DNA of 64,000 nucleotides from Alphaproteobacteria bacterium (GTDB taxonomy: Bacteria; Pseudomonadota; Alphaproteobacteria; Sphingomonadales; Sphingomonadaceae): NCBI GenBank assembly GCA_019232625.1, contig JAFANP010000018.1:1-64000 (forward strand), read 5' to 3'. Under the pieces are notes generated by a model. The model saw nothing but the letters and a program-made list of their open reading frames with translations. It ran no database searches and was not told where the DNA came from. A program made the translations under genes and the position numbers. Shown here piece after piece: positions 1 through 64,000 of this stretch. Position 1 is the stretch's first letter. Each line of letters starts with the position of its first letter.

Positions 1-166
1 AGGTTGACGCACTGCTTCCGCTCATCCTGAGGAGCCGCTGAGCGAAGTCGAAGCGGCGTCTCGAAGGACGGTCCTTCGATACGGTCCCCTTCGACGCCGC
101 CTGCGGCGTCGCTCAGGACAGGCTCCGCCAAGCTCAGTCCCTACTCAGGATGAGCGGGTCAACCTA
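1..166. repeat. Imperfect inverted-repeat element, about 166 bp
   Basis: The ends are complementary: AGGTTGAC at the left and GTCAACCT at the right. Inside them GCTCATCCTGAG pairs with CTCAGGATGAGC, and further arms (cgaagtcgaag, ccttcgac) can fold. No ORF with plausible coding character is present. This looks like a MITE-like or nested palindromic intergenic repeat of the kind common in sphingomonads; the left end may be cut by the window edge. Confidence 0.6.
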
Positions 167-204
167 AACCCAGCGTGCCCTAGAGTCGGTCCTGTTCACG
201 TAGA

Positions 205-293
205 ATCGTCACCCCGGACTTGATCCGGGGTCCCTCTTCCTTTGTAGCTCAGTGAGAAGAAGGTGGATGCCGGATCAAGTCCGGCATGACGGA
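205..293. repeat. Palindromic intergenic repeat (CCGGACTTGATCCGG type)
   Basis: GTCACCCCGGACTTGATCC near 209 is followed about 50 bp later by GGATCAAGTCCGGCATGAC, giving a long imperfect hairpin. It lies downstream of the beta-lactamase gene and may act as a transcript end. A repeat of the same general kind (CGTCATTCC... GGGATGACG) lies at 58038-58146. Confidence 0.6.
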
Positions 294-340
294 CTTGTGT
301 TTCAGTTCCAAACGGACAGACGCTAGCGCATCGAAACGCC

Positions 341-1465
341 CTAGCGCCGGCCGCCGGTCTCGCCGCTGCGGAAGCGGGCCATGTCGTAGCCGTCGCGGGC
401 CTGGTCGTAGCCGATGACGGCGCGCACCGTCGCCTGCATCGCCGCCATGCGCTGCGGCAGGGGCGCGGAGGTGCGCCGGATCATGACCGCCATGGCATAG
501 CTGCGCCCGTCGGGGCCGGTGACGAGGCCGATGTCGTTATAGCCGGCCTGGACGCCGCCCAGCACCTGCCCGGTGCCGGTCTTGTGCGACAGCGTCCAGC
601 CCGCCTGGAGCCCGCCCTTGAGCCGCTGCGGGCCGGTCTTGGTGTGCGACATGATCGACAGCAGCCGCTGGGTGGAGGCGGGCGAGAGGAGCTCGCCGCG
701 CTTCAGCCGCGCCAGCGCCTGGACGATGCCGCGCGGCGTCGCGCCGTCCATCGGGTTGGCGATGTAGCGCTCGAAGGCGGCGCGGCGCTGGGTCAGCGGC
801 AAGGCGTCCCGGGCGCGATAGAAGCCGCCATTATAGGCATAGGATTGCTGCCACTCGATCCCGGCGATCTGGCTCTGCAGCAGCCGCTCGCCCGGGCCGA
901 AGCGGATGCCCTCGATCCCCTTCTCGCGCAGGAAGCTGCGCACCGCGTTCGGCCCGCCCGCCTTCCACAGCACGAAGTCGTTGCAGGTATTGTCGCTCTG
1001 CTGGAGCGCCCGCGTCATCAGGTCGCCGATCGTGGTCGAATAGCCGTTGGCGCCGATCTGCGCGGCGATCGGCTGGTGGAAGAGCGTGATGTCCGCCTTG
1101 GTGACGGTCACCGGCGCGGTGAGGCTGAGCTCGCCCCGGTCGGCCTTGTCCAGGGCGGTGAGCGCCACCCAGAACTTGCTGACGCTCTGCTGCGGGAAGA
1201 AGGTGTCGCCGTCGAAGGCGGTCGTCCAGCCGGTCTCGACGTCCTGAACGGCGATGCCGATGTCGCCGTTGAAATTCTCCGCGATCGCTCGGACCTGCGC
1301 CGCCAGCGCCCGCTGCGCGTCGCTCTCGGCGACGCCGAGGCTCTGCGGGAGCCGCAGCGGCTGCGCCGACGCGGTCGTCACGCAAAGGGATGCCATCGCA
1401 ATCGCCGCAGCCGTCAGCGGCCGCCGCGCGACACGGCTCGAACGCATACTCGCGGTGCTCATCAT
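341..1465 (-). CDS. Class A serine beta-lactamase (exported)
   Basis: 374 residues with an N-terminal signal peptide, probable cleavage after TASA (residue 34). It would hydrolyse beta-lactams in the periplasm. The class A motifs are present: S94-V-S-K97, the SDN loop at 157-159 and KTG at 295-297. Counting from SDN, E193 falls exactly where the general base Glu166 should be and is followed by RLLQ in place of xxLN. The stretch between E193 and KTG is about 34 residues longer than in TEM-type enzymes, so the omega-loop region is enlarged. It is a single gene, reading away from the TonB receptor. It could be a beta-lactamase-like hydrolase with a weak spectrum; activity cannot be judged from sequence. 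Confidence 0.85.
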   Translation of the reverse strand: MMSTASMRSSRVARRPLTAAAIAMASLCVTTASAQPLRLPQSLGVAESDAQRALAAQVRAIAENFNGDIGIAVQDVETGWTTAFDGDTFFPQQSVSKFWVALTALDKADRGELSLTAPVTVTKADITLFHQPIAAQIGANGYSTTIGDLMTRALQQSDNTCNDFVLWKAGGPNAVRSFLREKGIEGIRFGPGERLLQSQIAGIEWQQSYAYNGGFYRARDALPLTQRRAAFERYIANPMDGATPRGIVQALARLKRGELLSPASTQRLLSIMSHTKTGPQRLKGGLQAGWTLSHKTGTGQVLGGVQAGYNDIGLVTGPDGRSYAMAVMIRRTSAPLPQRMAAMQATVRAVIGYDQARDGYDMARFRSGETGGRR

Positions 1466-1512
1466 GCCCCTCCTAACCCCTTCAACCCACTTGGATTCAC
1501 CATAAGACGCAG

Positions 1513-1536
1513 CGGGTTTATGTCAGCTTAAACCCG
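1513..1536. other. Perfect 8-bp stem hairpin between bla and the TonB receptor
   Basis: CGGGTTTA, an 8-nt loop (tgtcagct), then TAAACCCG. It lies just downstream of the TonB receptor stop and 48 bp upstream of the bla start, so it may end receptor transcription. There is no U-tract, so the terminator assignment is weak. Confidence 0.35.
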
Positions 1537-1584
1537 TCGGCGGGGCGACGAGCCGTTCTGCCCCTGCGACGGAGCCGCTTGCGG

Positions 1585-3672
1585 TCAGAAGGCGAACCGG
1601 GCGCTGAGCCGGACGTCGCGCCCCGCGAGCGGCGCATAGTCCTTGAGGAAGCTCGCGTGGCGCCGGGCGTCGACGTCGAAGATGTTGTTCGCCGACAAGG
1701 TGAGGCTCACCTCCTTGTGGGCGCGCAGCGGCCGCCACGAAACGGAGGCGTTGACCGTGGTGAAGCCGTCGGTCGGGGTCTCGAACGGCGCCGTCCGCTC
1801 CTGCGCGTCGACCCACTCCACCTCGACCCGCGCGTCCAGCGGATCGGACTTGGCCTCGATCCCGCCGAGCAGGCGCAGCGGGGGGATGCGCGGCGCGGGG
1901 CCGTTCGAGCGGATCGTCGCCCGGATGTAGTCGGCCACCGCATCGAGGGCGAGGGTCACCGGCCCCAGCTCGGCGAGGCGGACATTGCCTTCCAGCTCCA
2001 GTCCGGAATAGCGGGCGGGCGCCTGGCTGATCTGGAAGACGGGAAGGCCCTGGCGGATTTCGCCGGTCCGCCGCTCGAAGATGTAATTGTCGAACCAGCT
2101 GCGGAACACCGAGGCGGTGAGCCCGTAGCCGTCGCCGGCGACCGCGAGCGTTCCCTCGAGGCCCCAGCTCTTCTCCTTGGCGAGGTCGGCATCGCCGATC
2201 TCGAAGGCCTGCGTGCCGGCATGGGGGCCGTTGGCGAACAGCTCGTCGCCCGAGGGCGCGCGCTGGGTGTGGGAGCCGTTGATCCCGATCCGAACGCCCT
2301 TCGCCACCTCGTAGCTGCCGCCGAGCGAGCCGGACACGGCGCTATAGGCGCGGCGGAGCTCAGAATTGCCGAGGTCGGAGTCGGCGTCCGCATGCAGGGT
2401 CTGGCGCTCGTACCGGGCGCCGAGCTCCGCCCGCAGCGGCCCGTGGACGTAGTTTTCGAGGGCGAAAACGCCGAATTGCGAGGTCGCGTTCTTGGGGAGG
2501 TATTTCTCGTCGCCGATCACGTTCATGCCGCGATGGAAATATTGGATGCCCGCGCCCCCGCCGAAGCCGCCGCGGTCGTGCTGGACCAGCTCCAGCCGCG
2601 CTTCCTCCCCCTTGGTGAGGAAGGTCGTGCCGATCGCGCCGTTCGCCTCAAGCTCGTCGTGGCGATAATCGGAATAGCCGGCCCGGAAGCGCAGGCTCTC
2701 GGCGAGCCCGCCGCCAAGCGCGATCTCGGCGCGGGCGTCGGCGCGGGTCTGCTTGACGTCGATGCGCGGCGCCTCGGCTTCCTCGCCGGGCTCCAGCGCA
2801 TAGCGGATCGGCACCCCGTAGAGGCTGTCGTAGCGGTTCACTGAGACGCCGACATTGTTGCCGCCGTCGATCCACGCCGCGCCCAGCGCCACGTCGGACG
2901 TCTCGGCCGCGGTGTTGGGCAGCTTGCCCTTCAGGCCGGCGAGCGCGCGGACGGCGGGATCCGCGCTCGCCGCGGCCTCCGCGCGCAGCTCCGGCGTCAG
3001 CACGAAGCCGCCGATCGCGAGGTCGGCCGTCTTGCTGTAATTGCCGTCGGCATGAAGCACGAAATGGCCGCCGACCGGCACGTCGACCTTGACGTTGGCG
3101 GAGCGCTCGTCCGCCGCCGAGCCGTAGGTCAGGACCCCTTCGACATGCGCACCCTCGTCCGGAACCCGGCGCGGGATGCGCGAATCGACGACGTTGACGA
3201 CTCCGCCTATCGCCTCGGAGCCGAACAGCAGGGCGGCCGGCCCGCGCAGCACCTCGATCCGCTCGGCGGTGAGCGGATTGATGGCGACGGCATGGTCGGC
3301 GCTCGAGCTCGAGACGTCGAGGCTGCCTATTCCGTCGGTCAGCACCCGCACCCGCTCCCCCTGGAAGCCGCGAAGGACGGGGCGCGACGCATTGGGTCCG
3401 AACGACGTCGCCGAGACTCCGGGCTGGTGCGAGAGCGTCTCGCCGATCGTCGGCCTGAGGTCGCGGGTAAGCTCGAGTCCGCTCACCACCGAGGTGCCGG
3501 AGAGAACGTCGTCGCGATTGCGGCGAAGGCCGGTGACGATGATGTCGGCGCCGGCGACGTCCGCGGCCGGCGCCTCGGCCGGCGGCGCCTGGGCGGCGTC
3601 GGCGGGTGCGGGCACGGAGGGCTGTTCCGCGAGGAGGGCGGCCGTCCCGGCCAGGAGGATGGTGAGAAGCAT
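1585..3672 (-). CDS. TonB-dependent outer-membrane receptor, ZnuD-like (probable zinc uptake)
   Basis: 695 residues. A signal peptide is followed by a TonB-box-like segment (ADIIVTGLRR, about residues 43-52), a plug domain (about 60-170) and a 22-strand-type barrel ending in RFAF with a terminal Phe, as expected for BAM insertion. The plug contains the run ERVRVLTDGIG followed by SSADHA and RIEVLRGPAALLFGS, a pattern shared with ZnuD zinc receptors (HGE...DHA... VEILRGP). Loops contain scattered His and acidic residues (for example YRHDELE, LVQHDRGG). The gene lies downstream of a small exported protein and a probable Zur operator at 4187-4199, which supports zinc rather than iron. Zinc as the substrate is an inference. 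Confidence 0.85.
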   Translation of the reverse strand: MLLTILLAGTAALLAEQPSVPAPADAAQAPPAEAPAADVAGADIIVTGLRRNRDDVLSGTSVVSGLELTRDLRPTIGETLSHQPGVSATSFGPNASRPVLRGFQGERVRVLTDGIGSLDVSSSSADHAVAINPLTAERIEVLRGPAALLFGSEAIGGVVNVVDSRIPRRVPDEGAHVEGVLTYGSAADERSANVKVDVPVGGHFVLHADGNYSKTADLAIGGFVLTPELRAEAAASADPAVRALAGLKGKLPNTAAETSDVALGAAWIDGGNNVGVSVNRYDSLYGVPIRYALEPGEEAEAPRIDVKQTRADARAEIALGGGLAESLRFRAGYSDYRHDELEANGAIGTTFLTKGEEARLELVQHDRGGFGGGAGIQYFHRGMNVIGDEKYLPKNATSQFGVFALENYVHGPLRAELGARYERQTLHADADSDLGNSELRRAYSAVSGSLGGSYEVAKGVRIGINGSHTQRAPSGDELFANGPHAGTQAFEIGDADLAKEKSWGLEGTLAVAGDGYGLTASVFRSWFDNYIFERRTGEIRQGLPVFQISQAPARYSGLELEGNVRLAELGPVTLALDAVADYIRATIRSNGPAPRIPPLRLLGGIEAKSDPLDARVEVEWVDAQERTAPFETPTDGFTTVNASVSWRPLRAHKEVSLTLSANNIFDVDARRHASFLKDYAPLAGRDVRLSARFAF

Positions 3673-3780
3673 CGGGAATCCCGCTTATGAGCTGAAGGGC
3701 GCTGCGCGTGGCCGACGCGGCGCAAGCGTCGTCGCCTGCCGCGCCGGAAGGAAAGCGGGGCGCGACGCCCCGCAATGGCC

Positions 3781-4134
3781 CTAGAGAGACGGCGGCTTCA
3801 GCGGCGGCGGGATGGCCGCGGAGGGCCAGGCCGCCTCGTTCGCGACCGGAGGCCGAAGGCGCTCCCCGGAGGCCGGCGCGGGCAGCTCCACCCTGGCGGG
3901 CAGCAGCTCGGCAGGCCAATGGGTCGACGCGGCGCGCGATCCGGAAGCCTTCTTGCTCGCGTCCGCCGCGGCCGCGTCCTCCCGCAGGGACAGGGCGGCC
4001 ACCTTGCGATCCGGGCTCTGCCGCGCGAGGACGTGCTCGCGCAGGTTCTGGTGCCGGCAGACGGCGTTGGCGAGCGAGACACCCTGCGTCGTCGCCAGGG
4101 CCAGGATCAGCAGGAAGGTCAGCAGGCGGGCCAT
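3781..4134 (-). CDS. Small exported protein of unknown function, upstream of the ZnuD-like receptor
   Basis: 117 residues from ATG 4134, the first Met followed by a convincing signal peptide (LLTFLLILALATTQGVSLANA). The mature protein is short, rich in Ala and Pro and probably disordered. It has one Cys in VCRHQNLREH, close to two His, and a Pro-rich C-terminus (IPPPLKPP). It lies 108 bp upstream of the receptor on the same strand, and a Zur-like site sits 53 bp upstream of its start, so the two probably form one zinc-responsive transcript. I do not recognise a family. A role in metal handling or receptor assembly is conceivable but only inferred from context. Confidence 0.6.
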   Translation of the reverse strand: MARLLTFLLILALATTQGVSLANAVCRHQNLREHVLARQSPDRKVAALSLREDAAAADASKKASGSRAASTHWPAELLPARVELPAPASGERLRPPVANEAAWPSAAIPPPLKPPSL

Positions 4135-4186
4135 GGCCGGATGTCGGCACTCCGGAGAAAAGCGGGACGCGACGTCCCAGCAGGAC

Positions 4187-4199
4187 GTTACATTATCAC
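4187..4199 (-). promoter_or_regulatory. Probable Zur box
   Basis: GTTACATTATCAC is an imperfect palindrome. It matches the alphaproteobacterial Zur core GTTATANTATAAC at 10 of 12 defined positions. It lies 53 bp upstream of the small exported protein that precedes the ZnuD-like receptor. In the Zur model, zinc-loaded Zur would repress both genes. Confidence 0.6.
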
Positions 4200-4226
4200 G
4201 ATGGGGCGTGGCGAGCCCGTGCGCAA

Positions 4227-4742
4227 TCAATCCTTTCGCCAGGATGAATGCCCGGCGAGGAAGGGGCGCAGCGCCATCCATCGTTCGAGCTTTGCGTCGA
4301 ACGGAAGGGTGAAGGCGGGGCTGCTCGAAGGGAGGGGGAGGAGCGCGAGGTCGCGCCCGGCGAGCTGCGGCAGGCCGAGCTGGGCGGACTTGGCGCCGTT
4401 GAAGCCGACCGCGACGAGGGCGGGAAGCAGCGCGACCAGCGATGCGAGGGCGTTGACGCTGTGGCCGCGGATATCCCCGTCGAGGCTGCCGCGGCGGGTC
4501 GCCGACCCGACCGCGTCCCACAGGCCGATGCCCGCCGCGCGAAGCGCGTCCAGCCGCTCCTCATAAGGGAGGGGGACCAGCCCGACGCTGGTGACCCCTT
4601 CCATCAGCCGCCAGAAGTGATTGCGCGGATTGCCGTAATATTGCCGCCGCGCGAGCGATTCCTCGCCCGGGAGGCTGCCGAGGACGAGCACCCGCGTCGC
4701 CTCGTCCACCACCGGCGCGAAGGAGCGCTTGAGCTGATCCAT
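4227..4742 (-). CDS. DNA-deoxyinosine glycosylase-like protein (uracil-DNA glycosylase superfamily)
   Basis: 171 residues from ATG 4742; a purine-rich GGGGAAGAAGG run precedes this start. The N-terminal LVLGSLPGEESL motif followed by YYGNPRNHFWRL is the signature of the hypoxanthine/deoxyinosine DNA glycosylase group of the UDG superfamily (GSxPG, then Y-x-N/H-P-xN-x-FW). The C-terminal LLPLPSSSPAF corresponds to the second active-site loop (LPSTSPA). It would remove deaminated bases to start base excision repair. It is divergent from the alcohol dehydrogenase-like gene and unrelated to the zinc genes downstream. Confidence 0.85.
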   Translation of the reverse strand: MDQLKRSFAPVVDEATRVLVLGSLPGEESLARRQYYGNPRNHFWRLMEGVTSVGLVPLPYEERLDALRAAGIGLWDAVGSATRRGSLDGDIRGHSVNALASLVALLPALVAVGFNGAKSAQLGLPQLAGRDLALLPLPSSSPAFTLPFDAKLERWMALRPFLAGHSSWRKD

Positions 4743-4848
4743 CCTTCTTCCCCTGTTCCGCAGCCGCAACCTTCGGCGGCAAAGGGCGTTCCCGGAAGCG
4801 CCGTCCGCCCGGACGGCTTTGCGCGGGGAGACATCATTGCCGGAGACG

Positions 4849-5802
4849 ATGCGGGCCGCGGTGCTGGAAGGCCCGGGCCGAGTGAGCGTGAAGATCGTGG
4901 ATCGGCCCCGGCCCGGCCCGGGCGAGGTGCGGGTGAAGCTGGAAGGCTGCGGCGTGTGCGCCTCCAACCTGACGCCGTGGGAGGGGCCGGAATGGATGCG
5001 CTTCCCGACCGAGCCGGGCGCGCTCGGCCACGAAGGCTGGGGCATGGTCGACGCGGTGGGGGAGGGGGTTGAGTCCCTTTCGCCCGGCGACCGCGTCGCC
5101 GCGCTCTCGTTCAAGGCTTATGGGGAATATGACATTGCCGACGCCAAGGCGGCGGTGAAGCTGCCGGAGGCTTTGTCCGGCCGCCCGTTCCCGGGCGAGC
5201 CGCTCGGCTGCGCGTTCAACATCTTCCGGCGAAGCGCGATCGGGGCGGGGCAGACCGTCGCCATCGTCGGCATCGGCTTCCTGGGCGCGATCCTGACGCG
5301 CCTCGCCACCGACGCCGGCGCCCGAGTCATCGCCATCTCGCGCCGTCCCTTCTCGCTCGATCTCGCCCGCCGCTTCGGCGCCGCCGAGACGATCGCGATG
5401 GACGACCATCGGGCGATCGTCGAGCGGGTGAGGGCCTTGACCGGCGGGCGGCTCTGCGACCGAGTCATCGAGGCGGTCGGAAAGCAATGGCCGCTCGATC
5501 TTGCCGGCGAGATCGTCCGCGAGGGCGGCCGGCTGGTGATCGCCGGCTACCACCAGGACGGGCCGCGCCAGGTCAACATGCAGATGTGGAACTGGAAGGG
5601 GCTCGACGTCGTCAACGCCCACGAGCGGGACCCGGAAGTGGCGCTGCAGGGGGTGCGCGAGGCGGTCGCCGCCGTCGCCTCGGGGCGGCTCGATCCGGGC
5701 GCGCTCTACACCCACGTCTATCCGCTCGAGCGGCTGGGCGAGGCGCTCGACGCCACCCGCGACCGGCCGGACGGCTTCCTGAAGGCGCTGGTGACGCCAT
5801 GA
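4849..5802 (+). CDS. Zinc-type alcohol dehydrogenase-like protein (MDR superfamily)
   Basis: 317 residues. ATG 4849 is chosen over an in-frame TTG at 4819 because CCGGAG lies just upstream and MRAAVLEGPG is the usual MDR beginning. The catalytic-zinc pattern is visible (GCGVCASN, then GALGHEGWG). The four-Cys structural-zinc loop is absent, so this is a short MDR form. A Rossmann fold follows (IVGIGFLGAI). It would oxidise or reduce an alcohol or sugar with NAD(P). Its stop overlaps the start of the next oxidoreductase (ATGA), so the two are translationally coupled and probably act on the same substrate. Confidence 0.85.
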   Translation: MRAAVLEGPGRVSVKIVDRPRPGPGEVRVKLEGCGVCASNLTPWEGPEWMRFPTEPGALGHEGWGMVDAVGEGVESLSPGDRVAALSFKAYGEYDIADAKAAVKLPEALSGRPFPGEPLGCAFNIFRRSAIGAGQTVAIVGIGFLGAILTRLATDAGARVIAISRRPFSLDLARRFGAAETIAMDDHRAIVERVRALTGGRLCDRVIEAVGKQWPLDLAGEIVREGGRLVIAGYHQDGPRQVNMQMWNWKGLDVVNAHERDPEVALQGVREAVAAVASGRLDPGALYTHVYPLERLGEALDATRDRPDGFLKALVTP

Positions 5803-6788
5803 CGTCGCGCCCGAGGGTGGGCTTTCTCGGCGTCGGCTGGATCGGCCGCCATCGGATGGAGGCGATGCTGGCGACCGGGGCGATCGAGGCCGCGGCGATC
5901 GCCGACCCCTCGGACGAGATGGCCGCCGAGGCGCTGAAGCTGGCGCCGGGCGCCCTCCGCGCCGAGGGGCTTGAGGCGCTGCTCGACGGGGGGCTGGACG
6001 GGATCGTCGTCGCCACGCCGAGCGCGCTCCACGCCGAGCAGGCGATCGCGGCGCTGGACCGAGGCGTCGCCGTCTTCTGCCAGAAGCCGCTCGGCCGCAC
6101 CGCCGGCGAGGCGCGGGCGGTGGTCGAGGCGGCGCGAAGAAGCGACCGGCTGCTCGCGGTCGATTTCTCCTACCGTCATACCGAGGCGATGGGCGTGCTT
6201 CGCGAGCGCGCGGCGAGGGGCGAGCTCGGCCGGATCTTCGCCGCCGACCTGGTCTTCCACAACGCCTACGGGCCGGACAAGGCGTGGTTCTACGATCCCC
6301 GCCTGGCGGGCGGCGGCTGCGTCATGGACCTCGGCGTCCATCTGATCGACCTGGCTTTGTGGATGCTGGATTTTCCGGATGTTACCGGGGTTTCTTCCCA
6401 GCTTCTTTCAGGCGGAGAGCCGCTTCGGGAGGGCGAGGTGGAGGATTATGCCGTGGCCCAGCTGGAGCTGGAGGGCGGCCGCTCCGTCCGCCTCGCCTGC
6501 TCGTGGCGGCTGCCGGCGGGGCGGGAAGCGGTGATCGCGGCGCGCTTCTACGGCAGCGCCGGCGGCGCCGCGCTGACCAATGTCGGCGGATCCTTCTACG
6601 ATTTCACCGGAGAATTGTATCGCGGCACCTCGGCCGAGACGCTGGCGACCCCGCCCGACGATTGGGGCGGCCGGGCGGCGGCGGACTGGGCGAGGCGGCT
6701 TGCGCGGGGCGGGCGCTTCGATCCCGGCGCCGAGCGCCTCGTCGCGGTGGCGGAGGCGGTCGACCTTATCTACGGCCGGCGCCCTTAG
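5799..6788 (+). CDS. Gfo/Idh/MocA family oxidoreductase
   Basis: 329 residues from ATG 5799, which overlaps the preceding stop. The N-terminal NAD(P)-binding motif is GVGWIGRHR. The family's EKP motif appears as CQKPLGRT near residue 90. GGGCVMDLGVHLIDLALW contains the conserved catalytic-domain D-x-G-x-H. Family members oxidise or reduce sugars, cyclitols and related compounds. With the coupled MDR dehydrogenase it suggests a two-step polyol or sugar conversion; the substrate cannot be read from sequence. Confidence 0.85.
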   Translation: MTSRPRVGFLGVGWIGRHRMEAMLATGAIEAAAIADPSDEMAAEALKLAPGALRAEGLEALLDGGLDGIVVATPSALHAEQAIAALDRGVAVFCQKPLGRTAGEARAVVEAARRSDRLLAVDFSYRHTEAMGVLRERAARGELGRIFAADLVFHNAYGPDKAWFYDPRLAGGGCVMDLGVHLIDLALWMLDFPDVTGVSSQLLSGGEPLREGEVEDYAVAQLELEGGRSVRLACSWRLPAGREAVIAARFYGSAGGAALTNVGGSFYDFTGELYRGTSAETLATPPDDWGGRAAADWARRLARGGRFDPGAERLVAVAEAVDLIYGRRP

Positions 6789-6823
6789 CCAAATCGCAAC
6801 CCGCCCGGCTTTATGGGGTCGCG

Positions 6824-7921
6824 GTGACTGCGCCGCCCCTTCGCCGCGCCGAGAGCGAGCTGCTGCCGCTGACGTCGATCCGCGGCATCGCCGCCTGGTG
6901 GGTGGTGCTCTTCCACCTCCGCCTGATGCTCGCGCCCTGGCTGCCCGGCTGGGCGATCGCCGGGCTCGGCAGGGGCAATCTCGCGGTCGACCTGTTCTTC
7001 GTCCTGTCGGGCTTCGTCATCCATCTCAACTATGCCGGGCGCGTGACCCGCGACCGCGCCGCCGTCACGGACTTCCTCTTCCGCCGCTTCGCCCGGGTCT
7101 ACCCGCTCCACGTCCTGGTGCTGCTCGGCTTCCTCGCCTACGCGGGCGGCGCGGTCGCCTTCGGCCACGCCACGGTCGAGGGGCAGGCGCCGGGCTATTT
7201 CGTCGCCTCCCTGTTCCTGGTGCAGAATTGGGGCTTCCACGACGCGACGCGCTGGAACGTGCCGGCCTGGTCGATCTCGGCGGAGCTGTTCGCCTATCTC
7301 CTCTTCCCGATCCTCGTCTCGGTGCTCGCGCCGGCGCGCCGGTCCGCCGCCGTCCTCGTCGGCGGCATCCTCGCTCTGGCCCTGTCGGTCCACCTCTTCT
7401 TCTTCGCCTTCGGCCTGCCCTTCCCCTACGCCATCCCGCAGACCGGCCTGTTCCGCTGCGTCGCCCAGTTCGCGATGGGGATGATGCTGTGCGAGCTGTA
7501 CGGGCGGTGGAAGGACGATAAGGGCCTCGCCGCGCCCCTGCTCCTCGCCTCGGCCGCCCTCGCCGCCGCCTACGTCCTCGTCGGCGCGCCGGTCGTGCCG
7601 CTGGTCTGGGCGTCCCTCGTGCTGGGGCTGGCGCTCGGCGGCAGCGGTGGCCTGCTGGGCTCGCGGCCGGCGGTCTGGCTCGGCCGGATCAGCTACGCGA
7701 CCTATCTCAGCCACTATCTGCTGCTGGTCCTGTTCAAGTTCGCGTTCGTCGAGGAGGGGCGTCCGGCCGCGCCGGCGCTGCTCGTCCTCTACCTCCTCGC
7801 CGTGCTCGCCGCCTCGGCCTTGCTCTACCACGGCTTCGAGCGGCCGGCGCAGCGGCGGCTGCTGGCCTGGTGGAAGGCGAGGCCGAAGCGGATCGACCTC
7901 GCCGCCGCCGCCGCCGAATAG
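6824..7921 (+). CDS. Acyltransferase 3 family membrane protein (OafA/YrhL type)
   Basis: 365 residues from GTG 6824, the only reasonable start in this frame after the previous stop (36 bp upstream). About ten hydrophobic helices run through the protein. The N-terminal LTSIRGIAAWWVVLFHL holds the family R-x10-H signature, and DLFFVLSGFVIHLNY is the second conserved block. Members transfer acyl groups, often acetyl or succinyl, to polysaccharide, lipid or peptidoglycan at the inner membrane. It follows the two oxidoreductases on the same strand, so it may modify the same sugar product; this is inference. Confidence 0.88.
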   Translation: MTAPPLRRAESELLPLTSIRGIAAWWVVLFHLRLMLAPWLPGWAIAGLGRGNLAVDLFFVLSGFVIHLNYAGRVTRDRAAVTDFLFRRFARVYPLHVLVLLGFLAYAGGAVAFGHATVEGQAPGYFVASLFLVQNWGFHDATRWNVPAWSISAELFAYLLFPILVSVLAPARRSAAVLVGGILALALSVHLFFFAFGLPFPYAIPQTGLFRCVAQFAMGMMLCELYGRWKDDKGLAAPLLLASAALAAAYVLVGAPVVPLVWASLVLGLALGGSGGLLGSRPAVWLGRISYATYLSHYLLLVLFKFAFVEEGRPAAPALLVLYLLAVLAASALLYHGFERPAQRRLLAWWKARPKRIDLAAAAAE

Positions 7922-7923
7922 GC

Positions 7924-8973
7924 TCAGGCCACCGCCGGCTCGAGGAGGCGGATCGTTCCCGCCGCGGCATCGATCTCCGCCGGCACCCCCACCGGAAGGC
8001 TGAACTGGTCGGCGACGTGGCCGAACAGAGCGCCCTGGAAGGCGGGGACGCCGAGCGGCTCGAGATGCTGCTGGAGCACTTCCGAAAGGCTGAACCCGCC
8101 GTAGGAAGGCCCGCGGGCGTGGCAATCGGTGCATTGGCCGAAGACCACCCCCGCCACCTTGCCGAGGATGCCGGCGAGGCCGAGCTGGGTCAGCATCCGG
8201 TCGATCCGGTATTCCGCCTCGTCGGTGTCCTCGATGAACAGGATCGCGCCGTCGAAATCGGGAAGGTAGGGCGTCCCCATCAAGGCGGTGAGGACGGTGA
8301 GGTTGCCGCCGAGCAGGCGCCCGCGCGCCTTGCCGGGACGGAAGGTGCGAGTCCGGCCGTTGCGCTGGGCGAGCCGGTCCTCGGTCGCCTCCGGGGTGCG
8401 GTAGACCGGGGTGCCGCCCTCGAAGGCGACGCTCCGGAAGCTGTCCCAGGAGAGCCGCCCCCAGGCGCTCGCCGCGTTCGGGCCGTGGATCGTGGTGAAG
8501 CCGGCGCGGGCGGCGATCGCCATGTGGAGGGCGGTGATGTCGCTGAAGCCGACGAGCAGCTTGGGGTGGGCGCGGATCAGCGGCCAGTCGAGGAGCGGGA
8601 GGATGCGCGCGCAGCCCCAGCCGCCGCGCACCGCGAAGATGGCGCGCACCCCGTCGTCGGCGAACATCGCGTTGACGTCGGCGGCGCGCGCCTCGTCCTT
8701 GCCGGCGAGATAGCCGTAGCGCGCCAGGAGGTGAGGGGCGGGCCGGGGCACCAGCCCCATCGCCGCGACCGCCTCCTTGACGACGTCGAGGTCGAAGGCG
8801 TCGTCGGTGAAGCCCGCCGGCTCGACCAGGCCGACGACGTCGCCCGGGCGCAGCCGCGCCGGCTTGCGGAAGGCGGGCCGGGGCGTCGCCGCGGGACGGC
8901 CGGCGGGGGCCGCCGCGACGAGCGCGGGGGCTAGGGCGGCGAGCGCCTTCAGGGCGGTGCGACGGTCGTGCAT
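7924..8973 (-). CDS. LD-carboxypeptidase (peptidase S66, murein tetrapeptide type)
   Basis: 349 residues with an N-terminal export signal beginning MHDRRTALK, Tat-like. The S66 triad is visible: nucleophile Ser in VGFSDITAL, Glu in LFIEDTDEAEYRID and His in FGHVADQF. The motif VRGGWGCARILPLLDW is also typical. The enzyme would remove the terminal D-Ala from tetrapeptide stems during murein recycling. It is convergent with the acyltransferase (2 bp between stops). Confidence 0.9.
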   Translation of the reverse strand: MHDRRTALKALAALAPALVAAAPAGRPAATPRPAFRKPARLRPGDVVGLVEPAGFTDDAFDLDVVKEAVAAMGLVPRPAPHLLARYGYLAGKDEARAADVNAMFADDGVRAIFAVRGGWGCARILPLLDWPLIRAHPKLLVGFSDITALHMAIAARAGFTTIHGPNAASAWGRLSWDSFRSVAFEGGTPVYRTPEATEDRLAQRNGRTRTFRPGKARGRLLGGNLTVLTALMGTPYLPDFDGAILFIEDTDEAEYRIDRMLTQLGLAGILGKVAGVVFGQCTDCHARGPSYGGFSLSEVLQQHLEPLGVPAFQGALFGHVADQFSLPVGVPAEIDAAAGTIRLLEPAVA

Positions 8974-9062
8974 CGCCGCGGCATAGCAGCCCGGGCGCCG
9001 CGGCGGGTGCGTAACTCTCCCGCAATTTCAGGACAGTCCCGCACGGAGGGGCCGTCACGGGA

Positions 9063-9146
9063 GGGCTTCGACAGGCTCAGCCCGAACGGCTTTCAGGATA
9101 GGAAGTCATCTCCTCCACCCGTTCGGGCTGAGCTTGTCGAAGCCCT
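9063..9146. repeat. Palindromic repeat, CTTCGACAGGCTCAGCCCGAACGG family, copy 1
   Basis: GGGCTTCGACAGGCTCAGCC at the left pairs with GGGCTGAGCTTGTCGAAGCCC at the right, separated by about 35 bp. It immediately precedes the damaged GIY-YIG gene. Other copies in this window are at 9464-9553 and 48063-48147, with partial copies near 42485, 42714, 52625 and 63905. Confidence 0.8.
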
Positions 9147-9160
9147 CAACTTCTGCTTCA

Positions 9161-9462
9161 ATGGAAAGCGACGAGTTTCTGGTGCTACATGCTGCATTGC
9201 GCCGATCGCAGCTTCTATGTGGGGCATAGGGACGACCTGGACGTGCGGATCGCGCAGCATGTCTCCGGCGCGTTCCGCGGCTACACGTCGACGCGGCTGC
9301 CGGTGGTGCTGGTATGGTGCGACGAGTTTCCCAGCCGATACGAGGCGCTGTGCGCGGAACGGCAGATCAAGGGGATGGGGGCGCGGCAAGAAGCTCGCGC
9401 TGATCCGCGGCGATTGGGCGCGGATCAGCCTGCTTGCGCGCAGCCGGGGGAAAAGAGGGTAG
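9161..9462 (+). pseudogene. GIY-YIG endonuclease family gene, broken by two frameshifts
   Basis: Three frames are needed to recover one protein of about 98 residues. ATG 9161 gives MESDEF. The reading then shifts by one base near 9178-9180 into the frame with WCYMLHCADRSFYVGHRDD, the GIY-YIG core being variant Y-M-L...F-Y-V-G. This continues to YEALCAERQIKG. A second one-base shift near 9375-9385 (a G-rich run) restores KKLALIRGDWARISLLA up to the stop at 9462. This matches the small UPF0213-like GIY-YIG nucleases. It is either a decayed gene or two sequencing errors; two independent shifts favour decay. It is bracketed on both sides by the same palindromic repeat. Confidence 0.75.
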
Positions 9463-9463
9463 G

Positions 9464-9553
9464 AGGGGGCTTCGACAGGCTCAGCCCGAACGGGTTGGGC
9501 AGGATGTCGAGACTTTCGAATTCCGTTCGGGCTGAGCTTGTCGAAGCCCCTCC
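9464..9553. repeat. Palindromic repeat, CTTCGACAGGCTCAGCCCGAACGG family, copy 2
   Basis: GAGGGGGCTTCGACAGGCTC pairs with the right arm ending GAGCTTGTCGAAGCCCCTCC. It begins one base after the GIY-YIG stop and ends 18 bp before the gltA stop codon. It could serve as the gltA terminator. Confidence 0.8.
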
Positions 9554-9571
9554 CTTTCCCTTTGCCCCCCC

Positions 9572-10858
9572 CTAGCGCTGCTCCACGGGCACGTAGTCGC
9601 GCTGGGTGGCGCCGGTGTAGAGCTGGCGGGGGCGGCCGATCTTCTGCTCGGGATCCGAGATCATCTCGTTCCACTGCGCGACCCAGCCCACCGTGCGGGC
9701 GAGCGCGAAGAGGGCGGTGAACATCGAGGTGGGGAAGCCGATCGCCGAAAGCACCACGCCGGAGTAGAAATCGACGTTGGGATAGAGCTTCTTCTCGATG
9801 AAATAATCGTCGTGAAGGGCGATCTGCTCGAGCTCGCGGGCGACGTCGAACACCGGATCGTCGACGCCGAGCTCCCCGAGCACCTGCTCGGCGATCTTCT
9901 GCATCACCTTGGCGCGCGGATCGTAATTCTTGTAGACCCGGTGGCCGAAGCCCATCAGCCGGAAGGGATCGTCCTTGTCCTTGGCGCGGGCGATGAACTC
10001 GGGGATGCGTTCCGGCCGCCCGATCTCCCGCAGCATGTTGAGCGCCGCCTCGTTGGCGCCGCCATGGGCCGGGCCCCACAGGCAGGCGATGCCCGCGGCG
10101 ATGCACGCGAACGGATTTGCGCCGCTCGACCCGGCGAGCCGCACGGTGGAGGTCGAGGCGTTCTGCTCATGGTCGGCGTGGAGGATGAAGATGGTGCGCA
10201 TCGCCTGCTCGACGACGGGGTTCACCTCATAGGGCTCGGCCGGCACGCCGAAGGTCATGCGAAGGAAGTTGCCGGTGTAGGTGAGGCTGTTCTGCGGATA
10301 GACGAAGGGCTGGCCGATCGAATATTTGTAGGCCATGGCCGCGATGGTCGGCATCTTCGCGATCAGCCGGTGCGACGCGATCATGCGCTGCTGCGGATCG
10401 GTGATGTCGGTGGAATCGTGGTAGAAGGCGCTGAGCGCGCCGACGACGCCGCACATGATCGCCATCGGATGGGCGTCTCGCCGGAAGCCGCGGTAGAAGG
10501 TGGAAAGCTGCTCGTGCAGCATGGTGTGGCGCGAGATGGTGTAGGTGAAGCGTTCCAGCTCGCCCTTGCTCGGCAGCTCGCCGTTGAGGAGCAGGTACGA
10601 CACTTCCATGAAGGTCGACTTCTCGGCGAGCTGGTCGATCGGATAGCCGCGATGGAGGAGGATGCCCTCGTCGCCGTCGATATAGGTGATCGCGCTCTCG
10701 CACGCCGCCGTGGAGGTGAATCCCGGATCGTAGGTGAAGGCGCCGGTCTGGGCGTAGAGCTTGCGTATGTCGATGACGTCCGGCCCGACCGAGCCGTGGC
10801 GGACGGGGAAGCCCTGGTCCTTGCCGCCGAGCGAGAGTGTGGCCTGATCGTCCGCCAT
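9572..10858 (-). CDS. gltA: Citrate synthase
   Basis: 428 residues from ATG 10858, the usual length for the hexameric bacterial type II enzyme. It condenses acetyl-CoA and oxaloacetate, the first step of the TCA cycle, in the cytoplasm. Active-site segments are clear: [29 protein letters not shown], and the NVDFYSG segment with the catalytic Asp. The start [14 protein letters not shown] is typical. It follows gltX by one base on the same strand, so the two are probably co-transcribed. Confidence 0.98.
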
Positions 10859-10859
10859 C

Positions 10860-12299
10860 TTATCGTCCTTCGTCCATCCGGTCCGCGAGGCGGGCGAGGC
10901 TTTCCTCCCGCCCGAGCAGCACCAGCACATCGAAAATACCGGGCGAGGTCGCCCGCCCGGTGAGCGCCGCGCGGAGCGGCTGGGCGACCTGGCCCAGCTT
11001 CACGCCCGCGGTCTCGGCGACCCCGCGCACCGCCGCCTCTGTGGCGGGCGCGGACCATTCGTCAAGCGCGGAGAGGGCCGCGTGAATACGGGCAAGGAGG
11101 CGGGCGCCGTCGCCGGACAGGAGCTGGGCCGCCTTCTCGTCCAAATCGAGGGGCCGCGTTCGGTACAGGAACGTAGCGCCCTCAGCGAGTTCGTTGAGGT
11201 TCTTGGCGCGCGGCTTGAGCTCGGGCATGGCTCTGGCGAGGAGCGCAACCTCGCTCTCGGAGAGCGCCCGTCCGAGCGGCGGGACCAGCCGCGGCGCGAC
11301 CAGCTCGGCGAGCCGCTGGTCCTCCGCCTCGCGTATGTAATGGCCGTTGAGGTTCTCAAGCTTCTTGAGGTCGAAGCGCGAGGGGGAGCGGCCGACATTG
11401 TCGAGGTCGAACCAGCGCACCGCCTCGTCGCGGCCGATGATCTCCTCGTCGCCATGGCCCCAGCCGAGGCGGAGCAGATAGTTGGAGAGCGCCTCCGGCA
11501 GGAAGCCGAGCGCGTCATAATCCATCACCCCCGTCGCGCCGTGGCGCTTGGACATCTTGGCGCCGTCCTGGCCGTGGATCAGCGGGACGTGCGCATAGAC
11601 CGGCTCCGGCCAGCCCATCGCCTTGATGATTCCGAGCTGGCGGAAGGCGTTGTTGAGATGGTCGTCGCCGCGGATGACGTGGGTCACCCCCATGTCGTGG
11701 TCGTCGACGACGACGGCGAGCATGTAGGTCGGCGTCCCGTCGGAGCGGAGCAGGACCATGTCGTCGAGCTCGGCATTCTTCACCGTCACCCGTCCCTGGA
11801 CCCGGTCGTCGATCGCCGTCTCCCCCTCGCGGGGCGCCTTGAGGCGGATGACGGACGGCGCGTCGCCGGGGCCGTCGGTGCGGTCGCGCCACGGGCTCTC
11901 CAGGCGGTAGGGGCGGCGCTCCGCCTGGGCCCGCTCGCGCCCGGCGGCAAGCTCCGCGGCGGTCATGTAGCAGCGATAGGCGTGGCCGCGCTCGAGCAGC
12001 GCCTGCGCCACCTCCGCGTGGCGGGCCCAGAATTGCGACTGGTAATATTCGTGGCCGTCCCAGTCGAGGCCGAGCCAGCGCATCCCTTTCAGGATGGCGT
12101 CGATCGCGGCCTGGGTGGAGCGGGCGCGATCGGTATCCTCGATGCGCAGAAGGAACTTGCCGCCGTGGTGGCGGGCGAAGAGCCAGTTGAACAGGGCGGT
12201 GCGGGCGCCGCCGATATGAAGGAAGCCGGTCGGCGACGGCGCGAAGCGGGTGACGACCGCGTCGTTCGAAGGGATTGCGCTCAAGCGCGGATTCTCCAA
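10860..12299 (-). CDS. gltX: Glutamate--tRNA ligase
   Basis: 479 residues. Class I synthetase with the HIGH-type motif [20 protein letters not shown] and the KMSKS-type motif [13 protein letters not shown]. It charges tRNA-Glu, and in organisms that use GatCAB (present at 46.1-49.6 kb) often also tRNA-Gln. It is divergent from comEC, with only about a dozen bases between the start regions. Confidence 0.97.
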
Positions 12300-12310
12300 G
12301 GATGCGGCCG

Positions 12311-14539
12311 ATGAGGGCCGTGGACGGCAGCGCCCCTAGCACAGGGGCCGAGCCGCGAGGAAGGGGCTTCGCGGCGGCGTTGGAAGGGTGGAGCGGGCGC
12401 CTCGAGGCGCTCGCCGACCGCGAGCGCGACCAGCTCGCCTTGTGGCTGCCGGTCGGGCTGGGCTTCGGCACCGCCGCCTGGTTCGCCTTGCCCGACGCCC
12501 ATGCCTGGACCGCCTTCCTCCTCGCCGCGGCGGCCACCTTGTGCGGCGCTCTGGCGGCGGCGCCGGAGCGCCGCTGGGGCCGGGCGCTGGCGCTGCTCGC
12601 GCTCGCCGCCTTTCTCGGCTGCGCCAACGTCTGGTGGAAGGCGGAGCGGGTGGCGGCGCCGCGCCTCGGCCGGGAGCGGGCGGCGCGCTTCGACGCCGAG
12701 GTCGAATCGGTCCAGACCCTCGCCGCGCGCGACGCGGTCCGCCTGGTGGTGCGGACCGCGCCCGAGGCCGGGCTGCCGCCCCGCCTCCGCGTCAACGTGC
12801 CCGCCGCTGAGGCGCCGCCGCTGCGCCCCGGCGACGCCGTTCGGCTTCGCGCCTGGCTGATGCCGCCGGCGCCGGCGGCGGTGCCGGGCGCCTACGATTT
12901 CTCGCGCGCCGCCTGGTTCCAGGGCGTCGGAGGAACCGGCCGGGTGCTCGACATCGCGACTCTGCCCGGCGGCCGGGGGAAGGGCTGGAGCGCCCGGATC
13001 GCCGGCGTGCGGCAAAGGCTCGGCGACCATATCGCGTCCCGCCTCGGCGGCGGCGAAGGCGCGATCGCCGTCGCACTCGCGACCGGCGACCAGGGCCGCA
13101 TCCCCCAGGCGGATGCCGAGGCGATGCGCCGCTCCGGGCTCGCCCACCTTCTCTCGGTCAGCGGCCTTCACCTCAGCGCCGTGGTCGCGGCGGTGATGGT
13201 GCTGACGCTGAGGCTCCTCGCCCTCAGCCCCGCGCTGGCGCTGCGCTTGCGGCTGACCTTGTGGGCGGCGGGAGCCGCGGCGCTGGCCGGGATCGCCTAT
13301 ACGGTCCTGACCGGGGCGGAGGTGCCGACCCTGCGCTCCTGCATCGCCTCCCTGCTCGTCCTCGCCGGAATCGCCGCCGGCCGCGAGGCGCTGACGCTGC
13401 GCCTGGTCGCCGCCGGCGCGCTCGTCGTCCTCGTCTTCTGGCCCGAATCGCTCGCCGGGCCGAGCTTCCAGCTCTCCTTCGCGGCGATCACCGCGATCGT
13501 CGCCCTCCACGACCATCCCCGAGTCCGGGCCCTGCTCGCGGCGCGGGAGGAGGCCGTGCCGGCCAAGGCGGGGCGCTTCCTCTTCGGCCTGGTGCTGACC
13601 GGAATCGTCGTCGAGGCGGCGTTGACGCCGATCGCCCTCTTCCACTTCCACCGCGCCGGCCTCTACGGCGCCGCCGCCAACATCGTCGCCATCCCGCTCA
13701 CCACCTTCGTCGTCATGCCGGCCGAGGCGCTGGCGCTGCTGCTCGACACGATCGGCCTCGGGGGTCCCTTCTGGTGGGCGGCGGGCAAGGCGCTCGGCCT
13801 GCTGCTCGGGCTCGCCCACCGCACCGCCGCGGCGCCGGGCGCGGTGACCTTGCTTCCCGCCATGCCGGCCGGGGCCTTCGGCCTGATCGTGCTCGGCGGC
13901 CTCTGGGTCAGCCTGTGGCGGTCGCCGATCCGCCGCTGGGGCGCCGCCGCGGTCGCCGCCGGCGCCCTCTGGACGCTCGCCACGCCGGCGCCGGACATCC
14001 TGGTGACCGGCGACGGCCGCCACGTAGCCGTGCGCGGCGCGGCCGGCGACGTCGGCATCCTGCGCACCCGCGCCCGCGACTATGTCCGCGACCTGCTGTC
14101 GGAGTCCGCCGGCGTCGATACCGGCCTGCCGGACCTGGACGACCTCGACGGGAGCGCCTGCAACCCGGATGCCTGCGCGGTGACTCTTCCGGGGGACGGC
14201 CGGCCATGGCGCCTGCTCGCCTTCCGCTCCAAGGCCCATGTCGAGGCGGAGCCGCTCCGCCGCGCCTGCGCCGGGGCGGACATCGTCGTGGCCGAGCGCC
14301 GCCTTCCCGCCGCCTGCGCGCCGCGCTGGCTCAAGGCCGACGCGGCGACGCTGTCCCGCACCGGCGGCCTGGCGATACGGCTCGGCCGGGCGCCGTCGGT
14401 GGAGACGGTCGGCGAGTCCGTCGGCGCCCATCCGTGGCGGGCGGAAAGGGGAGAGGGAGAGAAGGAAAGGGGACAGGGAAGGGGACAGTTACTTTTCAGC
14501 ACGGCGGCGCCAGGCGATCGCGGCGGCGCTGAAAAGTAA
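12311..14539 (+). CDS. comEC: ComEC/Rec2 family DNA-uptake channel protein
   Basis: About 742 residues. Several starts are possible (12275, 12302, 12311); 12311 is preferred because AAGG lies about 10 bp upstream. The order is an N-terminal DUF4131-like membrane region, the Competence domain (about residues 200-480, with [15 protein letters not shown] and many helices) and a short C-terminal part in which the beta-lactamase-like domain is reduced. The protein would carry single-stranded DNA through the inner membrane. The last residues (about [18 protein letters not shown]) are encoded by a REPIN at 14481-14547, whose right arm also supplies the TAA stop, so the original C-terminus has been replaced. 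Confidence 0.9.
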
Positions 14540-14547
14540 CTGTCCCC
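14481..14547. repeat. REPIN (GGGGACAGTTACTTTT type) forming the comEC 3' end
   Basis: GGGGACAGTTACTTTTCAGC and its complement GCTGAAAAGTAACTGTCCCC flank a GC-rich centre. It lies in the 3' end of comEC, whose stop codon is the TAA of the right arm (14537-14539). It sits 26 bp from the rodA stop, between convergent genes. Confidence 0.85.
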
Positions 14548-14573
14548 ATCCCGGCGCGGAGAAGTGACCGTCG

Positions 14574-15686
14574 CTAGCGCCTCCGGCCGTCGGAGCGGCT
14601 GGCGCGGTCGATCGACATCAGGCCGCCCAGGCACAGCATCACGGTCAGCATCGCCGAGCCGCCGTAGGAGACGAGGGGGAGGGGGATGCCGACCACCGGC
14701 GCCATGCCCATCACCATCATCAGGTTGATCATCACGTAGAGGAAGACGGTGGTGATGAGCCCGGCGGCGGTGAGGCGGGAGAATCGGTCCTTCGCCTCGA
14801 GCGCGACTCCGATTCCCCAGCGTATGACGAGGGCGTAGGCCGCGATCAGCAGGCAGCCGCCCAGCAGCCCCCATTCCTCCGCCATGGTCGCGAAGATGAA
14901 GTCGGTATGGCCTTCGGGGAGATAGTCGAGGTGGCTCTGGGTGCCGTTGAGGAAGCCCTTGCCGAAGATCCCGCCCGAGCCGATCGCGATCTTGGACTGG
15001 CTGATATGGTAGCCGGCGCCGAGCGGATCGGATTCCGGATCCATGAAGATCAGGACGCGCTTCTGCTGATATTCGTGGAGGAAGCTGAAGGCGACCGGCC
15101 CCGCGACGGCGAGGATCGCGGCGCCGCCGACGAACAGCCTGAGCGGCAGGCCGGCGAGGAACATCAAGGTGAGGCCGCCGGCGAGCAGCATCGTCGCGGT
15201 GCCGAGGTCGGGCTGGACGAGGATCAGCGCCCAGGGCACGCCGAGCATCAGGGCGGCCGGCCAGATCGCGTTCCAGCGCCGTATCTCGCCGGGAGGCAGC
15301 AGGTCGTAGAAGCGGGCGATGGCGAGGATGATGACCGGCTTCATCAGCTCGGACGGCTGGAGGTTCATGAAGCCGAGGCTGAGCCAGCGCTGCGCGCCCT
15401 TGCCGACGAAGCCCAGCGCCTCGACGAGCACGAGGAGGAACAGCACCACGGCGTACATCGGAAAGGCGAAGGCCTTCATCCGCTCCGGGCGGATGCGGGA
15501 GATGGCGATCGCCATCACCAGGAAGACGCCGAAGCGCGCCCCCTGGGGCAGCGCCCAGGGCATGAGGTGCCCGCCGGCGGCCGAGTAGAGGACGAGGAGG
15601 CCGAAGCCGGTGATGAACATCACCAGGAGCAGCATCCGCCACGGCAGATCGGCGATCGGGGCGGGGATGAGGCTGTGGGCTCTCAC
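14574..15686 (-). CDS. rodA: Rod-shape-determining SEDS glycosyltransferase RodA
   Basis: 370 residues from GTG 15686, which overlaps the mrdA stop (GTGA); upstream in-frame residues are only mrdA read in another frame. It is a ten-helix SEDS protein with the conserved LVQPDLGTA, LPEGHTDFIFA and PLVSYGGSAM motifs. It polymerises lipid II glycan strands for side-wall growth together with PBP2. It is the last gene of the mreBCD-mrdA-rodA cluster and is convergent with comEC. Confidence 0.96.
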   Translation of the reverse strand: MRAHSLIPAPIADLPWRMLLLVMFITGFGLLVLYSAAGGHLMPWALPQGARFGVFLVMAIAISRIRPERMKAFAFPMYAVVLFLLVLVEALGFVGKGAQRWLSLGFMNLQPSELMKPVIILAIARFYDLLPPGEIRRWNAIWPAALMLGVPWALILVQPDLGTATMLLAGGLTLMFLAGLPLRLFVGGAAILAVAGPVAFSFLHEYQQKRVLIFMDPESDPLGAGYHISQSKIAIGSGGIFGKGFLNGTQSHLDYLPEGHTDFIFATMAEEWGLLGGCLLIAAYALVIRWGIGVALEAKDRFSRLTAAGLITTVFLYVMINLMMVMGMAPVVGIPLPLVSYGGSAMLTVMLCLGGLMSIDRASRSDGRRR

Positions 15687-17665
15687 GTCGTCCCGGTCGG
15701 CGGCACGCGCGGGGGACGGCCCTTGTCGTCGGGCCGGCTGCCGGCCTCGGCCGGCGGCGGGGAGGGGCGCCAGGAATCCGCCTTCTGCTTCATCCGCTCG
15801 GCGATGCCGCCGCCCCATTGCTCTTCCATGGCGGCGAGCGACTGCATGGCGAGATCGCGGTTGAACAAATAGGTCATCACGTCCTTGGCGATCGGCGCCG
15901 CGGCGGCGGCGCCGAAGCCGCCATGCTCGACGAAGAAGCAGGCGGCGTAGCGCGGGGCCTGGACGGGGGCGAAGCAGACGAACCAGCTATGGTCGCGCAT
16001 CCGCCAGCCGAGGCTTGCATTGGTCCGAACGCCGCCGGCGCGCTCGGAGAGGCTGATCCGGCGGACCTGGGCGGTGCCGGTCTTGCCGCCCATCAGCTCG
16101 GGGACGGGCAGCTTGAAGCGGCTCGCCGTTCCGCCGCCGTTGACGACGTCGGACATGCCGGCACGGACGAAGGCGAGATGCTCGGGGTCGATGCCGGCGA
16201 TCTCCTCGAAGCGCGGGGCGGGCCCGCCGGCGAGGATCCGCGGCATCACCTTCCTGCCGGTGAGAAGTCGGGCGACCATCACCGCCTGCTGGAGCGGATT
16301 GACCAGCACATAGCCCTGGCCGATCGACATGTTGACGGTGTCGTAGCTCTGCCAATCCCGCTTGAAGCGCCGCTGCAGCCAGTCCGGGTCCGGCCAGGTG
16401 CCGTAGCGCTGCGAAGGCAAGGGCAGGTCGAACTTCTCACCCATGCCGAATTGCTTGGCGACGGGCGAGATGGCCTTGACGCCGGCCTTGAGCGCCATCT
16501 GGTAGAAATAGATGTCGCAGCTCTTCGAGATCGCCTGGTGCATCGCGATCGGCCCGTGGGGGCCGCCGGAGCAGTGGAAGACGGCGTTGCCGAGGCGCCA
16601 GGCCTTCTGGCAATTGACCCGCTCGTTCGGGCTGATCCCCGCCTTCTGCAGCGCGACCGCCATCATCGGCTTGCACGTCGATCCAGGGGGGTAGAGGCCC
16701 TGCATCACCTTGTTGATCAGCGGATGGCGCTCGTCCTGCGCCATCATCTCCCATTCCTTGTGGCTGATGCCGTCGGAGAAGCTGTTGGGATCGTAGGCGG
16801 GCATGGACGGCGTGGCGAGGATGTCGCCGGTGAGGCAGTCGATCACCACCGCACAGCCCGATTCCGGGCCGATGCGCCGCGCCGCGTAGGAATGGAGCCC
16901 GATGTCGATGGTCAGCGGCAGCGGCGAGCCGCTCCGGTCCTGGACCGTCTCCAGCTCGCGTACCAGCTTGCCGTGCGCGGTCACCTCGATGCGCTGCGCG
17001 CCCGGGCGGCCGCGCAGGCGCGGCTCCATCGTCTTCTCGAGATCGTCCTTGCCGACTTTGAAGCCCGGCGTGATGAGCAGCGGGTTCTTCTCCTCCGCGA
17101 CATAATCCTCGCGGCTGGGCGTGCCGACATAGCCGGTGAGGTGCGCGACGGCGGCGCCCTCCGGATAGAAGCGCGAGAAGGAGCGCAGGGGCGAGACGCC
17201 GGGCAGCTCCGGCAGGCGCACCGTCACCGCCGCATATTTCTCGAACGGGAGGTTCTCGGCGACCGGGACGGGCTGGTAGCCGGCGGCCCTGGACAGCTCC
17301 TCGCGTATCCGCTCGACCTCGTCCGCCGGCAGATCGAGGAGCCGCGCCAGCTCGGCGATCACCCGGTCGGGCTCCTTCAGCCGGTCGGGGATGAGGTCGA
17401 CCCGGAAGTCGCTGCGGTTGATCGCGATCGGATGGCCGTGGCGGTCGACGATCCAGCCGCGCCGCGGCGGGATGAGCCGCATCTGCACCCGGTTGGATTC
17501 GGAGAGCGTCTTGTAATGCTCGTTCTCGGCGATGGCGAGCCAGGCCATGCGGCCGCCGAGCGCCGCCGCGACCAGGCCCTGGCCGCCGCCCAGCACCATC
17601 GCCCGGCGGGTGAAAGTGAAGGCCTGGTTGCTTTCGGTGATGACGGGGCGGTTGCGGCGCTTCAT
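15683..17665 (-). CDS. mrdA: Penicillin-binding protein 2 (peptidoglycan transpeptidase)
   Basis: 660 residues from ATG 17665, overlapping the mreD stop by 4 bp. There is one N-terminal membrane anchor (about residues 21-46), a PBP dimerisation domain (about 65-240) and a transpeptidase domain. Catalytic motifs are S329-T-C-K332, S382-C-D384 in the SxN position and K528-T-G530. It cross-links lateral-wall murein as the partner of RodA. The C-terminus has a Pro-rich tail. Confidence 0.96.
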   Translation of the reverse strand: MKRRNRPVITESNQAFTFTRRAMVLGGGQGLVAAALGGRMAWLAIAENEHYKTLSESNRVQMRLIPPRRGWIVDRHGHPIAINRSDFRVDLIPDRLKEPDRVIAELARLLDLPADEVERIREELSRAAGYQPVPVAENLPFEKYAAVTVRLPELPGVSPLRSFSRFYPEGAAVAHLTGYVGTPSREDYVAEEKNPLLITPGFKVGKDDLEKTMEPRLRGRPGAQRIEVTAHGKLVRELETVQDRSGSPLPLTIDIGLHSYAARRIGPESGCAVVIDCLTGDILATPSMPAYDPNSFSDGISHKEWEMMAQDERHPLINKVMQGLYPPGSTCKPMMAVALQKAGISPNERVNCQKAWRLGNAVFHCSGGPHGPIAMHQAISKSCDIYFYQMALKAGVKAISPVAKQFGMGEKFDLPLPSQRYGTWPDPDWLQRRFKRDWQSYDTVNMSIGQGYVLVNPLQQAVMVARLLTGRKVMPRILAGGPAPRFEEIAGIDPEHLAFVRAGMSDVVNGGGTASRFKLPVPELMGGKTGTAQVRRISLSERAGGVRTNASLGWRMRDHSWFVCFAPVQAPRYAACFFVEHGGFGAAAAAPIAKDVMTYLFNRDLAMQSLAAMEEQWGGGIAERMKQKADSWRPSPPPAEAGSRPDDKGRPPRVPPTGTT

Positions 17666-18177
17666 CGCGACAGCCGCCAGCGGTCGAGGGCGATGACCAG
17701 CCGCGCCACCAGCGGATAGGCGATGATCGAGAGGGCAAGCTGGGGGGCGAGCACCGCCAGCTCGATCCGGCTGCCCATCACCCGCGCGATCCACCACATG
17801 CCGGCCGTGTAGAAGAGGATGGCGAAGGCCGCGAGCAGCCAGTCCATCCAATAGTCGCGCCAGCCCGTCCGGCTGTCGACCAGCTCGAAGACGAGGAAGG
17901 TGATCGTCCACAGCGCCATCGACTGGCCGAGCGGATGGCCGGCGACGAGATCGTTGAACAGGCCGAGCGGCAGTGCGACCTGGGCGCTCCACAACTCGGG
18001 CCGCAGCAGCCGCCAGGCGAGGAGGACGAGATAGGCGAAGTCGGGGACCAGCGGCGTCGTCGCGACGACCGGCAGGAGGTCGAGCGCGGAGGCGGCGAGG
18101 GTGGAGGCGACCGGCACGGCCTGCCGGCGCAGGCTCCACAAGGCGACGTCGCGGCCCGAGCCGGCGATGCGGCTCAT
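17662..18177 (-). CDS. mreD: Rod-shape-determining protein MreD
   Basis: 171 residues, with four to five predicted membrane helices, including LPLGLFNDLVAGHPLGQSMA, the most conserved part of the family. It overlaps mrdA by 4 bp and mreC by 4 bp, giving tight coupling. It is part of the inner-membrane elongasome that links MreB filaments to wall synthesis. Confidence 0.93.
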   Translation of the reverse strand: MSRIAGSGRDVALWSLRRQAVPVASTLAASALDLLPVVATTPLVPDFAYLVLLAWRLLRPELWSAQVALPLGLFNDLVAGHPLGQSMALWTITFLVFELVDSRTGWRDYWMDWLLAAFAILFYTAGMWWIARVMGSRIELAVLAPQLALSIIAYPLVARLVIALDRWRLSR

Positions 18178-37814: not shown

Positions 37815-38408
37815 ATGGCCGACAGCAAACCCTTCGCCTCCCTCTCCTCCGGCCTGCTCGCCCGCAAGGGCGGGGCCAAGCCGGCGATGCGCCCGCAGGG
37901 CTTCGGCTCGTTCGGCGGAAGCCTCGAGGATCTCGGCTGGAACGACATGGGCAGCCACGATTACGGCGAGCACGTGCCGACGCCGATCGACGCGCTGACG
38001 CCCTCGCCCAAGGGTCCCGCGCCGGTCTCGCCCGTCGCGACGGTTTCGCCGGTCGCCCCCGTGGCCGCCGCGCCCGTCCCCGCCGCGCCGGTCGAGCCGC
38101 CGCCGGTGGTCGAGCAGCAGCGCGTGCTTCGCGACAGCTTCGCGCCGGTCGAAGCCGAGGTGGTGCCGATCGTCCGCCGCTCGGCCGCGGCCGTCGCTCC
38201 CGGGGCCAAGGCCAAGGCGGCCTTCACCCTTCGCCTGGAGCCGGACCGCCATCTCAAGCTCAGGCTCGCCTGCGCCCTGTCGCGCCGGTCGGCGCAGCAG
38301 CTGGTCACCGCCGCGCTCGACGATTTCCTGGCGACGCTGCCCGAGGTGGAAGCGCTCGCCGGCCGGATCCCCGCCGAGACTCCGCAACGCCGCCGCAGCC
38401 GCCGATAA
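37815..38408 (+). CDS. Probable ribbon-helix-helix-like partner of the ParA ATPase
   Basis: 197 residues. N-terminal SLSSGLLARKGGAKP is followed by a long Pro/Ala/Val linker (about residues 60-110, VSPVATVSPVAPVAAAPVP). A compact C-terminal domain (about 137-185) has AAFTLRLEPDRHLKLRLA followed by RRSAQQLVTAALDDFLATL: a beta strand plus two helices, resembling an RHH DNA-binding fold. The end is basic (QRRRSRR). The layout suggests a ParA-interacting or DNA-binding adaptor. No family name can be given with confidence. Confidence 0.6.
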   Translation: MADSKPFASLSSGLLARKGGAKPAMRPQGFGSFGGSLEDLGWNDMGSHDYGEHVPTPIDALTPSPKGPAPVSPVATVSPVAPVAAAPVPAAPVEPPPVVEQQRVLRDSFAPVEAEVVPIVRRSAAAVAPGAKAKAAFTLRLEPDRHLKLRLACALSRRSAQQLVTAALDDFLATLPEVEALAGRIPAETPQRRRSRR

Positions 38409-38424
38409 CGAGGAAGAGGTCAGT

Positions 38425-39819
38425 ATGAAGACGAGTATCGCCCTCAAGCTCGCCGTCTCGGGCCTGGCGCTCGGAACGACCATGGTCGCCTGCAAGCCGG
38501 CCGCCTACGCGCTGCGCCCGGTCTCCGCCTCGGCGGTCGCCGCCCGGTCGGACCGGCAGGCGGACGAGGCTTACGCCGCCGCCCGCGCCGCGCTCGCCCG
38601 CGGCGAGGTCGCCGCCGCGCTCTCCCCCGCCGAGACGGCGGTCGAGCTTCGTCCGCGCGATGCCGCCTTCCGCCTCTTCCTCGCCGACCTCTATCTGAAG
38701 AGCGGCCGCTTCCAGTCCGCCGAGGCCACCTATCGCGACGTGCTTGCGCTCGATCCCGGCAATCCGCGCGCCTCGCTGTCGATCGCCATCGCCGCCATCG
38801 CCACCGGCCGCAACGACGAGGCCGTCGACCGGCTCGAGAAGATCGCCGAGACGGCGCCGCCCTCCGACGTCGGTCTCGCCCTGGCCCTCGCCGGCCAGCC
38901 GCAACGCGCCATCGAGCTGCTCGAGCCCGCCGCCCGCGGCGCCGAGGCCGACGGCCGGCTCCGGCAGAACCTCGCCCTCGCCTATGCCCTCGCCGGGGAT
39001 TGGGAGAAGGCGCGGGTCACCGCCGCTCAGGACATCTCGCCCGCCGATCTCGCGCCGCGCCTTCAGCAATGGGCGGCGCTTGCAAAGCCCTCCAATTCGG
39101 GCGACCAGGTCGCCGCCTTCCTCGGCGTCCGGCCGGCCGCCGATCCGGGCCAGCCGGTCCGCCTGGCGCTCGCGGAGCGCCCGGACAGGGCCTTCGCCGC
39201 CGCCGAGCCGGCGCCGGAGCCGGCCCCCGAGGCCGCCGCCGCGCTCGCGCCCGTTTCCTCCGCTTCGCCGAGCGCCGCCGTGGCTGCCGCCGGCGAGGTT
39301 CCCGCCTGGGTCCCCGCCGCCGAGGCCGCCGCGCCGGCGGCGGCGTCCGCCCCCCGCGAGGAGACCAGGCCGGTCTACGCCGACGCCGTTCAGGCGCTGG
39401 TGACGCCTCAGCCGGCGGTGATCCGCCCGGCCCCGCCGGCGCTCGCCTCCGCCCCGCGCTTCGAGGCGCCGGCCCGCCGGGTGCTCGCCTCCGCCGCCGC
39501 TCCGCGCGCCGCCGCCGCGGGTCCGGGCCGCTTCGCCGTCCAGCTCGGCGCGTTCAGCACCGCGGCCGGCGTCGAGCGGGCCTGGGCGCAGGCCTATCGC
39601 CATTACGGCTTCGAGAACCACACGCCGCTGTCGACCACGATAAGCGTGCCCGGCCGCACCCTTCACCGCCTCTCCGTCGCCGGCTTCGCCAGCCGCGAGG
39701 AGGCGAACCGGATCTGCCGGTCGGTCCGCGGCCGCGGCGGCGCCTGCTTCGTGCGCGCCGTCGCCGGCGACGCCCCGGTCCAGTGGGCGAGCCGCTACGG
39801 CCCCTCCCGCCGGGGGTGA
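38425..39819 (+). CDS. TPR protein with long Pro/Ala linker and C-terminal SPOR domain
   Basis: 464 residues. An N-terminal signal resembles a lipoprotein signal (GLALGTTMVACKP). Then come TPR repeats (about residues 45-210, for example ALSPAETAVELRPRDAAFRL), a disordered Ala/Pro linker (about 240-365) and a SPOR domain (about 370-450, GRFAVQLGAFSTAAGVERAW). Likely periplasmic and recruited to septal or polar murein. It is the last gene of the ParA operon, so cytoplasmic ATPase and periplasmic SPOR protein are expressed together. A REPIN array follows its stop directly. Confidence 0.8.
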   Translation: MKTSIALKLAVSGLALGTTMVACKPAAYALRPVSASAVAARSDRQADEAYAAARAALARGEVAAALSPAETAVELRPRDAAFRLFLADLYLKSGRFQSAEATYRDVLALDPGNPRASLSIAIAAIATGRNDEAVDRLEKIAETAPPSDVGLALALAGQPQRAIELLEPAARGAEADGRLRQNLALAYALAGDWEKARVTAAQDISPADLAPRLQQWAALAKPSNSGDQVAAFLGVRPAADPGQPVRLALAERPDRAFAAAEPAPEPAPEAAAALAPVSSASPSAAVAAAGEVPAWVPAAEAAAPAAASAPREETRPVYADAVQALVTPQPAVIRPAPPALASAPRFEAPARRVLASAAAPRAAAAGPGRFAVQLGAFSTAAGVERAWAQAYRHYGFENHTPLSTTISVPGRTLHRLSVAGFASREEANRICRSVRGRGGACFVRAVAGDAPVQWASRYGPSRRG

Positions 39820-39827
39820 AGGGGAAC

Positions 39828-40077
39828 GGGGACAGTAACTATTTTCCCGAAAGTCTGTGGGCTCTGAGAATGGGGACAGTAACTATTTTCCCGAAGGTCT
39901 GAGGGGCCGGTCGCTCCGGCGCGGGAAAATAGTTACTGTCCCCATCCGGCCTTTGAGAATGGGGACAGTAACTATTTTCCCAGAAAGCCTGTGGGCTCTG
40001 AGAATGGGGACAGTAACTATTTTCCCGAAGGCCTGTGGGGCCGGTCGCTCCGGTGCGGGAAAATAGTTACTGTCCCC
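39828..40077. repeat. REPIN array (GGGGACAGTAACTATTTTCCC type), duplicated unit
   Basis: Two near-identical units of about 116 bp (39828-39943 and 39961-40077), period about 134 bp. Each has a lone left arm followed by a full hairpin (39872-39943 and 40006-40077) ending GGGAAAATAGTTACTGTCCC. It fills the gap between the convergent 3' ends of the TPR-SPOR gene and pyrB. ORFs seen through it are translated repeat. Confidence 0.9.
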
Positions 40078-40090
40078 AGCCGGCCCCCGT

Positions 40091-41014
40091 TCACTCCTCC
40101 CGCGTCAGCACGTCCAGCACGGCCATGCGCACCGCCACGCCGAGCTCGACCTGCTCGCGAATGGCCGAGCGGGTCGGGTGGTCGGCGAGCGCGCCCTCTA
40201 TCTCGACTCCGCGGTTCATCGGCCCGGGGTGCATGACCAGCGCGTCGGGCGCCGCCCGGTCGAGCCGCGCCGCCGTCAGCCCGTAGCGGGCGTGGAAATC
40301 GGCCAGCGAGCCCGAGACGCTCTCCTCCATACGCTCGCGCTGGATGCGCAGCATCATCACCACGTCGCAGCCGGCTATCCCCTCGTCGAGATCGGTGAAG
40401 GCGGCGAGGCCCGCCGCCTCGGCCGGCAGAAGGGCAGGGGGGCCGACGACCCGCACCTCGGCGCCGAGGCGGGGCAGCAGGATGAGGTTGGAGCCCGCCA
40501 CCCGGCTGTGGCGGATGTCTCCGCATATCGCCACCTTCAGCCCGGCGATCCGCCCGAGCCGCCGCCGCATCGTCAGCGCGTCGAGCAGCGCCTGGGTGGG
40601 ATGCTCGCCGGTGCCGTCGCCGGCGTTGATCACCGGGCAGTCGACGACTTCCGCCACCTGGTGCGGCGCGCCCGTCTCGGCATGGCGGATCACCATCGCC
40701 CCCGGCCGCATCGCGCCCAGGGTGAGGGCGGTGTCGATCAGGGTCTCGCCCTTCTGGACGCTGGAGCCGGCGGTGTGGAAGTTCGCCACCTCGGCGCCGA
40801 GCCTTTTGCCCGCCACCTCGAAGGAGAAGAGGGTGCGGGTGGAATTCTCGAAGAAGACGTTGAACTGGGTGAGCCCGGCCAGCCGCCGGTCCTCCTTGCG
40901 CGCCCGCCGGTTGAACGCGATCCAGGGCTCCGCCTCGTCGAGGAGGTAGAGGATGTCCTCGGCCGAGAGCGGCGCGATTCCGAGCAGGTGGCGGTGGGGG
41001 AAGCGATAGGCCAT
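40091..41014 (-). CDS. pyrB: Aspartate carbamoyltransferase catalytic subunit
   Basis: 307 residues. Carbamoyl-phosphate site [13 protein letters not shown] (STRT), then [14 protein letters not shown] and [17 protein letters not shown], all diagnostic. Makes carbamoyl-aspartate, the committed step of pyrimidine synthesis. In related genomes it normally follows ruvX; here a RAYT gene and REPINs have been inserted between them. Confidence 0.97.
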
Positions 41015-41065
41015 CGCCCGACCGTCTACCGGCGCCCGCGTCTCCCCTCAACCGCCGCGGGAAAT

Positions 41066-41117
41066 GGGGACAGTAACCATTTGTCCGGCAAAGAACGGAC
41101 AAATGGTTACTGTCCCC
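41066..41117. repeat. REPIN (GGGGACAGTAACCATTTGTC type)
   Basis: 52-bp hairpin: GGGGACAGTAACCATTTGTC, loop cggcaaagaac, then GGACAAATGGTTACTGTCCC. Located between the pyrB start and the RAYT 3' end. Both arms carry the compensatory C/G change (CCATTTG/CAAATGG), so pairing has been preserved. Confidence 0.92.
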
Positions 41118-41184
41118 ATTCGAGCGGTGTCCCCCTTCGAGCGGTTCCCATCGGAGCGCGTCGATGGCGCCCTGCGCGGGAAAT

Positions 41185-41236
41185 GGGGACAGTAACTATT
41201 TGTCCGGTAAAAGGCGGACAAATAGTTACTGTCCCC
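41185..41236. repeat. REPIN at the 3' end of the RAYT gene
   Basis: 52-bp hairpin GGGGACAGTAACTATTTGTC ... GACAAATAGTTACTGTCCCC. The RAYT stop codon TAA (41226-41228) and its last codons (R-G-Q) are part of the right arm. Nearly the same sequence occurs upstream of the RAYT at 41946-41997. Confidence 0.93.
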
Positions 41237-41891
41237 GTTTGAAGGCGCGGCCGCGGGGCTTTGGGCGGAGCGGCCGGCCGGCCGCCGCTTCGAGGCGGGC
41301 GACGAAGGCGTCGTCGCCGAGCGGCCGGCCGCTTCGGACATGGGCGCGGATCCGTTCCCGTTCCTCCTCCCCCTGGCCGGCGGCGAGGAAGTCGCCCCAC
41401 GGGCCGATTCGCCCGGGCAACGCGCCGGCGTCGGTGAGGCCGTCGGCGCCGAGGCCGAGATGCGCCCGCGCGCTCGACCAGGGCCAGTCCTGAGCGCGCG
41501 GGACGAGGCCCGCGCGCACCGGGTTGAGCTCGACGTAGCGGGCGCAGGCGACGAGGTGGCGGTCGTCCATCGGGAAGGACGCGAACCGGTCCTGCCAGAG
41601 GTGGCCCTGCCATCCTTCGCGCCGGTTGATCAGCCACGCATAGCGCCGGTGCGTCTCGGCGACGGCGGCGCGCAGCCCGTCCTGCGCCGACGGGACGAGG
41701 ATCAGGTGGACGTGATTGGGCATCAGGCACCAGCTCCAGACGGCGGTGCCCGACTTGCCGCACCAGGCGCGGAGCAGCGCGAGGTAGAGGCGGTAATCGC
41801 CGTCTCCGAAGAAGGTCGGCTGCCGGCGCGTTCCGCGCTGCGTGACGTGGTGGGGGATATCCGGAAGGACGAGGCGGGCGGAGCGCGGCAC
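41226..41891 (-). CDS. REP-associated tyrosine transposase (RAYT, Y1 HUH family)
   Basis: 221 residues from GTG 41891 (VPRSARLVLPDIPHHVTQRG); the upstream frame is ruvX read in another phase. The HUH metal site is H60-V-H62 in MPNHVHLILVP. The C-terminal part of the catalytic domain has GHLWQDRF and RYVELNPVRAGLV, where Y119 is the best candidate for the catalytic tyrosine. RAYTs are single-copy domesticated relatives of IS200/IS605 transposases that recognise REP hairpins and are thought to spread them. Here the gene is bracketed by hairpins of the same sequence (41185-41236, 41946-41997) and interrupts the ruvX-pyrB neighbourhood. Confidence 0.92.
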   Translation of the reverse strand: MPRSARLVLPDIPHHVTQRGTRRQPTFFGDGDYRLYLALLRAWCGKSGTAVWSWCLMPNHVHLILVPSAQDGLRAAVAETHRRYAWLINRREGWQGHLWQDRFASFPMDDRHLVACARYVELNPVRAGLVPRAQDWPWSSARAHLGLGADGLTDAGALPGRIGPWGDFLAAGQGEEERERIRAHVRSGRPLGDDAFVARLEAAAGRPLRPKPRGRAFKRGQ

Positions 41892-41945
41892 CCGCCGAGG
41901 CTGCCGAGCCCTGACCCCGGAGTCAACGGAAAACGATGAATTAAT

Positions 41946-41997
41946 GGGGACAGTAACTATTTGTCCGGTAAAGAACGGACAAATAGTTACTGTCCCC
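41946..41997. repeat. REPIN upstream of the RAYT gene, forming the ruvX 3' end
   Basis: 52-bp hairpin GGGGACAGTAACTATTTGTC, loop cggtaaagaac, GGACAAATAGTTACTGTCCC. The right arm supplies the ruvX stop TAA (41987-41989) and its last codons. It is 55 bp upstream of the RAYT start. Confidence 0.93.
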
Positions 41998-42466
41998 CTT
42001 CGAGCGGTTCCCATCGGAGCGCGTCGATGGCGCCCTGGAGGATGTAGGCGGCGGCCATCTTGTCTACCAGCTCGGCCCGGCGGGCGCGGCTCGCGTCGGC
42101 GTCGAGCAATGTGCGGGTGACGGCCTGGGTCGACCAGCGCTCGTCCCAGAGGAGGAGCGGGAGGGCGAGCGGCGCGAGGTTGCGGGCGAAGGCTCGGACC
42201 GACTGGGTGCGCGGGCTGTCGCTGCCGTCGAGGTTGAGCGGCAGGCCCACCACCAGCCCCTTCGCCTGCTGGGCGCGGGCGAAGGCGGCGAGGCGCTCCA
42301 GGTCGGCGCCGAACTTGCCGCGGCGCAGGAGCTCGGCGGGAGTGGCGATCGTCCAGCCGGCGTCGCACAAAGCGAGGCCGATCGTCCTTGTGCCGACGTC
42401 GAGCCCGAGCAGGCGCCCGCCGGCGGGGAGGGCCTCGCGATAGTCGGGGATGCTCGAGGTGATCAC
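41987..42466 (-). CDS. ruvX: Holliday junction resolvase RuvX/YqgF
   Basis: 159 residues from GTG 42466. RNase H-like fold with [15 protein letters not shown] (first Asp), [18 protein letters not shown] and [16 protein letters not shown], the family pattern; [18 protein letters not shown] supplies the last acidic residue. It is implicated in pre-16S rRNA 5' end processing and junction resolution. The last residues (EGGQ) and the stop arise from a REPIN. Just upstream of its start lies a 229-bp tandem duplication. Confidence 0.93.
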
Positions 42467-42918
42467 GGGCCGCTCATACCGAGTGGCAGGCGAGCTTGTC
42501 GAACCGGGAGATGGAGGGGCCGTCCTTCGCCGCGGGCCTCCCCAAGCGCCCGGCGCCGATGCGGGACGGGCCGGACGAGCGGCGGGTCGCTTCCCCCGCG
42601 CCGCCTGCCGCGCGCGTCAAGATGGGGACGGTAACTATTTGTCCGTTCATACCGGACAAATAGTTACCGTCCCTATTTGTTCGCCAAGGTGTCACGGGCC
42701 GCTCATACCGAGTGGCAGGCGAGCTTGTCGAACCGGGAGATGGAGGGGCCGTCCTTCGCCGCGGGCCTCCTCCAGCGCCCGGCGCCGATGCGGGACGGGC
42801 CGGACGAGCGGCGCGTCGCTTCCCCCGCGCCGCCGGCCGCGCGCGTCAAGATGGGGACCGTGAAAATGGGGACGGTAACTATTTGTCCGTTCGTACCGGA
42901 CAAATAGTTACCGTCCCC
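42463..42918. repeat. 229-bp tandem duplication carrying two REPINs, upstream of ruvX
   Basis: TCACGGGCCGCTCATACCGA begins at 42463 and again at 42692. The copies stay nearly identical through the region ending gcgcgcgtcaagatgggga, with few substitutions (for example cccaagcg versus ctccagcg). Each copy contains a half site of the CGAGCTTGTCGAACCGGG repeat and ends in a REPIN (42624-42674 and 42868-42918). No gene with credible coding character lies here; ORFs covering it in both copies are translated repeat. Confidence 0.9.
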
Positions 42919-42977
42919 ATTTGTCCGCTTCTACCGGACAAATAGTTACCGTCCCCATTCGTGGTTACCGTCCCCAT
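42868..42977. repeat. REPIN cluster (GGGGACGGTAAC type)
   Basis: Full hairpin at 42868-42918, a right-arm unit to 42956 (CCGGACAAATAGTTACCGTC) and a remnant GGTTACCGTCCCCATTCGTG near 42961-42981. It lies between the DUF3089 gene stop (42992) and the ruvX upstream region. Successive partial right arms suggest unequal exchange between hairpins. Confidence 0.85.
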
Positions 42978-42991
42978 TCGTGGGGGGCGGT

Positions 42992-44107
42992 TCAGCGTGG
43001 CTTCTGCCATGCCGCGAGCCGGCGGGCGGCGTCGGCGCGGACGTTGGCCCAGAACAGCGCATAGTCGAAGACGTGGTAGTTGTTGCCGTGGAGCACGTAG
43101 GGGCCGAGCGCCGGCGGGTTCGCGCCGATCAGGAGGAAGCCGCGCACGTCGCAGCGCGCCGGCACGCCCGGGGCCTGAAGCGTGCCCTCGGTGAGAGCCG
43201 CGTTGGGGACGAGCGTGCCGCCATTGGCGCTCGCCGGCGCCGCCGCGCCGCGGGTGCCGGTCAGCGGGTTGACGCACAGCATGGGAGAGCCGCGGCGCGG
43301 CGCCCCGCCGAGCCCCGGCGAGGAGTCGTAGACGTCGGTCACCATCTTCGGGTCGGCGGGCTCGGCGAAGCTCTGCCAGGAGAGGATGCAGCCGGCCTGG
43401 TCCGCCTGCTCGCAGCCCGGCAGGCCGAGCGTCGGCAGGTCGGCGGTGACCGACACCGGCCATCCCACGACATAGGCCGCGACGACCCGCTTCGCCACGG
43501 GCCGGCCGGCGATTCGGTCGGCCAGCAGGCGGGTGAGGTGGAGGCTGCCCTGGCTGTGCCCGGCGAGGATGATCGGCCGCTCCTTCGGCGCATGGGCGAG
43601 GAACCAGTCGAACGCCGCAAGCACGTCGCGATAGGCGAAGTCGAGCGCCTTGCGGGCATCCTCCCGGCTGGTCAGGAACGCCCCGAACGTCGCCTGGCGG
43701 TATTTGGGCGCCCAGACCTCGCCCACCCCGTTGAAGGCGCTCGCCTGGCTCCTGACGAAGAGCCGCGCGCGCTGCTGCGACTCCGCGTCGGCGACGGGCG
43801 CGTTCCAATGCGCGCGCTCCAGATAGGAGGTGGGGTGGATGAAGAAGATCTCGGCGCGCGGCCGCGGCCCGGCCGGGACCCCGGGCGGAGTCCACAGCGC
43901 GGGGTTGCCCGGAATGTCGGGCCGCGCGATCCAGCTCCCCTTGGACTCGTAATCGAGCGCGCCCGGCCCCGCCGGCGCCTCGAAGCGGGCGCTCGGCACG
44001 AGCGCGAGCTTCATCAGCCGGGTCTCGAGCAGCCGATAGGCGAGCGCGCCCGCCATCACCAGGACGACGAGGCCCGCAACCACCCACAAGAACCGCCTCG
44101 CCAGCAC
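42992..44107 (-). CDS. DUF3089 family alpha/beta hydrolase-like protein
   Basis: 371 residues with one N-terminal membrane helix (about residues 5-28). The nucleophile elbow is ILAGHSQGSLH, and EIFFIHPTSYLE and RHDV-like parts follow the DUF3089 pattern, with the C-terminal LHGNNYHVFDYALFW holding the likely catalytic His. Probably a membrane-anchored periplasmic esterase or lipase; the substrate is unknown. Divergent from the DUF4153 gene. Confidence 0.8.
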   Translation of the reverse strand: MLARRFLWVVAGLVVLVMAGALAYRLLETRLMKLALVPSARFEAPAGPGALDYESKGSWIARPDIPGNPALWTPPGVPAGPRPRAEIFFIHPTSYLERAHWNAPVADAESQQRARLFVRSQASAFNGVGEVWAPKYRQATFGAFLTSREDARKALDFAYRDVLAAFDWFLAHAPKERPIILAGHSQGSLHLTRLLADRIAGRPVAKRVVAAYVVGWPVSVTADLPTLGLPGCEQADQAGCILSWQSFAEPADPKMVTDVYDSSPGLGGAPRRGSPMLCVNPLTGTRGAAAPASANGGTLVPNAALTEGTLQAPGVPARCDVRGFLLIGANPPALGPYVLHGNNYHVFDYALFWANVRADAARRLAAWQKPR

Positions 44108-44211
44108 TCAAATCCTCCGCCGCTCCATCGCCGCTGCACAAGCGCATGGCAGGGGAGGATGCAAGCGTTGTAAGCTTCCGCCGCGGCGGGGGGCGCAGGG
44201 GAGGAAATCGC

Positions 44212-45924
44212 ATGACCGACGCCGGCGAGCCGCTCGACCATCCGGCCTGGCCGGAGCGGATCTGGATCCTGACGGCGCTCGGCGCCGCCCTCGGCCTCGC
44301 CTTCCACCTCCTCACCCGCGGCGCCGGCTCGTGGGGCTGGACCGAGGATCCGGCGCGGCTGGCGGGCGCGAGCTTCGTCGCCGTCGGCGGCCTCGCCTTC
44401 GCTTTCTCGCTGGAGCGGCGGCGCTGGCCCTGGGCGGTCGCCTTTGCCGCCACGGCCGGGCTGGTGGTCGCGGGAGTCACCGCCTGGAACGGCCCGCCGG
44501 AGAACTGGGCGGACGACGAGGCGTGGCATTTCTTCGCCTCCCTCTTCGCCGTCGCCGTCGCCGTGCCGCTGTTCCAGGGCCTGCGCGACGAGGGGCGGCT
44601 CCGGGCGCCGGCGGCGGCGGTCCACGCCCATGCCTGGTCGAACCTCATCCTGTGGGGCGCCGCCTGCGCCTTCGTGCTCAGCACCTTCCTGCTCGCGCTC
44701 CTCCTCGCCGCCTTGTTCGGGCTGATCGGGATCACCTTTCCCGAGACCCTGCTCAACAGGCGCTGGTTCGACGTCATGCTCGTCGCCGCCGCGCTCGGCG
44801 CCGCGGTCGGGATTCTGCGCGACCGCGACAAGGTGCTTGGCGCGCTTCAGCGGGTGGTCCGCGCCGTCCTCTCCTTCCTCGCGCCGGTGCTGGCGCTCGG
44901 CCTGGTGCTGTTCGTGGCGGCGCTGCCGTTCACCGGCCTCGAGCCTTTGTGGCGGGAGACCAAGGCGACGACCCCCATCCTCCTCCTGTGCATCCTCGGC
45001 GCCGTCTTTCTCGCCAATGCGGCGATCGGCAACGGGCCGGAGGAGGAGCCGAAGCTGCGCCCGCTGCGCTGGGCCGCCGCCGCGCTCGCCGCCGTGGCGC
45101 TGCCGCTCGCCCTCGTCGCCGGCCTCTCCACCGGCAAGCGGATCGCCCAATATGGCTACACGCCGGAGCGGCTCTGGGCGGGGGTCTTCGTCGCCGTCGC
45201 CGCCGCCGCGGGCATGGCCTACCTCCTCGCCCTCGTCCGCGGCCGGGCGGCATGGCCGGAGCGGATCCGCCGCGCCAACGTGCGGCTCGCCGCCGGCATC
45301 TGCCTGCTCGCCTTCTTCCTCGCCTTGCCGATCCTGAGCTTCGGCGCCCTCTCGGCCCGCGACCAGGTCGCCCGCCTCCGGTCCGGCCGAATCCCGCCCG
45401 ACAAGGTCGACTGGGCGGCGCTGCGGTTCGATTTCGGGCCGGCCGGCCGCCGCGCCCTCGTCCGCCTCGCCGAATCCGGCCCCGCCGAGGTGCGCAAGCG
45501 GGCGCAGGAGGCGCTGGCCGCGAAATATCGCTACGACCTGCTGCCCGACCCGGCGGCGATGCGGCCGGCGAGCCTCCGCCTCGCGGTCGACGGCAATGCC
45601 CCCGTGCCCGACGCGCTCCGCCTCGCCATCGCCCGCGACGGCTATTGCACCGGGAACGAGTGCCGGCTGGTCTTCGAGACTCCGCGGCGCGCCATCCTGC
45701 TCGGCTTCACCTGCGCCGGCTGCCTTCCCTTCGTGCGCCTCTACGTGCCGGCGCCGTCCGGCGGGTGGGGCGGGAGCGAGCCCGGCGGCGCGCCGCCGCC
45801 GCCCGCGGTCGCCGTCCCCATCGCGGTCCGCCGCGACGGCAAGGTGGAGCTCCGCACGGTCGAGAAGAAGCAGGTCTTCCTCGACGGCAAGCCGGTCGGC
45901 CCGGTCTTCGACCCGGGCCCCTAG
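44212..45924 (+). CDS. DUF4153 family membrane protein
   Basis: 570 residues from ATG 44212, chosen because GGAGG lies 8 bp upstream. About a dozen hydrophobic helices fill the first 390 residues. A soluble C-terminal domain of about 180 residues includes a Cys pattern (YCTGNECRLVF, LGFTCAGCLPF). DUF4153 proteins have no assigned biochemical role. Single gene; divergent from the DUF3089 gene. Confidence 0.75.
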   Translation: MTDAGEPLDHPAWPERIWILTALGAALGLAFHLLTRGAGSWGWTEDPARLAGASFVAVGGLAFAFSLERRRWPWAVAFAATAGLVVAGVTAWNGPPENWADDEAWHFFASLFAVAVAVPLFQGLRDEGRLRAPAAAVHAHAWSNLILWGAACAFVLSTFLLALLLAALFGLIGITFPETLLNRRWFDVMLVAAALGAAVGILRDRDKVLGALQRVVRAVLSFLAPVLALGLVLFVAALPFTGLEPLWRETKATTPILLLCILGAVFLANAAIGNGPEEEPKLRPLRWAAAALAAVALPLALVAGLSTGKRIAQYGYTPERLWAGVFVAVAAAAGMAYLLALVRGRAAWPERIRRANVRLAAGICLLAFFLALPILSFGALSARDQVARLRSGRIPPDKVDWAALRFDFGPAGRRALVRLAESGPAEVRKRAQEALAAKYRYDLLPDPAAMRPASLRLAVDGNAPVPDALRLAIARDGYCTGNECRLVFETPRRAILLGFTCAGCLPFVRLYVPAPSGGWGGSEPGGAPPPPAVAVPIAVRRDGKVELRTVEKKQVFLDGKPVGPVFDPGP

Positions 45925-46109
45925 GACAAGCCGGAAGCGTAACCCCAAGTCCGACATGACGAGGGAAGGTGACGCCTCCGCCCACACCCGTCACCCCTCC
46001 GTCGGGCGTGACGACCGACCGGGATGCCGGAGCGGTGCTTCACTTCCGGCAGGACAGGCCCCGGCGCTTCTTGATGCAGCGCAGCATGAATGCTAGCGCG
46101 CGCCTCATC

Positions 46110-46397
46110 ATGTCCGTCGACGAAGCCACCGTCCGCCACATCGCGCGCCTCGCCCGGATCGCCGTGAGCGACGCCGAGGTCGCGGCGCTCGCGCCCGAGC
46201 TCAACAACATCCTCGGCTGGGTCGAGCAGCTCCAGGAGGTGGACGTCGAGGGCGTCGAGCCGATGACCGCAGTCATCCCCAACAGGCTGCGCCTCAGGGA
46301 GGACGCCGTCACCGACGGCGGCATCCGCGACGCCGTCCTCGCCAACGCCCCGGCGGCCGAGCACGGCTTCTTCGCCGTCCCCAAGGTGATCGAGTGA
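46110..46397 (+). CDS. gatC: Aspartyl/glutamyl-tRNA amidotransferase subunit C
   Basis: 95 residues from ATG 46110 ([17 protein letters not shown]), the classical GatC start. [20 protein letters not shown] and RLREDAV are typical. It stabilises GatA on GatB in the complex that makes Gln-tRNA-Gln and/or Asn-tRNA-Asn by transamidation. Its stop overlaps the gatA start by 4 bp. Confidence 0.95.
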
Positions 46398-47875
46398 CGG
46401 GCCTCACCGATCTCGGAATCGCCGCGATCCGCGACGGCGTGCGCTCCGGCGACTTCTCGGCGCGCGAGGTGGCTCAGGCGTTCAGCGCCGCGGTCGAGAA
46501 GGGGAGGGCCTTGAACGCCTTCACCGTCGAAACGCCCGACCACGCCCTCGCCGCCGCCGACGCCGCCGATGCCGCCCGCGCCGCGGGCGCGCTCAAGCCG
46601 CTGTCGGGCGTCCCGCTCGGCATCAAGGACCTGTTCGCCACCCGCGACGTCCGGACCACCGCCGGCAGCCGAATCCTCGAAGGCTTCGAGCCGCCTTACG
46701 AATCCACCGTGTCGGGCAACCTCTTCGCCGCCGGCGCGGGGATGCTCGGCAAGCTCAACATGGACGAGTTCGCGATGGGCTCGTCGAACGAGACCAGCGC
46801 CTGGGGCCCGGTGCTCTCGCCCTGGCGCCGCTCCGACGGCGGCAACGCGCCGCTGACCCCGGGCGGCAGCTCGGGCGGCTCGGCCTCGGCGGTCGCCGCC
46901 CGCCTCGCGCCCGGAGTCACCGGCACCGACACCGGCGGCTCGATCCGCCAGCCCGCCGCCTTCGTCGGCATCACCGGCATCAAGCCCACCTACGGCCGCT
47001 GCTCGCGCTGGGGCATGGTCGCCTTCGCCTCCTCGCTCGACCAGGCCGGCCCGATGGCGCGCGACGTCAGGGACTGCGCCATCCTGCTCGAGGCGATGGC
47101 CGGCTTCGATCCGAAGGATTCGACCTCGCTCGATCTGCCCGTGCCCCGCTGGGAGGCGAGCCTGTCGGCCGACGTGCGCGGCAAGCGGATCGGCATCCCC
47201 CGCGAATATCGCATCGACGGCGTCCCGGCCGAGATAGACGAGGTGTGGGAGAAGGGCATCGCCCTGATGCGCGACGCCGGCGCCGAGATCGTCGACGTCT
47301 CGCTCCCCCACACGCGCTACGCGCTGCCGACCTATTACATCATCGCGCCGGCCGAGGCCTCGTCCAACCTCGCCCGCTACGACGGCGTTCGCTACGGGCT
47401 GAGGCGGGCGCCGCCGAACGGCAACCTCACCGACATGTACGAGGCGACCCGCGCCGCCGGCTTCGGCGCCGAGGTGAAGCGCCGAATCATGATCGGCACC
47501 TACGTCCTCTCGGCGGGCTTCTACGACGCCTATTTCAACCGCGCCCAGAAGGTCCGCGCGCTCATCGCCCGCGACTTCGAGCGGGCCTGGGAGACGTGCG
47601 ATCTCCTCCTCACCCCCACCGCGCCCTCGGCCGCCTTCGCGCTCGGGGAGAAGTCGAACGATCCCATCGCCATGTATCTGAACGACGTCTTCGCCGTGCC
47701 GGCCAGCCTCGCCGGGCTTCCCGCCATCTCGGTCCCCGCCGGCCTCAACGCCGAGGGGCTGCCGCTCGGCCTCCAGCTCGTCGGCAGGGCGCTCGACGAG
47801 CAGTCGGTGCTCGACGCCGGCCTCGCGCTCGAGGAGCGCGCCGGCTTCGCCGCGCGTCCGGAGGCCTGGTGGTGA
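46394..47875 (+). CDS. gatA: Aspartyl/glutamyl-tRNA amidotransferase subunit A
   Basis: 493 residues from GTG 46394. Amidase-signature enzyme with the Ser-cisSer-Lys triad: GIKDLF (Lys), [14 protein letters not shown] (cis-Ser) and [14 protein letters not shown] (nucleophile Ser). It releases ammonia from glutamine for GatB. Followed with a 4-bp overlap by a small membrane-protein gene and then gatB. Confidence 0.97.
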
Positions 47876-48171
47876 GCGCCCGCGCCGCCGTCCGCGCCGC
47901 CTCGGGCGCCCTCGTCCTCGCCTTCTTCGCCTGGCTGTGGTCGAAGGGCGCGATCGCGCCCGGAAGCCTCGGCTGGCTTCGGGTCATCCCGCTCTTCCTG
48001 CTCGGCTTCCTCGCTTTCGAGGTGATCGCCCACGCCGTCGAATCCGCACTCCATCCACGATCCGTTCGGCCTGAGCCTGTCGAAGGCCTCTCCTTCTTCC
48101 CGGAAGGAGAGCAGGGCAGGGCTTCGACAAGCTCAGCCCGAACGGTTTCCCCTCCGGGGAGGGCCTCATGA
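47872..48171 (+). CDS. Small membrane protein between gatA and gatB, with repeat-encoded tail
   Basis: 99 residues from GTG 47872, overlapping the gatA stop by 4 bp and ending 4 bp inside gatB. Two hydrophobic helices (about residues 10-25 and 36-55) are followed by a C-terminal third (about residues 64-99, [13 protein letters not shown]... [10 protein letters not shown]) that is the translation of the palindromic repeat at 48063-48147. The tail is therefore recent and probably not functional. No known family; overlaps at both ends suggest it is translated with the gat operon. Confidence 0.6.
48063..48147. repeat. Palindromic repeat, CTTCGACAGGCTCAGCCCGAACGG family, inside the gat operon
   Basis: CCGTTCGGCCTGAGCCTGTC at the left and GGCTTCGACAAGCTCAGCCC at the right form the arms. 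It lies within the 3' part of the small gene between gatA and gatB and is translated there; its fold could affect gatB translation, since it ends 21 bp before the gatB ATG. Confidence 0.8.
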
Positions 48172-49643
48172 ACGCCCCCTATCGCATCCAGGGCGCCACC
48201 GGGGAGTGGGAGGTGGTGATCGGCCTCGAGGTCCACGCCCAGGTCACCTCGCGCACCAAGCTCTTCTCCGGCGCCTCGACCGAATTCGGCGCGGAGCCCA
48301 ACACCCAGGTCAGCCTGGTCGACGCCGCGATGCCCGGGATGCTCCCCGTGCCGAACGTCGAGTGCCTCCGCCAGGCGGTGCGCACCGGCATGGCGCTCGA
48401 GGCGCGGATCAACCCCTGGTCGCGCTTCGACCGCAAGAACTATTTCTACGCCGACCTGCCGCAGGGCTATCAGATCAGCCAGCTCTACCACCCCATCGTC
48501 GGCGAGGGCGAGGTCGAGATCCTCACCGACGAGAAGGACGAGGGCTCCGCCAAGCGGATCGGAATCGAGCGGATCCATCTCGAGCAGGACGCCGGCAAGC
48601 TGATGCACGACCAGCATCCCTCCATGTCCTATGTCGACCTCAACCGCTCGGGCGTGGCGCTGATGGAGATCGTCTCCAAGCCCGACATGCGCAGCCCCGA
48701 GGAGGCCGGCGCCTATATCCGCAAGCTGAGGTCGATCCTGCGCTACGTCGGCTCGTGCGACGGCAACATGGAGCAGGGCTCGATGCGCGCCGACGTCAAC
48801 GTCTCGGTGCGGCGCCCGGGCGCGCAGTTCGGCACCCGCACCGAGACCAAGAACGTCAACTCGGTCCGCTTCATCATGGCGGCGATCGAGCATGAGGCGA
48901 ACCGCCAGGTGGACGTGATCGAGGGCGGCGGAACGATCGTCCAGGAAACCCGCCTCTGGGATCCGGACAGGGCCGAGACCCGCTCGCTCCGCTCGAAGGA
49001 GGAAGCGCACGATTACCGCTACTTCCCCGATCCGGACCTGCTGCCGGTCGAGCTGTCGGACGATTTCCTCGCCGAGTGCCGGGCCAGCCTCCCCGAGCTC
49101 CCGGACGCCAAGCGCCGCCGCTACGAGACGGTGCTCGGCCTGACGCCCTACAACGCCGCAGTCCTCACCGCCGACGTCACCACCGCGCGCTGGTTCGAGG
49201 AGCTGCTCGCCGCGCTCGGCGACTCGCATGCGCAGCGCGCCTCCAACTGGGTGACCGGCGACCTGTTCGGCGCTCTGAACCGCCTCGGCCGAACCATCGA
49301 GGACAGCCCCGTCTCCCCGGCCCAGGCCGCGGGCCTGCTCCGCCTCACCGCCGACGGCACCCTTTCCGGGACCCTCGCCAAGCAGGTCTTCGAGCTCATG
49401 CTCGAAACCGGCGACGATGCCGAGAAGATCGTCGAGGAGCGCGGCCTCAGGCAGACCAGCGACACCGGCGCGATCGACAAGGCGATCGCCGAGGTGCTGG
49501 CGGCCAATTCCGACAAGGTCGCCGAATATCGCGGCGGCAAGGACAAGCTCTTCGGCTTCTTCGTCGGCCAGGTGATGAAAGCCATGCAGGGCAAGGCCAA
49601 TCCGGCGGTGGTGAACGAGCTCCTGAAGAAGGCCTTGGGCTGA
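48168..49643 (+). CDS. gatB: Aspartyl/glutamyl-tRNA amidotransferase subunit B
   Basis: 491 residues from ATG 48168. The N-terminal kinase-like domain shows [28 protein letters not shown] and DVNVSVR; the C-terminal YqeY-like domain ends [11 protein letters not shown]. It phosphorylates and then amidates the mischarged aminoacyl-tRNA with ammonia from GatA. Last gene of gatCA-x-B. Confidence 0.97.
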
Positions 49644-49647
49644 GCTT

Positions 49648-49762
49648 CCCCCCCTCCCTGCACGCAGGGAGGGGCAGGGGGTGGGTACGTCGATGCAGCG
49701 CGGCACCCTCTCCACCAACGCACCCATCCCGATCCCTCCCCTGCGGGCAGGAGGGGCGGCGG
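49648..49762. repeat. Palindromic CCCCTCCCTGC repeat downstream of gatB
   Basis: Left part CCCTCCCTGCACGCAGGGAG and right part CCCTCCCCTGCGGGCAGGAG flank GGGGGTGGGTACGTC...CCACCAACGCACCC; internal arms can pair. It is related to the element inside mutL (21314-21427). It lies between the gatB stop and the GST 3' end (convergent) and may serve as a bidirectional terminator. Confidence 0.6.
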
Positions 49763-49775
49763 TAGCTGAGGTCGC

Positions 49776-50447
49776 TCAGTCCCAGCCCTCCCGCCAGCCG
49801 GGCGGGAACCAGGCGCGGTAGGGACGCGCTTCGTCGACGGCGCGGGCGAAGCTCGGCCGCTCGCGGACGCGGCGGTAGTAGGCGGCGAGCGCCGGCCGGT
49901 CCTCGAAGGGCACCATCATGCCGGAATAGAAGAGGGGCGGGCCGGCGGCGCAGTCGGCGAGGGTGAAGGCTTCGCCCGCGGCCCAGGGGCCGCCGTTCGC
50001 GGCGATGCGCGCGTCGAGCATGTCGTAGGCGCCCGCGATCTGCCGCTTCGCCTCCGCGACGCCCCAGCCGTCCCGCGCCTCCTCGGGGCGGAAATGGTCG
50101 GCGACCGCCTTCTGCATCGGCGCGTGGAGATAGAGGTCGAGGAAGCGGTCGAGGATCCGCACCTCGAGCGCCGCGTCGGGGTCGGCCGGGACGAGCGGCG
50201 GCGGGCCCTCGTGCACGCGGTCGAGATATTCGACGATGAGGCTCGATTCGGGCACCGTCACCCCCCGCGCCTCGTCGCGCAGTACCGGGAACTTGGCGGG
50301 CGGCGAGAGGGCGGCCAGCGCCGCTCTCTCCTCGGGGTCGCCGAGGTTCACCTCCACCGGCTCGAACGGCACGTCCCGCTCGTAGAGGGCGATGAGCGCC
50401 TTCTGGCAATAAGAGGAGAAGGGGTGGAGGTAGAGGCGCAGAGTCAT
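49776..50447 (-). CDS. Glutathione S-transferase family protein
   Basis: 223 residues. Thioredoxin-like N-terminal domain with active-site region HPFSSYCQKALIAL (Ser and Cys candidates), cis-Pro segment AKFPVLRDE and glutathione-binding PESSLIVEYLD; helical C-terminal domain with FTLADCAAGPPLFY. It probably conjugates glutathione to electrophiles; the substrate is not evident. Single gene, convergent with gatB. Confidence 0.9.
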   Translation of the reverse strand: MTLRLYLHPFSSYCQKALIALYERDVPFEPVEVNLGDPEERAALAALSPPAKFPVLRDEARGVTVPESSLIVEYLDRVHEGPPPLVPADPDAALEVRILDRFLDLYLHAPMQKAVADHFRPEEARDGWGVAEAKRQIAGAYDMLDARIAANGGPWAAGEAFTLADCAAGPPLFYSGMMVPFEDRPALAAYYRRVRERPSFARAVDEARPYRAWFPPGWREGWD

Positions 50448-50601
50448 GCCCCGATGTCGCCGTCCCGCCCGCCGCTGTCAACGCGCCTTCCGGCCGGCGT
50501 TCGTTCATGCTATGTTCCCGAGCATGAGCGACATGGCGAGCGTTGCAGGCCGGCGCGGGGGCGAGAAGCCGCCGATGCGGATGTTTCGCCCGGACGCTTT
50601 T

Positions 50602-52146
50602 CTAATCCCTAGGGGAGCCGGACTTTCCGGACCTTTCGAACCTTCCGCCATCCGTTTCGGAGGTTTCTTCGGCGCCCGGGCCGCCGAACAGGCCGGCATG
50701 CCGCTCGCGCAGCACGGTCTTCTGGACCTTGCCCATGACGTTGCGGGGCAGGGCGTCGACGACCAGCACCCGCTTGGGCCGCTTGAAGGCGGCGAGCGAC
50801 TGCGCCAGGCCGGCGCGGACCGCGCCTTCCTCCACCGCCTCGCCCGGCCCGGCCGCGACGATCGCCACCACCGCCTCCCCGAAATCGGGATGCGGCACGC
50901 CGATCACGGCGCATTCGGCCACCCCGGGCAGCGCCTCGATGGCCGCCTCCACCTCGGCCGGATAGACGTTGAGGCCGCCGGTGATGACTACGTCCTTGGC
51001 CCGGCCGACGATGTGGACGTAGCCCGCCGCGTCGATCCGCCCCATGTCGCCGGTGATGAAGAAGCCGTCGGCCCGGAAATCCTCGGCGCTCTTCTCCGGC
51101 CGGCGCCAATAGCCCTTGAAGACGTTGGGGCCCCTGACCTCGATCACCCCGACCTCGCCGGGCGGCCTCTCCGCGCCCGAGGCGGGATCGGCGATCCTCA
51201 GCTCCACCCCGGGCAGGGGCGGCCCGACCGTTCCCGCCACCCGCGGCCCGTCATAGGGGTTGGACGTGTTCATGTTGGTCTCGGTCATGCCGTAGCGCTC
51301 GAGGATGGCGTGGCCGGTCCGTTCCTCGAAGGCGCGGTGGGTCTCGGCGGAGAGCGGCGCCGAGCCGGAGACGAACAGGCGCATGTGCGCCGCCGCCTCG
51401 CGGGTGAAGTCCGGGTGGGCGAGGAGGCGGGTGTAGAAGGTCGGCACGCCCATCATCACGCTGGCCTGGGCCAGCAGCCGGATCGCCTCCCCGGCCTCGA
51501 ACGCCGGAAGGAAGATCATCGACGCGCCGGCGAGCAGGGTGACGTTGGTCGCGACGAACAGGCCGTGGGTGTGGAAGATCGGCAGCGCGTGGAGCAGCCG
51601 GTCCCCGGCGGCGAAGCGCCAAGCCTCGCGCAGCGTCTCGGCGTTGGAGGCGAGGTTGGAGTGGGTCAGCATCGCCCCCTTGGAGCGGCCGGTGGTGCCG
51701 GACGTGTAGAGGATGGCGGCGAGGTCGTCGGGCGCGCGGGGGGCGTCGGCGAATGCCTCGGGCATCGCCTGCGCCGCCGCGGTCAGCGACTCGAGCGGAC
51801 GGGCGCCGCCGCCCCGCGCGGGGTCGCCGATGAACAGCGCCGGCTCGGCATCCTCGAGGAAGTAGCGGATTTCGGCGGCGGTGTAGGCGGGGTTGAGCGG
51901 CAGGTGCACCGCGCCCGCGCGCAGGGTCGCGAGGTAGACGATCAGCGCGTCGACGCTCTTCCCGGCCTGGATCGCGACCCTGTCGCCCGGCGCGATCCCG
52001 CAGCCGCGCAGCAGGTTGGCGAGCCGGCCGCTCCGCCCGAGCAGGTCGCCGTAGCTCAAGGCGGCGCCGCTCGGCTCCACCAGGAAGGTCGTCGCCGGAT
52101 CGGCGGGGAAGCGGGCGCGGAAGAGGCTGAACAGGTTGGCGGACAT
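50602..52146 (-). CDS. AMP-forming acyl-CoA synthetase, malonyl-CoA synthetase-like
   Basis: 514 residues. ANL-superfamily adenylating enzyme: P-loop-like AILYTSGTTGRSKGAMLTH, ERYGMTETNMN, motif GFFITGDMGRIDAAGYVHIVGR and C-terminal Lys region LPRNVMGKVQKT. The length, LHALPIFHTHGLFVATN and ERYGMTETNM fit the malonate/methylmalonate-CoA ligase group (MatB). No malonate decarboxylase or transporter gene is adjacent, so the substrate remains open. The C-terminal 25 residues look like a non-conserved extension. Confidence 0.85.
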   Translation of the reverse strand: MSANLFSLFRARFPADPATTFLVEPSGAALSYGDLLGRSGRLANLLRGCGIAPGDRVAIQAGKSVDALIVYLATLRAGAVHLPLNPAYTAAEIRYFLEDAEPALFIGDPARGGGARPLESLTAAAQAMPEAFADAPRAPDDLAAILYTSGTTGRSKGAMLTHSNLASNAETLREAWRFAAGDRLLHALPIFHTHGLFVATNVTLLAGASMIFLPAFEAGEAIRLLAQASVMMGVPTFYTRLLAHPDFTREAAAHMRLFVSGSAPLSAETHRAFEERTGHAILERYGMTETNMNTSNPYDGPRVAGTVGPPLPGVELRIADPASGAERPPGEVGVIEVRGPNVFKGYWRRPEKSAEDFRADGFFITGDMGRIDAAGYVHIVGRAKDVVITGGLNVYPAEVEAAIEALPGVAECAVIGVPHPDFGEAVVAIVAAGPGEAVEEGAVRAGLAQSLAAFKRPKRVLVVDALPRNVMGKVQKTVLRERHAGLFGGPGAEETSETDGGRFERSGKSGSPRD

Positions 52147-52282
52147 GCGCGTCGATTAACATTGCCGCCGGGCCGGCGCGACCGGTGGTTACTGCGCCGC
52201 AACATTAATCTCCCGTTCAACTCGTCTACGGCAAAGAACGGTTCATCGCAGCAATCAGGCGGCGAGACGAGTGAGACGAACG

Positions 52283-52525
52283 ATGTTGAGGTCAATCGAC
52301 GGCAGCCGCACCTATAGCCACGACCCCGCCCGGCGCGGCTTCCAGGTGCTTTACCGCCCCGGCGAGGTGAATCGCTGCCCGGGCTGCGGCCGCACCCACT
52401 GGTATGTCGGCCGGCTCTCGGCCGAGTGCGGCTTCTGCGCCACCGCCGTCGCCCTCGCCGACACCGGCATGACCGGCACCGGCCTCCTCAACCGCCCGCA
52501 TCAACGCTGGGACGAAGCCGCCTGA
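52283..52525 (+). CDS. Small zinc-ribbon-like protein of unknown function
   Basis: 80 residues from ATG 52283 (an in-frame GTG at 52271 is possible). It has a four-Cys zinc-ribbon pattern CPGCGRTHW ... CGFC, with 19 residues between the CxxC pairs, preceded by SRTYSHDPARRGFQVLYRPG, a basic/aromatic segment. It could bind nucleic acid or act as a small regulator. Tight, well-formed coding sequence between a divergent synthetase gene and a REPIN. Confidence 0.7.
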   Translation: MLRSIDGSRTYSHDPARRGFQVLYRPGEVNRCPGCGRTHWYVGRLSAECGFCATAVALADTGMTGTGLLNRPHQRWDEAA

Positions 52526-52570
52526 GGGGCGGACGCCACTGTCCCCATTCCCCCGCAGCGCCCCCCAAAT

Positions 52571-52621
52571 GGGGACAGTAACTATTTGTCCGCTCCTACC
52601 GGACAAATAGTTACTGTCCCC
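52571..52621. repeat. REPIN (GGGGACAGTAACTATTTGTC type)
   Basis: 51-bp hairpin GGGGACAGTAACTATTTGTC, loop cgctcctacc, GGACAAATAGTTACTGTCCC. It lies between the convergent 3' ends of the zinc-ribbon gene and phhA. The arms are identical to those flanking the RAYT gene about 10 kb away. Confidence 0.92.
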
Positions 52622-52651
52622 ATTCGAAGTGAGCCTGTCGAAGCCTTCCCC

Positions 52652-53425
52652 TTACGCCTCGCCCTCCAGCTCGGCGTAGAGCGCGGCGAGGTCCGTGGTC
52701 TCGAGCTGGTCGAGCAGCCGGTCGAAGCAGTCGACGACGAAATAGCCGGGCTGGAACGAGTCCGAGCGGTAGGGCGTGCGGAGCACCTCGCGCAGCGCGA
52801 AGGGCCGGCGCCAGGGGCGCGGGTCGTCGAGCGCGAAGCCCGCCTCGCCGAAGCTCGAGGCGAGGCCGGCGCCGTAGATCCTGAGCGCGCCTTGCTCGCG
52901 GGCCAGGCCGAACTCGATCGTGTACCAGTAGAGGCGCGAGAGGCGGTGCAGCGTGCCGGTCGCCGCCGCCTCCACCCCGTGCCGGCCGATCGCCTGCAGG
53001 AGGTCGGCGATGCGCGGGTCGGTCAGCATCGGCACGTGGCCGAACACGTCGTGGAAGACGTCGGGCTCCTCCAGATAGTCGAGGCTTTGCGCCGAGCGGA
53101 TGAAGTTGCCCGCCGGGAACTGCCGCTGGCCGAGATGGCCGAAGAACACCTCGTCCGGCAGAAGGCCGGGCACCGCGACGACGGTCCAGCCGGTGCGGGC
53201 TGCAAGCCGCTCGTTGAGCTCGTCGAAGCGGGGGATGCCGGGCCGAGACAGCCGAAGCACGTCCAGTCCCCGCTCGAACGGCGCGACGGTGCGCCCCGCC
53301 AGCCGCGCCTGCTGCCGGGAGAAGAGCAGGTCCCAGACGCGGTGCTCCTCGGCGGTGAAATGCTCCCAGCGCTGGGGAACGGTCCAGTCCGCCGCCGCCG
53401 CGCCCTCGGTGAAGTCCCTGAACAT
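52652..53425 (-). CDS. phhA: Phenylalanine 4-monooxygenase
   Basis: 257 residues from ATG 53425; longer upstream frames cross the attenuator terminator and are rejected. The non-haem iron site is EPDVFHDVFGHVPML (two His), with a later Glu in YWYTIEFGLA; YGAGLASSFGE is also conserved. It converts phenylalanine to tyrosine using tetrahydrobiopterin and oxygen, for phenylalanine catabolism or tyrosine supply. No dehydratase (phhB) is adjacent. A leader ORF with Tyr codons and a rho-independent terminator precede it (53444-53595). Confidence 0.95.
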   Translation of the reverse strand: MFRDFTEGAAAADWTVPQRWEHFTAEEHRVWDLLFSRQQARLAGRTVAPFERGLDVLRLSRPGIPRFDELNERLAARTGWTVVAVPGLLPDEVFFGHLGQRQFPAGNFIRSAQSLDYLEEPDVFHDVFGHVPMLTDPRIADLLQAIGRHGVEAAATGTLHRLSRLYWYTIEFGLAREQGALRIYGAGLASSFGEAGFALDDPRPWRRPFALREVLRTPYRSDSFQPGYFVVDCFDRLLDQLETTDLAALYAELEGEA

Positions 53426-53443
53426 GTCTCGTCTCCGCAAATG

Positions 53444-53474
53444 AAAAACCCCGCCCGGATGGTCCGGACGGGGG
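53444..53474 (-). terminator. Rho-independent terminator upstream of phhA
   Basis: Read on the minus strand: CCCCCGTCCGG, loop ACCAT, CCGGGCGGGG, then UUUUUC. The stem is about ten base pairs with one mismatch and is followed by five U. It ends 18 bp before the phhA ATG, too close to be anything but an attenuator or the end of the leader ORF transcript. Confidence 0.8.
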
Positions 53475-53502
53475 CTGGAAGGTCGCTTGGTGAAGGTGCG
53501 CT

Positions 53503-53595
53503 TTAGGGTCCCGTCCGGTATGTCCGTCCGGCATAATAGAGCGCCGCGGCCGCGATCGCGGCGGACGGGGCAGGGTTGGAGCGCATCGGCTTCAT
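53503..53595 (-). CDS. Putative tyrosine leader peptide of phhA
   Basis: 30 codons from ATG 53595, stop TAA at 53503-53505. The peptide ends ALYYAGRTYRTGP: two consecutive Tyr codons (TAT TAT) and a third (TAC) five codons later. The ribosome-binding site is weak (GAGCGAG just upstream). It lies on the same strand and just before a terminator and phhA, which makes tyrosine. This is the arrangement of amino-acid leader peptides. The peptide could be a chance ORF; the matching RNA segments (see attenuator) are the main support. Confidence 0.5.
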   Translation of the reverse strand: MKPMRSNPAPSAAIAAAALYYAGRTYRTGP

Positions 53596-53703
53596 CTCGC
53601 TCAGGCTGGGCGCCCGCCTCCTCGATGTCAACGCGGAAAAAAGAGCCGCGGGGACGCCTTCTGCGCCCCCGCATCCAAACCCAGGCTGAACGCGGGCGGA
53701 CGA

Positions 53704-54080
53704 GGGGACAGTCACTTTTGGGCGAGGGGACAGTTACTTTTGAGCACGGCGGCTCGAGAGCGCGCGCGGCGGCGGGGAGGGAACAGTTACTTTTCCCCGC
53801 GGCGGCTTGAGAACGCGCACGGCCGCGGGGAAAAGTAACTGTCCCCATTCCTGCGCCAAAGGGGGACAGTTACTTTTGCGCACGGCGGCTCGAGAGCGCG
53901 CGCGGCGGCGGGGAAAAGTAACTGTCCCCAGCCCTGCGCCAAAAGGGGGACAGTTACTTTTGCGCACGGCGGCTCGAGAACGCGCACGGCGGCGCGGAAA
54001 AGTAACTGTCCCCATTCCCTTCCGCCTGTCCCCATTCCCTTCCGCCTTCCACATGGCGGCGGGGAAAAGTAGCTGTCCCC
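53704..54080. repeat. REPIN array (GGGGACAGTTACTTTT type), about four units
   Basis: Full hairpins at 53778-53846, 53862-53929 and 53946-54013, period about 84 bp, each GGGGACAGTTACTTTTGCGC...GGAAAAGTAACTGTCCCC around a CGGCGGCTCGAGAACGCGCA centre. Left-arm copies precede at 53704 and 53726, and a mutated right arm (AAAAGTAGCTGTCCCC) ends at 54080. It fills the gap between the divergent phhA leader and the lipoprotein gene, unlike most other copies, which lie at 3' ends. The remaining sequence of the 720-bp gap shows no gene. Confidence 0.9.
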
Positions 54081-54148
54081 ATTCCCTTCCGCCGCCGGAA
54101 CGACGCTCCTGCGGGCGCGTTTTCGGCAGGCCCTTCACGGAGTTAGGC

Positions 54149-54904
54149 ATGCCCCGCCGCGTCCTCCTCGCCGCCGCTCTCCTCCTTTCGGGCTGCGTCC
54201 AGACGCGCCAGTTCGCCGACGTCGAGTTCGCACCGCCCGAGGGGGATTACAGCCTGCTGGTGATGCGCCCCGACGTCTCGGTCGGCCTCGTCACCCCGGG
54301 CGGGCTGGTCGAGCCGCGCGCCGACTGGACGGAGCAGGCGCGGGCCAATCTCCTGCGCGCGCTCGCCGCACAGCAGGCCGGCCGCGGCGGCCGAACCCGG
54401 ATCCTCGAGCGACGCGACGAGATCGCCGGGATCGACGCCGAGACCGTCGCCGATCTCGAGCGGCTCCACCAGGCGGTGGGCGCCTCCATCGCCTATCACA
54501 AATATATGGGTGCGACGCTTCCCACCAAGCGCCGCCAGGGGCTCGACTGGACGCTCGGCGAGGACGCGGTCAGGTTCGGCAAGGCGACGGGGATGGACTA
54601 CGCCCTCTTCCTCCACGCCGAGGACAGCTTCGCCTCGACCGGACGGGTGGCGCTGCAGGTGCTCGGCATCGCAGGCTGCTTCATCGGCTTCTGCGCGCCT
54701 CAGGGCGGTGGAGGGCAGGCGGCCTACGCCTCGCTCGTCGACCTGAGGACCGGCGAAATCGTCTGGTTCAACATCCTCCAGACCCAGAGCCTCGCTCCCG
54801 GAATCGGCTTCGGCGACATCCGCACGCCGGAAGGCGCGGCGCAGATGGTCGAGCGGCTGCTCGGCCGGATGAAGGCCGGGCGCAACGTGCGGGCGCGCCA
54901 ATGA
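54149..54904 (+). CDS. Putative outer-membrane or periplasmic lipoprotein
   Basis: 251 residues from ATG 54149; the longer upstream frame is translated REPIN array and is rejected. Lipoprotein signal LLLSGCVQT. The mature protein has a Rossmann-like alternation with MDYALFLHAEDSFASTG and a hydrophobic IAGCFIGFCAPQGGGGQAA patch followed by ASLVDLRTGEIVWFN, resembling lipoproteins with a GNA1162-like or TolB-like strand pattern. No firm family. Its stop overlaps the next gene (ATGA), an M48 peptidase. Confidence 0.7.
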   Translation: MPRRVLLAAALLLSGCVQTRQFADVEFAPPEGDYSLLVMRPDVSVGLVTPGGLVEPRADWTEQARANLLRALAAQQAGRGGRTRILERRDEIAGIDAETVADLERLHQAVGASIAYHKYMGATLPTKRRQGLDWTLGEDAVRFGKATGMDYALFLHAEDSFASTGRVALQVLGIAGCFIGFCAPQGGGGQAAYASLVDLRTGEIVWFNILQTQSLAPGIGFGDIRTPEGAAQMVERLLGRMKAGRNVRARQ

Positions 54905-56121
54905 GCGACTTGCCGCTGACCCGCCGGATGATGCTGGGCGGGCTCGGCTGCGCCTGCTGCGGCGGCCTCGCCGCGCCGGCCGGCGCCCGCATCCCGCCCG
55001 GCTCCCTGCGGCCGGTGGTCACGCCGGGCTACCGACCCGTCGACGCCGACGAGCAGGGCCTGTGGCAGCAATATCGCCGAGTCGAGGAGGAGATAGCCGG
55101 ATCGAACCTGCTCATCCGCGACGACGCCCTCGCCCGCTACCTCGGCGGCATCGCCGGGCGCGTCGGCGGCCCGGCGGCGAAGGACCTGCGCATCTATCTG
55201 GCCCATGTCCCGGAGTTCAACGCCTTCATGGCGCCGACCGGCTTCATGGTCGTCTTCTCAGGCCTCCTCCTCCGGATGCGCGACGAGGCCCAGCTCGCCG
55301 GCGTCATCGGCCACGAGGCCGGCCATTTCCTCCTCCGCCACCAGCTGCGCGCCTGGCGCGACATGAAGCGCAAGACCTCGGCCCTCACCTTTCTCGGCAT
55401 GGCCGCCGGGCTCGGCTACGGCGCCACAGGCATCTATGCGGGCGGCCTCGTCCAGCTCGCCCAGACCGGGGCCATCCTGTCGCTCTTCGCCTACAGCCGG
55501 GAGCTCGAGGCCGAGGCCGACGCGATGGGGGTCAAGCAGATCGCCGAGGCGGGCTACGATCCCGCCGCCATGCCTGAGACCTGGCAGTCGCTCATCGCCG
55601 AGACAGAGGCGAGCGCGGCGATGCGGCGCAAGCGGCCGCGGCGTGGCTATTCGCTGCTCGCCACTCATCCGGCGCCGGCGGAGCGGATGGCCGACCTGCG
55701 CCTCTCCGCCCGCGAAGTGGCCGGCGCGGGCAGCACCGAGCGGGGCCGCGACCGCTACCTCGCGGCGCTCGGCGAGCACCGCCGCGCCTTTCTCGACGAC
55801 CAAGTGAAGCTCAACGATCCCGGCGCCACCCTCTATCTGCTCCGCTATCTCGCGAGCGACGGCTGGAACGGCCTGCTGCGCTTCTACGAGGGCGAGACCT
55901 GGCGGCTTCGCGGCGAGGCGGGCGACAATCTGCTCGCCGGCCGCAGCTATGCCGCGGCCGTCGCCTATCCCGACGCCCCGGCCGAGGCATGGCGCCAGCA
56001 CGGCTACCAGCTGCTGCGCGAGGGCCGCCGCGACGAGGGCAGGGCGGCGCTTCGACGCTATCTCGCCCTCGCCCCCTCGGCGCCCGATGCCGCCATCGTC
56101 CGCCAAAGCCTCGCGTCGTAG
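54901..56121 (+). CDS. M48 family metalloprotease (exported, BepA/LoiP-like)
   Basis: 406 residues with a twin-arginine-like signal (LTRRMMLGGLGCACCGG) that may be lipidated. The zinc motif is VIGHEAGHFLLRH with third ligand Glu in YSRELEAEADAMG. The C-terminal region (about residues 270-406) has TPR-like helices (EGRRDEGRAALRRYLALAP). It is probably an envelope quality-control protease acting on outer-membrane proteins. Coupled to lipoprotein genes on both sides (4-bp overlap and 11-bp gap). Confidence 0.9.
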   Translation: MSDLPLTRRMMLGGLGCACCGGLAAPAGARIPPGSLRPVVTPGYRPVDADEQGLWQQYRRVEEEIAGSNLLIRDDALARYLGGIAGRVGGPAAKDLRIYLAHVPEFNAFMAPTGFMVVFSGLLLRMRDEAQLAGVIGHEAGHFLLRHQLRAWRDMKRKTSALTFLGMAAGLGYGATGIYAGGLVQLAQTGAILSLFAYSRELEAEADAMGVKQIAEAGYDPAAMPETWQSLIAETEASAAMRRKRPRRGYSLLATHPAPAERMADLRLSAREVAGAGSTERGRDRYLAALGEHRRAFLDDQVKLNDPGATLYLLRYLASDGWNGLLRFYEGETWRLRGEAGDNLLAGRSYAAAVAYPDAPAEAWRQHGYQLLREGRRDEGRAALRRYLALAPSAPDAAIVRQSLAS

Positions 56122-56132
56122 GAGGAAGAGCC

Positions 56133-56753
56133 ATGGCCCGCCTCATCGTCCCAGCGCTCGCCGCCCTGGCGCTCCTCGCGGGCTGCGCCGGCGGCCCGGG
56201 GCTCGGCTATTACACCTTGATCCAGCCCGGGCCGCGCGGCGTCGTCCAGGACCGGATGGTCGTGACTCCGGGCGCGCGCTGGAACCGCGCGCCCCGCGGC
56301 GCCTCGGACATCGAGAAGGAGGAGGACTGGACGCTGAACGGGCCCCTGCTCGACAGCCTCACCTTCATCGCCGGGCTGGAGGACGGCAAGCGCATCGTCC
56401 GCCAGCGCAGCAAGGCGGACCGCAAGGTGCCCGACTTCCGCTCCGACATGGTCCCGCAGGACGTCGCGGCGATGGTCGAGACCTTCTACCGCGTCCGCGC
56501 AGGCGCGAGCGAGTTCACCCTGGCCTCGCTCAAGCCCCGCGATTTCCTCGGCCGTCCCGGCTTCCAGTTCGACTACGATTATCTCGGCGGCGACGAGGTG
56601 CGGCGGCGGGGCAGGGCGGTCGGCGCCATCATCGAGGGCCGCTTCTACCTCGCTTTGTTCGACGCCGCGCGGATGCATTATTTCGACGCCGGCCTCCCCG
56701 AGTTCGAGCGGCTCGTCGACAGCGCCCGGCTGGGTCGGCGCACGGCCGGATAG
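56133..56753 (+). CDS. Putative lipoprotein, third gene of the M48 unit
   Basis: 206 residues from ATG 56133, 11 bp after the M48 stop, with GGAGGAAGAG just upstream. Lipobox ALLAGCAGG. The mature part is beta-rich, with TLIQPGPRGVVQDRMVV and FDYDYLGGDEVRRRG segments. No assigned family. Its position suggests it works with, or is a client of, the M48 protease. Confidence 0.75.
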   Translation: MARLIVPALAALALLAGCAGGPGLGYYTLIQPGPRGVVQDRMVVTPGARWNRAPRGASDIEKEEDWTLNGPLLDSLTFIAGLEDGKRIVRQRSKADRKVPDFRSDMVPQDVAAMVETFYRVRAGASEFTLASLKPRDFLGRPGFQFDYDYLGGDEVRRRGRAVGAIIEGRFYLALFDAARMHYFDAGLPEFERLVDSARLGRRTAG

Positions 56754-56896
56754 ATCGCCCAAGCAAGCCGGGCCCCGTTCCCGCGCCTGATACAATTCGC
56801 GACCCTTTTCAGCCGCTTGGGCGATAGGCCTGAGACACGCGCGAGGCATCTACTCCTCAACGCCGATACGAAGCGGCGTCATCAAGGAGAAGTCTC

Positions 56897-57274
56897 ATGA
56901 AGATCGTCAGCAAGTTCATCCTCGGGGCCGCCGCCGCTTCGGTCGTCGCCGCCGCCCCCGCCGCCGCCGCGCCGTTCCAGGGCCGCGATCATGACGGGCG
57001 GGGCCGGGTCGAGCAGGTCCGCACCACCCGCGTCGTCAGCCGCGACGCCGGCCGCCGGGTCGTCCAGGTCCGCCAGGTCCAGGCCCGCAAATGGGCCCGC
57101 GGCCAGCGCTTCGACCGGCGCTACGCGCAGAACTACCGGGTGATCCAGAACCCGCGCGCCTACCGGCTGAACGCCGCCCCCCGCGGCTACCGCTGGGTCC
57201 AGTCGGGCAACGACGCGGTGCTGGTCGCCATCGCCAGCGGAATCATCGGCTCCGTCCTCGCCAACCGCTTCTAG
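56897..57274 (+). CDS. RcnB-family-like exported small protein
   Basis: 125 residues, with GGAGAAG 6 bp upstream of the start. Signal peptide (AASVVAAAPAAAAP), then an Arg-rich basic middle and the RcnB-like C-terminal pattern PRGYRWVQSGNDAVLVAIASGII. RcnB proteins are periplasmic, and E. coli RcnB affects nickel/cobalt homeostasis; here the role is unknown. Followed 8 bp later by a REP-type palindrome and then a response-regulator gene. Confidence 0.8.
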   Translation: MKIVSKFILGAAAASVVAAAPAAAAPFQGRDHDGRGRVEQVRTTRVVSRDAGRRVVQVRQVQARKWARGQRFDRRYAQNYRVIQNPRAYRLNAAPRGYRWVQSGNDAVLVAIASGIIGSVLANRF

Positions 57275-57282
57275 CCAGGAGA

Positions 57283-57308
57283 GGGGACAGTCACTAGTGA
57301 CTGTCCCC
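57283..57308. repeat. Perfect 26-bp palindrome with REPIN head, 7 bp before the response regulator
   Basis: GGGGACAGTCACT followed directly by its exact reverse complement AGTGACTGTCCCC. The head matches the other REPINs but there is no loop. It lies immediately before the ATG of the response-regulator gene, where the hairpin could affect translation. Confidence 0.85.
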
Positions 57309-57315
57309 GCTTCCC

Positions 57316-58032
57316 ATGTCCGACCCCCACATCCTCCTCGTCGACGACGAGCGCGACATACGCGATCCGCTCGCCGCCTATCTTGCGAAGAACGGGCTGC
57401 GCGTCAGCAAGGCGGAGAATGCCGCCGCCGCCCGCCAGCAGCTCGCCGGCCACGCCATCGATCTGGTCCTGCTCGACATCATGATGCCGGGCGAGGACGG
57501 CCTCTCCCTCGCCGGCTTCATCCGCGCCACCACCCGCATCCCGGTGATCCTCCTCACCGCCAAGGCGGAGGAGACGGACCGCATCGTCGGCCTGGAGCTC
57601 GGCGCCGACGACTACGTCACCAAGCCGTTCAGCCCGCGCGAGCTGCTCGCCCGAATCAAGGCGGTGCTTCGCCGCGCCGACGGCGCCGGCAACCCGGTGC
57701 GCGCGCCGGACGCGGAGGCCTATGCCTTCGGCCCCTGGGTGCTGCGCACGGGGGAGCGCGAGCTGGTCGACGCCGAGGGCGTCGCCGTGCCGCTCTCGAC
57801 CGGCGAGTACAACCTCCTCCTCGCCTTCGTCACCCATCCCCGCCGCGTGCTCAGCCGCGACCAGCTGCTCGACCTCAGCCAGGGCCGGGAGCTCGCCGCC
57901 TTCGAGCGCAGCATCGACAACCATATCAGCCGCCTCAGGCGCAAGATCGAGGCCGACCCCTCGGACCCCAAGCTGGTCAAGACCGTCTGGGGCGGAGGCT
58001 ACACGCTCGCCGCGGAGGTCAGGAAGCTCTGA
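57316..58032 (+). CDS. OmpR-family two-component response regulator
   Basis: 238 residues. Receiver domain (1-120) with acidic D10-D11, phosphoacceptor D54 (LVLLDIMMPGEDG), conserved Thr/Ser in LLTAK and K103 (YVTKPFSP). Winged-helix DNA-binding domain (about 140-236) with RRVLSRDQLLDLSQGRE and NHISRLRRKIE. Orphan: no histidine kinase lies beside it in this window. The start region overlaps a perfect REP palindrome. Confidence 0.95.
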   Translation: MSDPHILLVDDERDIRDPLAAYLAKNGLRVSKAENAAAARQQLAGHAIDLVLLDIMMPGEDGLSLAGFIRATTRIPVILLTAKAEETDRIVGLELGADDYVTKPFSPRELLARIKAVLRRADGAGNPVRAPDAEAYAFGPWVLRTGERELVDAEGVAVPLSTGEYNLLLAFVTHPRRVLSRDQLLDLSQGRELAAFERSIDNHISRLRRKIEADPSDPKLVKTVWGGGYTLAAEVRKL

Positions 58033-58037
58033 ACCGC

Positions 58038-58146
58038 CGTCATTCCAGCGAAAGCTGGAATCCCACTAGCCGAGGCGTCGCGCCCCTTCCCCGGATGCGT
58101 TCCCCGGGGAGAAAGAAGGGGGATCCCGGCCTTCGCCGGGATGACG
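58038..58146. repeat. Palindromic intergenic repeat (CGTCATTCCAGC... type)
   Basis: CGTCATTCCAGCGAAAGCTG at the left and CGGCCTTCGCCGGGATGACG at the right pair at their ends, with an inner GGATGCGTTCCCCGGGG region. It lies between the convergent response-regulator and aldo/keto reductase genes and may act as a bidirectional terminator. Confidence 0.65.
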
Positions 58147-58156
58147 CCTCCGCGAC

Positions 58157-59104
58157 CTACTCCCCGCGCGCTTCGGCCGCGATCGCCTCGGCCCGGGCGA
58201 ACAGCGCCGGATCCACCCGCGCGCCCGAGGCCGCCGCATTCTCGGCCAGCTGCTCGGGCCGGGACGCGCCGACGATCGCCGAGGCGACGTTGGGCTCGCG
58301 CAGCACCCAGGCCAAGGCGAACTGGGCGAGGCTGAGCCCGGCCTCGGCGGCGAGCGGGCGAAGCCGCTGCACCGCCTCCAGCGTCCGGTCCCTCAGCAGC
58401 CAGTCGATGAAGCCGCCCATCTCCTCGCTGGTCGCGCGGCTGCCCGGCGGCGGCGGCGCGCCGGGCCGGTACTTGCCGGTCAGCACCCCCTGTGCGAGCG
58501 GCGACCAGACGATCTGGGAGATGCCGTTCGCAGCGCACAGCGGGATCACCTCTTTTTCCGGCTCGCGCCACAGCAGCGAATATTGCGGCTGGCTGGAGAC
58601 GAACTTCTCCACCCCGGGGATCTCCAGGGCGGCCCGGATGCGCTCCGCGGGCCATTCCGAGAAGCCGATATAGCGGGTCTTGCCGGCGCGCACCGCGTCG
58701 GCCAGCGCCGCCATCGTCTCCTCCAGCGGCGTCGCCTCGTCGTAGCGGTGGCATTGGTAGAGGTCGACATGGTCGGTGCGGAGCCGGCGCAGCGAGGCGT
58801 CGATCTGCTTCTCGATCTGCGTCCGCGAGAGGCCGCGGTCGATCGCGCTCATCGGGAAGTAGACCTTGGTCGCCAGCACGTAGCTGTCGCGCGGGCGGCC
58901 CTTCAGCACCTCGCCGAGAAACTCCTCCGCCGCGCCGCGCCCGTAGACGTTGGCCGTGTCGATGAAGTTGATGCCGAGCCGGAAGCTCTCCTCGACCACC
59001 GCCCGCGCCCGGTCCGCCGCGACTCCGACGCCGAAGGTCAGCCACGAGCCGAGCGCGATCTCCGACACTTCGAGGTCGCTCGATCCCAGACGACGGTAAA
59101 GCAT
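58157..59104 (-). CDS. Aldo/keto reductase (Kv-beta-like family)
   Basis: 315 residues from ATG 59104 (MLYRRLGSSDLEVSEIALG), six codons inside an upstream Met. The AKR tetrad is present: Asp and Tyr in IDTANVYGRG, Lys in LATKVYFP and His in DLYQCHRYD. SQPQYSLLWREPE and QIVWSPLAQGVLTGKY match the potassium-channel beta-subunit-like/YghZ group. It would reduce aldehydes with NADPH. Single gene. Confidence 0.92.
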   Translation of the reverse strand: MLYRRLGSSDLEVSEIALGSWLTFGVGVAADRARAVVEESFRLGINFIDTANVYGRGAAEEFLGEVLKGRPRDSYVLATKVYFPMSAIDRGLSRTQIEKQIDASLRRLRTDHVDLYQCHRYDEATPLEETMAALADAVRAGKTRYIGFSEWPAERIRAALEIPGVEKFVSSQPQYSLLWREPEKEVIPLCAANGISQIVWSPLAQGVLTGKYRPGAPPPPGSRATSEEMGGFIDWLLRDRTLEAVQRLRPLAAEAGLSLAQFALAWVLREPNVASAIVGASRPEQLAENAAASGARVDPALFARAEAIAAEARGE

Positions 59105-59161
59105 GGCCGGCCCTCCTTCCAATTCGCGGCTGGAAAGCCCCGCCGCGCCCGATCGTTCCGT

Positions 59162-59989
59162 TCAATAGCCCTTGAGGCCCATCCGCCGCAGAAGCACGCG
59201 GGTGAGGCCGAGCCGCGCGCCCGGCGGAGTCGAGGGGCCGCGCGAATCGTAGAAGGCGAAGGTCTTCGACTCCCGCGCGGCGAGCAGCTCGATCCGCCGC
59301 CAGCCTTCCGCGGTCCGCTTGTTGAAGCAGATCCGCACGTGCGGGAAGCCGCACCAGGCGAGGATCTGGCGCAGCACGCCGCTCCCGGTCGGAAGCCAGG
59401 CGAGCCCGTCGACGCCCGACATGGGCTGGGTCGCGCTCTCCTTCTTGAGCACCATCGCGCGTCCGCGGCCGAAGAGGGCGGCGGTGTTGAGGACGAGCAG
59501 CTCGCGGGTGAGGTCGGCGGCGACGCGCAGCCCCGCCACCGGGTCGGGCAAATGGTAGAAGATGCCGCTGAACAAGGTGACGTCGAACGGCTCGAGCCCG
59601 AGCGCCGGCAGGTCGGCGAGGGTGCAGGTCCTGACCTCGCCGGCGGGCGCCGGGGCGAAGCGCTGCAGGAACCGCGCCTGAGCCGTCCATTGCTCGCGGG
59701 CGTCGAAGCCGAAGCGCCGGCCGGCGCCGAGTCGCGCCGCGCCGAGCATGTGCCCGCCGCCGTTGCAGGCGCAGTCGAGGAAGGAGCGGCCCTGCATCCC
59801 GTCGGGCCAGAGCGCGGCGACGATCAGCCGCATATGCCCTTCCGGATCGTAGGTGGTCGGGGTGCGCGACTGGAGAAGCGGCCGCTTGCCGAGCGGCGCT
59901 TCCCCGGTCCTCAGCCCCGGCACAAGCTCGACGTCGTGGTGCCACGGCCCCAGCGCCTCCATCTCCGCCCTGATCGCCGCGACGTCCAT
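59162..59989 (-). CDS. Class I SAM-dependent methyltransferase, CmoB-like
   Basis: 275 residues from ATG 59989. The start WHHDVELVPGLRTGE resembles the WYHSIxL-GxxTPG entry of the CmoB/DUF1698 family. The SAM motif is FLDCACNGGGHMLGAARLGA, followed by GFDAREQWTAQA; VTLFSGIFYHLPDPVAGLR is the post-III region. It lacks the longer CmoB N-terminus, so the substrate may be a tRNA, a sugar or a lipid. Single gene. Confidence 0.8.
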   Translation of the reverse strand: MDVAAIRAEMEALGPWHHDVELVPGLRTGEAPLGKRPLLQSRTPTTYDPEGHMRLIVAALWPDGMQGRSFLDCACNGGGHMLGAARLGAGRRFGFDAREQWTAQARFLQRFAPAPAGEVRTCTLADLPALGLEPFDVTLFSGIFYHLPDPVAGLRVAADLTRELLVLNTAALFGRGRAMVLKKESATQPMSGVDGLAWLPTGSGVLRQILAWCGFPHVRICFNKRTAEGWRRIELLAARESKTFAFYDSRGPSTPPGARLGLTRVLLRRMGLKGY

Positions 59990-60174
59990 CCCGCTCCTCC
60001 GCTCAAGCGGGCGCGACCATAGGCACCGGCCCCCGACAATCCACCCCCAAACGCACTCCTCAGCTTCCCCCCTGGAAGGAAAGGGGCGGGGGTGGGCTCC
60101 GCGCAGCGGGCTGCACAGACAATTAATTGAAAACAATCTTGTCAGCCAATGTTCACATCGTTAACCGATGAAAG

Positions 60175-60423
60175 ATGGCGCGGGGCGAGAAGCTGCTCGA
60201 ACGCATGCGGGCCAATCCCCGCGACTGGCGGATCGAGGACGTGGAGACGGTCTGCGCCGCCTTTGGGATCACTTGCACGCCGCCCCGCAAGGGGTCACAT
60301 TACAAGCTGAAGCATGAGACGCAGGCCGAGATCCTGACGGTACCCGCCGCCCGACCGCTCAAGGTGTCATATGTCCGGGCGTTCGTGGCGTTCATCGAGG
60401 CAGTGAGGGAAGCCGGGACATGA
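60175..60423 (+). CDS. hicA: HicA-family mRNA interferase toxin, module 1
   Basis: 82 residues. Double-stranded-RNA-binding-like fold with the family Lys-Gly-Ser-His motif RKGSHYKL, catalytic H42. The first 23 residues are almost identical to those of the second HicA at 60817. The stop overlaps the hicB ATG by 4 bp. It would cleave mRNA when not bound by HicB. Confidence 0.85.
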   Translation: MARGEKLLERMRANPRDWRIEDVETVCAAFGITCTPPRKGSHYKLKHETQAEILTVPAARPLKVSYVRAFVAFIEAVREAGT

Positions 60424-60641
60424 AACCTCAGGACTACGAGATCGTCATCCGCCCCCTCTCGGAAGAGGAGGGCGGCGGCTATTTCGCGACGGTCCCGGAA
60501 CTTCCCGGCTGCATGTCCGACGGAGAGACGCCTCAGGAGGCGCTCGAGAACGTCTACGACGCGATCGGCTGCTGGATGGAGGCCGCGAGCGAAATGGGCA
60601 GGGCCATCCCGGCGCCGCGCTCCTACCGCTCCGCCGCCTGA
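60420..60641 (+). CDS. hicB: HicB-family antitoxin, module 1
   Basis: 73 residues. The RNase-H-like HicB fold is seen in YFATVPELPGCMSDGETPQEALENV. It is short and ends without a helix-turn-helix or RHH domain, so autoregulation must come from elsewhere or be absent. Translationally coupled to hicA. Confidence 0.85.
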   Translation: MKPQDYEIVIRPLSEEEGGGYFATVPELPGCMSDGETPQEALENVYDAIGCWMEAASEMGRAIPAPRSYRSAA

Positions 60642-60816
60642 CCGCACCGCCTGGCGCGGCGCCCTTCGGCGCGGCGCCCAAGCGGATCGCCGGACGCTCA
60701 CTTTATCTCTCCTTTCCTGGAAGGGAGGGGCCGGGGCGCCTGCGCGCAACGGCTCGATACACTCATCATCGAAAACCATCTTGTTAGCCTAGACCGGCGT
60801 CGGTAACCGATGAAAA

Positions 60817-61086
60817 GTGACGCGGGGCGAGAAGCTGCTCGAACGCATGCGGGCCAATCCCCGCGACTGGCGGATCGAGGACGTGCGCGTCCTCTGTCGC
60901 CGGTTCGAGCTGGACCTCGATCTTCCACCCGGCGGCACCCATTACGGCGTCAGCGATCCCACCCAGGAGCGCCACGTCACAATACCTTTCAGACGCCCCC
61001 TCAAGTCCGTATATATTCAGAAGCTCGTCCGCTACGTCGACGCCGTGCGGGCGGCGAGGGAGGATCACCATGACCGGCACCCATGA
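60817..61086 (+). CDS. hicA: HicA-family toxin, module 2 (GTG start)
   Basis: 89 residues from GTG 60817. Residues 3-23 equal those of module 1 (RGEKLLERMRANPRDWRIED), with about 64 bp of identical DNA, but from residue 24 the sequences part (VRVLCRRFELDLDLPPGG). The catalytic motif is GGTHYGV with H42. It overlaps hicB2 by 17 bp. Confidence 0.82.
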   Translation: MTRGEKLLERMRANPRDWRIEDVRVLCRRFELDLDLPPGGTHYGVSDPTQERHVTIPFRRPLKSVYIQKLVRYVDAVRAAREDHHDRHP

Positions 61087-61297
61087 CGGCTACAAAGTCG
61101 TGATAGAACCGCTGTCCGAGGAGGATGGCGGCGGTTTCCTGGCAACCGTGCCTGAACTTCCGGGCTGCATGTCGGATGGGGAATCGCGCGCGGAGGCGCT
61201 GACGAACGTCGAGGACGCGATAGCGACCTGGCTTCACTGCGCGCGCAAGATGGGTCGCGCCGTTCCCGATCCCCAGCCTCACCGCTCGGCCGCCTGA
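61070..61297 (+). CDS. hicB: HicB-family antitoxin, module 2
   Basis: 75 residues. It is similar to module 1 in the core (FLATVPELPGCMSDGESRAEAL) but different elsewhere, and likewise lacks a DNA-binding domain. The two modules, with their leader regions (a purine-rich repeat, then AATCTTGT/CATCTTGT and TTAACCGATG/GTAACCGATG), form a segmental duplication of about 640 bp. Confidence 0.85.
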   Translation: MTGTHDGYKVVIEPLSEEDGGGFLATVPELPGCMSDGESRAEALTNVEDAIATWLHCARKMGRAVPDPQPHRSAA

Positions 61298-61490
61298 CTG
61301 AGTCTGGAGCACGGGACCCGACCCTCGGTCCCCCATTTCCCCCGGCTCGCCTCACCGCCTAGCCCGGACCCGGAAAGAAAACGCCCCGCCGCGGGTTTTG
61401 CGCCCGTTACCGTCGCCGCCGGCCCGAGCCGCGGCGCGCGGCGGAGCCTTTGGTCCGCCGACCGCGACCATGTGAAAAGGAGTATCCGTG

Positions 61491-61937
61491 ATGAAGACAG
61501 CCGCTTTCGCCGTCGCGCTGCTGATCGGCAGCGCGGCCATGGCCCAAACCGCCCAGACCGCCGGCCCGGCCGCCGCCTATGACGGCGACGGAGTCGCCAC
61601 CGCCGCCTGGGAGACGGACGGCACGGCCACCGCCGAGGCCGCCATGCCCGCCGCCGCCTGGCAGGATGCCGGCGCGACGACCGCCGTGAGCGCCGTCGTC
61701 CAGCCGGGCAATTCCGCCCCGGAGCGCGACGCCCGCGGAATCCCGGTCATCTCCGCCGCCGCCACCGTGCCGGCCGGCTGGAACGGCATCGCCGGCACGG
61801 GCGAAGCGATGGGCGGCCCGCTGCTCGACCCGGCGACGGGCGAGGCGGTCGCCGACCCCGCCGCGGCCTACCCGGCCTGCACCCGGACGGTCACCGACCA
61901 CTGCCTCCAGACCTACGAACGCGGCCGCCGCGGCTGA
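61491..61937 (+). CDS. Small exported Ala/Thr-rich protein
   Basis: 148 residues from ATG 61491 (GTG 61488 also possible), with AAAGGAG 7-8 bp upstream. Signal peptide (ALLIGSAAMAQ), a low-complexity Ala/Thr/Asp-rich middle, and a conserved-looking end CTRTVTDHCLQTYERG with two Cys that may pair. No family recognised. A perfect 10-bp hairpin follows its stop. Confidence 0.65.
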   Translation: MKTAAFAVALLIGSAAMAQTAQTAGPAAAYDGDGVATAAWETDGTATAEAAMPAAAWQDAGATTAVSAVVQPGNSAPERDARGIPVISAAATVPAGWNGIAGTGEAMGGPLLDPATGEAVADPAAAYPACTRTVTDHCLQTYERGRRG

Positions 61938-61944
61938 CCCCCCG

Positions 61945-61976
61945 GGGGAGGGGCAGGCAAGGGCCCGCCCCTCCCC
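61945..61976 (+). terminator. Strong hairpin after the small exported protein gene
   Basis: GGGGAGGGGC, 12-nt loop, GCCCCTCCCC: a perfect 10-bp stem 7 bp after the stop codon at 61937. No U-tract follows, so a rho-independent role is uncertain. Confidence 0.45.
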
Positions 61977-62081
61977 GCGCGCCTCGCTCCAGGCTGCGGG
62001 CGGCGCTCGCGGCCCCGCCGCGGCCGCGCCGCTTGCCCCCCGCGCACACCCTGCTATATCGCCCGCGCAACCGGCGGCCCG

Positions 62082-62166
62082 GCGGGCGTGGCGGAACTGG
62101 TAGACGCGCTGGATTTAGGTTCCAGTATCGAAAGATGTGGGGGTTCGAGTCCCTTCGCCCGCACCA
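62082..62166 (+). tRNA. tRNA-Leu (anticodon UAG)
   Basis: 85 nt. Acceptor stem GCGGGCG pairs with CGCCCGC, followed by A and an encoded CCA end. The anticodon arm is CTGGA-TTTAGGT-TCCAG with anticodon TAG, which reads CUA. GTTCGAGTC is the T-loop, and a long variable arm (tatcgaaagatg) marks a class II tRNA as expected for Leu. Confidence 0.95.
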
Positions 62167-62231
62167 GCCTTCCGTCCGCTCCGCATTTCCCCAGGCCGTC
62201 CCGCCCGAGACCAAGGTAAGAGCCCAGACCC

Positions 62232-63830
62232 ATGCAGACTGTCGAGACGTTGAACGAAGGCCTCAAGCGCGCCTACCGGATCACCATCCCCAAGCAGGAT
62301 ATCGACGCCCGAGTCGACGGGGAGCTGAAGCGCGTCGCGCCGCGGATGCAGATGCCCGGCTTCCGCCCCGGCAAGGTGCCGCCCAACCTCGTCCGCAAGA
62401 TGCACGGCGCCGCGATCGAGCAGGAGGCGCTGAACAGCGCCGTCCAGGAAGGCATCCAGCAGCTCCTCGCCGAGCAGCGCCTGCGCCCGGCGATGCAGCC
62501 CCAGGTCGAGCTCGAGGAAGGCGGCCCCGGCCGGGACGCCGTGATCAAGGTCGAGCTGGAGACCCTTCCCGACGTCCCCGAGCCCAATATCGAGGGGCTG
62601 AAGCTCGAGCGCCTCACCGCCGAGCCGACCGACGCCGAGGTCGACGAGCAGGTCGAGCGCCTGTCGGGCAACCAGAAGAGCTTCGAGCCGGCCGGCGCGG
62701 ACCGCGCCGCCCAGCCGGGCGACCTCGTCGTGATCGACTATGAAGGTCGCATCGACGGCGAGCTGTTCGAGGGCGGCAAGGGCGAATCCATGCGGATCGA
62801 ACTCGGGTCGGGGCGGCTTATTCCCGGCTTCGAGGACCAGCTGGTCGGCGCCAAGGCGAACGACCAGCGGACGGTGACGGTCACCTTCCCAGAGGATTAT
62901 CCGGTCGCCTACCTCAAGGGCCGCGAGGCGGTGTTCGAAGTGACGGTCGGCGAGGTCCAGACCGCCAAGGAAGGCGCGATCGACGACGGCTTCGCCCAGT
63001 CGCTCGGCCTCGAGAATCTGGAGCAGCTGCGCGGCCTTCTCAAGGGCCAGGTCGAGCAGGAGCTGAACGGCCTCACCCGCACCCACATGAAGCGCAAGCT
63101 GCTCGACGAGCTCGCCGCCCGCCACGATTTCGAGGTGCCCGCTTCGATGGTCGAGGCCGAGTTCCAGCAGATCTGGCAGCAGCTCGAGCATGAGGCGAGC
63201 CACGAGGCCGATCCCGAATCCGCCCGCGCCGAGATGGAGGCGGAGCGCGAGGATTACCGCGCCATCGCCGAGCGCCGAGTCCGCCTCGGCCTGCTCCTCT
63301 CGGAGATCGGCCAGAGGAACGGCGTGACGGTGAGCGAGCAGGAGATGAACCAGCTCATCATGCAGGCCGCGCAGCAATATCGTCCCGAGGACCGGGAGAA
63401 GTTCGTCCAGTACATCCGCGAGGAGCCGATGGCCGCCGCCCAGCTGCGCGCGCCGCTGTTCGAGGACAAGGTGGTCGACTTCCTCTTCTCCAAGGCGGAG
63501 ATCGGCGACCGCACGGTGACCCGCGAGGCGCTGCAGGCGGAGATCGAGTCGGTCGAGGGGGCGGGCGGCCACGTCCACGGCCCGGGCTGCGGGCACGATC
63601 ACGACCACGATCACGGGCACGATCACGGGCACGATCACGGGCCCAAGCCGAAGAAGGCGGCGCCGAAGAAGAAGGCCGCCGCCCCGGACGAGGACGCGCC
63701 CGTCGCGCAGGACAAGCCGGCGAAGAAGGCCAAGGCGAAGAAGGCCGAGGCCGACGAGGCTCCGGCGCAGCCCGAACCGGCCGCCAAGCCCGCCGCGAAG
63801 AAGCCCCGCGCCAAGAAGACCGACGGCTGA
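62232..63830 (+). CDS. tig: Trigger factor (ribosome-associated chaperone), with His-rich and Lys-rich tail
   Basis: 532 residues. Ribosome-binding N-terminal domain (GFRPGKVPPNLVRK is the ribosome-docking signature), PPIase FKBP-like domain (about residues 150-245, PGDLVVIDYEGRIDGELFEGG) and the helical chaperone domain. After about residue 440 there is an unusual tail: a His/Asp/Gly run (HGPGCGHDHDHDHGHDHG) then a long Lys/Ala/Pro segment (KKAAPKKKAAAPDEDA). It folds nascent chains. In many bacteria it precedes clpP-clpX; here a glycosyltransferase gene follows. Confidence 0.96.
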   Translation: MQTVETLNEGLKRAYRITIPKQDIDARVDGELKRVAPRMQMPGFRPGKVPPNLVRKMHGAAIEQEALNSAVQEGIQQLLAEQRLRPAMQPQVELEEGGPGRDAVIKVELETLPDVPEPNIEGLKLERLTAEPTDAEVDEQVERLSGNQKSFEPAGADRAAQPGDLVVIDYEGRIDGELFEGGKGESMRIELGSGRLIPGFEDQLVGAKANDQRTVTVTFPEDYPVAYLKGREAVFEVTVGEVQTAKEGAIDDGFAQSLGLENLEQLRGLLKGQVEQELNGLTRTHMKRKLLDELAARHDFEVPASMVEAEFQQIWQQLEHEASHEADPESARAEMEAEREDYRAIAERRVRLGLLLSEIGQRNGVTVSEQEMNQLIMQAAQQYRPEDREKFVQYIREEPMAAAQLRAPLFEDKVVDFLFSKAEIGDRTVTREALQAEIESVEGAGGHVHGPGCGHDHDHDHGHDHGHDHGPKPKKAAPKKKAAAPDEDAPVAQDKPAKKAKAKKAEADEAPAQPEPAAKPAAKKPRAKKTDG

Positions 63831-63894
63831 GCCCCCGTCCGCGCCGAGCTTGTCGACGCGCCCTGCTGCGCTAAAAGTCTTCTCTAAGAGAGGG

Positions 63895-63939
63895 CCTTCT
63901 TCAGGAGAGGTCTTCGACGGGCTCAGGCCGAACGGGTGG
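63895..63939. repeat. Half copy of the CTTCGACAGGCTCAGCCCGAACGG repeat family
   Basis: GGTCTTCGACGGGCTCAGGC CGAACGGGT lies downstream of tig; the opposite arm, near 63845 (gagcttgtcgacgcgc), is degenerate. Confidence 0.6.
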
Positions 63940-63946
63940 GGTAGCG

Positions 63947-64000
63947 GTGTCCCTGGTGAACTCTCAGCTTCGCATCGCCGTCCTCCTCCCCTGCTATAAC
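63947..64000 (+). CDS. Start of a family 2 glycosyltransferase gene (cut by window end)
   Basis: GTG 63947 (or GTG 63956) begins VSLVNSQLRIAVLLPCYN, open to the end of the window. RIAVLLPCYN is the first beta strand of GT-A family 2 glycosyltransferases. Only 18 codons are visible. Confidence 0.6.
   Translation, partial: MSLVNSQLRIAVLLPCYN

Follow-up and report, generated by a model that had tools for sequence, protein, structure and literature searches.

A predicted tyrosine-sensing transcription attenuator ahead of phhA in a clade of Sphingomonadaceae

Results

The window analysed here is a 64,000-nucleotide stretch of contig JAFANP010000018.1 from a Sphingomonadaceae genome that is 99.99% complete (G000). 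Its minus strand, on which all features of the leader lie, carries phhA (52652..53425), the putative regulated gene, whose product was identified as phenylalanine 4-monooxygenase by a TIGR01267 match over cut-off and a PF00351 match. Upstream of phhA lies a leader peptide ORF of 30 codons (53503..53595) that encodes MKPMRSNPAPSAAIAAAALYYAGRTYRTGP followed by a stop codon and has counterparts in relatives. The ORF contains three Tyr codons, namely a TAT TAT pair (53533..53538), likely the regulatory codons, and a TAC (53518..53520). A linker separates the end of the ORF from an intrinsic terminator (53444..53473), which is composed of a stem-loop (53473..53449) and a U-tract (53448..53444), and a spacer of 18 nt (53443..53426) leads from the terminator to the phhA ATG at 53425. 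The initial annotation of this DNA had reported such a Tyr-containing ORF, a U-tract terminator 18 nt ahead of phhA and a set of nested complementary segments; the ORF and the terminator were confirmed by their coordinates, and the segment positions agreed with the window sequence.

Segment 1, CCCCGTCCG, is present at 53562..53570. Segment 2, CCGGACGGG (53510..53518), forms the 5' half of the putative antiterminator and can form nine of nine pairs with segment 3, CCCCCGTCCGG (53464..53474), which is common to the antiterminator and the terminator and is supported by pair conservation and by partner swaps among relatives. Segment 4 (53449..53458) is the 3' half of the terminator stem, as indicated by the paired cells over 23 aligned leaders. 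The first TAT lies 19 nt 5' of segment 2, and the TAC overlaps the start of segment 2, where a stalled ribosome would mask the segment. From the end of segment 2 to the stop codon there are 4 nt in the window and 7 nt in the commonest form in the genus.

A TTGACA at 53626..53631 is the probable -35 element of the leader promoter. The same hexamer was found upstream of the leader ORF in 19/29 leaders, versus 1.6% of shuffles. A candidate -10 element, CAGCCT (53608..53603), follows 17 nt past it, and this spacing would place the transcription start a few nucleotides from the leader ATG. In several leaders the distance from TTGACA to the ATG is so short that the transcript would be nearly leaderless. 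A generic sigma-70 scan of the window found no promoter. A second terminator-like hairpin with a U-run is located just 5' of the TTGACA (53673-53637, minus strand) and perhaps insulates the leader from upstream transcription. Repeats of AAGTAACTGTCCCC, on both strands and in inverted pairs, occupy 53704-54080 and 14481-14547 of the window, with related copies at 52565-52625. The window holds 11 matches to this repeat with at most one mismatch, against none expected, and the repeats together with their related copies flank phhA on both sides.

Considered in the window alone, the case for the leader is weak and within chance. A terminator scan of the window returned 3 sites versus 1.7 in shuffles, and the leader fold was matched by 11/200 shuffles (z -1.75). 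Rfam covariance models run over 53400-53720 gave no hit near its gathering score (best 16.8 bits versus 70), and a T-box, a riboswitch or another Rfam leader was rejected for this interval for want of a match.

Comparison with relatives gave a different picture. phhA was detected in 22/26 genomes of the window's genus; the genomes with no phhA match were G308 and G312, which are incomplete, and G053 and G129, which are not. G312 has a strong leader match (92.8 bits), yet no phhA match. A terminator stands directly before phhA in 22/22 phhA-bearing genus genomes, with an interrupted U-tract in four of them (L115, L117, L118 and L126). A Tyr cluster, comprising two to four Tyr in the last 16 codons, was present in 21/21 readable genus leaders, in forms that include TVYYYRTARAGPI, ALYYAYGTARAGPG and VYYYYGIASAGPA; leader L114 has a run of N over its Tyr part and was therefore left out of these 21 and of alignment A1. 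The leader was also found in two related genera of the family (2/2 sampled genomes of g45 and 5/5 of g77) and in one MAG (L034), so that Tyr codons are conserved in all 21 readable genus leaders, in 7/7 of the g45 and g77 leaders and in the MAG. Leader-bearing genomes are counted below as 29, that is, 22 of the genus (including G304, which contains N), two of g45 and five of g77, with L034 left out. Some of the genus upstream regions also come from records with a species or strain name: Sphingomonas parva 17J27-24 (L031), Sphingosinicella sp. LHD-64 (L032) and Sphingosinicella sp. YJ22 (L033). Loci L002-L030 were confirmed as phhA loci by tblastn with the PhhA protein.

We then applied a fixed rule, which required a terminator near phhA and an upstream ORF with at least two Tyr in its last 16 codons, to 148 distinct regions upstream of phhA, with those identical over 150 nt merged into one. 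The rule was passed by 30/148 and failed by 118/148, and among dinucleotide shuffles of the 30 passing regions it was satisfied by 3/1200. A leader search (R1) found in G000 one strong match, at phhA (86.4 bits), and two others of 28.6 and 24.9 bits; its matches in 213/298 family genomes were mostly weak and often covered the terminator part only. Apart from the Tyr cluster and the end that segment 2 encodes, the leader peptide shows little conservation. Judged across relatives by the fixed rule, the leader is beyond chance, unlike in the window alone. G299 has, near a contig end, an additional broken copy of leader and phhA (L134, L135; G299:C1:1236-2153) that may be an assembly artefact; L134 was dropped from the 30 passing regions, leaving 29 leaders for the tests of folding, pairing and composition.

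Tyr accounts for 20.5% of the last 16 codons in the 21 genus leaders versus 2.8% of the codons in 22 phhA genes, a fraction that, like the amino-acid table, is partly circular given that positives were chosen for at least two Tyr; the figure free of this circularity is the 21/21 genus leaders with a Tyr cluster. Leaders use TAT 55 times and TAC 14 times, and the genus phhA genes 53 and 103 times, respectively (Fisher p 1.8e-10), a bias that could come from codon choice or from avoidance of structure. Phe makes up 5/464 residues in the last 16 codons of the 29 leaders, and Phe sensing was rejected on account of this scarcity.

Base pairing was counted over the 23 leaders of alignment A1. For the terminator (3:4), 95.2% of cells were paired and three pairs had changed on both sides, while pair 109-120 was unpaired in 11/23 leaders. 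For the antiterminator (2:3), 89.4% of cells were paired, versus 31-61% with the partners slid, and pair 52-107 occurred as A-U in 6, G-U in 7, G-C in 9 and unpaired in 1 of the 23. Segments 2 and 3 of g77 differ in letters and keep the same layout (GCGGTGG with CCACCGC or CCACTGC in four of five leaders). When native segment pairs were compared with pairs built from segments of other leaders (20000 permutations), swaps as good as native numbered 0/20000 for the 29 leaders, 11/20000 for nine thinned genus leaders and 0/20000 when all groups together were thinned to 15 leaders. In this test the antiterminator's outer extension did less well (127/20000; thinned, 1112/20000). Against shuffles of the Tyr-to-stop stretch, where standing out meant that at most 15/300 were as good, the 2:3 duplex stood out in 16/29 leaders, and 13/29 taken singly did not. 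The window's own duplex was matched by 20/300 shuffles, and those of L120, L131, L133 and four of five g77 leaders were within chance.

A 1:2 pairing is possible in the window, and it is no better than in shuffles (z -1.24). Across the 29 leaders none had a 1:2 hairpin with z below -2 in the shuffle comparison, which leaves a conserved 1:2 hairpin unsupported. Of the three mutually exclusive pairings that the initial annotation had proposed, 2:3 and 3:4 thus hold in relatives, with partners that co-vary through compensatory changes within one clade, and 1:2 finds no support above chance. Through their common segment 3, the antiterminator would exclude the terminator.

The distance from the first Tyr codon to segment 2 has a median of 17 nt and a range of 12-25 nt over the 29 leaders, with pairing sought only from 12 nt onward; it is 19 nt in the window. 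Stall sites were placed by ribosome footprint sizes. Given this footprint and a first Tyr codon 17-19 nt before segment 2, segment 2 should stay exposed while a ribosome has the Tyr codon in its A site, and should be covered by a ribosome that has reached the stop codon (4 nt past the segment in the window). Before segment 4 exists, the region of segment 2 pairs with segment 3 with a median probability of 0.76; L133 and four g77 leaders do not exceed 0.27. In equilibrium folding the window's terminator had a probability of 0.29 with no ribosome and 0.92 with a ribosome at the first Tyr codon; in the latter state the value was at least 0.66 in 27/29 leaders and 0.00 in L008 and L121. Equilibrium folding was accordingly rejected as proof of a switch. 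With segment 4 present, a stalled ribosome does not keep the terminator from prevailing at equilibrium in these 27 leaders, so the switch has to be a kinetic one, decided by timing as in the published race model (PMC1183508).

Prephenate/arogenate dehydrogenase (TyrA) has two domains, PF02153 and PF20463, and neither was matched in G000 in two profile searches; control genomes gave matches in 14/14 and 12/14. PF02153 had no match in 19/26 genus genomes. In a family sample (n = 298), TyrA was over cut-off in 263 genomes and had no match in 33 (control 13/14). Among the leader-bearing genomes, TyrA was not over cut-off in 24/29, including G145 with a weak match (5.1e-4), and was kept in five (G298, G300, G302, G310 and G316). 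phhA is present in 31 of the 33 TyrA-less family genomes; G053 and G129 have neither gene. These two nearly complete small genomes of the genus gave no TyrA or PhhA match and contain HPPD, and they are predicted to be tyrosine auxotrophs. The catabolic enzyme HPPD was found in 25/26 genus genomes, including G000, so that tyrosine can probably also be degraded in the genus and a catabolic role of PhhA is also possible. Because TyrA was undetectable in G000, PhhA is probably the main or only source of tyrosine there, which supplies a reason for tyrosine control of phhA beyond that given in the initial annotation.

Genus genomes contain nothing close to the hisHb gene of the hisHb-tyrA pair in G002, G005 and G015; identity is 32-36% for the best matches, which are perhaps ordinary HisC. 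A tyrA-shaped gap beside hisHb was sought as a trace of loss, and there is no gap to show, as hisHb itself is without a close genus match. In two genus members with a retained TyrA (L137 and L139), a DAHP synthase-like gene comes after tyrA and no hisHb stands before it (the DAHP synthase-like call comes from a Pfam run on L139 only). This tyrA was possibly regained. In G300 the retained tyrA adjoins a DAHP synthase gene.

In a 75-row phhA tree, a single branch (100/100) divides all 30 leader rows from the rest, with long branches flagged in the g77 part, so that one gain or one loss is enough to explain the leader. On the same tree at least nine changes of TyrA status are needed, and TyrA appears to have been lost or regained several times. 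In 20 TyrA-less family genomes from other genera, phhA carries no visible leader (L175, L176, L178, L180, L186-L191, L193 and L195-L203; 0/20 upstream regions by eye and 0/20 by the fixed rule). TyrA loss therefore does not need this attenuator. Sixteen of these 20 loci fall in a long-branched phhA clade of 18 rows.

Discussion

The anatomy of the leader, its conservation, the co-variation of pairing partners, the enrichment of Tyr, the tie to phhA and, in two profile searches, the absence of TyrA were all observed, and together they make it very probable that the phhA leader is a ribosome-mediated transcription attenuator that senses charged tRNA-Tyr. In this mechanism the leader ORF would be translated, ribosomes would stall in it, the switch would be kinetic and the output would respond to tyrosine. 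RNA polymerase would start just 5' of the leader ORF, with a ribosome following. When Tyr-tRNA is ample, the ribosome would pass TAT TAT, reach the stop codon and cover segment 2, whereupon segment 3 would pair with segment 4 and transcription would end ahead of phhA. When Tyr-tRNA is short, the ribosome would stall in the Tyr cluster, some 17-19 nt short of segment 2, and the free segment 2 would capture segment 3 on its emergence. No terminator would then form, phhA would be transcribed, and PhhA would convert phenylalanine to tyrosine. The Tyr-attenuator reading of the initial annotation is thus supported by Tyr codons, co-varying segments and a terminator that are kept within one clade.

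The same attenuator might serve another physiology, in which PhhA acts mainly in phenylalanine catabolism and the leader only limits PhhA when tyrosine is plentiful. HPPD in 25/26 genus genomes, that of the window included, is consistent with such a role, as is Pseudomonas, where PhhA is described as catabolic under PhhR (PMC1173090). We regard it as unlikely, since TyrA was undetected in G000 and not over cut-off in 24/29 leader-bearing genomes, which then need another source of tyrosine, and the leaders carry Tyr with few Phe codons (5/464 residues). A further proposal is that the leader peptide acts otherwise, by stalling that does not involve tRNA-Tyr, by control of phhA translation or through a leader RNA or peptide acting in trans, a role that could also be additional. 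The trans-acting peTrpL of Sinorhizobium meliloti, as presented in PMC7298713, is a precedent; however, little of the peptide is conserved except the Tyr cluster and the part that segment 2 encodes, and a terminator 18 nt before phhA fits transcription control, so that this proposal seems improbable. Hardly credible, finally, is an ordinary terminator beside an unrelated ORF that contains Tyr by chance. GC-rich terminators with such stems are common in the family (R1, 213/298, mostly weak), and the window by itself does not set the terminator apart from chance, but the fixed rule was passed by 3/1200 shuffles versus 30/148 real upstream regions, and both clade-wide conservation and partner co-variation speak against coincidence.

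Not every attenuator has the region I:II hairpin of the canonical trp leader. To our knowledge, tyrosine-specific ribosome-mediated attenuators are rare or undescribed. The trp, his and pheA attenuators of E. coli and Salmonella, as outlined in PMC1183508, likewise have a leader ORF with codons for the product amino acid, a terminator before the first gene, and an antiterminator (II:III) and a terminator (III:IV) that share a region; the same source presents attenuation as a race model. The phhA leader differs from these in using Tyr, in preceding a gene for a usually catabolic hydroxylase and in that a conserved I:II hairpin was not detected. The candidate uORFC-8-2 before cysS in Rhodobacterales (PMC8632094) is also alphaproteobacterial, was also found comparatively and also has tandem codons and a terminator; it differs in its Cys codons, its tRNA synthetase gene and the order in which it occurs. 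Attenuators predicted for tyrA operons, such as hisHb>tyrA of Agrobacterium (PMC1173090), concern the alphaproteobacterial tyrosine branch too, but sit on tyrA, whereas in the window's genus it is phhA that carries the attenuator. In gammaproteobacteria, phhAB, which includes the gene for the same enzyme, is described as under PhhR/TyrR (PMC5343134, PMC1173090), that is, transcription factor control for catabolism in contrast to a cis-acting leader here. Fitness or growth data have led to the proposal that PhhA makes tyrosine in Dyella japonica, Legionella and Echinicola, and in Dyella and Legionella the account in PMC7311316 describes a biosynthetic PhhA with no identified TyrA, as in the window's genome. 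We found no phhA attenuator in the parts of the open-licence PubMed Central literature consulted. Among the features testable from sequence, the phhA leader appears to have those that define a ribosome-mediated transcription attenuator. The kind of attenuator is known; its novelty here lies in the gene, the amino acid and the link to pathway replacement.

We lean towards a history in which, in one clade, a usually catabolic PhhA was made a dedicated tyrosine-biosynthetic enzyme by a single gain of a trp-type Tyr attenuator, which would have let TyrA go; two genus members would now be without either route, and other TyrA-less relatives would use an unattenuated PhhA. The leader would link regulation to a switch between metabolic routes, with the replacing enzyme bearing the control expected of a biosynthetic gene. 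It may serve as a genomic cue for a biosynthetic rather than a catabolic PhhA, and the evolution of control during the replacement of one pathway by another could be tested on it directly.
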